Assembly: GCA_017608045.1 (NCBI GenBank) | Contig: JAFCGN010000005.1 | Span: 1 to 48,115 of the forward strand | DNA: 48,115 nt | Direction of reading: 5' to 3' | Source: Candidatus Parvarchaeota archaeon | Lineage (GTDB): Archaea; Nanobdellota; Nanobdellia; JAFCGN01 | Translations under genes and position numbers: made by a program | The notes under the pieces: model-generated | Seen by the model: only the letters and a program-made list of their open reading frames with translations | What the model was told of the DNA's origin: nothing | Databases searched by the model: none | Shown here: positions 1-48,115 of the stretch, one piece after another | Layout: every line of letters begins with the position of its first letter | Position numbering within the stretch: position 1 is the first letter of the stretch

Positions 1-815
1 CCATCACCAGCTGTAACCCCAGTAATATCACCATTACCATAAGAAGCTAATTGAGTGTTAACCCAATCCTGAGTAGCAACGTACTTATTATTCTCCACCC
101 AAATACCGCCAGTAACATTAACACCACCAGCAAAAGTGGAGTTTCCTACGCCTGAAACTGTCAGGTTTCCTCCAATAGTAACAGAATTAGAAGATAAGTA
201 AGAAGAAACCCTGTCATTCGAATAAAATAAATTTGTTGTTCCCTCAGTTAAATCATCGGTTGTTGCACTACCAGATATCACACCACTACTTGCTTTAAGA
301 ACCCCATTTAATCCTGTGAGTGTTAAACCAGCGAAAGTAGGAGAATCAGTTGCACCAACACTTTGTCCTATGCTTATAGTGTCAGCAGCAACAGTAACCC
401 CTGTTCCCGCACCAATACTTAAAACTCCGTTCGTGTACGTTAAACCATCACCAGCAACGCCAGAACTAAGATTAAATTGATTACCAGTTAATATTAACCC
501 ATTACCCGCAGTATAAGTTGTATCAGAGTCTGAAGCGCAAATTAAAGCATCACCTATTCCTTGAACAAATTGGCCAGACGGGCATGAAGAAGGATAATTT
601 GTAAGATTTGTCCAACTAATGTTCAAATCAGTTCCACTAATAGTTCCAGAAATTGTTAAATCATTGTTTATAAACAAATTATTTGGAAAAACATAATCAC
701 CCGTGCCAAACGTGCCTGAAGTTACTTCGCTTGCAGGATGAAATTGTTCTGCAGCAAGAATCACGTTTAAAGATAATGCTAATAGAATACTTAAGAGTAA
801 TTGTTTCTTGTTCAT
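1..815 (-). CDS. Partial secreted protein with tail-fibre-like repeats (C-terminus outside window)
   Basis: Open reverse frame from ATG at 815 to window edge, not in ORF track. Reads MNKKQLLLSILLALSLNVILAAEQFHPASEV...TDDLTEGTTNLFYSNDRVSSYLSSNSVTIGGNLTVSGVGNSTFAGGVNVTGG; N-terminal signal peptide; phage tail-fibre-like motif. Confidence 0.75.
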   Translation of the reverse strand, partial: MNKKQLLLSILLALSLNVILAAEQFHPASEVTSGTFGTGDYVFPNNLFINNDLTISGTISGTDLNISWTNLTNYPSSCPSGQFVQGIGDALICASDSDTTYTAGNGLILTGNQFNLSSGVAGDGLTYTNGVLSIGAGTGVTVAADTISIGQSVGATDSPTFAGLTLTGLNGVLKASSGVISGSATTDDLTEGTTNLFYSNDRVSSYLSSNSVTIGGNLTVSGVGNSTFAGGVNVTGGIWVENNKYVATQDWVNTQLASYGNGDITGVTAGD

Positions 816-918
816 TCTAAATGATTAATAGCACAAACACATTAATAAATATTTTTAATATGCACATCTAACAAATGTACAAGGTTAAATAAATAGAAAA
901 TTAAAAAAAAAATAATTT

Positions 919-1356
919 TTAATCTGTTGCATTTGCTGTTAAAGTAGTGTTCTCATTGCTTGCTTTAGGCAAGACCTGTGCTAAAAGCTGATTAATTAAT
1001 GTTTGATTAGCTTCTATTGTTCCATTTGAAACACTCTTCTTAACTTTAACTTCCCTGTACGCATAGCATCCTGTGATTGGGCATCCAAGATCCGCCCATG
1101 TAACATACCCGTTTCCAGTACTGTTAATAATTGGGTTTCCGCCAATTAAAGGAAGTTGTGAATTAACAACTTCAAAACCTTTGCAGTCAGTTGTGAAGCT
1201 TATGCATTCCTTAACTTTTTGATAGTCTCTTGCTGTAACAAAAGCATTTATTTTATTTATGCCGTATTTTCCTGCTTGCCATATTCCAAAAACTAAAGCA
1301 ACAGATAAAACACCTAATAAAAAAGGTTTCCAAGTGAAACCATTATCTTTTTTCAT
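919..1356 (-). CDS. Hypothetical protein with single N-terminal transmembrane anchor
   Basis: 145-aa ORF, hydrophobic FLLGVLSVALVFGIW near N-terminus, several Cys. Confidence 0.7.
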   Translation of the reverse strand: MKKDNGFTWKPFLLGVLSVALVFGIWQAGKYGINKINAFVTARDYQKVKECISFTTDCKGFEVVNSQLPLIGGNPIINSTGNGYVTWADLGCPITGCYAYREVKVKKSVSNGTIEANQTLINQLLAQVLPKASNENTTLTANATD

Positions 1357-1467
1357 AAATGTTAGTGAATGATTTTATAATTTAAATGTTTTGGGTTGGT
1401 TTTCAAACAAACACAATATTTAAAAAACAAATCAAAATATTAACTTAATTAGAACTAAGTATTAAAA

Positions 1468-1539
1468 GCGACTGTCGTCTAGTGGTTAGGATATCAGATT
1501 GCCAATCTGGTGACCCGGGTTCAAGTCCCGGCAGTCGCA
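1468..1539 (+). tRNA. tRNA-Gly (GCC)
   Basis: Acceptor GCGACTG/CAGTCGC, anticodon loop TTGCCAA, T-arm GGGTTCAAGTCCC. Confidence 0.93.
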
Positions 1540-1542
1540 CTT

Positions 1543-1860
1543 TTAAAGATCATCAACTTTGTTTTTGCAATTTCTAAAAGCTTTTTTTAATTGCTTTGCT
1601 CTATCACTTAATTCTCCTTGCACGTTTTCTGCTTCCAAATCTTTTAATTCATCTAAAATGCTTTCCTGCATATATGTTATTTGCAAAAGCAATTCAAGTA
1701 TGTTATCATATTCTTTTCTATTTTTTACTTCCTTTATTTGTTCCAACCTGTCAAGTTCTCCAAGCAAACGACTAATTATTTCTCTCCAAAGTCTTTTGTT
1801 ATCCTCATCAACTCTCAACCCTTTTTTCTTTTTCCCAAACAAACCCATATTCATCACCAA
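1543..1860 (-). CDS. Hypothetical coiled-coil protein
   Basis: 105-aa charged helical ORF; antisense ORFs on + strand look spurious. Confidence 0.55.
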   Translation of the reverse strand: MVMNMGLFGKKKKGLRVDEDNKRLWREIISRLLGELDRLEQIKEVKNRKEYDNILELLLQITYMQESILDELKDLEAENVQGELSDRAKQLKKAFRNCKNKVDDL

Positions 1861-1939
1861 TTATTGATTAAAATTTATTAATAAATATATTTTCTCAAAC
1901 AAATACTTTTTTAAAATAAAATTAAATAATTATTACTAA

Positions 1940-2953
1940 ATGAATAAGGACGTGAAACTTCTTTTAAGAAAACAAGGTTATGCTCTTGCAGGACTTGAAG
2001 GCGGAGTAAAATTATGCACGTGGTTAAAAAAAAGTTTAAAAGATGAAGGCCATTGTTATAAACAAGAATTCTATGGAGTGGAAAGTCATCGTTGCCTGCA
2101 ATGTGCTCCTTGCATAAACACTTGCTCGCATAAATGCGTATTTTGTTGGCGGCCAACGCAATTCACTGATATGAATTCAAAAAAGTTTATTATAAATGCT
2201 AAAGAAAAAGGTCTTACTTCAAGAGAAGTTGTTAAAGAACTTGTTAATGAAATGATAAGCGCACAAAGAAGATTGATTCAAGGATTTAAAGGCAATCCAA
2301 AAACAAATCAAAAAAAATTTGAAGAAGCACTCAATCCTTCTCTTGCTGCAATAAGTTTAAGCGGAGAACCAACGCTTTATCCTTTTCTACCAGAATTAAT
2401 TGAAGAATTTAAATCAAGGAATATAAAAACTTTTTTAGTATCAAACGGAACAAACCCGAATATGATCCAAAAATTAATTAATGATGCAAGACCTTCGCAA
2501 TTATACATAACTCTTCCTGCATGTGATGAAAAAATATATTTGAAAACATGCAATCCCTTAGTGCATAATGGTTTTAAACTAATTAAAAAAACACTTAAAA
2601 TTTTGGGAAAACATCCTGAAGTTAGGAGTGTGATAAGATTAACTTTAGTTAAGAATGTTAATATGTTTGTTGATGTCAGATTAAAAGAATGTGCAGAAAA
2701 ATATGCGAGATTAATATCTTTAGCGAAACCATGGTTTATTGAATGCAAAGCATATGTGAGGGTTGGTAATAGCAGAGAAAGAACGGTTTATGAGAACATG
2801 CCTTCTCATAAGGATGTAAAAGAATTCAGTATTGCTTTAAGCAATGAATTGAAAAAACTAGGATTGAATTATCCATTAAAATTAGAAAAAAAGGATTCAA
2901 GAGTTACTTTACTTACGGATAGAAAAGATAATATGTTCTTTAAAGAAAACTAA
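1940..2953 (+). CDS. taw1: tRNA 4-demethylwyosine synthase (TYW1/Taw1, radical SAM)
   Basis: CSHKCVFCWRP (CX3CX2C), upstream CX12CX12C cluster, LSGEPTLYP, FLVSNGTNP. Confidence 0.9.
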   Translation: MNKDVKLLLRKQGYALAGLEGGVKLCTWLKKSLKDEGHCYKQEFYGVESHRCLQCAPCINTCSHKCVFCWRPTQFTDMNSKKFIINAKEKGLTSREVVKELVNEMISAQRRLIQGFKGNPKTNQKKFEEALNPSLAAISLSGEPTLYPFLPELIEEFKSRNIKTFLVSNGTNPNMIQKLINDARPSQLYITLPACDEKIYLKTCNPLVHNGFKLIKKTLKILGKHPEVRSVIRLTLVKNVNMFVDVRLKECAEKYARLISLAKPWFIECKAYVRVGNSRERTVYENMPSHKDVKEFSIALSNELKKLGLNYPLKLEKKDSRVTLLTDRKDNMFFKEN

Positions 2954-3037
2954 AAATTGTGTTTTTATTAAAAAAAATAATCTAAAAGTTCAAGTAAGAA
3001 TTCCACAATTTTAAGAATCATTAAAATTCACCTTTTA

Positions 3038-3610
3038 TTATTTTAAAACAATTTTATCAATTTCTGCATAATTCAGGGGATAAATTTTTTTTATTTTATT
3101 TTTCAAATTATTTTGAATTTTCTTGTTTATTGTTTTAAGAATTAAATCATTAAAAGTGTTTTCTCTAACAAGTTCTTTTACTTCTTCATTAAGAGCTTTT
3201 CTCAAATCCTTCTTTTGCTTTCCCTTTGCTCTGAAAGAAGTGATTAAAAAACTTTGAATTATAATGTTCTTACCATCTTTTGTTAAAAGTTTCTGATTGT
3301 TCAAAATTAAAGAAGTATTTCTTCTTACCATTCTTTTCTTATAAACAGGGTCTAATCTGTATTTAACTAATTCAGTTATTGCTTTGTTCTCATTAATTTC
3401 TTTTATTTTTAAGGTAATGAGTATTTTATGTTTTGATGGTTCACCCATTATTAAACCCAAACTTGTTTTAATTGTTCTATTTAGAACATGTTTTTTATCA
3501 ATACCTAATGTTCTTCCAACCTCTGCTTCACCAAGAAGTGCTGGAGCAAATACTTTAAACCATTTTTTTTCTTTTTTCTTAATCACTGTTTTTCTTGTTT
3601 TTTTAGGCAT
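3038..3610 (-). CDS. rps3ae: 30S ribosomal protein eS1 (S3Ae)
   Basis: KKWFKVFAPALLGEAEVGRTLG... typical S3Ae. Confidence 0.88.
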   Translation of the reverse strand: MPKKTRKTVIKKKEKKWFKVFAPALLGEAEVGRTLGIDKKHVLNRTIKTSLGLIMGEPSKHKILITLKIKEINENKAITELVKYRLDPVYKKRMVRRNTSLILNNQKLLTKDGKNIIIQSFLITSFRAKGKQKKDLRKALNEEVKELVRENTFNDLILKTINKKIQNNLKNKIKKIYPLNYAEIDKIVLK

Positions 3611-3724
3611 TTTTTTAACACCTTATCATTTATAATCTACTCTTTGTAATTCTTATTTATTATTTTATAAGGTTTTTCCTTTGAAAAATTGTTTTTTTAA
3701 AATTTTTTTTTCTTTAAAATTCTG

Positions 3725-4591
3725 TTAATTTTTTTCAGCATCACACATTTCTTTATAAAAGCAAAAATCACATAATTTACTAGGTTTTTTCGGAAAATTC
3801 TCAATTTTCTCTTCTTTATTAAGAATTTCTTTAATCATTCGTTCAACTTCATCAATATCTTCTTTCTTTACTTCATAATAAACTGTCTCCCCTTCCCTTG
3901 CGTAATATATGCTGCCGTACGTTGGCAAAACATTATGTTCTTTATAATATAAAAAAGCATACACTTTTAATTGAATCATGTGTGATTTATCAAGGTAATA
4001 CGGGAGATTTGTTTTACTTGTTTTATAATCAACAATGCCTATGCCTTTGCCAAAAAGATTTATTGTCTTATCAATGTATCCATGAACAGATTCTGTTGAT
4101 ATGTACTCCTCTCTTGACTTCGGCTTGAATCTTGAATTAAAATTAAGTTCAAACCATTTATCTTCAGGTTTATTGTTTTTAAGAAATTGATAAACTTTGT
4201 ATGCTTCTTTTACAGCATAAAAATCAAGAAACTCTTTTGTTTCCTCAAACAAGTAATCCTTACTCTCTTCTGATGAAAAAACGTTTTCATAATCCTTACC
4301 AATTTTGTTCCATTCTATTTGAAGCAAATCCATAAGAGCATTTTGAAAAAAATCTTTTATTTGAACAAAAGTTAATCCCTTGAACTTCTTTGGTTGTATG
4401 ATATCATAAAAGTCTTCAAGAACTTTATGAAAAATTGTCCCTCTTATTGTTGCTTCTGTTTTTGGTTCAGGAATTTTCTTTATGTATTTATACCAGTATT
4501 TGCGCGGGCATTTATAATACTCCACTATTTTTGAAGGACTAAGCTTGTTTCCATTTGATTTTTTATTTAAATTCATAGTATTTTTAATCAT
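3725..4591 (-). CDS. PD-(D/E)XK nuclease, RecB/Cas4-like with four-Cys cluster
   Basis: LSPSKIVEYYKCPRKYWYKY, RGTIFHKVLEDFY, GIVDYKTSK, C-terminal LCDFCFYKEMC. Confidence 0.85.
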   Translation of the reverse strand: MIKNTMNLNKKSNGNKLSPSKIVEYYKCPRKYWYKYIKKIPEPKTEATIRGTIFHKVLEDFYDIIQPKKFKGLTFVQIKDFFQNALMDLLQIEWNKIGKDYENVFSSEESKDYLFEETKEFLDFYAVKEAYKVYQFLKNNKPEDKWFELNFNSRFKPKSREEYISTESVHGYIDKTINLFGKGIGIVDYKTSKTNLPYYLDKSHMIQLKVYAFLYYKEHNVLPTYGSIYYAREGETVYYEVKKEDIDEVERMIKEILNKEEKIENFPKKPSKLCDFCFYKEMCDAEKN

Positions 4592-4601
4592 AGTATTTTT
4601 A

Positions 4602-4656
4602 AAATAATTAATTGCTTAAATATAGTTTGTTGTAATGCTCTTCCACTATTTTAATT
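4602..4656. repeat. 55-bp direct repeat, copy 1
   Basis: aaataattaattgcttaaatatagtttgttgtaatgctcttccactattttaatt; 54/55 identical to 5384-5438. Confidence 0.95.
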
Positions 4657-4989
4657 ATTGTGCGTTTTCAAAGGCATTGCTATAGGAATGCTTTGACGAG
4701 TTTTATTTACATTAAATATAATAAAAACTGTCATCATTTGAGAAGTTAATTTTGATTTTAACTCTATGTTTTTTGAATTTACTTTCTCTAAAAAACTAAT
4801 TCCAATGCCCACTTCTTTAAAAAATTTAGAAGCATTTAAAATCTCAATTCCAACTATTCTGCCTTTTGTAGACATATCTAAAATTATGTCTCCAATATCA
4901 ATATTTCCTTTAAATTTTTCGTTTGTTTGTAACCCCTTATGAAAAAAAAAGATATCTTCTTTTTTATCATAAACAAAAAATTTTGTCAT
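4651..4989 (-). CDS. DUF2283-like protein (putative antitoxin-type partner)
   Basis: YDKKEDIFFFH... NIDIGDIILDMSTKGRIVGIEILNASKFF. Confidence 0.65.
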   Translation of the reverse strand: MTKFFVYDKKEDIFFFHKGLQTNEKFKGNIDIGDIILDMSTKGRIVGIEILNASKFFKEVGIGISFLEKVNSKNIELKSKLTSQMMTVFIIFNVNKTRQSIPIAMPLKTHNN

Positions 4990-5002
4990 TTGGGATAACC
5001 TC

Positions 5003-5357
5003 TCAATTTTTTTTCAATCTTTTTCCAAAAGGACTTATTATTTTTTTCCACTTTCTATACCTCATAATATATGTAATAATATATAACTCTTTCTTGCCTT
5101 TTTTATCCAAAATAACTGGAAGTTTCATTGTCTTTGAATTACTTATTTTAAAAATAAGCACATATTTCAAATTGTTCTCTTTTTTATCTACAACAACATC
5201 AATTAGATTTTTTGGATTTAAAATTTGACTAACAACAAACTCTTGATTTCCCTCTCTAAGTATAATCTGAAGTTTAGCATGATTAGAAAAAACAATATCA
5301 TTTTTTGAATAACTTTTAAGTTTATCTTTGATTTTTTTTTAAATCTTTTTTATTCAT
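5003..5357 (-). pseudogene. DUF4258-like protein (putative toxin partner of DUF2283), frameshifted in poly-A run
   Basis: Minus-strand frame reads ...KDKLKSYSKNDIVFSNHAKLQIILREGNQEFVVSQILNPKNLIDVVVDKKENNLKYVLIFKISNSKTMKLPVILDKKGKKELYIITYIMRYRKWKKIISPFGKRLKKN*; the only nearby ATG (5355-5357) is out of frame by 1 nt across a 9-A run (5332-5340). Confidence 0.55.
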
Positions 5358-5383
5358 TAAACTATTTATAGTAAAAAATTATT

Positions 5384-5438
5384 AAATAATTAATTGCTTA
5401 AATATAGTTTGTTGTAATGTTCTTCCACTATTTTAATT
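5384..5438. repeat. 55-bp direct repeat, copy 2
   Basis: 54/55 identical to 4602-4656 (single c/t difference at 4638/5420). Confidence 0.95.
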
Positions 5439-5467
5439 TAAAAATATTTCACACTTATTAATGCTAA

Positions 5468-5553
5468 CTCTTTCTTGTAAGAAAGTTTAATTGGTTGCTG
5501 GAGTCCTTGAGGGAGTTAGTAAGAACCGTAGGTTCTTACGGAGGTTCTTACTC
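5468..5553. repeat. Dispersed palindromic repeat, copy 1
   Basis: ctttcttgtaagaaag palindrome plus gggagttagtaagaaccgtaggttcttac (5511-5539), identical 29-mer at 34910-34938. Confidence 0.9.
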
Positions 5554-6003
5554 AACAAGTAATTTCGCTTTTTCAGGATTATACTTCCAACCTTTTGAGA
5601 GTTTGCCTGTTTTTTTATAATACTTGCTTAATCTTGAAATCTTTGCTTCTGTAAGTTGAAGACTTCTCTTATTTTTCAAATCTTTGTGATTTAATTCAAG
5701 ATGTTTTCTTATTTTCACTGCTTTCTTCATTAAATCCATTAAATCAAAAGGAATTTCAGGCAACAAATTATTTTCTTTAAGAATCTTAGTTATTTTTTTT
5801 CCTGTTATTGTTTTTACATCTGGAATTCCGTAAATATCGCGCAACTTCAATCCTATTTTCGCACTTGTTAATCCTTCTTTGCCAAGTTTAACAATAATTT
5901 GTTCAATCTCTTTTTTAGAATACTTAACCCAAACAGGCTTATCCTTAATAATTGGTTTTGTGCTTCCGCTTTTACCTCTTTTCCTTGAGTGCATTCTTGC
6001 CAT
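5548..6003 (-). CDS. rps15: 30S ribosomal protein uS15
   Basis: [17 protein letters not shown]...; start chosen at 6003 because GAGGTG SD-like sequence lies just upstream; track ORF extends to 6042. Confidence 0.9.
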
Positions 6004-6151
6004 GTAATTCACCTCGAGTATGCTATGCTTAACGCATTGCATATCTTAAGAAAAAGAGTTTTATTCTATTTAAAAGAGTTTTGGTTTATTCAGTAGTTAG
6101 CAAAGTTGAGGGAGCCATCAACTAATTATTATTGGTTGTAAAAAAATAATT

Positions 6152-6326
6152 TCTTCTCGCCACTCCAAACTCAGAGATTGCTTCAATTCTTCCAGCAGTT
6201 GATGAAAAAATTGAAAAAAGAAGAGAACAAGAAGAAAGCACTTGAAGATTTAAATCAATGCTTCATAATCTTATGATAGTTAAAATCAAGATTAAGGATT
6301 TGAATCTTAAAACAAATAACCGATAA
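6152..6326 (+). pseudogene. Decayed C-terminal remnant of a type I restriction-modification specificity subunit (HsdS)
   Basis: Frame-hopping reading gives SPLQTQ / EIASILPAVDEKIEKRREQEE / KKALEDLNQ / LHNLMIVKIKIKDLNLKTNN, matching the HsdS tail pattern PLxxQxEIASILSxVDEKIE...KxALExL...LLHxLMTGKIRVKDL. Confidence 0.6.
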
Positions 6327-6359
6327 CTTTAAATATCATTTGATAACATAAGATATCAT

Positions 6360-6893
6360 ATGAAAAGGAAAAATATCAAAGAAAAAATTAAAGAGTATTT
6401 TTTTGTAAATCCAACTGAAAGACTTAGAGTGAGACAAATTGAAAAAACATTGGATCTGCCTTTGCCTTCTGTTATAAGATATTGTAAGGAACTAAAAAAT
6501 GAAGGCATACTTAGAACAATAAAAACATCTGGAATCGTTTTCTACACTGCTGACAGAATAAACGAAAACTTTCTATTAGAAAAAAAACTTTATAACATAA
6601 AACAGCTTTTTCTTTCAGGACTTATCAAGTATTTAAAGGAGGAATTTCATAATCCCCTGATAATTCTTTTTGGCTCTTATGCAAGAGGTGAAGATATTGA
6701 AGAAAGTGATATTGACTTGTATCTTGAAACAACATCTAAAAAAAAGGTTAATCTTAAAAAATTTGAAGAAAAACTCAAAAGGAAGATACAAGTTTTCAAA
6801 TTCACAAGTTTAAAAGAAATCAAAAACATTCATTTAGCTAACAATATAATGAACGGCATTGTACTAAATGGGTTTGTTGAGGTATTCAAATGA
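6360..6893 (+). CDS. wHTH-MNT nucleotidyltransferase (MNT/HEPN toxin-antitoxin type)
   Basis: N-terminal winged HTH, then IILFGSYARGEDIEESDIDLYLET. Confidence 0.85.
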   Translation: MKRKNIKEKIKEYFFVNPTERLRVRQIEKTLDLPLPSVIRYCKELKNEGILRTIKTSGIVFYTADRINENFLLEKKLYNIKQLFLSGLIKYLKEEFHNPLIILFGSYARGEDIEESDIDLYLETTSKKKVNLKKFEEKLKRKIQVFKFTSLKEIKNIHLANNIMNGIVLNGFVEVFK

Positions 6894-7089
6894 GAGAGGC
6901 TTCGTGGGGTTTTATTTAAGAGATGTTCTAAAAAGAAAGGATTTATTTTTGATATTTGATGATTTAAGATACAAAAGAAATTCTTTAACTTATTACGGCA
7001 GAAAAATGGATTTTGAAACAGCGAAGAAAACAATAGAAGAATGCAAATTCCTTATGAAAGAAATTGAAAAAGGGATAAAAAATGACTAA
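6868..7089 (+). CDS. Truncated HEPN-like protein
   Basis: DDLRYKRNSLTYYGRKMDFETAKKTIEECKFLMKEIEKGI resembles only the C-terminal part of a HEPN domain; N-terminal helices missing. Confidence 0.55.
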   Translation: MGLLRYSNERGFVGFYLRDVLKRKDLFLIFDDLRYKRNSLTYYGRKMDFETAKKTIEECKFLMKEIEKGIKND

Positions 7090-7278
7090 ACTCGGCTCTG
7101 TAAGAGCAGCAGTTCAAAACACTTTAATTAATTATGCGAGGCAGATCAGCTGGGGTATATTAAGCCAGAAGAAGCTTTAAGACTATGGGATAAAAAACTT
7201 GAGAGATTGCCTGCGAGGAGGGAAAAGAAGGTTAAGTTTGTTGATGACAATGCTGAGGGAAAGATTGCATTTATCTAA
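7082..7278 (+). pseudogene. Possible HsdR (type I restriction subunit) N-terminal remnant, frameshifted
   Basis: MTKLGSVRAAVQNTLINYARQISWG then, in another frame, YIKPEEALRLWDKKLERLPARREKKVKFV; resembles VQNPLIxYAxEIGWxYIxxEEALRL of HsdR. Confidence 0.45.
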
Positions 7279-7340
7279 AATTAATTGAAAAAGAATCATG
7301 GCTCAGGAGCCAATAAGCTTATCAACATTATTAACTGCAG

Positions 7341-7802
7341 TCATTTGTTTTGATCATTATTTAATAAAACTTTTAAGTTAGACCTGTGCGGGTAAAGTTC
7401 TTCAAGAGAAGCAATTCTAACTATGTTTCCGTAAGGGAATGAAGTTAAAATAGGGATTTCAGGATTTTTCATATGTTCACTTATTTTTGCCCTGCATAAT
7501 CCACAAGGAAAATTTGGTTTTTCTGAATTTTTAGGAATAGTGATTGCAAGAAATTCAATTTTTGCATTTGCTCCTTCACTTGCTATCATTGTATCAATTG
7601 CATTCACTTCAGCGTGTGTTGTAAGAGTGTATAAAGAATGTTCTACATTGCAACCTGAATAAATTTTTCCTGAAGTACTTTTAAGAGATGCTCCAACCTT
7701 ATAATTTGAGTAAGGAGCATAAGCATTTTTTTGAACTTCTCTTGCTTTTTTTATTAAGAACACCCATTCTTCATTTATTTCATTCAAGGTTTTTTCAATC
7801 AT
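7341..7802 (-). CDS. cdd: Cytidine deaminase
   Basis: HAEVNAI and PCGLCR zinc motifs; start MIEKTLNEINEEW at 7802 preferred over the longer track ORF (to 7889). Confidence 0.88.
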   Translation of the reverse strand: MIEKTLNEINEEWVFLIKKAREVQKNAYAPYSNYKVGASLKSTSGKIYSGCNVEHSLYTLTTHAEVNAIDTMIASEGANAKIEFLAITIPKNSEKPNFPCGLCRAKISEHMKNPEIPILTSFPYGNIVRIASLEELYPHRSNLKVLLNNDQNK

Positions 7803-7860
7803 TATGAAATAAATAGAGACTAATTTTTTAAAAGCATTTTTACAAACATTTTTACAAAAA

Positions 7861-8454
7861 TTAAATAGTATATCTTCGTCTTTTTTCAATTGTTTCTAAT
7901 CTTTTAAGAACATTTTCAGAATCATCATAATTTTTTTTGTATTCTTTAATTATTAAGTTAAAGAATGTATTAAAAAATTTTGCGTGTTTACTCATCACTG
8001 CTTGTTTTAAAAGATATAAATCTGTTGCTTTATCCTCAATTCTTTGAGAGAAGTATCCTAATCCAAAATCAATAAAATACACTTTGTTGTTAAAAAAAAT
8101 CATATTACTTGTTGTTAAATCCCCATGCACAATATCATACTTGTGAAGGCATGCTAATTGTCTTCCTATTTCTTTTGCAATAAATTCAAGATTTTTTTTG
8201 TTCAAAATATTTTTTACTGCACTTCCTCCTATTTTCTCCATTCTTATCTCATAAGTGTTCTTATCCATGAGAGAAGGCACATTAACACCAATTCTTCGCG
8301 CTCTTGTTATTAACTTATATTCAAGATTTGTTCTTTCTTTTCTTAATTTAATATCTAAATTTTTTATCCTATACCCTTTTTTTATTCTTTTTTTTATTAT
8401 ATAATGTCCTTTGTCTAAGATTATTGCTTCTGCTGCTCTTGCTAAGATATTCAT
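7861..8454 (-). CDS. bud32: KEOPS kinase Bud32
   Basis: HGDLTTSNM, FIDFGLGYFSQRIEDKATDLY. Confidence 0.92.
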   Translation of the reverse strand: MNILARAAEAIILDKGHYIIKKRIKKGYRIKNLDIKLRKERTNLEYKLITRARRIGVNVPSLMDKNTYEIRMEKIGGSAVKNILNKKNLEFIAKEIGRQLACLHKYDIVHGDLTTSNMIFFNNKVYFIDFGLGYFSQRIEDKATDLYLLKQAVMSKHAKFFNTFFNLIIKEYKKNYDDSENVLKRLETIEKRRRYTI

Positions 8455-8510
8455 ATTAAAAATTTACTTAAAGCAATCTTTTTAATTTTACTCTTTTGTT
8501 TTTATAATTA

Positions 8511-9608
8511 ATGGAATACCAAACACTTTATAACAAATTAGTTGAAAACTTATATTATCCTATTGAGACAAAGAAATTAAATGAACTTGAAAAAATGATG
8601 AAGGAAAACAAAAGATTCTTTGTTCTTGGTTCTGGAAGAACAGGGTATGTTTGCGAGTTTTTTTCAAGTGTTTTTAATGATAACAAACCATTTAGTTCCT
8701 TTGTTATTGGTGACAGATATAAAATAGAATCTCTTAAAGATGGGTTGCTTATTGCTGCAAGCGGTTCTGGGAAAACCCCTTATGTTATAAGCAGGTTGCA
8801 AACAATTAACAAGAAAGTAAATGTGGTTTCATTAACAGCGAATGAAACTTCTCCAATTTCAAGTTTAAGCAATAAGATTATTACTATTAAAGATAAAAGG
8901 CAAAGAAAAAAAAAGTATAATATTGATGGGGATATTCAAAAACATTTGCCATTAACTTTGCTTGGAACTTCATTTGAATTAAAATTAATGACAACATTAA
9001 TGGCCTTAAATGATTATTATTTCAGGCATTCTCAAAACATAAAAAAAGGGTATAAGTATTTAGTTGATTCTTTAAAATCAAACTTAGATGAAAGGAAAAT
9101 AAGTGAATTAACAGAATTATTGATTAAAAAACGCAATAATCGAATATTCATAACAGGGCATTATCAATGCGGGATTGTAAGCAATTACATAATAAATAGG
9201 TGGAAGAATTTAGGATTTAAGTTAACAAATCCAAGATCTGCAGAAAGCCCGCGAATGAAAAAAGAAGACCTTGTTCTCATAATAAGCGGTAGTGGACAGG
9301 AATATCTTAATGGAGAAAAAGGTTTTGAACATTATTACTACAAGTATATTTATGACATTTGCAAAAAAAGGAATGTGGAAAAAGCACTCATCACGTCAAA
9401 TACTGAATCAAGTCTTGCCTTAAATAGTAATTTAGTTGTGCCTATAAAAGGCAGGGATTATTTAAAAAGAATTTTGCCAAAAAAAAGCACAGATTATTTA
9501 TTTGAAATGAAGACCATGCTCCTTGAAGCTGTAATCACTCATAAAATCGCAGAAAAACTAAATATTACAGAATCTCAAATGAAAGAAAACCACAGTGATT
9601 TTGTTTAG
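8511..9608 (+). CDS. Tandem SIS-domain sugar isomerase-like protein
   Basis: Two SIS-like halves: FVLGSGRTGY...LIAASGSGKTPYVIS and IFITGHYQCGIVSNY...LVLIISGSGQEY. Confidence 0.75.
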   Translation: MEYQTLYNKLVENLYYPIETKKLNELEKMMKENKRFFVLGSGRTGYVCEFFSSVFNDNKPFSSFVIGDRYKIESLKDGLLIAASGSGKTPYVISRLQTINKKVNVVSLTANETSPISSLSNKIITIKDKRQRKKKYNIDGDIQKHLPLTLLGTSFELKLMTTLMALNDYYFRHSQNIKKGYKYLVDSLKSNLDERKISELTELLIKKRNNRIFITGHYQCGIVSNYIINRWKNLGFKLTNPRSAESPRMKKEDLVLIISGSGQEYLNGEKGFEHYYYKYIYDICKKRNVEKALITSNTESSLALNSNLVVPIKGRDYLKRILPKKSTDYLFEMKTMLLEAVITHKIAEKLNITESQMKENHSDFV

Positions 9609-10588
9609 ACCCACTTAACTTCAACTTCATTTGTTCTCCATTTGGTTTTTATTTTAGACTCTTTTATTTTTGTTTCAACACCTGCATCATATTCAATTGC
9701 TCCAAGAACAGCAATCATTGCACCATTATCACAACAATACTGGAATTCAGGAACAAAAAACTTTGCACCTCTTTCTTTGCACATTATCTTACACATTTCT
9801 CTCAATCTTTTGTTTGCTGCCACACCTCCTGCTAAAACAAGTTCTTTCTTATTGCAGTGCGCCATTGCTCTTTCACTAACTTCAACAAGCATACTAAAAG
9901 CTGTTTCTTGCAAAGAAAAACAAATATCATTAAGTTTTTCTTTTTGAAGCATTTTTGTGGCAGATGTTAAAATTCCAGAAAAACTCACATCCATTCCTTT
10001 AACTGCGTAAGGCAAAGATAAGTATTTCCTTCCTTTTAAAGCAAGTTTCTCAATAACAGGGCCTCCTGGCATTGGAAGTCCTGCGTTTCTTGCAAAAACA
10101 TCAAATAAGTTTCCAACAGGAATGTCCTGCGTCTCTCCGAAAACCCTATATTTTCCTTCATCAAAAGCAATTATTTGAGTGTTACCCCCACTCACATAAA
10201 GCATAATCGGGTCTTTTGCAGGAGTTGTTATTTTTGCAACTTCTAAATGTGCAATGCAGTGATTAACCCCAACCAATGGTTTTTTAAGCTCTAAAGAAAG
10301 AAAACGAGCAACACTCGCACCTATTCTCAAACAAGCACCAAGACCAGGTCCTTGCGCAAAAGAAATCAAATCTATGTCTTGTGGTTTAATTCTTGCTTCA
10401 TTTAATGCTTCTTTTAGAATCTTATCACAAATTTTATAATGATGCTCGCTGGCTTCTCTCGGAAGCATGCCTATTCCTAATGGTGGTTTAAACATGTGCT
10501 TGACATTTGAAAGAATTTTGTTTTTTTCTGAATCAAATATTCCAATCCCAAAAGTGTGTGCTGTGGATTCAATACCTAAAACAATCAT
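9605..10588 (-). CDS. kae1: KEOPS tRNA N6-adenosine threonylcarbamoyltransferase Kae1
   Basis: MIVLGIESTAHTFGIG, GVNHCIAHLE, YVSGGNTQ, LAGGVAANKRLR. Confidence 0.95.
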   Translation of the reverse strand: MIVLGIESTAHTFGIGIFDSEKNKILSNVKHMFKPPLGIGMLPREASEHHYKICDKILKEALNEARIKPQDIDLISFAQGPGLGACLRIGASVARFLSLELKKPLVGVNHCIAHLEVAKITTPAKDPIMLYVSGGNTQIIAFDEGKYRVFGETQDIPVGNLFDVFARNAGLPMPGGPVIEKLALKGRKYLSLPYAVKGMDVSFSGILTSATKMLQKEKLNDICFSLQETAFSMLVEVSERAMAHCNKKELVLAGGVAANKRLREMCKIMCKERGAKFFVPEFQYCCDNGAMIAVLGAIEYDAGVETKIKESKIKTKWRTNEVEVKWV

Positions 10589-10687
10589 GATTAATGAATA
10601 ATTAAGTGAATAATTAAAATCTTTCCCTGAATTAATACAGTAATTAAAAAGTAATATTTAAAAAGAGAAGCTTTTAATTTTTCTTTT

Positions 10688-11455
10688 ATGAGTGATGATT
10701 CAAAATTATATGCATTGTTTAAAACTTATTCCTCTGGAGGAATTCCTGAAAAAGAAAAATTATGTGTTGAATTAACTCATCAAAGTGATTACAAGAATTA
10801 TTATCCCATGGAAGGATTAAGAATTGACTTGCCTAGCATTAATCCTAATGCTTGTGTTAAGAGTATTGATTTTGACTTATCACGCAAGGAAGTTCATTAT
10901 ATCTCATATGATGTAAGCATTGATGTTAGGAGTGTTATTTTAACCCCTCTGAGTAAAAAAGTTATTAGTGTTTTTCATAATGAATTAAGCAAAGATTATG
11001 TTAGGAAGCGAATTATAATGAATTCCAAGTTTTATTTTTCTGGAAATAATGTGATTAAATGGTCTCTTCAAAATCCTTATGGTAAGGGTTTACTCGTTAG
11101 GAGTTTAGATAAATTATTAGAAGGAAGTAATGTTCCTAACCTCATAACAACTTATTTTCATACATTAATTAAGTATGAAGTGTTATCTTTTGATCCTTTA
11201 AAAAGCATTATTGAAGAGAATGAATTAAGTGGTAGTACTATATTATTAAAAGGAAGGGGAGTGAATGAAGGGAGTTACGTTGATTTTGTTTTAAATCACA
11301 AGGAAAAGGATTATTTAGAGAAAAAAGTGTTCCCTGAATTAAGGAAAAATCACAATATTGTTAATATGTTTGGTATTGCTCCGAAGAGTGCAGTGAAAAG
11401 GCATGAGGAGTCTTTAAGAGCATGGGAAGACTTTTATGGAGAAAAGATTGTTTAA
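10688..11455 (+). CDS. Hypothetical protein (no family recognised)
   Basis: 255-aa ORF, no recognised motif. Confidence 0.65.
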   Translation: MSDDSKLYALFKTYSSGGIPEKEKLCVELTHQSDYKNYYPMEGLRIDLPSINPNACVKSIDFDLSRKEVHYISYDVSIDVRSVILTPLSKKVISVFHNELSKDYVRKRIIMNSKFYFSGNNVIKWSLQNPYGKGLLVRSLDKLLEGSNVPNLITTYFHTLIKYEVLSFDPLKSIIEENELSGSTILLKGRGVNEGSYVDFVLNHKEKDYLEKKVFPELRKNHNIVNMFGIAPKSAVKRHEESLRAWEDFYGEKIV

Positions 11456-11473
11456 GAAGAAAAAATTTTTTAT

Positions 11474-11692
11474 TCAGTTTTTTTTCTTGAATTCAGTGTA
11501 CCCGCACTTTCCGCAGCTCCACCTGTCTTTATGCTCAGCAAGGAAGACTCCTTGACCGCATCTAGGACAAACCCTTTTCTTTGCAAGTTTATTATCTTCA
11601 ATAGAATACATCTTGTATTTCTTGCTTCCTGGTCTTTTTGCTCTTGCCTTCTTCCCGCCTTCACGAGCTCTTACTTTCTTTTTCTTTCCCAT
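11474..11692 (-). CDS. rps27ae: 30S ribosomal protein eS31 (S27ae)
   Basis: [27 protein letters not shown]. Confidence 0.92.
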
Positions 11693-12003
11693 TAATTTTC
11701 TCCCTCTTTTTTCTCTTCTTTTTTAATTATTTGGTTTCGCAGAAGCAAGTATTTTGGTTCATTTTTCATCATGGTTTCTTTATTAGAATAAACATGTGCT
11801 TTTCCCACGCTTTTACTTCTGCCATAACTTGTCCTTATTGTTTGAACAACTATAAGCTCTTTATCTTTTTTTAAAGATTTAGCAAGCTCTTCTCTCACTT
11901 GAATTCTTGGGGGTGTTGGCAATCCCTCATGCTCTATTAGAAATCCAACTACAATTTTATCATGCAATTTATTTTCTTCCTTGGATTCAATTAAAAGCTT
12001 CAT
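11692..12003 (-). CDS. rps24e: 30S ribosomal protein eS24
   Basis: [36 protein letters not shown]. Confidence 0.92.
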
Positions 12004-12009
12004 TTCAAT

Positions 12010-12195
12010 CTACCTTACTTTCAATGCATATTTTCCTGAAAAAGTTATTTCTAATTTTTTAGCAATTTCGCTTTTTTCAGGATTTAATATAACTGCCAGT
12101 CCTTTCCAATTTGAACTTACGTCTTTTGAATGACAAAAACTACATTCTTTTCCTTTTAAAATTCTTTTGCATTTCTTGCAAGCATTTTCATTCAT
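12010..12195 (-). CDS. spt4: Transcription elongation factor Spt4 (RpoE2)
   Basis: ACKKCKRILKGKECSFCHSKDVSSNWKGLAVILNPEKSEIAKKL. Confidence 0.92.
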   Translation of the reverse strand: MNENACKKCKRILKGKECSFCHSKDVSSNWKGLAVILNPEKSEIAKKLEITFSGKYALKVR

Positions 12196-12262
12196 TTCAT
12201 TTCAACCCATATTTTTACTACAATTTTATAGTTTTTTAGTTTAATGTTTTTCAGTTTTTCAA

Positions 12263-12844
12263 TCATTCTTTGCTTTTTAAAATTTTCTTCTGAGCTTCCT
12301 CTTCTGCTTTCTTTCTTTCTTCCTCAATCCATTCAATCCTTCCAAGTCCTGGTTGCCTCATGGTTAATCCTATTTTTGCATTTTCAGCACTTTTAACGCT
12401 AATTGCAATAACTCTTGCAATTACTTTATCACCAACGCTTAAACTTCTCTTTGATTCTCTGCCTTGTAAATTTCCTGTTTTGGAATAACTCACGTAATCA
12501 TCCATAACTTGAGATATATGAACTAAGGAATCAAAAGGCCCAACACTCACGAACGCGCCAAATTCTACGATTTCTTTAACCTTCCCATGAACAAGCTCGT
12601 GCATTTCAGGTTCATAAACAAGAACTTTAAATATTGTTTCATAATAAATCGCGCCATCCCCTGGAATAATGGTTCCTTCACCTATTTCCTCGATTTTAAC
12701 TAATTCAAGAAAGATTCCTTTGTTTTTTGTTAATTTACCAATCAATTCTTCTTTTATTGCATCACTAACACTATTTTCTTTGTTTTTATCAAAAAGGACA
12801 GGTGGAACTCTTATTTTGTCTTTTATTGTAAGCAGTTTATACAT
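12263..12844 (-). CDS. rpoE1: RNA polymerase subunit Rpo7 (RpoE1/E')
   Basis: MYKLLTIKDKIRVPP, S1 domain VHGKVKEIVEFGAFVSVGPFDSLVHISQ. Confidence 0.92.
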   Translation of the reverse strand: MYKLLTIKDKIRVPPVLFDKNKENSVSDAIKEELIGKLTKNKGIFLELVKIEEIGEGTIIPGDGAIYYETIFKVLVYEPEMHELVHGKVKEIVEFGAFVSVGPFDSLVHISQVMDDYVSYSKTGNLQGRESKRSLSVGDKVIARVIAISVKSAENAKIGLTMRQPGLGRIEWIEEERKKAEEEAQKKILKSKE

Positions 12845-12870
12845 TTTTACACCCCAATTTTTTTATATTT

Positions 12871-13236
12871 TTAAGCAAAATCAAGATATTTTCCTTGCCT
12901 AACTGTTATTACCTTAATTCTCTTTTTTAAAGCTTTTTGTTTTAATTCCTTATCATTTGTTATTAAAACTGAATCTGGAACCTTGCTTGCTTCATGAATA
13001 AGCGTGTCATCAACAGAACCTATTTTATTTACTTTAATAATAATAACGCCGTTTTTTTCCAATATTTTTTTAATAATTGCATAATCATTTTTTGCTTTCA
13101 AACGCAATTCTTCATCCACGCAAGTCAATAAAAAAATCTTTTTCTTCCCTGGTAAAAGTCTTTCAATTTCATATTTAAGGTCTAATTTTTGCTTAAAAGA
13201 ATAAATAATTGCATTAGTATCAAGAAATATATTCAT
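12871..13236 (-). CDS. PIN-domain protein (Fcf1-like position in operon)
   Basis: MNIFLDTNAIIYSFK... VDDTLIHEA...VLITNDKELKQ. Confidence 0.8.
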   Translation of the reverse strand: MNIFLDTNAIIYSFKQKLDLKYEIERLLPGKKKIFLLTCVDEELRLKAKNDYAIIKKILEKNGVIIIKVNKIGSVDDTLIHEASKVPDSVLITNDKELKQKALKKRIKVITVRQGKYLDFA

Positions 13237-13281
13237 ATGAATAGTTAATTTATTTAAGTATTAAATTCTTTTTTATAATAA

Positions 13282-13752
13282 ATGCTTACTCTTAAAAGAA
13301 TGATTAGTTCAATAATTATGGTTATTCTTGGTTTCCTCTTCTTTTACCCACTTTATTATTTAGACATTTTCATTAGCAAGTATAATTTTTTCCCATTATT
13401 TGTTCCATTTATTGTTGCTTTTGTAATTGTTAGTATAAAAAGTGCTGTTTTAATTTTTTATTCAAAAATAATGGGTGGAAATGACTTGCAAGATGCTTTT
13501 ATCCCTGCTATTGCTTTTAGTATTGGCATTATAATCATGTATTTTCTAAATAACATTTTTGTTTTAAATGTTCTATTAAATAATATTAGTATATTCATAG
13601 ATATTCTTTTCATACTGCAACAAACAAGCATTATTGCTTTCAGCTTGACTTTGCATAATAAAAACAAAAAAACCATTTATTTAGGATATTTTATTGGAAT
13701 TACAATTCACTTCTTTTGCAAATTTTCTAAAATATTTTTTCTAAAAACTTAA
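13282..13752 (+). CDS. Hypothetical multi-pass membrane protein
   Basis: 156 aa, mostly hydrophobic. Confidence 0.6.
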   Translation: MLTLKRMISSIIMVILGFLFFYPLYYLDIFISKYNFFPLFVPFIVAFVIVSIKSAVLIFYSKIMGGNDLQDAFIPAIAFSIGIIIMYFLNNIFVLNVLLNNISIFIDILFILQQTSIIAFSLTLHNKNKKTIYLGYFIGITIHFFCKFSKIFFLKT

Positions 13753-14969
13753 AGTATTTCTGCCCATCCAACTAATCTCCATCTATTATTAAAGAGTCTG
13801 CTTAATGCAACTTTTTCTTTTTTGTTTATGCAAACAGGCAGTTTGAGTTTTAAAGTAATGTTGTTTTCTTTAATGTTTGTAATAACACCTACTGTTTTTG
13901 CAGACCATGCATTTATAACTAACGCTTCATTCACTTTCAAAGGTTCCATGTTTACTTCTTTTGATGTTCCCACAATTCTTTTCATTAAATGAATTTTAAG
14001 ATTTAATTCATCAAAAACAGGAGGTTCTTTTCCAGGATATGCTAAAACACTGCCTGCTAATGAATCTGCTTTTGATAAAAAAGGGTCAATATTCAAACCA
14101 ATACTCGTACTGCCTCCAGGGCCAAGTTTTTTAACAGATTTGTTTCCTATAAACAAAGAATTAATACATGTTTTCACAGGCACCCATGTTGTAATGTTAT
14201 TAATAATCTTCTTTATTCCAGGAAGAAGCACTACTTCGTCTCCTACCTTAAATACGCCTTGTTTAACACTTCCTCCAACAACGCCTCCTTTAATTTCTAA
14301 GATTGGAGTTCCTGGCTTATTAATATCAAAAGAACGTGCAACAAGCATTAAAGGGTCTGCTTTCTCATCTTTTGGAAGGGGTTTAAAAATATTTACCATT
14401 TCTTTTAAGAGAATATCAATATTCACAAATTGTTGTGCGCTTACAGGAATGATAGGTGCGTTTTCTGCAATTGTTCCTTTCACAAAATCTTTTATTTCTT
14501 TATAATTTTTCAAAGCTTGTTTGTCATCAACTAAATCAATCTTGTTTTGAACAATAATAATGTTTTTTATCCCAGCTATTTCAATAGCAGTTAAATGCTC
14601 TTTTGTTTGAGGTTGAATTCCTTCATTAGCAGCAATTAAGAGTAAAGCACCATCAACAATGGGTGTAGCACTGAGCATTGTTGCCATAAGAGTTTCATGT
14701 CCAGGCACGTCAATGAAACTGAATTCCCTGATTTTTTCATTATCGCACATGTGTTTAAGGCATTTTTTTGTAGTTTGATACGCTTGACTCCCCTTGCACT
14801 TAGAACATTTATAAACAGTGCAATTCGCATAACCAAGACGTATGGTAATCCCTCTCTTCATTTCTTCAGAATGCTCATCAGTCCATTTTCCAGTAAGAGC
14901 TTTAAGCAAAGTTGTTTTTCCATGATCAACATGCCCTGCTGTCATAATATTGACTATTTGTTCTGACAT
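13749..14969 (-). CDS. eif2g: Translation initiation factor aIF2 subunit gamma
   Basis: AGHVDHGKTTL, DVPGHETLMATMLS, NKIDLV, zinc CSKCKG. Confidence 0.95.
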   Translation of the reverse strand: MSEQIVNIMTAGHVDHGKTTLLKALTGKWTDEHSEEMKRGITIRLGYANCTVYKCSKCKGSQAYQTTKKCLKHMCDNEKIREFSFIDVPGHETLMATMLSATPIVDGALLLIAANEGIQPQTKEHLTAIEIAGIKNIIIVQNKIDLVDDKQALKNYKEIKDFVKGTIAENAPIIPVSAQQFVNIDILLKEMVNIFKPLPKDEKADPLMLVARSFDINKPGTPILEIKGGVVGGSVKQGVFKVGDEVVLLPGIKKIINNITTWVPVKTCINSLFIGNKSVKKLGPGGSTSIGLNIDPFLSKADSLAGSVLAYPGKEPPVFDELNLKIHLMKRIVGTSKEVNMEPLKVNEALVINAWSAKTVGVITNIKENNITLKLKLPVCINKKEKVALSRLFNNRWRLVGWAEIL

Positions 14970-15017
14970 AAATAATAAAACAAGAATTCCTGTTTTTAAA
15001 TGCTTCGTATTTTTTAT

Positions 15018-15362
15018 TTATTTTTCTTCTATTGTCTTAATTGCTTTTTGACTCCATAATTTAATTAAATCAACTATTTCTTTTTTTATTAATTCTTTGT
15101 CTTTAAGCTTATACTCATAAATAAAACCGCCTGTTGTTAAATTTTTCTGTCTTCTGATTAAAAGTTTTCTTTCTCTAAGTTTCTTAATTGCTTTTTGTAT
15201 GGTGCTTCTTTCTTTTTTCATTCTTTTAGAAAGCTCATTCACAGTAACAAAATTGTTTGAACCTAACATTTCCATAAAAATGTTGTACTCTGTCTTATTC
15301 AAAGCATAACTGCAAGTAAGGAGTTCTTTAAATGTTATGTCCTTGCATGCAAAATTAATCAA
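15018..15362 (-). CDS. wHTH transcriptional regulator (TrmB-like)
   Basis: LNKTEYNIFMEML...VTVNELSKRMKKERSTIQKAIKKLRERKLLIRRQ. Confidence 0.75.
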   Translation of the reverse strand: MINFACKDITFKELLTCSYALNKTEYNIFMEMLGSNNFVTVNELSKRMKKERSTIQKAIKKLRERKLLIRRQKNLTTGGFIYEYKLKDKELIKKEIVDLIKLWSQKAIKTIEEK

Positions 15363-16587
15363 TCTTTTCTCCCCTTAACTTTGAAGCATCTAAAATTCTT
15401 TTTATTGCTGCAATATACGCAGCCATCCTAAGAGAAACATTTTTTTCTTTGCTCATAGAAAGCACTTTATTAAGCGAATTTACTATAACTTGCTTTAATT
15501 TTTTTATCACTTCCTCTTCTGTCCAATAATATGCTTGTAAATTTTGAACCCATTCAAAATAACTTACAATAACACCGCCTGAATTTGCAAGAATATCAGG
15601 CACAACGATTATGTTTTTATTATCAAGAATTTCATCTGCTTCAGGAGTTACAGGCCCGTTTGCAAGCTCTAAAATAATTTCAGCTTTAATTCTGTCTGCG
15701 TTCTCTATTGTTATTTGGTTTTCTAAAGCAGCGAGTATTAAAACATCTGTTTCAAGCTCTAACAATTCCTTGTTTGAAATCTCTTTAGCATTTTCATATC
15801 CTTTCAAGGTCTTGTTCGCTCTTTTATACGCTATTACTTCATTAATGTTTAAACCTTCGTTCTTATAAATCCCTGTTTTTGAATCACTTACTGCGATTAT
15901 TTTATAACCTTGTTCGTAAAGAATTTTTGCAGCATTGCTCCCTGCATTTCCAAATCCTTGAATTGCAATTTTAATATTTTTTCTTTCTTTCAGTAATTCC
16001 ATAAGAACAAAAACACCGCCTTGTGCAGTGGAATAACTTCTTCCCTTACTACCGCCTAATTCTAAGGGTTTCCCTGTTATCATTGCAGGTTCTTTCTCTC
16101 CTTTAATTTTTTCAAATTCATCAAGCATCCAAGCCATTATTTGCGGTGTTGTATAAACATCAGGTGCAGGCACGTCTTTCCATGCACCTAAATCTTGATG
16201 AAAAGCCCTAACATATTCCCTGCTAAGTTCTTCAATTTCTTCTTCAGTTAATTCTTTTGGATTTACAATAACTCCTCCTTTAGCCCCGCCATATGGGAGT
16301 CCAGCTAAACTATTTTTTAATGTCATCCAAAATCCAAGAGCTTTCACTTCATCTAAAGAAACATTTGGGTGATACCTTATCCCTCCTTTCGTAGGGCCTA
16401 GAACATTATTATATTGCACTCTATATGCTTGATATTCTTTGTCTCCAACTTTTAGTTTAGCTTTAAGCACTTTCTTTGGAGTGCTTAAATAATTTAGGTT
16501 CTCCTCACTTAAACCCATTATACCCGCAGTTTTTTTCAATAATTTTTTTACATTATCAAACGCATTCGCCATTTCAACCACCCTCAT
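15355..16587 (-). CDS. gdhA: Glutamate dehydrogenase
   Basis: GPTKGGIRYHPNV, LPYGGAKGGV, GFGNAGSNAAKIL. Confidence 0.95.
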   Translation of the reverse strand: MRVVEMANAFDNVKKLLKKTAGIMGLSEENLNYLSTPKKVLKAKLKVGDKEYQAYRVQYNNVLGPTKGGIRYHPNVSLDEVKALGFWMTLKNSLAGLPYGGAKGGVIVNPKELTEEEIEELSREYVRAFHQDLGAWKDVPAPDVYTTPQIMAWMLDEFEKIKGEKEPAMITGKPLELGGSKGRSYSTAQGGVFVLMELLKERKNIKIAIQGFGNAGSNAAKILYEQGYKIIAVSDSKTGIYKNEGLNINEVIAYKRANKTLKGYENAKEISNKELLELETDVLILAALENQITIENADRIKAEIILELANGPVTPEADEILDNKNIIVVPDILANSGGVIVSYFEWVQNLQAYYWTEEEVIKKLKQVIVNSLNKVLSMSKEKNVSLRMAAYIAAIKRILDASKLRGEKID

Positions 16588-17513
16588 TTTTTATTCTTTT
16601 CAATATCTTCATACGCACTTCTCGCTGCTTTCGCTCCTTCTGCAGCAGCAGTTATTACTTGTCTAAGTTTTTCTTTTGTTCCGCAAATATCTCCCGCTGA
16701 ATAAACTCTCTCTATATTTGTTCTCATATGTTCATCAACTATGATAAAACCTTGCTCATTTATTTTAACACCTAAATTTTTAGCAATAACTGGATTAGGA
16801 ACATGCCCTATTTCAACAAAAACACCATCAACACTAAGTTCTTCCCCGTTTGTTAGTTCAATTTTTTCAAGAACATCTCTCCCAACAAGTTTTTTTATTT
16901 GTGCATTGTAAACAACTTCAATCTTTTCATTTGAATTAACTTTTTTTATTTCAATTGGGTGTGCTCTTAATTTTTCTCTTCTATAAAGTATGTAAACTTT
17001 TTTTGATTTTTGAGATAATAACAAAGCTGTCATTACAGCAGAATCAGAGCCTCCAACAACAGCAACAACTTTGTCCTTGAAAAAAGGAGCATCACAAGTT
17101 GCACAATAACTTACGCCTTTACCAATGAAATCTTCTTCGTTTGGAACATTAAGTTTTCTTGGAACAGAACCCATTGCTAAAATTATTGTCTTTGTCTTGA
17201 TTTTTTTATTCGCATCTGTTGTAATTAAAAAAAATTCATTATTTTTTTCAGCACTAACAACTTCTTCTTCAACAAGTTCAACACCAAAATGGCGTGCATG
17301 TTCTTTAAATCTTTCAATTAAATCCATTCCACTAATTTCTTTAAAACCAGGATAATTTTCTACATTCCATGCATGAGTTATAATGCTCTCAAATGGCTTT
17401 CCTATAATAATTGTTTTTAAAGCATATCTTGTTGCATAAATGCCTGCTGTTAATCCTGCAGGCCCAGCACCTATAATCAAACAATCATATGCTTTATTCA
17501 TTGTTTTCAACAA
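16584..17513 (-). CDS. trxB: Thioredoxin reductase
   Basis: GAGPAGLTAGIYATRY, SYCATCDAPFF, VVGGSDSAV, YSAGDICG. Confidence 0.94.
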   Translation of the reverse strand: MLKTMNKAYDCLIIGAGPAGLTAGIYATRYALKTIIIGKPFESIITHAWNVENYPGFKEISGMDLIERFKEHARHFGVELVEEEVVSAEKNNEFFLITTDANKKIKTKTIILAMGSVPRKLNVPNEEDFIGKGVSYCATCDAPFFKDKVVAVVGGSDSAVMTALLLSQKSKKVYILYRREKLRAHPIEIKKVNSNEKIEVVYNAQIKKLVGRDVLEKIELTNGEELSVDGVFVEIGHVPNPVIAKNLGVKINEQGFIIVDEHMRTNIERVYSAGDICGTKEKLRQVITAAAEGAKAARSAYEDIEKNKK

Positions 17514-17832
17514 CCTCCATGATTTTCTGTTTCATTAATTCTTTTGGCATTGCACCAACAAATCTTCCAACTTCCACGCCATTTTTAAAAATAATGAATG
17601 TTGGAATGCTAACAATTCTATTTGCTTGTGCAATTAAACCTTCTTCATCAACATTTAACTTAGCGAATTTTATACCTTCTATTTCTTGACTTAATTCTTC
17701 AAAAACAGGAGAAGACATCCTGCAAGGAGCGCACCATGGTGCCCAACAGTCAATTACTACAAAACCATTATAATTCATTACTTCTTTTTCATAATTATTA
17801 CTTGTTATACTCAAAACCATTTTTCTCACCAT
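17494..17832 (-). CDS. trxA: Thioredoxin
   Basis: VIDCWAPWCAPCRM; 20-nt overlap with trxB start. Confidence 0.93.
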   Translation of the reverse strand: MVRKMVLSITSNNYEKEVMNYNGFVVIDCWAPWCAPCRMSSPVFEELSQEIEGIKFAKLNVDEEGLIAQANRIVSIPTFIIFKNGVEVGRFVGAMPKELMKQKIMEVVENNE

Positions 17833-17969
17833 CCAATTCCTAAATCACATTTCTTTATAAATTTAGAGAAAATGTGATTGGTTATGCAAAAAAAAATCAC
17901 AACCAATACTATTAAGGTTTTCGTTTAAGAATTTTTTAAAAGAATTTTTTTTAATAAAAAATTCAGAAT

Positions 17970-18371
17970 TTAATTTTCAGTTTTTAACTCTTCTTGCGCT
18001 TCTTTTTCCTTCTTTGTTAAAAACTTCTTGCTTCCTTTTTTTGTAATTATGCAATTAATTTGGACTATTTCTTCATTAATTACTCTTCCTCTTACGCTTT
18101 TTCTTCTGCGTTCGCCTTTTCTTCTTGGTTTAAAACCCGCGCCTCCTGAAAGCAAAATTCTTTTTCTTGTTGAACCAGGCAAAGATTTTCTCATAGGAAA
18201 TCCTTGTTTATCGCTCCCGCCTGTTATTTTGAATTCATACCCAGGGTAATCTATAATTCTTCCATCAATAATATCTCCAATTTCTTTTCCAATAACCTCG
18301 TTTTCCCTTCCTTCTTTTATCTCTTCTTGGTATGTTTTCCCTGTTTCTGGGTCTGCAATATTTAACTTCAT
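17970..18371 (-). CDS. rps6e: 30S ribosomal protein eS6
   Basis: MKLNIADPETGKTYQ, GSDKQGFPM, RKGERRRKSVRG; start chosen at 18371, track ORF extends to 18401. Confidence 0.92.
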   Translation of the reverse strand: MKLNIADPETGKTYQEEIKEGRENEVIGKEIGDIIDGRIIDYPGYEFKITGGSDKQGFPMRKSLPGSTRKRILLSGGAGFKPRRKGERRRKSVRGRVINEEIVQINCIITKKGSKKFLTKKEKEAQEELKTEN

Positions 18372-18446
18372 TACCATAGCGATATATGACAAAAGAATCA
18401 TTTTAAAACTTTTTGATTAAATTTATACAAGAATTAAAAAAAATTT

Positions 18447-18818
18447 TTACCATGGGATTTCATCTATTTTTAAGGGTTCATTTAATTTACCATCTCTTTT
18501 CATCTGTCTTTTTTTACTCATGCTTATTTTACCGCTCATCTTCCAAACTATTTTATTGCATTTATTGCATCTTATTTCAAACACAACCCTATTCAGTTTT
18601 AAATTTGCATAATTATCACAAACCTCGCCGTTTCTTTTTTTATTAACACAATGATATGCGACTCTAAAAACATCATTTTTCAAATCTTCAAATAAAATGT
18701 GTTTTCCGTATGAAAAACTAAAATAACCAAGTTTCCCTTCGTCTTTGAGTTTTTTTGCTTCATCTCTTAATTTAAGCAAAAGTTTCTCAAATCTTTCTTG
18801 TTTTGACAATAAAACCAC
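18447..18818 (-). CDS. Hypothetical protein with zinc-ribbon-like Cys pairs
   Basis: AYHCVNKKRNGEVCDN...IRCNKCNKIVWKM. Confidence 0.65.
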   Translation of the reverse strand: MVLLSKQERFEKLLLKLRDEAKKLKDEGKLGYFSFSYGKHILFEDLKNDVFRVAYHCVNKKRNGEVCDNYANLKLNRVVFEIRCNKCNKIVWKMSGKISMSKKRQMKRDGKLNEPLKIDEIPW

Positions 18819-18947
18819 CCAAATTTTAACTATTGTTTTTATTTAAGATGTTTTTAATTAAAATAGTTTCTATGGATTTATTTTTTTAAAAAGCAAAACT
18901 AAAAAGGATAAGATTTAAAAGCAATTCTTTTTTTAAAAAAATATTGA

Positions 18948-19020
18948 GGGCTCGTGGTCTAGTGGCTATGACATCGCCTTGACGTGGCGGGGGTCGCCGG
19001 TTCAAATCCGGCCGAGCCCA
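18948..19020 (+). tRNA. tRNA-Val (GAC)
   Basis: Acceptor GGGCTCG/CGAGCCC, anticodon loop TTGACGT, T-arm CCGGTTCAAATCCGG. Confidence 0.92.
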
Positions 19021-19059
19021 TAGGCATTTTTTTAAACTTAGCAATCTTTATTTTCTTCA

Positions 19060-20952
19060 ATGAAAAAAATAGGTTTTGAAAAAATCTTCATTAAAGCATG
19101 CTATTATTCTTACAAATATTTCAAGTTTCTAAGTCCAAAAGAAAAAGAAAATTTTAGTAAAGAATTCAAAAGAGCACTTGAATTCTTGAATTGGGAGTAT
19201 AATGGAAAAAAAATAACTCCTAAAAAAGTAATTGTTCTTTCAAGAATTATTGGTTTAATCACTTTTTTTATTGGGTCTCTTGTTTTTTGGAATGGATTCA
19301 GTTTTATAAAACTTTTTTTCTTTTTTTTCCTTCCTTTTATAACAGCGCAGTTTATCACGGATTATCCAAAAAACAAAAGCAGTTTAAGAAAAATAAAATC
19401 ACTTTCAGAAATAAGCGATGTCTTGCTGAACTTAATCATAAGTTTAAAACAAAACCCGAATCTTGAAGAAGCCTTTTCTTTTGTTTCAAAACACAATCAA
19501 GGTGAGATTGGAAGAGATTTTAAAAGAGCGTTGTGGAAATGTTTAAGCGGACGCAAAAGCAATTTAAGAGAAGAAATGGATAAAATAGCAGAAAAATGGG
19601 GGTATTGGAGTGAGGGTTTTAAACGCTCCCTCTTTTTAATTGAAGCAAGTTTTAGTGAAAAAAACGAAGAAAAACGCAACAAAATTTTGGATAAAGCCCT
19701 TGAAATAACACTTGAAGACATAAACTATCAAATGACAAATTATTTAAATTCTTTAAAAATCCCAACACTCATATTATTTAGTTTTGGTACTGTTCTTCCA
19801 TTGCTTATTGTATCTCTTCTTCCATTGCTTGGATTTACAAGTGGCACAAGTTTAAGCATGCAACAAGTGGGTTTTTTGTTAATATCTTCGATTATTGCTA
19901 CTATTTTTTACTCTAATAACATAATTAGAAAAAGACCTGCAAGTTATTCTGAAATAAGACTTCCTGAAAAAATTCCTGGGTTGCCTAAAAAAGGATTTTT
20001 CAAATTAAGAAATAGGGTTTTCAATTCAAAATTTTACTCCATAATTATTTCAATTATTATTTGTGCACCAGGAATTCTTTTCCTGATTGATTATTACCCA
20101 TTTATAAGATTCTCAGGGTTGTTTTGGCAGTTCCTTTTGAAAGTTAACACATTAAGCATTGTTTTAGGAATAAGCGCAGGCATAAGCTTTTATTATTGGT
20201 CTATAAGTAAGGACAGAACAATTATTAGAAATAAAATAGATGAAATGGAGGAATCATTAATTGATGTTTTATACAAAATTGCTTCAAGAATGAGTGAAGG
20301 AAGGAGTCCTGAAGAGAGTGTTGAATGGACAGCTCATAATACCAAAGGAGGTTTGGAAGAACCACTTACAAGAGCAGTTTCTTTAATCAAAAAAAGGAAT
20401 ATGACTTTAAAACAAGCATTTTTTGATGAAAAAATAGGAGTATTAAACACGATATATTCAACAAGAATTAAAACTGTTTTTTCAATTTTCATAAGTTCTT
20501 GTAAGAAGGGGATTTCAAGTGCAAGCCAAATTTTATTTAACTTAAGCACGCAATTAGGAATAATTAAATCTTTAGACAAAAAACTTCGTCAAAATCTGAG
20601 TCAATCACTAAGCATGATGTATTTAACAGCAGTTTTTTTTGCACCAACTATTTGCGGACTTATTGTAACAATGCAACAATTAATAGGAAATAGTTTTGCT
20701 AAAGTAAGTTATCAATTATCAGGACAATTCAGTTTCTTAACTTTTAATTTCCAATCATTCAACACATACTTGCTCCAATTATTTGTTGGCTTTTATGTAA
20801 TAATCTTGAATTACCTTCTTGTTAAATATACTGTGATTATCCAGAATTCAGGAGATAAATTAATGATGCAAAAAAAACTTGGGAAATCAATAATAACAGG
20901 CACTATTGTGTATATTGTAAGTATAATCTTATCAGCTAAATTTTTCTTATAA
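19060..20952 (+). CDS. ArlJ/TadC-like type II secretion/type IV pilus assembly membrane protein (two T2SSF-like halves)
   Basis: 630 aa with two similar halves: SEISDVLLNLIISLKQNPNLEEAFSF and EESLIDVLYKIASRMSEGRSPEESVEW, each with hydrophobic spans. Confidence 0.8.
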   Translation: MKKIGFEKIFIKACYYSYKYFKFLSPKEKENFSKEFKRALEFLNWEYNGKKITPKKVIVLSRIIGLITFFIGSLVFWNGFSFIKLFFFFFLPFITAQFITDYPKNKSSLRKIKSLSEISDVLLNLIISLKQNPNLEEAFSFVSKHNQGEIGRDFKRALWKCLSGRKSNLREEMDKIAEKWGYWSEGFKRSLFLIEASFSEKNEEKRNKILDKALEITLEDINYQMTNYLNSLKIPTLILFSFGTVLPLLIVSLLPLLGFTSGTSLSMQQVGFLLISSIIATIFYSNNIIRKRPASYSEIRLPEKIPGLPKKGFFKLRNRVFNSKFYSIIISIIICAPGILFLIDYYPFIRFSGLFWQFLLKVNTLSIVLGISAGISFYYWSISKDRTIIRNKIDEMEESLIDVLYKIASRMSEGRSPEESVEWTAHNTKGGLEEPLTRAVSLIKKRNMTLKQAFFDEKIGVLNTIYSTRIKTVFSIFISSCKKGISSASQILFNLSTQLGIIKSLDKKLRQNLSQSLSMMYLTAVFFAPTICGLIVTMQQLIGNSFAKVSYQLSGQFSFLTFNFQSFNTYLLQLFVGFYVIILNYLLVKYTVIIQNSGDKLMMQKKLGKSIITGTIVYIVSIILSAKFFL

Positions 20953-20956
20953 TCTT

Positions 20957-21367
20957 TTATTTAAAAAAAAGTGTCAGATTCTTTCCCTCAACTATATCCC
21001 CATAATAAATGGTTAATAAGTACGTGCCGCTTGTTAAATTTAAGCTATTAAGTAAATCATTTTCAGAACATAAAGCACCAAGATCTCTTGTCCATTCAAG
21101 AAAAAGACAATTTGTTTGATTATCCATCAAAAGATGCGTGTTTTTCGGAACTTTTATTGAAACACTATCCCAAGACCCAATAGAATTTCCATATCTTAAA
21201 TCATTCATTTTTGAAAAAATGGTTTCAGCATTATTTCTAAAATCATTGCTTATAGTAAAATTGTTAAAAATAGTGATTATAGAAAACGAGATGGATAAGA
21301 CAACTGCCATTAAAAAAACAATTAAAATATATCTTAACGGCTCTCCTTCAACTGCCTTATTATTCAA
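20957..21367 (-). CDS. Pilin-like protein
   Basis: MNNKAVEGEPLRYILIVFLMAVVLSISFSI: short basic leader, hydrophobic helix. Confidence 0.65.
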   Translation of the reverse strand: MNNKAVEGEPLRYILIVFLMAVVLSISFSIITIFNNFTISNDFRNNAETIFSKMNDLRYGNSIGSWDSVSIKVPKNTHLLMDNQTNCLFLEWTRDLGALCSENDLLNSLNLTSGTYLLTIYYGDIVEGKNLTLFFK

Positions 21368-21394
21368 CCTCAGCCCTCTTTATAAATAAAAAAA

Positions 21395-21574
21395 TTAACC
21401 TGTCATGTTAGTGGTGTTCTGTGTTAAAGTGTCATTAATAAACCCAAGATTTTGGCTAATACCTAAGTTAACAACACCAACTATGTCAAGAATTATTGCT
21501 AATGCAAGTGCTGCCACTAAGACAATAATCACGTATTTCAAGGGCAATCCTTCAACAGCCTTTTTGTTTTTCAT
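21395..21574 (-). CDS. Micro-pilin-like protein (59 aa; below ORF-track cutoff)
   Basis: Read directly: MKNKKAVEGLPLKYVIIVLVAALALAIILDIVGVVNLGISQNLGFINDTLTQNTTNMTG*; leader shared with 20957-21367. Confidence 0.75.
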   Translation of the reverse strand: MKNKKAVEGLPLKYVIIVLVAALALAIILDIVGVVNLGISQNLGFINDTLTQNTTNMTG

Positions 21575-21613
21575 AAAAATTAATTAATAACAAAGCGTAT
21601 TTAAATCATTCGT

Positions 21614-23509
21614 TTATTTTTGTGGTTTGCTTACAGCATAAAGAAAACCTATTGAAACGCCAATTAAAAGCATTAAGGCTTGAACAAAAATCTGATTTTT
21701 ATCATTAACGCATACAATAGGTTCAACCCATACATTATTTTTTAAAATTTCTCCTTTTTCAGTCTCACTAAGCATTGCATTTATTATTTGGCTTGAAATT
21801 TTAGAATATTGTTTTGCGTAATTCAAAAAAATAAGTGCTTGTGCTGGTTGCGTCTCATTAAATGCTCCTGCATATTCAAGATAACTTATTGCAAGCAAAG
21901 GAACAACGCCGTTTTCTTCAACGTTTTCAATAAAAAATTTTACTTCATCTTCATCATCTTTTATTTTTTCAAAAAGCGTATCGTTTGTTAAACCTCTTGT
22001 TTCCATTGCAAGATTTGCTTCTGCTTTTGCTTCCAAAGATTCAAACAAAGCATATGCATACTCATTTTTTGAAAATGCATTGTTAGCATTCTCAAGATGT
22101 TTTTCTGCTTCTGATAAAAAAGCATCATTGCTTACAGTCTTAGCATACGCAATAGTGTTGCTTGCCTGCGTTATTCTGTCTAAAGAAAGATCCCTAAGTT
22201 TAGTATTATTGAAAGTTATGTTCATATTATTTGTAAAAAAATTAGTTAATCCCTCCCACTCCTCTGAAGTTAATATTCTTACTTGGGCAAACGATGCATA
22301 ATAAATTGCAGAAACATAATTATCATTATAATAATTTTTGTAAGCACTATCAAGCATTTTTTCTGCTTCCATTATCCTGTTTATTGCAATAACAATAGAT
22401 TCTACATCATTTATATCGTCAAAATTCCTTGTTTTTAAAAACTCATTTTCTTTACTTGTTATATTCTCTTTTAATTGGTCAAGCATTTTTTCCACAAATT
22501 GCGTGTTTTGAGAAACATAATAATTTAACAAATTACTTCCATAAGTTGAAGACACTAATGAATTAACTGCAAAACTTGCTCCAGAATAATATGCTTTCTT
22601 TTTATAAAAATCTCTTGCTTTTTCTAATTTTTCCATAGAATCATTAAGTAAGTTGTTAATTTCTTCAGAATGCAAATAAGATAATTTTGCAGAACTTAAG
22701 TTTGTTTCAAAAACATTTATCTTGTTTGAAGATTTTTCAATTAAATCTTCACACATAATTTTCATAATCTTAGAATAAAGATTTTTATCAATTTTTTTGA
22801 TATTATTTTTTTTAACAATTTTATGATTAGTAGCGTACTCATATGCTTCTTCCACTGTCCTAACAGGAGTTATGTTTAAATTCCAATTTTCTTTTGAATA
22901 GGATACTAAATCTATTGGAACTGTTTGTGTTTTTGCAATCAAGGGAGTTTGAGATAAAACATTTATTTTTTCAACATAAACAGTTTCCTGTCCCTGCGGT
23001 ATAAGCATTCTTGTTGCACCTTCTTTTGAAGCAGCCTCAGCTTTTGCAAGAAGCCCGCCAACAGGACCAATTGTGCCATCCGGATTGATGGTGCCTGTTA
23101 TCATAACATAAGGGTTTATTGAAACATTCGTGAGTGCTGACAAAGTTGCAACAGTCATAGCTGCTCCTGCACTCGGCCCTCCAATCATTGGAAACTCCCC
23201 CCTGATTACATAAAAAAAATCATATTTATCGCAATCAATATTTAAAATATCGCAACTAACTTCTTTGCTTAATCTTGCACTTGCTTGAGTATCTATTTCT
23301 GTTAAAGGCATTGTATCAACAAATATTCTGCCTGTTCCTTCCTTAACTTCTACTAATAAATCAGCAACAACTCCTTCTTCGTTTTCACCTACTTGTCTAA
23401 CACCAAGAATTTTAACATTCGCTTTTCTAACTTCTTGAGCGCTTGCAAAAGAAATTGCAAACAGAAAAAATAACACTATTATACCTGCTTTGTTCTTTTT
23501 TTTGCGCAT
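21614..23509 (-). CDS. Secreted/membrane-anchored S16 (Lon-like) protease without AAA+ domain
   Basis: Signal peptide IIVLFFLFAISFASA, GEFPMIGGPSAGAAMTVATLSAL, GTINPDGTIGPVGGLLAKAEAA, C-terminal TM. Confidence 0.85.
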   Translation of the reverse strand: MRKKKNKAGIIVLFFLFAISFASAQEVRKANVKILGVRQVGENEEGVVADLLVEVKEGTGRIFVDTMPLTEIDTQASARLSKEVSCDILNIDCDKYDFFYVIRGEFPMIGGPSAGAAMTVATLSALTNVSINPYVMITGTINPDGTIGPVGGLLAKAEAASKEGATRMLIPQGQETVYVEKINVLSQTPLIAKTQTVPIDLVSYSKENWNLNITPVRTVEEAYEYATNHKIVKKNNIKKIDKNLYSKIMKIMCEDLIEKSSNKINVFETNLSSAKLSYLHSEEINNLLNDSMEKLEKARDFYKKKAYYSGASFAVNSLVSSTYGSNLLNYYVSQNTQFVEKMLDQLKENITSKENEFLKTRNFDDINDVESIVIAINRIMEAEKMLDSAYKNYYNDNYVSAIYYASFAQVRILTSEEWEGLTNFFTNNMNITFNNTKLRDLSLDRITQASNTIAYAKTVSNDAFLSEAEKHLENANNAFSKNEYAYALFESLEAKAEANLAMETRGLTNDTLFEKIKDDEDEVKFFIENVEENGVVPLLAISYLEYAGAFNETQPAQALIFLNYAKQYSKISSQIINAMLSETEKGEILKNNVWVEPIVCVNDKNQIFVQALMLLIGVSIGFLYAVSKPQK

Positions 23510-23578
23510 TTCTACCGCCTATTGAAATTTATTGCATTTATATATAATTACTTTTTGTAATTTTCTTTCAATAAAATA

Positions 23579-23690
23579 AAGGTTAATGAACGGTCAGTGA
23601 TCACCTCCTAATCCGTCATAGGACTTAACGCTTTGCAATGTTTTAGTCCTAGGATCACGCCAATCAGCATCATCCCAATTCATTAACCTT
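23579..23690 (-). ncRNA. Candidate structured RNA with box C/D-like elements
   Basis: 12-bp terminal stem aaggttaatgaa (23579-23590)/ttcattaacctt (23679-23690); inner stems gtgatc/gatcac (23597-23602/23653-23658) and taggact/agtccta (23619-23625/23645-23651); on minus strand ATGATG (23668-23673) and CTGA (23594-23597) lie just inside the terminal stem. Confidence 0.5.
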
Positions 23691-24225
23691 ATATAATATA
23701 ATCATTTGTTTTTAAATCTTTATTTTTACATTTTTCAAATTCAATTATGTGCTCAAATTCTGAAAGCAAGTCATCAAGAATTGTAAAAAATGAATCTAAA
23801 CTAACATCTTCTTGTTTATTATCAAAACAAAATTTTGTCTTAGACCTTTTCTCTCTTTTTGTCTCTGAAATCAAATTATCAAAACGATTCCATAATTTAA
23901 GAACAAAATCTTTTTTTAAATAATCTCTAAGAAAAATAATTGAATCAATGTTCAAATCACTTCTTTCAGTTTTTTCAAGTTCATCAATTTTAGTCAATTT
24001 CTCATTATCAGAATACTTATTGCTGTACAAAACTTTATCAACTGCTTTTACATCAAACCCTCTTATTGCATAAGAAAAAAGAACAGAAAATCTTGCAAAA
24101 TTATCTGCAAGTTGTGAATCCATGCACAAAGAAAAAGTAAAAGAGTGCGAGACATGATAATTTAATTCTTCTCTTAATTTAACAAGATTTTCAATTTTTT
24201 TTGAATAATTTGTTTGTATTTCCAT
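23689..24225 (-). CDS. Hypothetical protein
   Basis: 178-aa ORF, no recognised motif. Confidence 0.6.
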   Translation of the reverse strand: MEIQTNYSKKIENLVKLREELNYHVSHSFTFSLCMDSQLADNFARFSVLFSYAIRGFDVKAVDKVLYSNKYSDNEKLTKIDELEKTERSDLNIDSIIFLRDYLKKDFVLKLWNRFDNLISETKREKRSKTKFCFDNKQEDVSLDSFFTILDDLLSEFEHIIEFEKCKNKDLKTNDYII

Positions 24226-24299
24226 TTTTACCTATTTTTTACAAAAGATTCACTATTTAAAAAAATTTCTATTTAATAACTACTAAAAAGTAACAATAT

Positions 24300-24827
24300 T
24301 TATGGTCTTTTCCATTTTATTTCATAGTAAGTCACATCTCCTTCATCATCAACAATGCCCACAAGGAGTTTTTTACGCACACTATGAGCCACTCTGTTCA
24401 TTGCTGCAAATTTACGCCAATCAAATGTCTCGCTTTCAGAAACAGCATATAAAATCCATGGAGCATGAGTTTTCCCTGGTTCTCCTCCTCTTTCATAAAC
24501 CCTAAAATCAGCCCCGTATTTGAATGCAGTTTTTGTAATATACCCTCTGCTTCGTATATCTTTGTAAACAAGGTAGCGTATGTAAAATTTTGGTTCTGCC
24601 TTGCTTGCTCTTTGAATAAAACTCTTTACAGACATGTTTTTTCTCTTATAATCTATAATTTTAATTGCGTTTTTTTCCATTAAATAAAGAGCTTCTATTA
24701 AACTAAGAATGAGTTTATTTTTTTCCAAAGTTCCAAACTTCCCGCGATTATAAAGAGAACTTGCTTCTTTCTCATTATCAATAATCACTTCTTTTTTTAT
24801 TAATATCCCAACAGGTTTAGTTGCCAT
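24300..24827 (-). CDS. endA: tRNA-splicing endonuclease
   Basis: YLVYKDIRSRGYITKTAFKYGADFRVYERG, KTHAPWILYAVSE, NRVAHSVRKKLLVGIVD. Confidence 0.92.
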   Translation of the reverse strand: MATKPVGILIKKEVIIDNEKEASSLYNRGKFGTLEKNKLILSLIEALYLMEKNAIKIIDYKRKNMSVKSFIQRASKAEPKFYIRYLVYKDIRSRGYITKTAFKYGADFRVYERGGEPGKTHAPWILYAVSESETFDWRKFAAMNRVAHSVRKKLLVGIVDDEGDVTYYEIKWKRP

Positions 24828-24874
24828 ATGAATCCTAGAAACAACATAAAAATTTAAAAGTTTGTTATTTTAAA

Positions 24875-26116
24875 TTAAATCCTGTTCTTCCATTCTTGAA
24901 GATTTCTGTTTTGGTCTTTAACTATATTCATTTTAGGAATTTCAGGAATCTTAACCTCTTCTTTCATATAAGGATTTTTTTCATCTTTATGCAAATAATA
25001 AACAATTATTGCAAGAACAAATAAAGTTATTAACAAAAGGGAACCATAAAACCATTTAGTCTTAATTGTTCTAACAAAAGCGCCTGTTATTAAATTTCTT
25101 TCTTTAACATTTACTTTGAAAACACCTGAAATCAAGGGAGTGTCACTTCTGCTGTTAAATAAATAATAACTCACATCATGTGTTCCATGAACTTCAGGTG
25201 TTAATTCAACAGGTATTTTTATCTCTTCACCTGGTTCTAATGAAAATTGTTTTGTTATTGTTTGTTCTTGATTGAGAGGCGTTGGCTCTTGGAACCAAGA
25301 AGACGGCAAAGTTAGATTAAGCAAATAATTTTCTACAAAATCATTGTTGTTTTTTATAAAGAAGATGTGCTCAAAAGTTTTATTCAATCTTGCTTTTTCA
25401 GTAAAAGCATTTTCAAAGGTTATGTTATTATCTGTTCTATGATAAATGCCAAGAGTTGAGGTAATGTTTTCACACGCCCAATTATATGTGGAGCAAACTT
25501 TTAATTTAAACTCGTAAACATTGTCTTCTAATTCAGGAACTCGCACAGATAACATCATTTTCTTAGTTTCTTTTGGTTTAATTTCTATGTAATTTTTAGG
25601 AAGATTGTAAACTTGTATGTTGTAATAATCTAAAATAAATCTTTCATTTTCACTTCCAACATTGGTTATGCTCAAATTATAATTAATAATCTCGCCTGGC
25701 GTTGCTGTCTGCTCTAATGGTTTTAAAGTTAAGATGAATTGTCTGAGTAATGGTTTCACAGTGATAATTGTGCTTTTTTGCAAATTAGTTGTTCTTCCAT
25801 CGCTTAAGTAAACATCTAAATTATAATTGCCTTCTTTTTCAGGAACTTTAATATAAAAAGAATAAACTTTTTCTCCGCCAATAGTTTGTATTACATCTGA
25901 TTTATAAACTCTAAAATTAATTTTTAACTCTGGAAACAAATATTTTTCTTCATTTGAAAAAACACTCACATTTATTTTAGCTAAATCTCCTGGTTCATAA
26001 ATTTCCTTGTCAGTGCTTACACCAATAATTTTTGTGTTTGCACTTGCTAAAGAAAATGAAAATAAGAGTAAAAATAAAATTGCTGCCTTCTTCATAAATA
26101 ATAATCCAATAAACAC
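24875..26116 (-). CDS. Secreted/membrane protein with CARDB/NEW3-like beta domains
   Basis: Signal peptide; repeated YEPGDLAKINVSVF / ATPGEIINYNLSITNVGSENERF / LEPGEEIKIPVEL; C-terminal TM. Confidence 0.7.
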   Translation of the reverse strand: MFIGLLFMKKAAILFLLLFSFSLASANTKIIGVSTDKEIYEPGDLAKINVSVFSNEEKYLFPELKINFRVYKSDVIQTIGGEKVYSFYIKVPEKEGNYNLDVYLSDGRTTNLQKSTIITVKPLLRQFILTLKPLEQTATPGEIINYNLSITNVGSENERFILDYYNIQVYNLPKNYIEIKPKETKKMMLSVRVPELEDNVYEFKLKVCSTYNWACENITSTLGIYHRTDNNITFENAFTEKARLNKTFEHIFFIKNNNDFVENYLLNLTLPSSWFQEPTPLNQEQTITKQFSLEPGEEIKIPVELTPEVHGTHDVSYYLFNSRSDTPLISGVFKVNVKERNLITGAFVRTIKTKWFYGSLLLITLFVLAIIVYYLHKDEKNPYMKEEVKIPEIPKMNIVKDQNRNLQEWKNRI

Positions 26117-26152
26117 TCTTTTTAAAATTTATTATTATGTATTTGATTTTTT

Positions 26153-27265
26153 TTAAATTCTTAAATTTTTTAATAAAAACCTTAATTTCAATTTTTTATT
26201 TAGCATTGCTGTGTGAATTAATTCTTGAATCATGAACTCATAATTTTTTATTTCAAACAATTTCTGATTTTTTTTCTCTAAAACACTTTTAAGAACATCG
26301 CAAATAGCTTCATAATCATTATTGCTTGCTATTGTCAAAATATTTCTTGTTTTATATTGCAATAAAGTATTTAACAAAATTTCTTCCTTAACAGGGATTT
26401 CATAATTTTCTCTTAAAAATTCAGAACTAAACTCTTCTTCAGAATACGCTTTTTTTATTGCGGACAACACAATTTCTGAAGATTTTAATGAATTAATAAT
26501 TGAATTGCCTGTAATAGGATTATAAAATCCGCCTGATTCTCCCACATACATAACACGATTTTTTACTAAAATGCTTGGCTTTTCAATCGGAACAGTAAAA
26601 GAATATTTTTTTAAAGGAGCAATATCAAAATAATTTAAAAACTCATTGAATTTTTCTTCATCTATTTTTTCTGCAAAATAACCTACGCAAACTTTGTTAT
26701 TATTTAATGGAATTATCCAAGCATAAGGAATTTCTGTTAAATCTTTATCAAAGAAAAATGTGACAAAATCTCTTTCTTCGTTAAACTCGCAAATTGCTTG
26801 CATTATGTTAAGAGATTCAACAGCTTCGTTTTTATTTATAATTAGCAAATCTGTTGAAAACTTAATCTCATTTGTTTTACCATAAACTTTATCTGCAACA
26901 ACATATTTTTTTATTTCGTTTCCAAAATAATATTTTGCTCCTTTTTCTTCAGCCATTTTCTGATAAATATTACTTAATTTATTTTCATCAATTACGCAAA
27001 CAGGTTTTGAAAGTTTTACATTAAGCTCTTTTTTGCCAAAAACAATTTTAAATTTCTGGATTTTTTTTATAGTAATTGAATCCAATTTTTCTTTTCCAAT
27101 AAAAGCTTCAATAAATGCGTCTGTTAGAATGATTTTAAAATCTTTTTCAATATTTTCTTTTTGATTTAAAATTATTGGAAGAAAACCTGAATTTGCAAGT
27201 TTAAAACCTAAATAATTAGTTAAAAAATCATCTCCAACAATCACTGGATTTAAACCTTTCTCCAT
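26153..27265 (-). CDS. Geranylgeranyl-reductase-like protein with degenerate N-terminal Rossmann motif
   Basis: YAWIIPLNNNKVCVGYF and RVMYVGESGGFYNPITGNSIINSLKSS match the GGR FAD-binding C-terminal region. Confidence 0.65.
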   Translation of the reverse strand: MEKGLNPVIVGDDFLTNYLGFKLANSGFLPIILNQKENIEKDFKIILTDAFIEAFIGKEKLDSITIKKIQKFKIVFGKKELNVKLSKPVCVIDENKLSNIYQKMAEEKGAKYYFGNEIKKYVVADKVYGKTNEIKFSTDLLIINKNEAVESLNIMQAICEFNEERDFVTFFFDKDLTEIPYAWIIPLNNNKVCVGYFAEKIDEEKFNEFLNYFDIAPLKKYSFTVPIEKPSILVKNRVMYVGESGGFYNPITGNSIINSLKSSEIVLSAIKKAYSEEEFSSEFLRENYEIPVKEEILLNTLLQYKTRNILTIASNNDYEAICDVLKSVLEKKNQKLFEIKNYEFMIQELIHTAMLNKKLKLRFLLKNLRI

Positions 27266-27342
27266 AAATAAGTAGTCCTTTGTGCTTATTTATATAATTT
27301 ATTGAAATGCATTTAAACATCTAAAAATGGATTTCTTGAAAA

Positions 27343-27579
27343 TCAGTATAAATTGTCTTTCAATAAATCCTTTATTATTTTATATGCTCTTTCAATATCC
27401 ACGCTTTCAATGTCTTCTTTTGCAAATCCTGATAATTTAAACAAGTACTCTGGGTGCCTTCTAATCACCCACCCGTATTCAGCAAGATTAATTTTGTTAT
27501 AAGTATAAAGAGCGGATAAAACTTTTTTTCCAAGCTCTTTCTTATCTTCCAAACTATTTTCTTGAATTTTACCTTCCAT
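27343..27579 (-). CDS. Hypothetical small protein
   Basis: 78-aa ORF. Confidence 0.55.
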   Translation of the reverse strand: MEGKIQENSLEDKKELGKKVLSALYTYNKINLAEYGWVIRRHPEYLFKLSGFAKEDIESVDIERAYKIIKDLLKDNLY

Positions 27580-27693
27580 AATCTTTTCTTTAATAATAAA
27601 ACATTATAAATTATTTTCGCAATTTGAATAAGTATTTACTGTTTATAAAAAAGAATAAAAAATCTTATAAATACGGAAATAAAAACCCATATC

Positions 27694-27768
27694 GGGCCGT
27701 TAGCTCAGCCTGGTCAGAGCATCTGGCTCTTAACCAGAGGGTCGGGGGTTCAAATCCCTCACGGCCCA
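27694..27768 (+). tRNA. tRNA-Lys (CUU)
   Basis: Acceptor GGGCCGT/ACGGCCC, anticodon loop CTCTTAA, T-arm GGGGTTCAAATCCC. Confidence 0.92.
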
Positions 27769-27899
27769 CTCACTAATAATTAAGTAAGTTATGGTTTAAA
27801 TGAAAATTTTTTGAACTTATTTGAAGTTCTAATGTTTAAAATCCTTATTTTTTTATTATAATAATTTTTAAAAATAATGTTTAATGTATTAATTATGTT

Positions 27900-28952
27900 A
27901 TGAAATTTAAGCGTGTTCTTTATACTCATGAAGCTTATCCTTCTGGTCGGATTTTTCCAACAATATTATTAAAAATCCCTGATAAACATTATTGTAATGA
28001 CGAGTCTTTTCGTAATAAGTTTTCTGCGAGGTTGCATTCCAAGGAGTACAAGAGGTTCTTGTTGAAGTACTTGCATGATAAAGAGTTAGTTCCTAATAGT
28101 CTTGATTCCTTGCAAAAAAGGGTTGTGCGTGAGGCAGTAAGTAACGAGGTTGGTTTGTATGTTAAGACTTTTAATCGTATTCAAAGGATTTATAGTGGTA
28201 AGAAAGATTATGTTGATAGATTCAAAAATTTTTTGTGGGGTTCTAATATTGAGTATGTTAATAGTTATTCTAAGAGGAAGCGTCCTTTTGTTTTGAAAAA
28301 GTGTTTTTATTTTTGTCCTCCTTCAGTTCCGTTCATATTAAGTAACTTGGAACGCGTTAATGAGAGGAATAAGGACGCGTTATTGTGGGGTTTGAGGAAT
28401 GATTGTTCAACAACTTATTTCGTGGACTTATTTCTTAATGAGGAAGCGGATTTTTCCATGATGAAGTTTAATAGGAAGGGGTTGCGTGTTAAGGAGGGTG
28501 ATAATAATCTTTTTTTGTTTTGGGATAAAGTGAGGGATTCTTTTTATTATGAGAAGAATATTAATTTAAGTGGGAGTGATTATTCTCTTCGTGTTGACTT
28601 ATTCCCTTTTTATGAATTGCTTAATAAGGGTGAGTTAGGCATTCATTACGAATTAATGAATAAGAATTCTAATGAGTCTTTATTATACGACGGGTTCTTA
28701 TTAAATAGTATTGATGGGAAATCTTGTTTAAGAGAATTTCCTGTTGCAGAAAAGAAAGGTTCATTGTTTGGTGCGTCTGATATTGTTAAAATGTTTGATA
28801 TTAATAAGGTGGAGATAGTGTATAAGAATATTAATGAAATCATGTCTGATTTAGAGGACTGTTTTTTTAATGGATTAAATGAATTAATCACTACTAACAA
28901 TATTAATGATTTAGTAATGGAAAGAGTTCGCAAGGATTTATTTCTTAATTAA
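27900..28952 (+). CDS. Hypothetical protein (no family recognised)
   Basis: 350-aa ORF; codon usage visibly richer in AGG/CGT/GGT/GTT than neighbours. Confidence 0.65.
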   Translation: MKFKRVLYTHEAYPSGRIFPTILLKIPDKHYCNDESFRNKFSARLHSKEYKRFLLKYLHDKELVPNSLDSLQKRVVREAVSNEVGLYVKTFNRIQRIYSGKKDYVDRFKNFLWGSNIEYVNSYSKRKRPFVLKKCFYFCPPSVPFILSNLERVNERNKDALLWGLRNDCSTTYFVDLFLNEEADFSMMKFNRKGLRVKEGDNNLFLFWDKVRDSFYYEKNINLSGSDYSLRVDLFPFYELLNKGELGIHYELMNKNSNESLLYDGFLLNSIDGKSCLREFPVAEKKGSLFGASDIVKMFDINKVEIVYKNINEIMSDLEDCFFNGLNELITTNNINDLVMERVRKDLFLN

Positions 28953-29027
28953 GTTTTTAGTAATTCACTATATTTAATCCTTTTTTTAATAAAAATATTT
29001 AAACAAGTAATTATTCTTTTTTTACTC

Positions 29028-29426
29028 ATGGCAATAAGGGATTATACTATAGATGATTTAGGTTTTATTAAAAAATTGATGAAGAAAAAATTGGGTTTTA
29101 ATGATAATATTATTAATTCTCACATGCAAGGAATTAATTTTAATGATAAGATTTGGATTGAAGAATCCCCTGATTTCATGGGTTTTATTTGGTGCAAGCT
29201 TAGAGGGGATAAAATGTTCATAAAACTCTTGTATTCTGAAAATAATGTTGAAAGCATAAAAAACTTACTTATGTATGCAGAAAGTTTTTGCAGAGTTAAT
29301 AATATTAGAAGTATTTTTGCTGGAGAAACGCCTTTAATAGAAAAATATGAAACAATATTTTTAGAAATGGGTTATGAAATAGTGAAAGACCCTTTAATGG
29401 GAAGAGTTTTACATAAACCGCTTTAA
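29028..29426 (+). CDS. GNAT-like acetyltransferase
   Basis: MAIRDYTIDDLGFIKKLM... FLEMGYEIVKDPLMGRVLHK C-terminal pattern. Confidence 0.55.
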   Translation: MAIRDYTIDDLGFIKKLMKKKLGFNDNIINSHMQGINFNDKIWIEESPDFMGFIWCKLRGDKMFIKLLYSENNVESIKNLLMYAESFCRVNNIRSIFAGETPLIEKYETIFLEMGYEIVKDPLMGRVLHKPL

Positions 29427-29494
29427 TTTTGAAATTTTTTTTTTGATTTTCTCAAAACTCAAATTATTTATTATGCAAGAACATATTTTATTCT

Positions 29495-30739
29495 ATGAGC
29501 AAAAAACTTGCATTTATAATAATTGATGGCATGGCAGATGTTAAAATAAAAACCCTAGGAAATAAGACTCCTTTAGAATTTGCTGAGACTAGTGGGATGG
29601 ACTTATTAGCAAGGCATGGTTTAAGTTCTAAAATTTATACTGTGAATAAGGGTTTTATGCCTGAGAGTGATGTTGCTAATCTCTGCCTTCTCGGGTATGA
29701 TTTAAGAAATCATGTGGGAAGAGCTGCTTTTGAAGCAGAAGGAATGAACATAAAATTAACAAAAAACCAAGTAGCTTTTAGAGCTAATTTTGTGAAATTA
29801 AATGAAAAACAAGAAATTGAAAATATAAGAGGGTATCGCCTTTCAACTTCTTTAAATAAAAAATTGTGCAAAAAATTGAGCATGAGAATACAGGGAATAA
29901 AGATAAAAGTCATACCTGGTGAAAGTTATAGGGCTTTAGTAATTTTTAGTGGAAAGAATTTAAGCACAAACGTGAGCAATACGCATCCATTTTACAAGAA
30001 AATTGAAGGCACAAGATATAGTATGGCAATGCCTTCAACAAAAAAAGGAAGGATAAAATTATGCAGGGCATTATCGCCTGATGCAATTTTAACTGCTTAT
30101 GTAGTGAATCAATTTACTGAAAGAGCAAGAAGAATACTTAGTGCATTAAACAATCCAACAGTGAATGGCATTGTTTTAAGAGATGCGAGTAAGCAAGATA
30201 AGAATCCAACACTTTTTTCGAAAAAGTATGGATTGAAAATGCTTACAATAACTGAAAGATTTCTTGAAAAAGGTTTAAGCAAATTTTTAGGCATTGATAT
30301 AATAGATTCCTTAAATACTCAGGCAAAAACATTAAAACAGGATTGTAAAAGAAAGTTAAATCTTTTTTTTAAAAATTATAATAAATATGATGGTTTTTAT
30401 ATTTTCCTTAAAGGACCTGATGAACCATCTCATGACAAAAATCCTTCATTAAAAGCAAGAATGATTGAAATAATTGATGAGAATCTAATTATTCCTTTAA
30501 TCGAAAAATTAAGCAAAAAAAACTTATTAAAAAACACGATTATTTGCATAACTACTGATCATACAACAAGTAGTTTACTTGGTGCTCATACTGATGCTCC
30601 TGTTCCTGTTGTTGTTTTTGACAGCAAGCACGATGATAATGTTAAAGCATTTAATGAAAAAGCATGCAAAAAAGGAAAACTCCCTGTTAATTATGGCAAG
30701 GATTTAATGCCTTATCTTGTAAAAATAATGAAAGATTAA
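29495..30739 (+). CDS. apgM: 2,3-bisphosphoglycerate-independent phosphoglycerate mutase, archaeal type
   Basis: FIIIDGMAD, PESDVANLCLLGYD, GPDEPSHDKNP, CITTDHTT. Confidence 0.9.
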   Translation: MSKKLAFIIIDGMADVKIKTLGNKTPLEFAETSGMDLLARHGLSSKIYTVNKGFMPESDVANLCLLGYDLRNHVGRAAFEAEGMNIKLTKNQVAFRANFVKLNEKQEIENIRGYRLSTSLNKKLCKKLSMRIQGIKIKVIPGESYRALVIFSGKNLSTNVSNTHPFYKKIEGTRYSMAMPSTKKGRIKLCRALSPDAILTAYVVNQFTERARRILSALNNPTVNGIVLRDASKQDKNPTLFSKKYGLKMLTITERFLEKGLSKFLGIDIIDSLNTQAKTLKQDCKRKLNLFFKNYNKYDGFYIFLKGPDEPSHDKNPSLKARMIEIIDENLIIPLIEKLSKKNLLKNTIICITTDHTTSSLLGAHTDAPVPVVVFDSKHDDNVKAFNEKACKKGKLPVNYGKDLMPYLVKIMKD

Positions 30740-30778
30740 AGAATTTAATAAATTCAAATAAATTAAAAAATAAAAAAA

Positions 30779-31126
30779 TTAACCGAATAATCCGCTTAAC
30801 CCGCTTGCTGCTTCTTCTGTGCTTATTTCTTTCTCTTCTTCTTTCTTTTCTTCTTGTGGTGCTGCTTCTTGTTTTGCTTCAACACCAACAGTTGCTGTTG
30901 CAACTGGCACTGCTTTGCTTATTGCTTCTTCTATATTCACATCACTAAGAGCTGCAACAAGTGCTTTAACTCTTGCATCATCTACTTGTAATCCCGCTGC
31001 TGTCATTACTTTTTTCACATTTTCTTCATTGATTTCTTTGTTTGCTTTGTGCAGCAATAATGCGGCATAAATATATTCCATCTTTTTTACCTCCAATTTT
31101 TTAAACCATTTTTTATCAGTCATCAA
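30779..31126 (-). CDS. rpl12: 50S ribosomal protein P1 (L12)
   Basis: [30 protein letters not shown]...acidic tail GLSGLFG; true start likely the internal MEYIYA. Confidence 0.93.
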
Positions 31127-31976
31127 ATATTTTTGCTTTTAAGGCTTTTGCTTGTGATTCTCCTAAAAGCAGTAAATCATTAGTATTTTCTGAAGTCAAT
31201 ATTCTTGCATTAAATGATAAATTCCTTGCATCATTGTATGCTTTCGTCAAAAGCAATTCTATTGTTTCTTTTATTAAAACACCGCTATTGAATGCAAGAT
31301 TAATTCCTTGTGTGTGTGCTTTGCTAATATTGTTAATATATTGTTCAAGGTCAATGTGTAATTGCTCAGCAAGATAAATCGCTCCTCCCTCACTTACAGC
31401 TTTTAAAGTTAAACCAACTTTCATAGGTTTTTTATCAAGTTTTTTCATAATCTTTGCTTTTGTTTCATCAATAATATCTCCTTTTTTTGCAATTATTGTG
31501 TCTTTTATTACTGTTAATTTCCCGTTTTCAACCTTTGTTTTTATTCCTGCCATTGCAAGTTCTCCTATCATAGGTCCTGGAGTAAATTGTGTTGGTCCTG
31601 CTTTTACAATAATATCTTCAGGCGCGACCTCTCCAGGTTTAGCAAAAGCAGGCACTTGATTTTTTTCTATTAACCTATTAAGTTTAAAAGCATCTAAATT
31701 TGTTAAAATAAGAGCAGGAATTTCAGACACGTAATCAGAGAGTTCTAATAATTTTCCTCCAACATTTTTTAACGCTCTTTTAATTATTGTTTTTTTAGAA
31801 ACAATTATTTTTGCTTTTCCAATTAAAGATTTTCTTATGCTTTGATATTGGCTTGAAGGCAATGATTTAAGGGTTAAGACTCCAACAACACTATATTTCT
31901 TTATATCTTCTGTTAATTCTTTCACTTTATCTATCTTCCATTGCGGGATTTTTGCTGCTTTCTTGTCATTGTTCAT
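31116..31976 (-). CDS. rplP0: 50S ribosomal protein uL10 (P0)
   Basis: [21 protein letters not shown]... [18 protein letters not shown]. Confidence 0.93.
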
Positions 31977-32644
31977 TCTTCCCTCACCTTTATTGCCTTG
32001 CTCATTGTAAATTTGACATAAAGGGCGCGTATTTGGTTTTTTCCACCAGGCAATGCGTGCTCTACAGCGTTATAAACAGTCATTACATTGCTTGCTAATT
32101 CCTCGTCTTGCATATCTTCTGTGCCTAATTTTAAATTTATAACTGGGGATTTTGATTGAGAAATAATAACCATTTTATCCAATTTTTTAACAAGAGCTTC
32201 TAATTTACTTGTTGGAGGAACAATAAGTCCTGCTTTTGGATTTGGCATTTTTCTTTTGCTTCCTAAGTATTTGCCAAAAGTGGTAGCAATATCTGCCATT
32301 ATATTTGCTTGTGCAATAAAGAAATCATAGGATCTTACAAGTTTTCTTGTTTTTCTTGAATTAGACTTGTATTCTCCGAAATCCTTTTTTTCTATTACCA
32401 TAGCACAATATTTTTTTGCTTCTTCTGATAATTCTTTATCAACTAATGCACAAACTTTTAAGTTCTTAGTTCTTGGATACGGTAATTGAATAATTAAATC
32501 AATCTTATTTCCTGGTTTTTTAAAATCAATTCCTTTCAACGCTATGGATAAATCAAATGATTGAAGAAAATTTACTTTCTTTTTCCTATTTTTTTCTTCT
32601 TCTCTAAGTTTTGTTATTGCTTTTAACACATCGGATTTTTTCAT
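31973..32644 (-). CDS. rpl1: 50S ribosomal protein uL1
   Basis: LPYPRTKNLKVCALVD, FGKYLGSKRKMPNPKAG. Confidence 0.93.
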   Translation of the reverse strand: MKKSDVLKAITKLREEEKNRKKKVNFLQSFDLSIALKGIDFKKPGNKIDLIIQLPYPRTKNLKVCALVDKELSEEAKKYCAMVIEKKDFGEYKSNSRKTRKLVRSYDFFIAQANIMADIATTFGKYLGSKRKMPNPKAGLIVPPTSKLEALVKKLDKMVIISQSKSPVINLKLGTEDMQDEELASNVMTVYNAVEHALPGGKNQIRALYVKFTMSKAIKVREE

Positions 32645-32695
32645 TTTTTTAATCCTCCTGCCTAAGCAGTAAATTTTATCAAAAAAGTTTATTAT

Positions 32696-33184
32696 TTAAA
32701 TATTATCATTTAATTTATTATCATATTTTCCGGAGTCCACATCTTTTATTACGTTTTTTGGATTTTCACCTTCAACAGTAATTCCCATTGAAACGCAAGT
32801 TCCAAGGATTTCCTTAACTTGTGATTTTAATTTATAGCTTGCCATAGCGTCTTTTTTTGCTTTAGCAACTTTTACAATTTGATCAAACGTTAAATCGCCA
32901 ATAATCTCTGTTTTAGGCGTTTTACTTCCTTTTTTCGCATTTAATTCTTTAAGAAGAAGTTGGCTTGCAGAAGGGGTTCCAACAGTTATTTCAAATTCTT
33001 TTGTTTCAGTATCCACAATAACTTTTACAGGAACTTGCATTCCAGCAAATGCTTTTGTTTTTTCGTTTATTTTATTCACTACATCAGATATGTTTATTTT
33101 TAAAGGACCTAATGTTGTTCCCATTTGAGGTCCTGCACTTGCTTTTCCTCCTTCAACAATCAAATCTAAAGTAATGCTTGGCAT
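32696..33184 (-). CDS. rpl11: 50S ribosomal protein uL11
   Basis: LDLIVEGGKASAGPQMGTTLGPLKINI, GTCVSMGITVEGENPK. Confidence 0.93.
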   Translation of the reverse strand: MPSITLDLIVEGGKASAGPQMGTTLGPLKINISDVVNKINEKTKAFAGMQVPVKVIVDTETKEFEITVGTPSASQLLLKELNAKKGSKTPKTEIIGDLTFDQIVKVAKAKKDAMASYKLKSQVKEILGTCVSMGITVEGENPKNVIKDVDSGKYDNKLNDNI

Positions 33185-33241
33185 GAAAAGAAAAGATTAA
33201 CTAATCATTTAAAAACTTAACGTAAAAATATTTTTTTTTAG

Positions 33242-33427
33242 TGGGGTCGGAGGGATTTGAACCCCCGCCAACGGGTATCCCCGCAATAATGCATGTTTTG
33301 CATTTTGCTGCTCCAGAAACACATCATTGGTTTTCTTAACCTCTGCTAACCTTCTTAACATCATTAATTTATCAACAAATTTTTTTTCTCTGGAGCCCGG
33401 TATCCTACCAGGTTAGACGACGACCCC
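33242..33427 (-). tRNA. tRNA-Trp (CCA) with 113-nt intron (approx. 33277-33389)
   Basis: Acceptor GGGGTCG/CGACCCC; spliced loop CTCCAGA; BHB-like boundary: CTCC-AGA ... GGGG-ATA gives splice between positions 37 and 38. Confidence 0.88.
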
Positions 33428-33618
33428 TATAAAAAAAATAATCCAAGAATTGTTTAAAAACATTATTCTTTTTGTTTTTTATAAGAATCTTTGATTGAAT
33501 AAAAAATTTCTTTTTACAAAGTCTTTCATTAAGTTTATAAAGGGGTATTCTTACATATTTGGTATTATTAAATTATTTAAATCCTTATGAACTAAACTTG
33601 TTAAGGAGTTAATAAAAA

Positions 33619-33813
33619 ATGAATTTCATGAAAAAACTGAATATTAAACACCACTTATTAGAGTATAAGAGAATAATTAAAATTAGTAAAAAACCAAGTA
33701 AAAAAGAATTTGAAGAGGTTTTAAAAATAACAGGAATCGGAACAATCATCGTAGGATTTATTGGTTTTGTAATTCAATTATTATTTCAATTAGTGGAGGT
33801 TGTTTTACAATGA
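33619..33813 (+). CDS. secE: Preprotein translocase subunit SecE
   Basis: KRIIKISKKPSKKEFEEVLKITGIGTIIVGFIGFVIQLLFQL. Confidence 0.88.
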   Translation: MNFMKKLNIKHHLLEYKRIIKISKKPSKKEFEEVLKITGIGTIIVGFIGFVIQLLFQLVEVVLQ

Positions 33814-34259
33814 TTTATGCAGTAAGAATTACAGCAGGCAGAGCAAATCAAGTCATTGATAAATTATTAGCACTTGCTAAAAGAGGCAGAAGCAACATTT
33901 ATTCAATACTTGCGCCTGCAGGAGTTAAGGGGTATATTTTTGTAGAAGCAGGTTCAAGAGAGGATGTTGTCTCTGCAATTTATGGTATTAGTTATGCTAA
34001 AGGAGTTATTAGTGGGAATGTGAGTATGAAAGAAATAGAACACTTTCTTGAACCAACAAAAACAAAAATTAGAATTAACAAAAATGATATTGTGGAATTA
34101 ATAAGCGGGCCTTTCAAAGGTGAAAAAGCAAGAGTAACAAGAGTGAATAAACTGAAAGAAGAAATTGTTGTAGAATTACTTGAAGCAGCAGTACCAATAC
34201 CTGTAACAGTAACTTTAGATTCTATAAGGATTATAGAACATAAAGGAGATGAAAACTAA
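33810..34259 (+). CDS. spt5: Transcription elongation factor Spt5 (NusG)
   Basis: GVKGYIFVEA, KOW: GPFKGEKARVTRVNKLKEEIVVEL; overlaps secE stop by 4 nt. Confidence 0.93.
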   Translation: MIYAVRITAGRANQVIDKLLALAKRGRSNIYSILAPAGVKGYIFVEAGSREDVVSAIYGISYAKGVISGNVSMKEIEHFLEPTKTKIRINKNDIVELISGPFKGEKARVTRVNKLKEEIVVELLEAAVPIPVTVTLDSIRIIEHKGDEN

Positions 34260-34654
34260 GCAATCTCCTTTTTAAACCAACTTCCCAGAAAACTATTGTT
34301 TATTTTAAGAAGTAAGTTTTTATACAGGTGTTGTGGGTGGAGGAAAACAGTGCCATAAGGTTTATACCATTCATTGTTTTCAAAATGCCCTAAATGTATT
34401 TTATAATGTTTTTTTAGGGATTCCACTGGTTTTTCAATTCTTTTTAATCTTTCTTCAAAAAGTTCTGGTAAATGAAGATAACAATCTCCTCCTTGATCAA
34501 TGGTAGCACTAAAAATCTCTGTGTTTTCTTTAAAAACTAAGAAGAACTCGCCATCTTTTTCAAACAAATCTTTTAAACCATGCACCTTGTTTTTAGCAAC
34601 TAAATCTTCCAAATCTTTTCTTATTTTGTGATATAAAAAATAATCATCTTCCAT
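34256..34654 (-). CDS. Hypothetical protein
   Basis: 132-aa ORF, convergent with spt5. Confidence 0.6.
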   Translation of the reverse strand: MEDDYFLYHKIRKDLEDLVAKNKVHGLKDLFEKDGEFFLVFKENTEIFSATIDQGGDCYLHLPELFEERLKRIEKPVESLKKHYKIHLGHFENNEWYKPYGTVFLHPQHLYKNLLLKINNSFLGSWFKKEIA

Positions 34655-34818
34655 TTCATCCCTCCAGAGAATTGTTTTCTCTAAAAATGAGTGTAATGCA
34701 ATGGGGACTTATAAAAAAAATTGTGTTCTCCTCCAATATTTTTAAAAAAGAAAAAATGTTTAATGTAATGATATATTCTCTTCATTTCTTGCAAGAAATT
34801 GCTTCAAAGAACATACTA

Positions 34819-35048
34819 CCCCTTTCTTGTAAGAAAGGTGTAAGTTACCCCAAAGAACATATTAAAATAAAATATAAAGAAGGTTCTGACTGCCCCAAAG
34901 AACAAATAAGGGAGTTAGTAAGAACCGTAGGTTCTTACAGAGGTATCGGAACATGTAGGTTCTGATTGCTGGAGGTTCTTAATGGTTGCTAAGTATTTAT
35001 TAAGGGAGGTATCGGAACCGTAGGTTCTGATTGCTGGAGGTTCTTACT
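34819..35048. repeat. Dispersed palindromic repeat, expanded copy 2
   Basis: ctttcttgtaagaaag; gggagttagtaagaaccgtaggttcttac (34910-34938); two near-identical units gaggtatcggaac(a/c).gtaggttctgattgctggaggttctta; three c(c/t)caaagaaca words. Confidence 0.9.
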
Positions 35049-36177
35049 CGTTAATGAATCTAATGCCTAATTCGTTTTCTATTTCTTTTTTTCTTGCTTC
35101 GCCTATTGTTTTTTCTTTTCCAAAAATTTGCGGGCTTTTAACTCCTGTTACAACAAGCATTGCTCTAAGAGTATCGTGTAAATCAGGACTTACTTGTGCT
35201 CCCCATATGATTTTAGCATCTGGGTCTAAACGCGCACTTATTGTTTCAACAACTTCTCTTGACTCATCAAGTGTCATGCTCGAACCGCCAATTACATTGA
35301 TTAAAGCTCCTGTTGCACCACTTATATCCACGTCTAATAATGGGTTATTAATTGCTTTTTCAACAGCTTCAATTGCTCTATTCTCAGTATCGCTCTCGCC
35401 AACGCCAATCATTGCAACTCCTCCTTCTTGCATTACTGCACGTATATCAGCAAAATCTAAATTTATTAAACCTGGTTTTGTGACTAATTCTGCAATTCCT
35501 TTTACAGCATTTGTGAGAATTTCATCAGCAACTTTAAATGCCATGTGCAATGGTAAATCAGGTGCAATTTCTAAAAGTTTATCGTTTGGAATAACAATTA
35601 AAGTATCAACATTGTCTTCAAGGTCTTCCAATCCATCCATTGCATTCTCCATTCTGCTTTTTCCTTCTATTTGAAATGGTAAAGTCACTATTCCTACTGT
35701 TAAAGCTCCTGATTTTCTTGCTATTTCTGCTATAACAGGTGCAGCTCCTGTTCCTGTTCCTCCTCCAAGACCGCAAGTAACAAATACCATGTCACTTCCT
35801 TGAACTAATTGTTTTATCTCTTGCTCGCTTTCTCTTGCTGCTTCTCTCCCAACAGTAGGGTCTGCTCCTGCTCCAAGTCCTGCTGTTAATTCTTTTCCAA
35901 TAAGCATTTTTTTATCTGCAATAGAACACAATAAATCTTGTGCATCTGTATTAACAACCACTAATTCAGCTCCTTTTATACCCACTTCACTCATTCGTGT
36001 TATAGTATTGCAACCAGCACCACCCACGCCAATTACTTTAATAGCTGTTTTTTTTTGAGCCAAGAGTTCTTCAAGTTCTGCATCAATATCTCTTGTTTTG
36101 CTCATGTCTGGTCTTGGCGCTTTTATTCCGTCAAATTTTTTTGCTTTTTCCACCACGTTTCCAATTAATGACTCCAT
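35044..36177 (-). CDS. ftsZ: Cell division protein FtsZ
   Basis: [34 protein letters not shown]. Confidence 0.95.
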
Positions 36178-36367
36178 AATAATCCCCTCAGTATTGAGTT
36201 ATTTTTTTGCAATATAAATTTATTTATTATTGCAAATAAATAAATTTGTTATTTTAATTGCCAATTATTAAAGTAAATGAATCTTTTCTTTTATAATTAT
36301 TATGGTATTAGAGTTAAAAAGTATTGTAAAAAAATAAAGAAAGTATTTAATTATTTTCAATACCCCT

Positions 36368-37048
36368 TTATTTCCTATGGAACTTAATGTTTGGTAAAAA
36401 AATTTTGGTGAAATGTTCTTTTGGCATTTTTTTTAGATAAATAAAACCAAAAATTGCAACAACAAGTCCTCCAATAGTATCAAAAATAAGGTCAAGCATT
36501 GTATCATTTAAACTAACTTGATAATTTGCACTAAAGACAATATCAAGAAGATACTCTCCGATCTCCCATAAAGCACCTATGGATATTGTAAGCAGTAAAA
36601 TCAAGAAAAAAGTTGCGTGTCTATTCATTTTTGTTTCAGTGTATTTATCCACAATAACAGCTGTAACAAAACCAAGCAATGCAATTGTCATAGATGTGAA
36701 AAAGTGAGAGATTTTATCATAAATAGGGTATAAGCTGGAATACCAATTATTCACATTACCAATAAAGTATAAATAAAGTGAAAAAACAAGCAAAAATTCA
36801 ATTTCGCAAGGCAAAACAATACCGTACTTTTTTTTAAAAAAAATTGGAGAAATTGCTAAAATAAATGAAAAAATACCTGCTAAAAACCATAAAAAGTTTT
36901 TTGAATAAAGTGAATAAAATATGTAAAAAATAATTAAAATCTTCATAATAAAAGATAATGTTATTGCTATTTTGTCTCTTATATCTGTTTTACTAAAATT
37001 TAGTTCAAATATTTCTAAAAAGTTCATAATTACTTGAAATACAAGCAA
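36368..37048 (-). CDS. DUF2238/YjdF-like membrane protein
   Basis: YDKISHFFTSMTIALLGF, SIGALWEIGEYLLD, DTMLDLIFDTIGGLV. Confidence 0.7.
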   Translation of the reverse strand: MLVFQVIMNFLEIFELNFSKTDIRDKIAITLSFIMKILIIFYIFYSLYSKNFLWFLAGIFSFILAISPIFFKKKYGIVLPCEIEFLLVFSLYLYFIGNVNNWYSSLYPIYDKISHFFTSMTIALLGFVTAVIVDKYTETKMNRHATFFLILLLTISIGALWEIGEYLLDIVFSANYQVSLNDTMLDLIFDTIGGLVVAIFGFIYLKKMPKEHFTKIFLPNIKFHRK

Positions 37049-37051
37049 ACC

Positions 37052-37669
37052 TTATTTTATTTTCTTTTTTTGTGCTTCAATTTTTTCTGCTTTAACTTCA
37101 ACTTTTAAATTAGCATAAGTTTCTAAGTCTTTGTTCAAAATCTTTTCCAACTCTTTTGCAAACTCTTTTTTCACACCTTTTATTAAAACTTTATTTTTTT
37201 CAATTGCATACAATGTTTCAGGTATTCCAAGACGTGCTTTTATCACTGTCTTTATCTTCTCTTTATCTTCTTTTATTTCTTTCAAAATTTTAACATCATA
37301 AATCACATCTTTTCCTGCTAAAGGATTATTAAAATCAACAATAACTCTTCCACCACTAACGCTTCTTACAAGACCTTGCTTATCATTAATTGTAAGCACT
37401 AAACCAGGAACAGGGTTTATTTTTTGTTTTTTAAATTCTTTTATTGGAATTAATTTAAGCAAGTTAGGGTTTCGTTTTCCAAATGCTTTTTCACAAGGTA
37501 TTTCAATAGAATAATTGTCTCCAATTTCGTGCTTTTCAAAACTCTCGTCTAAGCCAGAGATAACATAACCTGCTCCGGAAATTATGTTTATTTCGCCTTT
37601 ATCAAATATTTTATTGTTAACTTTTGTTTTTGCTGTATAAGATAATTTAATAAATGTTCCTTTTTTCAT
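37052..37669 (-). CDS. FKBP-type peptidyl-prolyl isomerase (SlyD-like)
   Basis: MKKGTFIKLSYTAKTKVNNKIFD..., GLDESFEKHEIGDNYSIEIPCEKAFGKRNP, VDFNNPLAGKDVIYDVKI. Confidence 0.88.
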   Translation of the reverse strand: MKKGTFIKLSYTAKTKVNNKIFDKGEINIISGAGYVISGLDESFEKHEIGDNYSIEIPCEKAFGKRNPNLLKLIPIKEFKKQKINPVPGLVLTINDKQGLVRSVSGGRVIVDFNNPLAGKDVIYDVKILKEIKEDKEKIKTVIKARLGIPETLYAIEKNKVLIKGVKKEFAKELEKILNKDLETYANLKVEVKAEKIEAQKKKIK

Positions 37670-37733
37670 AAACTGCGCACCTTTAAAATAAAAAAGAGAA
37701 AAAAAAGAGGATTTTAAATATTTTTTTGCCTTT

Positions 37734-38039
37734 TTATTTTGTTGGGTTTTTGATTTCTTTTCCTTTGCTTTTCAGCGTCAAACTTATTGTTGAAACGTTC
37801 AACTTTCCACCTTCTTTGCCGTCAAGTTGTTGTGTTCCAATTTCAATAGGTCCAATTTCGAGATTGTTTTCCATGAACCTGTTTTTAACAATTTCTGCAA
37901 CATCTACTGCTTTGCTAATTGCTTTTCCGCGTGCTTTCACGCACACTTCTTCAGCACCATTCTGAAATTGCGTTATTACTGCTAATACATAATTCATTGG
38001 TGGTTTTGAACCAATAAACACTGTGTTATCGTTTGCCAT
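37734..38039 (-). CDS. albA: DNA/RNA-binding protein Alba
   Basis: [49 protein letters not shown]. Confidence 0.93.
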
Positions 38040-38131
38040 AGTTTTTACACCTCTATTTTTGTTTTTTGTCTTTTTGACTAAATTTTAGTTAAGGATTAAG
38101 GGTTTATAAAAATTTAGTTTATTAAAACTTC

Positions 38132-38959
38132 TTACTCAAAAACAGCTCTTCCTTTTATCATGAAAGACCATTTTATTGGCAGACTTATTACTTCTGTTCT
38201 TACACATTTATTATATAAGCAATACCCGCTTAATCCCTTATCAGTAATGCAGCTTGTATAAGATGTTGCAGGTATATGCTCGCATCTTGTGCCATAACAA
38301 TGTTCGGCATTAATTTTTTTGCAAACGCATGCGCCTGTAGCTATATTTCCCCTGTTGCATGTATCTTTAAAAGTATATGATTCAAACAAAAAAGAACTGC
38401 AACCATCATTAAAAACACAAGAAAATGTGCCTATTTTAGCATCATCAATATATTCGCAATTATTTGATTCAACTTCGTATCCTGCAGGGCATATGCAAAA
38501 TGGTTTTTTTTCTCCATCTTCTTCTATGCCTGTTTTTATGCAAGGTTTTGTTGCACTTTCATCATTAAAAACGCATGAAGAACTTTTTTGCGTGCAAGCA
38601 TAATCTGTTTGTCCTTCTTGCGGAAGAATAGTTACTGCGTGACATACTCCTTCAATTCTGTAAGGGTCCACCTCATATTCTGTATTAGCACTTATGCAAA
38701 TATCTTTCGTGCATGGATTATTATCGTCACAATCATTTGAAGAAAGACATTCTATTGTAGCACTCGTGTCTGGATTACAAGTTATACTGCAAGTGCTTTC
38801 AGTGCAAGGAAGAGCAAAATTAACTAATTGATTCTGATTAAAAGTTTTAATTATGGAAATGCTGTTTTTGTTAAAAGCAAATGAAAGAATGAGCGTGATT
38901 GCAATAAATAAAATCCCTACTTGAACAAACCAAATTTTTTTCTTAATCTTATTTAACAA
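38132..38959 (-). CDS. Cys-rich membrane-anchored extracellular protein
   Basis: N-terminal TM; CLSSNDCDDNNPCTKDICISANTEYEVDP, many Cys. Confidence 0.7.
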   Translation of the reverse strand: MLNKIKKKIWFVQVGILFIAITLILSFAFNKNSISIIKTFNQNQLVNFALPCTESTCSITCNPDTSATIECLSSNDCDDNNPCTKDICISANTEYEVDPYRIEGVCHAVTILPQEGQTDYACTQKSSSCVFNDESATKPCIKTGIEEDGEKKPFCICPAGYEVESNNCEYIDDAKIGTFSCVFNDGCSSFLFESYTFKDTCNRGNIATGACVCKKINAEHCYGTRCEHIPATSYTSCITDKGLSGYCLYNKCVRTEVISLPIKWSFMIKGRAVFE

Positions 38960-40818
38960 TTACTATCACCTTCATTAGCAGAACAATCAAAATCATTATC
39001 AACAGGTTCTTTATGTATCCCCTCACCACTGCAAACAATGTTAGAATCTCCAATAAGAATAGCACACCCTGTGTGTTGTTCATTAGTATTTGTTACATAA
39101 TGCACTACTTCAAACCCATCTTTTAAGCATTGTTCTGCATTAAGCTCTTTTGTATTATCATTATCAACATAATAATTATCATTAATGCAAGCGTAATCAT
39201 CGCAATTTAATTCTGTGCCAAGAGTACACACCCCCCCGCAATCTGTTTCTACTTCTCCATCATCTATTAAATTATTATAACAACTTTGCGTTGCTGTAAT
39301 ACAAGTCATTCCTTCACTGAGATCGCAGGAAAAAGAATTGCAGGTTTTCCCTGTAACAGAATCTGTGTAAGTTAAGCCCTGACATTCTGCTGTAGCATTT
39401 ATATCCATAATGTTTATATTCCATGTTATTCCTGCTGTTTTCCTATTTAATTGCTCTTCAAACGAGTAAAATTCAGGGCTTGTTATTTCATCAATCAGGT
39501 CTTTTATAATTGCTTGATTTACAACTCTTATTGTGTATTCTTCACAAGTTAATCCTTTTTCAAAATTACCTTGGTCTTCATCCCCGCATTTTTCAACAGT
39601 GCATAAAGACCCGTCTTCAGCAACATTTCTTTTATTTGAATATGAACTATCATAAACAACAAATAATTGTTCAGATTCATCTCCATAACCATTAAAAAAC
39701 CTCCATGTGTTTGAAGAACCCCCTTCTAATTTCCCCACATTTGTTCTTGCGCAAGGAAGTCGTGTTACTTGTGTTTTATCATCATTTATATAAAATTCAT
39801 CAGGACAATCTCCACTAAAATGCTCGTTGCAAAAATCACTTGCTTCATCTCCAGTTAATTCTAATTTGTTAGAAACTATGCTTAAAAATGCACTCCTCCA
39901 ATCATATTTAGCATAACACCTCCTCCCATAATCTTTTGTTTGCCCGCAAGTTGTTAAAGCAATCATGAATTTCCCATACCTTGAACTCAAATAATTCTTT
40001 ATTGCATAATCAATCCATGGGTCATCTTCATCACCGTACTCTCCTTGAACAAAATCTTTAGCAAGCACATACATCTTAAGCAATTCATTAAAATCCTTCA
40101 CTTTAATTGTTGTTGTAAAAGTATAATTTATGATTTTATTATCATTAACAGAATAACTTATTGTTTGTTCTACTAAATTTTTTGGAATAAAAGCAATCTC
40201 AAGATACCATCCAGGGGAATAACTATTCTCAATTGTTAAAGAATCATCATAATAAAAATTAGTAATTTTCGCTTCATAATTTATGCAATCAGTTGGAGGT
40301 ATGTTAGTATTCAGTTCATGCAATCTTGAACAAACATTATCATCCGCCTTATTAAAATAAGTATTCAAATATTTTTCTAATGTGCCAATAATCTCATCAA
40401 TTGTTGGAACACACACTTTATCATAATTCCTCCAATAGGGGAAAGTATCTTCAGGAATAAAATCTTGAGTTTTAAAGAGATTGTTATTTGAATCAAGATA
40501 TTCAGGTATTACTGAGGATTTAGTGCTGTAAAAACCGCATCCTACATCATTATTTATTATTCCACCCCTGCTTCCTGTCATAAAAGAAGCGTAATCTGTT
40601 GCATATGTTCTTTCTTGGTCTTCAAGATATTTTATTTGCTCAGAAGAACCAATAGATTCTCCAACATATTGTTTTATGGTTGAGGTTCTGCCAACAGTAG
40701 AGTCTAAATAAAAAACCCCGCCTATTGCTAAACCAATCATCATTATTTGAGCAAACATTATTAAATACTCTTCAGCACCTTTTTTATTCAATTTAACTAA
40801 CCTCTTCACCCTTGTCAA
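38953..40818 (-). CDS. Pilin-like large extracellular protein with Cys-rich C-terminus
   Basis: VKLNKKGAEEYLIMFAQIMMIGLAIGGVFYL leader/helix; CYNNLIDDGEVETDCGGVC. Confidence 0.7.
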   Translation of the reverse strand: MTRVKRLVKLNKKGAEEYLIMFAQIMMIGLAIGGVFYLDSTVGRTSTIKQYVGESIGSSEQIKYLEDQERTYATDYASFMTGSRGGIINNDVGCGFYSTKSSVIPEYLDSNNNLFKTQDFIPEDTFPYWRNYDKVCVPTIDEIIGTLEKYLNTYFNKADDNVCSRLHELNTNIPPTDCINYEAKITNFYYDDSLTIENSYSPGWYLEIAFIPKNLVEQTISYSVNDNKIINYTFTTTIKVKDFNELLKMYVLAKDFVQGEYGDEDDPWIDYAIKNYLSSRYGKFMIALTTCGQTKDYGRRCYAKYDWRSAFLSIVSNKLELTGDEASDFCNEHFSGDCPDEFYINDDKTQVTRLPCARTNVGKLEGGSSNTWRFFNGYGDESEQLFVVYDSSYSNKRNVAEDGSLCTVEKCGDEDQGNFEKGLTCEEYTIRVVNQAIIKDLIDEITSPEFYSFEEQLNRKTAGITWNINIMDINATAECQGLTYTDSVTGKTCNSFSCDLSEGMTCITATQSCYNNLIDDGEVETDCGGVCTLGTELNCDDYACINDNYYVDNDNTKELNAEQCLKDGFEVVHYVTNTNEQHTGCAILIGDSNIVCSGEGIHKEPVDNDFDCSANEGDSNC

Positions 40819-41359
40819 TAATGTAAAGTATGATTGCTTGTTTTTCTTGATTCCTTAAATAAGGACTGAACAACTCCACTCTGCAATTAGTTGCAGTTCC
40901 ATAAACATTTAAGTTTCTCCTATTTGCTGAATATTTATCAATAAAATCTTGGGCTTCCAAACATTCATCAGCAAGACAAATATAAAAATCTGCCTTCTCA
41001 TTAAAAGCAGGCATTAAGCGTATTATGTCAAGTGAATCCTCCCATGGAAGTGAACTTCCTTCTATTTCACCATTTTCATCAATTGATATGTTATAAAATT
41101 CTAAAAGATTATTATAATTCAAGTCATCAGATAAAACAAAACCCGTAGTCCCTCTTCTTGAATAATCTCCAGAAAGAATATTGTTAAGAATTGTTTGGCA
41201 TGATAATTGCACTGATTTATCAATTTTACCAATTGTTGCTGTCCCTGTCATTGATTTCATAGCTACTCTGTAAGCAATGATTAAAGATACAGAAATTAAC
41301 ATAAATATAGCAATACCTAATGGACTTGTTGCTTTTTTTGATTTCATATTTTCACGCAT
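40793..41359 (-). CDS. Pilin-like protein
   Basis: MKSKKATSPLGIAIFMLISVSLIIAYRVAMKS. Confidence 0.65.
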   Translation of the reverse strand: MRENMKSKKATSPLGIAIFMLISVSLIIAYRVAMKSMTGTATIGKIDKSVQLSCQTILNNILSGDYSRRGTTGFVLSDDLNYNNLLEFYNISIDENGEIEGSSLPWEDSLDIIRLMPAFNEKADFYICLADECLEAQDFIDKYSANRRNLNVYGTATNCRVELFSPYLRNQEKQAIILYIIDKGEEVS

Positions 41360-41391
41360 ATTATTTTTTATTCATTTTATTTACTAATTTT

Positions 41392-42630
41392 TTATGTTTG
41401 TTCATAAGGATCATAATCTTCTGGGTTATAATTAAAATAACTTGTTAAATAAAAATCCCCGTAATGTTCAGTGCCGTCTTCAAATCTAATCTTGATTGGA
41501 TAATGTATGTCAAAAGGAAGGCAGTAATCGTTTTCGTCATCACCGCACACACCATTATTATAGAACCATTTTTGTTCTGTCTGCGCATCAAAAATCTCTA
41601 CTTCAAAAATAATCTCTCCTTTATACGGCACTTCTTTTTCATCATAACAATATTCAATATCAGGGTCCCAATTATAACCATTGCTTTCACAATCATTCTC
41701 ATTATCATAATTTTCAACTGCCTGTTTTAAAGTCATACCCTTGTTAATAAACATGTTCGCGCATTCAAATCCAATATTTATTGGAAAGTTTCTTGCTATT
41801 TGATAATTGTTTCCAATCCCCCCAAAACTCAAACCACTTAATTCATAAGAAGAATCTGTTGGACTGTCCCCTTCAGGCTTTTTAAGTGCTACAATTGCAT
41901 ACCTGTAATTCTTCGGAAAAACTTCGTTATTATCATACGTCCCTGTTCCTGTTGCTTCTACAACCTCCCAATCAACACCATCAACGGAAAGAAAAATGTA
42001 AAAAGAAGTGTCCCCGCCATCAATTTTGTTCATTGTTAAGACAACTGATGAAACCTCATTATTTTTACCCAAGTCAAACATTAACCAATCTGAAAAATCA
42101 TACATTTTATCATTCTTTAAGTATTCACAATAATAATTGGAATTATACGAAACTCTTTTCATAGCATACGGGCAATATTCAAGCAATCTTCCGTTATTAG
42201 AATCCGGGTGATACAAGGATTTAAAAACAAATCCATTGCTTCCTTGTATTTTTTCCAATAATTCTTCATCTGTTTCATCATTGTAATTTACTAAAATACT
42301 TGAAATAGTTTTTGGCACGCCTGCTGCATTATTTTTTTTAATTAATAATTTTCTCGCGTCAATAATGCCTGGATAAATTCTTCTATATTCTATAACATTG
42401 TCTTCTATAGGAGAGTAAAGATAAGAAAGTCCTTCATAAGCAAGACAATCAGCAGAATTAATCATCCTATCTGCTAAAAGCAAACTAATGCCTCTTGTTT
42501 GAGAATAGCCGAGCACAATATTGAAGTTCCCCATATTTTGGTATAATATAAGCGTGATTAGAGAGAAAATAACTACTGAACTCATTGTTAAAAAAATTGT
42601 TGGAATTGAAATCGCTGCTTTTTTACTCAC
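41392..42630 (-). CDS. Pilin-like protein with F5/8-type-C (discoidin)-like segment
   Basis: MSKKAAISIPTIFLTMSSVVIFSLITLIL; DWLMFDLGKNNEVSSVVLTMN...FYIFLSVDGVDWEVVEATGTGTYDNNEVFPKNYRYAIVAL. Confidence 0.65.
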   Translation of the reverse strand: MSKKAAISIPTIFLTMSSVVIFSLITLILYQNMGNFNIVLGYSQTRGISLLLADRMINSADCLAYEGLSYLYSPIEDNVIEYRRIYPGIIDARKLLIKKNNAAGVPKTISSILVNYNDETDEELLEKIQGSNGFVFKSLYHPDSNNGRLLEYCPYAMKRVSYNSNYYCEYLKNDKMYDFSDWLMFDLGKNNEVSSVVLTMNKIDGGDTSFYIFLSVDGVDWEVVEATGTGTYDNNEVFPKNYRYAIVALKKPEGDSPTDSSYELSGLSFGGIGNNYQIARNFPINIGFECANMFINKGMTLKQAVENYDNENDCESNGYNWDPDIEYCYDEKEVPYKGEIIFEVEIFDAQTEQKWFYNNGVCGDDENDYCLPFDIHYPIKIRFEDGTEHYGDFYLTSYFNYNPEDYDPYEQT

Positions 42631-43700
42631 TTAGCAACCACCTCAATAGTTTCTCCAATAACATTTATATCAAACTCGTAAACATAATTTATTTTATCTA
42701 AAATCTTATCATCTGCATTGCTAAAATCAAAGGAGAATTCATAATCATCGCAGTAAGAGTTTTTAAAAACTTCTTTCAAATTAATACAATATTTTTCATA
42801 TGAAAGATAATCTTGCGGTTTAGAAGGACTATTAATAACACTAATTTTTTTAAAATGCCCCCATTCAATGATATTCCCATCAGAATCAGTAACATCTTGT
42901 GTTTTTGTAAAAAAGTATTCATTAACGCAAAAAGTGTTATCATTATTAGAACTTAAATAAAATTTCCAAACAGGAAGCGAAATCCTCGCATTAAAACTTG
43001 TTTTTCTTCCGTTTATTCCTGAACCGCAGTAATTTTTACTTATTTTGTTCAAAAAACCATTTAAGGAAGTGTCTTCACCATTAATAACATAATAATTAGG
43101 GCAGAGAGTATCCATTATTTCTCTTTGTTTTGTAAAAGTTATTTCTCCCGTATCCGCATCTATTCTACTGAAAGGAGTGTTCTCTTTTATTATATCATAA
43201 GTTCTATGAATTCCAAAATTATTTTCTTCTTTTCCACAAGTATCTTTTTTGTTGGCAACAAACCAAAAATTCAAATTTTCATTAAGATACTTTTCATTTT
43301 TAAGAACATCATAATTTACTTCAATCAAACCATGACCTTCATTATTATACAAGGATGAAGAAAAACTGGAATCAATATTAGGGTTTGTCATTTCATTATC
43401 AAAGCCTTGAACTGCATTTGGAGTTATTTTAATACTATTTATTCTTATTTTATTGTCACTGCAATAATACTTTTTTTCTTCCTTATCCCAAGAACATCCT
43501 GTTGGAGGAGTATAAACTAAAGAAATGTCTTCTGGAGAAGAATAAAGAGAATTCATTATGTTTTCAACATCCAAAGCAAAATAAATAGCGGGTTTATTAT
43601 CTTGAAAAGCTACATTTAAAACATAACCCCCAATATTGATGCTGCTCACTAAAAACAATCCTGCAATTACCAAATTTGAGAGCATAGTTAGAGTTTCCAT
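42627..43700 (-). CDS. Hypothetical pilin-like/membrane-anchored extracellular protein
   Basis: METLTMLSNLVIAGLFLVSSINIGGYV; overlaps next gene by 4 nt. Confidence 0.65.
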   Translation of the reverse strand: METLTMLSNLVIAGLFLVSSINIGGYVLNVAFQDNKPAIYFALDVENIMNSLYSSPEDISLVYTPPTGCSWDKEEKKYYCSDNKIRINSIKITPNAVQGFDNEMTNPNIDSSFSSSLYNNEGHGLIEVNYDVLKNEKYLNENLNFWFVANKKDTCGKEENNFGIHRTYDIIKENTPFSRIDADTGEITFTKQREIMDTLCPNYYVINGEDTSLNGFLNKISKNYCGSGINGRKTSFNARISLPVWKFYLSSNNDNTFCVNEYFFTKTQDVTDSDGNIIEWGHFKKISVINSPSKPQDYLSYEKYCINLKEVFKNSYCDDYEFSFDFSNADDKILDKINYVYEFDINVIGETIEVVAK

Positions 43701-43703
43701 TTT

Positions 43704-44615
43704 TCAAACACTTCCAAGAGTCATAGCAATATTCGGGGTGTCTTTTATTCTATCAAAATTAAATCTTCTCACATTTATTCCATTTTCTTTATAAACCCAT
43801 AGCAAGAGATTATCATCACTATCACTACTAAAATCAGAGTAACTTTTGCCTGAAAGAAAAACAGGCATTGTATGAGTTTCAGAATTTTCATATGTCATAA
43901 AAGTTGTTATTGGAGAACAAGTAATGTATTCAAAGACATCAGCACTATTATAATCAACATGATTTACTCCTAAAAATTCCACGCAAAACTTATTAGAAGC
44001 ATCCTTAATCGTGTTAAAATAAGTTTCAGTATATGTTGTTGGTTTATTAAAAGTTATTGAAGAAACATAATTATTTGCTTTTTCTTGAACTTCAACACCA
44101 CTCAAATCTAATATGTTTAAACCATTGTTTAAATCTACGGGGTTTCCAAAAAAATTAATATCTTCAGGATTTTGTTTTAATTTGGCAAAGCACACGCAAA
44201 AAACGCCTTTGCATGTTTCAGCATAATTTTCTCTTTCTGATTTTTGATAGAGTTTGTTATCATAAAAATTTTGCAAAACATCAAGACAAGAATAAGGAGG
44301 TGGGAGTTTCTTGTTTAAAAGAATTTGTTCTAATTGAACATCATTTGTTGAAACTCTTTCATCAGAACCATAAATTTGAAACATGATAAAATTCTCAGGA
44401 AAACTTATTGATCCTGTGCCATAACTCGTTCTTGACTCTGTTGATACCTCTTTTGACGCTAAATTTATTGGAACAATTATTCCCTTCATTATGCCTGAAA
44501 TTCCTGCTTCTGTCAAATTTGTCATTTGAGAGATTATAACCATGAATCCAAAAACCACGGGAAGTACAAAAATAAGAATCACACCCACAACTTTAATCAT
44601 CATTTTTGGTATCAT
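43704..44615 (-). CDS. Membrane-anchored extracellular protein, tandem paralogue A
   Basis: N-terminal TM; MFQIYGSDERVS, SCLDVLQNFYDNK, CKGVFCVCFAKLK, KFCVEFLGVN, DVFEYITCSPI. Confidence 0.68.
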   Translation of the reverse strand: MIPKMMIKVVGVILIFVLPVVFGFMVIISQMTNLTEAGISGIMKGIIVPINLASKEVSTESRTSYGTGSISFPENFIMFQIYGSDERVSTNDVQLEQILLNKKLPPPYSCLDVLQNFYDNKLYQKSERENYAETCKGVFCVCFAKLKQNPEDINFFGNPVDLNNGLNILDLSGVEVQEKANNYVSSITFNKPTTYTETYFNTIKDASNKFCVEFLGVNHVDYNSADVFEYITCSPITTFMTYENSETHTMPVFLSGKSYSDFSSDSDDNLLLWVYKENGINVRRFNFDRIKDTPNIAMTLGSV

Positions 44616-44671
44616 TTTCTCATCTAATATATACTAACTTTTTATTAATAAATAATTAGTTAAATACACTA

Positions 44672-45586
44672 TCAGTCCCATAGATTAAAATCAATTTTTA
44701 TTTGAGGGTTTTCTAAAACATGTGTGAAAAAAGTGTTTATGACATTAATTTTTTCAGGAAAATAATTATATTGGAGAACACTTAAAGTGTATGTTGAAGG
44801 AAGGTTTTCCCCATTTTCTTCTTTTTCTATTCCTGTAACAAAATAAGCGCTTCTCCCTTTATAGTCCTTTGCATTTATTGGATAACAATAAATTGCATCA
44901 AAAACATCTTCAGGAAATAAATTTTCTTCATTAACTCCTAAAAATTCAACACATAAATTACTGGATGCGTTTGCTATATATGAGTAGGAATAATCATCCT
45001 TTAAATCTTCAGTTGGAATTTTAATTTGTGAAAAAAACATTCCTTTTGAATTATACCCGTATTCTCTTTGTTGAGCATAAAAATCAGTGTTATCAGAAAG
45101 CCAAGAAAATGGCAGGGTCTCAGAATAAGCACCTCCACTTTTTTCCTGCCATCCTTCTTTCAAATAAACAATGCAATTACAGAATTTGTTTTCACAATCA
45201 GAAGCTAAACTCTCATTAGTTATTTTTTTTGTAAGAAAGTATTGTAGCACAGAATAACAACTCTTCTCTGGTTTTTGTGGATCACTCCCCACCCATTCAT
45301 CACAGTCTGAACCAAAGCAAACATTTGGGTGAATAAAAAACTCATTATTGTGTGAGTATTCATGAGAACCATAAATTTGAATCCACACTCTTTCTTTTTC
45401 AAATAAAGTATCTGGTGCTGATGATTGCGTGCTTACTGCGTCAAAAGAATTAAAGTATTTATTATATCTTGCATTTTCATCACTATCAAAAAGTCCGACA
45501 ATATTAATTATTGCAAAAACAATACCAACTAAGACAATAACTCCAATTAAGGTATTCATTATTGTTGTTAAAGATACATCTACCAA
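44672..45586 (-). CDS. Membrane-anchored extracellular protein, tandem paralogue B
   Basis: N-terminal TM; WIQIYGSHEYSH, SCYSVLQYFLTKK, CENKFCNCIVYLKEG, NLCVEFLGVN, DVFDAIYCYPI. Confidence 0.68.
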   Translation of the reverse strand: MVDVSLTTIMNTLIGVIVLVGIVFAIINIVGLFDSDENARYNKYFNSFDAVSTQSSAPDTLFEKERVWIQIYGSHEYSHNNEFFIHPNVCFGSDCDEWVGSDPQKPEKSCYSVLQYFLTKKITNESLASDCENKFCNCIVYLKEGWQEKSGGAYSETLPFSWLSDNTDFYAQQREYGYNSKGMFFSQIKIPTEDLKDDYSYSYIANASSNLCVEFLGVNEENLFPEDVFDAIYCYPINAKDYKGRSAYFVTGIEKEENGENLPSTYTLSVLQYNYFPEKINVINTFFTHVLENPQIKIDFNLWD

Positions 45587-45597
45587 AACCTACACCT

Positions 45598-45753
45598 TTA
45601 TGTATACCCTTCACCTATGTTTATTAATTGCTCTCCAGCAGGTTTAATTCCAGAATATACAAGATAAAGCAAGAAAACAAGCACAACTAAAGCAAGAATT
45701 ATTGTTATAATTGTTTCCCAAGTCATGCTGATTGCTTTCTTATTCATTGCCAT
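45598..45753 (-). CDS. Micro-pilin-like protein (51 aa; below ORF-track cutoff)
   Basis: Read directly: MAMNKKAISMTWETIITIILALVVLVFLLYLVYSGIKPAGEQLINIGEGYT*. Confidence 0.72.
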   Translation of the reverse strand: MAMNKKAISMTWETIITIILALVVLVFLLYLVYSGIKPAGEQLINIGEGYT

Positions 45754-45816
45754 AAAAAATAAAGGAACTCTTATCTTATTAATTTAATGTTATTTAAAAA
45801 AAAATAAAAAATTTTT

Positions 45817-46317
45817 TTAACTCCATGCAGGGTTAAATGTAAGTTCTGAACACTCTAAACTTCCTTGGCTTGTTTCAATAGTTGTTTCTACTGCATCTGC
45901 AGGTATTGAAATTGTTCTTCCTTCATCGTTTGTGAAAGTGCATGGCTCTCCAATAGTCTCTCCATAACAATGCCTTGCTTCATTTCCTTGTCCAAGTTCT
46001 TTACTTAAATCAAAGGTTTTTGTGCAATACTTATGTTTATTAAATTGGGTTCTTGTGGGTTGAATTGTTTTCAAATCATTGCAATATGATTGACAAGAAA
46101 TTTTTGCTTGGCTCAGCGTGCTTGGAGCAGTTCCTCCAATAATATTGGAAAATCCTTGAAAAATATTTCCTCCTCCTGTCACCCACATTGCTGACATAAC
46201 AATAAGAACAAGTAATGCTAATGCACCAAGAACAAGAGTATTCATTGGCAATCCTTGAGCGTTTTTCATAAGCATTATTATGTTAATTAAACTTTTATTA
46301 TTTTTGGTTTTTAACAA
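45817..46317 (-). CDS. Pilin-like protein with Cys-containing ectodomain
   Basis: MKNAQGLPMNTLVLGALALLVLIVMSAMWVTGGG; start likely at the internal MKNAQG. Confidence 0.7.
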   Translation of the reverse strand: MLKTKNNKSLINIIMLMKNAQGLPMNTLVLGALALLVLIVMSAMWVTGGGNIFQGFSNIIGGTAPSTLSQAKISCQSYCNDLKTIQPTRTQFNKHKYCTKTFDLSKELGQGNEARHCYGETIGEPCTFTNDEGRTISIPADAVETTIETSQGSLECSELTFNPAWS

Positions 46318-46320
46318 TTT

Positions 46321-46500
46321 TTAAGGAAGGTAATCTTTTATTGATTGTTTTCCTATAGAATTATTAACTAAATCAACTAATTTTTGCGGTCCAGAAATTG
46401 AAATAAAAATAACAAGCAAGAGCACTGCAATTGTTAATGAAATTATTAATGCAAGAGTTCTTTGCGTCATACTTTTTCTTGATTTTATTAAATTTTTCAT
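46321..46500 (-). CDS. Micro-pilin-like protein (59 aa; below ORF-track cutoff)
   Basis: Read directly: MKNLIKSRKSMTQRTLALIISLTIAVLLLVIFISISGPQKLVDLVNNSIGKQSIKDYLP*. Confidence 0.7.
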   Translation of the reverse strand: MKNLIKSRKSMTQRTLALIISLTIAVLLLVIFISISGPQKLVDLVNNSIGKQSIKDYLP

Positions 46501-46501
46501 T

Positions 46502-46651
46502 CTAACCGCCTAAAAAAATGCTTCTCATCTCATTCAACAAATCTTCTCCTTTTCCTTTAAGCAAAACAATGATCAAGACAGCAGCAGTTGCAGCAACAAC
46601 AGCGAGTATTACTTTAAACAATGTTTCAACAGTTAAATCCCCTTTTTTCAT
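46502..46651 (-). CDS. Micro-pilin-like protein (49 aa; below ORF-track cutoff)
   Basis: Read directly: MKKGDLTVETLFKVILAVVAATAAVLIIVLLKGKGEDLLNEMRSIFLGG*; start overlaps upstream stop (ATGA). Confidence 0.72.
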   Translation of the reverse strand: MKKGDLTVETLFKVILAVVAATAAVLIIVLLKGKGEDLLNEMRSIFLGG

Positions 46652-48115
46652 ACTGAATGAACCACCTTAAAGTTTTTTACCATATTCACGCAATTCCCTG
46701 CGTCATTATTTATTAAATCGCAAATCATATAGGTTATGGTATAAGTTTCATCTATTTTAAATCCTAAGGAAATTGGCAAATACTTTATGAGAACTTTTTT
46801 TCCATAATAATCCGTTAAAGTAAAACCACAAGAAAGTGCATCGCTGCAAGAAAAAATTTCATTGTTTATGCTATCAACTATTCTTGCAGAAGTAATAGTT
46901 GAATCCTCATCAACACTAATTATAATAGGTATTTTACCTCTTGTAAGAACTTTTGGTGTTGGAAAATTATAATTTGAAAGCATTTGTGAATAATATATTG
47001 TGGGTTGATTTTCTAAATTAAGAGCTTGCCATATAAAAACTGGTCTTTTATTATTATCTGAAATAGGTGTTAAAACGAAATTGTCTGCACCACTATTTAT
47101 TGAAATCTCACCACTTTTAATAAGAGAAAAACTTTCAAGATTAAATACATCGTATTTTATTTTATTTTCATTTAATAAAAGCCATGCTATCAAAACTTTC
47201 TCACTTGAATCAGAATAATAACCAACACGTATGCTTTTTGGAATTCCAGAAATAATTTCCACTTCATTTAAATTATCTAAATCGTTTAAATTATCAACAA
47301 AAACACTATAAAGTTTTGTTTCAGAAGATAATGATTTTTGAACTAAAATAATGTTTTTGTTTATGTCAAAAGTAAGTGTTATTATATTAACAACATCATT
47401 AAAATTAACATTTTTTACTAAATTCCCTTCTTCATCAAAAACATTTAATTTGTTATTTGCATTATCAAAATAGATTATGTAATTTTTATAATTTATTTGA
47501 AGAATTGCTGGTTTAACTGTCATATACGGATAATTTATACTAATTGTGTTTGTGCCATCAAAATATTTGATTTCCTGACTTTTGTAAGAATAAGTGATTT
47601 GATTATCTATTTCTACTTGGTCTAAGTATTGATTAGCATAAGAATCAGGTGGTTGTATTTCTTTCTCAGAAATAGTTCCATCAGAACTAACAGAATATTG
47701 ATTAATTAATTTTAATCCATTCGTTCCTTTTTTCTCAGCATCAACAGTGACAACAACATTATCTTGTTTTTCAGAAAGAAAAGCATCATTTGCAATAATA
47801 TTTACGTCACTAATTGAAGCAAAATCACTCCAACTGCTTAAAACACCTTCCCACCCAGAACTTAAGCAAACAATTGTATATTGGTCTTGCCCACTACCTA
47901 TGGTAATTTCATCATTAACATTATAACACTCACCATTATAAACGCAATTCACTGAACAACAAATCCTTGAAGTTTCTCCAGGAAAAGAATAACAACCACC
48001 AACAGCGCATTCATAATCATTTGAACAAACTTCCCCATTACTCTTCTGTTCTAACCAATCACCATCAACGCAATAATAACCTGAATAAGCAGTACTACCA
48101 ACATCATAACAAGCA
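46648..48115 (-). CDS. Partial large extracellular protein (N-terminus outside window), Cys-rich segment plus beta-rich repeats
   Basis: Track begins at a GTG (47952), but the frame is open to the edge: ACYDVGSTAYSGYYCVDGDWLEQKSNGEVCSNDYECAVGGCYSFPGETSRICCSVNCVYNGECYNVND... Confidence 0.75.
   Translation of the reverse strand, partial: ACYDVGSTAYSGYYCVDGDWLEQKSNGEVCSNDYECAVGGCYSFPGETSRICCSVNCVYNGECYNVNDEITIGSGQDQYTIVCLSSGWEGVLSSWSDFASISDVNIIANDAFLSEKQDNVVVTVDAEKKGTNGLKLINQYSVSSDGTISEKEIQPPDSYANQYLDQVEIDNQITYSYKSQEIKYFDGTNTISINYPYMTVKPAILQINYKNYIIYFDNANNKLNVFDEEGNLVKNVNFNDVVNIITLTFDINKNIILVQKSLSSETKLYSVFVDNLNDLDNLNEVEIISGIPKSIRVGYYSDSSEKVLIAWLLLNENKIKYDVFNLESFSLIKSGEISINSGADNFVLTPISDNNKRPVFIWQALNLENQPTIYYSQMLSNYNFPTPKVLTRGKIPIIISVDEDSTITSARIVDSINNEIFSCSDALSCGFTLTDYYGKKVLIKYLPISLGFKIDETYTITYMICDLINNDAGNCVNMVKNFKVVHSV

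Follow-up and report, generated by a model that had tools for sequence, protein, structure and literature searches.

A class-wide cluster of pilin-like genes in Nanobdellia is likely the downstream part of a type IV filament operon

Archaeal type IV pilus (T4P) loci of clades 1 to 4 contain genes for an ATPase, a FlaJ/TadC platform protein, pilins and a prepilin peptidase, to which the complex clades add numerous minor pilins as well as adhesins that are PilY-like or Cys-rich; almost no DPANN archaea were covered by that census (Makarova, Koonin and Albers 2016, PMC4858521). For DPANN, Makarova, Wolf and Koonin (2019, PMC6393860) described in general terms 'dark matter' islands of genes with signal peptides adjoining FlaI-type ATPase and TadC/FlaJ genes, and called them 'diverse pilins' (Fig. 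2A). In the part of that article dealing with the islands, one figure panel and two sentences, the families, their order, their class-wide spread, a major pilin and an adhesin slot are not defined. In bacteria, the type IVa minor-pilin operon with PilY1 encodes minor pilins in a set order, their ectodomains being variable, together with a large adhesin that is sometimes a beta-propeller, and the episymbiotic Saccharibacteria bind their host by a T4P, T4P-2 with PilX2 (PMC12206443). The run of genes analyzed here resembles all of these systems, the two bacterial ones in plan only, as no sequence relation to them was found. The locus had initially been annotated as a candidate undescribed one. 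This holds for its families, their order and their spread, for which a literature search yielded no defining paper, but less so for its general nature, given the islands already named as diverse pilins in PMC6393860.

The window, i.e., the whole stretch of DNA analyzed, is the complete contig C3 of 48,115 bp, which ends inside the operon. According to the list of open reading frames (ORFs), positions 38132-48114 hold 12 consecutive minus-strand ORFs of 275, 621, 188, 412, 357, 303, 304, 51, 166, 59, 49, and at least 488 aa, counted upward from 38132, with intergenic gaps of -26 to +63 bp. The proteins contain 3.2% Cys, compared to 1.0% in the remainder of the window. The start/stop overlaps (46648/46651, 42627/42630, 40793/40818, 38953/38959) and the leaders quoted in the initial annotation are present in the sequence. 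The 26-bp overlap at 40793/40818 probably disappears with the TTG at 40791 ('LNKKGAEEYL') as start codon, which is the better choice because the homologue of the sister species begins with MNKKG. Similarly, the leader of the 166-aa ORF is better read as MKNA-QGLPMN, since Gln is invariant at position +1 in 22 homologues. The features of the run are summarized in Table 1.

Table 1. Genes of the run in the window, listed from the contig end downstream
Product	Position	Strand	Remarks
Surface protein, at least 488 aa	46648..48114	-	5' end cut by contig end; no Pfam match
49-aa micro-pilin, leader MKKG-DLTVE	46502..46651	-	matches 49-aa gene at same position in relative L038, E 4e-5
59-aa micro-pilin	46321..46500	-	matches 58-aa gene of L038 and 59-aa gene of L040, E about 4e-4
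150-aa candidate major pilin, MKNA-QGLPMNTLV..., Cys-rich head (166-aa ORF)	45817..46269	-	22 homologues
51-aa micro-pilin, NKKA-ISMTWE	45598..45753	-	sister 90% identical
304-aa minor-pilin-like protein, family P304	44672..45586	-	paralogue of 303-aa protein
303-aa minor-pilin-like protein	43704..44615	-	sister 83% identical
357-aa minor pilin, family P357 (LYSxPE...YxxPxxCxW)	42627..43700	-	family comparison
412-aa minor pilin, family P412 (RLxSSxDCFAYE...RVxPGVIDxxK)	41392..42630	-	family comparison
183-aa minor pilin, family P188, KSKKA-TSPLG (188-aa ORF from 41359)	40793..41344	-	family comparison
Minor pilin of about 612 aa, family P621 (621-aa ORF)	38953..40791	-	NKKG-AEEYLIMF; E..YLxxxERxYaxDxA; Cys-rich C-terminus
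275-aa Cys-rich protein, 8.7% Cys	38132..38959	-	occupies slot of secreted adhesin-like protein of relatives

Inspection by eye and with a regular expression revealed canonical [K/R]-[G/A/S] leaders in six of the 12 proteins (49, 51, 166, 188, 412, and 621 aa). These six thus show the class III signal peptide followed by an N-terminal helix that is expected of T4P subunits; the 303-, 304-, and 357-aa proteins have the helix without a classical class III leader. Nearly all members of the P188, P621, and QGLP pilin families carry such leaders, and the motif [KR][GAS]-Q was seen in these families. No run protein matched a pilin model of Pfam or NCBIfam or a known minor-pilin or PilY1 family. The protein of at least 488 aa corresponds, by position only, to a 471-aa pilin-like gene in L038, and no sequence match was obtained to relatives, including this counterpart. 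For the QGLP pilin, whose family is widespread in the class, Q5, C59, and C110 were invariant among the homologues; its AlphaFold2 model had a pLDDT of 77.5, and the best Foldseek hit in the PDB had a meaningless E value of 2.3. The P412 protein of the window carries a discoidin-like insert at residues 175-236, with a Pfam match just below the cut-off. Its AlphaFold model (pLDDT 44) was discarded, and a P412 profile gave no match among PDB sequences. Because the P412 model failed and the pilin head had no PDB match, only the N-terminal helix speaks for a pilin fold. At the downstream end of the run, the Cys-rich 275-aa protein has the look of one secreted by the Sec pathway; its counterparts in relatives are secreted, adhesin-like, and 465 to 1970 aa long, with repeats of the PKD, beta-propeller, FG-GAP, or MopE kind.

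In the sister species, the run genes occur in the same order with 71-90% identity. Since this order is kept there and across the wider class, the run is a real gene cluster beyond chance. Lack of conservation had been named in advance as an argument against a surface-appendage locus; as conservation is strong, that argument falls away, and the reading as a pilin or surface-appendage locus was borne out. In four relatives (L038/L050, L035/L049 from Jingweiarchaeum, L040/L051, and L041/L052) ATPase, FlaJ, and run lie in one piece in matching order, the ATPase adjoining the run in L049-L052. The block of 357-, 412-, 188-, and 621-aa proteins recurs in order across the class together with a QGLP-type pilin. 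The P412 family was detected in 134 of 378 class genomes and a long FlaJ in 362 of them. A hand tally from the two family searches gave about 66 pairs; in 27 of them, P412 follows FlaJ downstream at a distance of up to 25 kb, with both on one strand and one contig, where a uniform distribution would give about 1-2%. The genomes showing this co-location number at least 27 and represent about 17 families. Eight of them were newly inspected, and in seven the gap between FlaJ and P412 was filled by pilin-like genes; the eighth, G033, has P357, P412, P188, and P621 together about 10-26 kb from FlaJ and lacks QGLP pilins. Many genomes of the Woesearchaeota type have the run separated from the ATPase/FlaJ genes, so that the pairing of the two is inferred there. 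The PIL166 and p51 profiles had turned into a generic prepilin-leader profile with 107-135 members after four rounds and were for this reason used only as markers of a pilin-like N-terminus.

The initial annotation stated that ATPase, platform protein, and peptidase are missing from this part. This is correct for positions 38132-48115, but the locus as such does not lack the ATPase and platform genes, which in relatives are located directly upstream of the run. Their absence from the window is an artefact of the assembly, as contig C3 ends within the operon. Outside the window, the right end of contig C20 of the same genome (G000) contains, in order, genes for a 762-aa FlaI/GspE-type ATPase, a 709-aa FlaJ, a Cys-rich 156-aa pilin-like protein, and a truncated pilin-like protein running off the end. 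The ATPase matched NCBIfam FlaI (1.7e-36) and, in the PDB, AfGspE (2oap, 1.6e-27), CpaF, and FlaI. A prepilin peptidase (PF01478) is encoded at G000:C12:81729-82049 (E 3e-17, 62 bits, cut-off 26.5); a PF06847 peptidase was absent in the search of this genome. The genome thus possesses both a GspE/VirB11-superfamily ATPase and a FlaJ/TadC platform, their link to the pilins crossing a contig gap. As the last 400 bp of C20 and C3 share no 15-mer, we inferred the join from gene order; the upstream neighbours of the C20 genes are the same as in L050-L052. The truncated gene of C20 had no detectable homology to its positional counterpart. The gap could not be bridged via the sister genome, whose contig stops in the same region and whose assembly lacks the C20-type FlaJ. 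Within the window, the ArlJ-like gene at 19060 was confirmed as a divergent FlaJ. Two other T4P loci of the genome, on C17 and C11, also combine GspE-type ATPases with FlaJ and pilins, but are separate systems with shorter ATPases (502-577 aa), FlaJ split into two genes, and PilA-like or 'YGWAILI' pilins.

The locus had also been set apart from archaellum, Ups, Aap, and bindosome. The ATPase models exclude archaellum and bindosome, and this verdict applies to those two: the 762-aa protein reached 126 bits with the archaellum FlaI equivalog NF058587 (cut-off 550) and 72 bits with bindosome BasE NF053672 (cut-off 1000). General Pfam scans, which covered the run only, showed no match to FlaH or FlaF/G/X.

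Taken together, we consider it highly probable that the run forms the downstream portion of one operon for an archaeal type IV filament, of a Nanobdellia (Nanoarchaeia) type. This filament would have a small Cys-rich major pilin, an ordered set of minor pilins, and a secreted adhesin at its tip, and would most likely serve attachment. C20 and C3 would form one operon. The peptidase would trim the short basic leaders, the ATPase acting on FlaJ would push the subunits out of the membrane, and the small Cys-rich QGLP pilin would build the shaft. The ordered set 304/303-357-412-188-621, in which helices are conserved and ectodomains variable, may prime the filament and form its tip, and the secreted multi-domain protein encoded by the last gene may act as tip adhesin in a role like that of PilY1 in bacterial type IVa pili. 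Judged from the genes, adhesion to other cells or surfaces is the most likely function.

A T2SS-like pseudopilus, in which a short filament acts as a piston for the secretion of the Cys-rich and PKD proteins, would also explain why there are many kinds of small pilin but few copies of a single major one, and why the operon ends with genes for large secreted proteins. We regard it as unlikely, because no run protein has a T2SS-specific Pfam or NCBIfam match, the QGLP pilin is encoded in tandem in several genomes, which suits a filament shaft better, and we know of no outer membrane in archaea that could hold a secretin. Quite improbable is a DNA-uptake filament that supplies nucleic acids to cells whose biosynthesis is reduced. 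Such pilus-mediated DNA import was proposed earlier in the case of other DPANN (PMC9563170), but the ComEC-family channel (PF03772) was found in none of 19 genomes (this one and 18 relatives) with control bacteria being positive, a weak argument as archaea may use other channels.

It is very improbable, finally, that the cluster encodes surface or S-layer proteins with a single helix that form no filament, and that ATPase and FlaJ serve another pilus. The separate location of run and ATPase/FlaJ in part of the class and the three members lacking a class III leader agree with this, but the fixed gene order and the co-location with FlaJ in so many families, the conserved prepilin leaders, and the presence of the peptidase argue for the type IV filament.

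DPANN archaea, which probably live on other cells, make up a large, mostly uncultured share of archaeal diversity; those of the group studied here are tiny and probably host-dependent. To our knowledge, the genes for DPANN contact structures have not been identified. A single operon that encodes about 12-15 pilins in a set order occurs in many families of the class. Unseen by Pfam and NCBIfam, it provides named candidates for this contact machinery, and its recurrence in the same order throughout the class allows it to be tested as a cell-attachment machine. A divergent version of the locus, with genes for FlaJ and a QELP/QEMP pilin beside about eight pilin-like ones, lies at L195, in a genome that appears to be that of Nanobdella aerobiophila; this species seems to have its own form of the pilin operon. 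N. aerobiophila bears a rough 15-nm appendage of which 'its identity is unknown' (PMC11104419). It is conceivable, if doubtful, that the class-wide operon encodes host-contact structures of Nanobdellota, either this appendage or parts of the attachment organelle and tube. With a divergent copy in an apparently cultivated member, the question is now open to proteomics and cryo-EM. In profile-profile comparisons of the Nanobdella/Nanopusillus-like run with the minor-pilin families of the window, matches, at 95% and to the QGLP pilin, were limited to the QELP pilin and one other pilin, of 253 aa; the remaining proteins stayed below 50%, and we therefore do not claim the whole minor-pilin set for it.

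The dense minus-strand gene array and the ArlJ-like gene described in the initial annotation were both borne out, as shown in the table. At locus L013 (genome G001, contig C1) of a sister member of the genus, the 275-, 621-, 188-, 412-, 357-, 303-, 304-, and 51-aa genes occur in the same order and orientation as in the window, with protein identities of 71 to 90% where measured, and in both genomes genes for Alba, an FKBP-type isomerase, and FtsZ follow the run. As gene order, orientation, and identity are kept in this same-genus genome, the run represents real coding sequence. Start sites were corrected for the 166-aa product (to about 150 aa, MKNAQGLPMN), the 188-aa protein (MKSKKA), and the 621-aa protein (TTG at 40791). 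The terminal 275-aa protein contains 8.7% cysteine.

The source genome G000 is a 775-kb draft in 20 contigs; the window is all of contig C3, and its last gene is cut by the contig end. A search of this genome for GspE-type ATPases gave five clear matches. The ATPase and peptidase that were to be looked for beyond position 48115 were located on other contigs: the right end of C20 (L017) carries genes for an ATPase (762 aa), the platform protein FlaJ (709 aa), a Cys-rich pilin-like protein (156 aa), and a pilin-like gene running off the end, and C12 encodes a prepilin peptidase (PF01478). The C20 ATPase scored far below the FlaI and BasE equivalog cut-offs, in agreement with the earlier failure to recognize the locus as an archaellum or bindosome. 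In four relatives, motor genes and counterparts of the window genes form one unbroken run. The order in L038 is ATPase, FlaJ, 159, 578, 471, 49, 58, 129 (QGLP pilin), 47, 51, 257, 219, 821, 274, 139, 937, and 1107 aa; C20 followed by C3 gives ATPase, FlaJ, 156, the truncated pilin-like gene, at least 488, 49, 59, 166, 51, 304, 303, 357, 412, 188, 621, and 275 aa. The genes upstream of the ATPase are also alike in C20 and L050 to L052, with three multi-helix proteins of 170 to 220 aa and then two divergent genes (~220 and ~135 aa). Since no sequence common to the C20 and C3 ends was found, we infer, though strongly, that these contigs join into one operon. The last five upstream genes of L017, kept in L050 to L052, could belong to the same system.

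Location and content of the pilin run, related loci, and other features
Feature	Location	Strand	Content
Pilin run	window 38132-48114	-	12 ORFs, spacing -26 to +63 bp
ArlJ-like gene	window 19060-20952	+	630 aa, divergent FlaJ/ArlJ-like, without ATPase beside it
Protease-domain gene	window 21614-23509	-	631 aa, Lon-type S16 protease domain, hydrophobic helices at either end; outside pilin run
Region upstream of C20 ATPase	L017:1-8146 (G000:C20:40000-48145)		Coiled-coil protein (at least 990 aa), 727-aa protein, three 174-193-aa multi-helix proteins, two small divergent genes
Further pilus locus L014	G000:C17:70000-89999		Own ATPase, FlaJ split into two genes, PilA-type or 'YGWAILI' pilins
Further pilus locus L015	G000:C11		As L014
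Further pilus locus L016	G000:C17:117000-136000		As L014
Candidatus Jingweiarchaeum tengchongense	L035/L049		Unbroken ATPase-FlaJ-run
Parvarchaeota archaeon CSMAG_1072	L038/L050		Unbroken ATPase-FlaJ-run, window's order
Two further relatives	L040/L051 and L041/L052		Unbroken ATPase-FlaJ-run

In the QGLP pilin, the candidate major pilin, the Gln after the presumed cleavage site is invariant, the QGLPxNxIV start is conserved, and there are conserved cysteines. The AlphaFold model (mean pLDDT, 77.5) shows a confidently predicted N-terminal helix and a small alpha/beta head, for which no PDB neighbor was found. From alignments with clear motifs we defined four minor-pilin families, P357 (LYSxPE..YxxPxxCxW), P412 (RLxSSxDCFAYE..RVxPGVIDxxK), P188, and P621 (E..xLxxxERxYAxDxA), in which the N-terminal helix region is conserved and the ectodomain variable; lengths range from about 140 to 1286 aa in P357 and from about 170 to 1236 aa in P621. 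The window P412 has a discoidin-like insert (E 5e-6, slightly below the cut-off). The last gene in the relatives encodes a secreted protein of 465 to 1970 aa with possible PKD, beta-propeller, FG-GAP, or MopE-type repeats.

The run order recurs across the class Nanobdellia; synteny across DPANN genomes was among the checks suggested in the initial annotation. The P412 profile matched 134 of 378 genomes and 93 of 248 genera, many matches being weak by themselves, and the long-FlaJ profile matched 362 of the 378. When the two lists were compared by hand, 27 of ~66 comparable pairs had P412 no more than 25 kb downstream of full-length FlaJ, with strand and contig shared; random placement would give 1 to 2%, and as the genomes are related, a binomial value is only indicative. 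Among eight genomes inspected for a previously unread FlaJ-P412 stretch, seven (G173, G221, G117, G020, G046, G085, G243) have micro-pilins and QGLP-type pilins, along with larger pilin-like proteins, filling the gap; G033 (L174-L175) has the P357-P412-P188-P621 block and a large secreted protein together, without QGLP pilins. Only these four families and a large secreted protein are grouped in one family of genomes (L042, L045, L165, L167, L172), and in Woesearchaeota-type genomes (L159, L160, L171) a pilin-like run of ~15 genes is separate from the ATPase/FlaJ pair. Scanning GTDB with FlaJ yielded 155 loci, of which the 80 listed were nearly all Woesearchaeota, Nanoarchaeota, Nanoarchaeia, Parvarchaeota, or Jingweiarchaeum by name. 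In a small tree the FlaJ of C20, Jingweiarchaeum, and CSMAG_1072 form one group and those of named Woesearchaeota another, which fits a mostly vertical descent. In Woesearchaeota-type genomes (L053, L061, L080, and L168), a glycyl-tRNA-synthetase-like gene (by eye) is found a few kb from the ATPase/FlaJ pair; one genome has the pilin run at a like distance from such a gene.

We propose five steps that follow the same plan as type IV pili: prepilin leaders would be trimmed, subunits would be extruded over FlaJ in an ATP-driven manner, the QGLP pilin would form the shaft, ordered minor pilins the tip, and the terminal secreted protein would be the adhesin. Trimming and extrusion are proposed on the basis of gene homology, and shaft, tip, and adhesin on that of order, leaders, and domain content. 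Such a filament might instead serve secretion, but archaea have no outer membrane and QGLP pilins occur in tandem; as for DNA uptake, ComEC was not found in any of 19 genomes. We prefer adhesion as the probable function over both.

The census of archaeal type IV pili by Makarova et al. 2016 (PMC4858521) was nearly without DPANN, and pilins for a nanoarchaeal ATPase clade were not found. Makarova, Wolf and Koonin 2019 (PMC6393860) considered the dark-matter islands that adjoin FlaI and TadC in DPANN to be probably diverse pilins, so that this general assignment has already been proposed. A paper on Parvarchaeales reported only PilA-type arCOGs. A description of the present families or operon was not found among the open-access papers searched.

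In two single-contig genomes of the class, G007 (605,887 bp) and G019 (668,961 bp), ~9 pilin-like genes, including a QELP/QEMP pilin, come immediately after a second long FlaJ (L194 and L195, respectively); the minor-pilin families were unrecognizable in these runs by profile comparison. As a lead, these genomes may be those of Nanopusillus acidilobi and Nanobdella aerobiophila, respectively. Cryo-ET of N. aerobiophila revealed archaella and a second, rough 15-nm appendage, which that study leaves unidentified, together with an attachment organelle (PMC11104419); for its relative YN1, only archaellum genes are named (PMC11420986). Of the two long FlaJ in G007 (L193, L194) and G019 (L195, L196), one is accompanied by an ATPase without pilins and the other by the pilin run without an ATPase. 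The 630-aa FlaJ/ArlJ-like protein of the window groups with the second FlaJ of Nanobdella-like genomes in a small tree, both being long branches.
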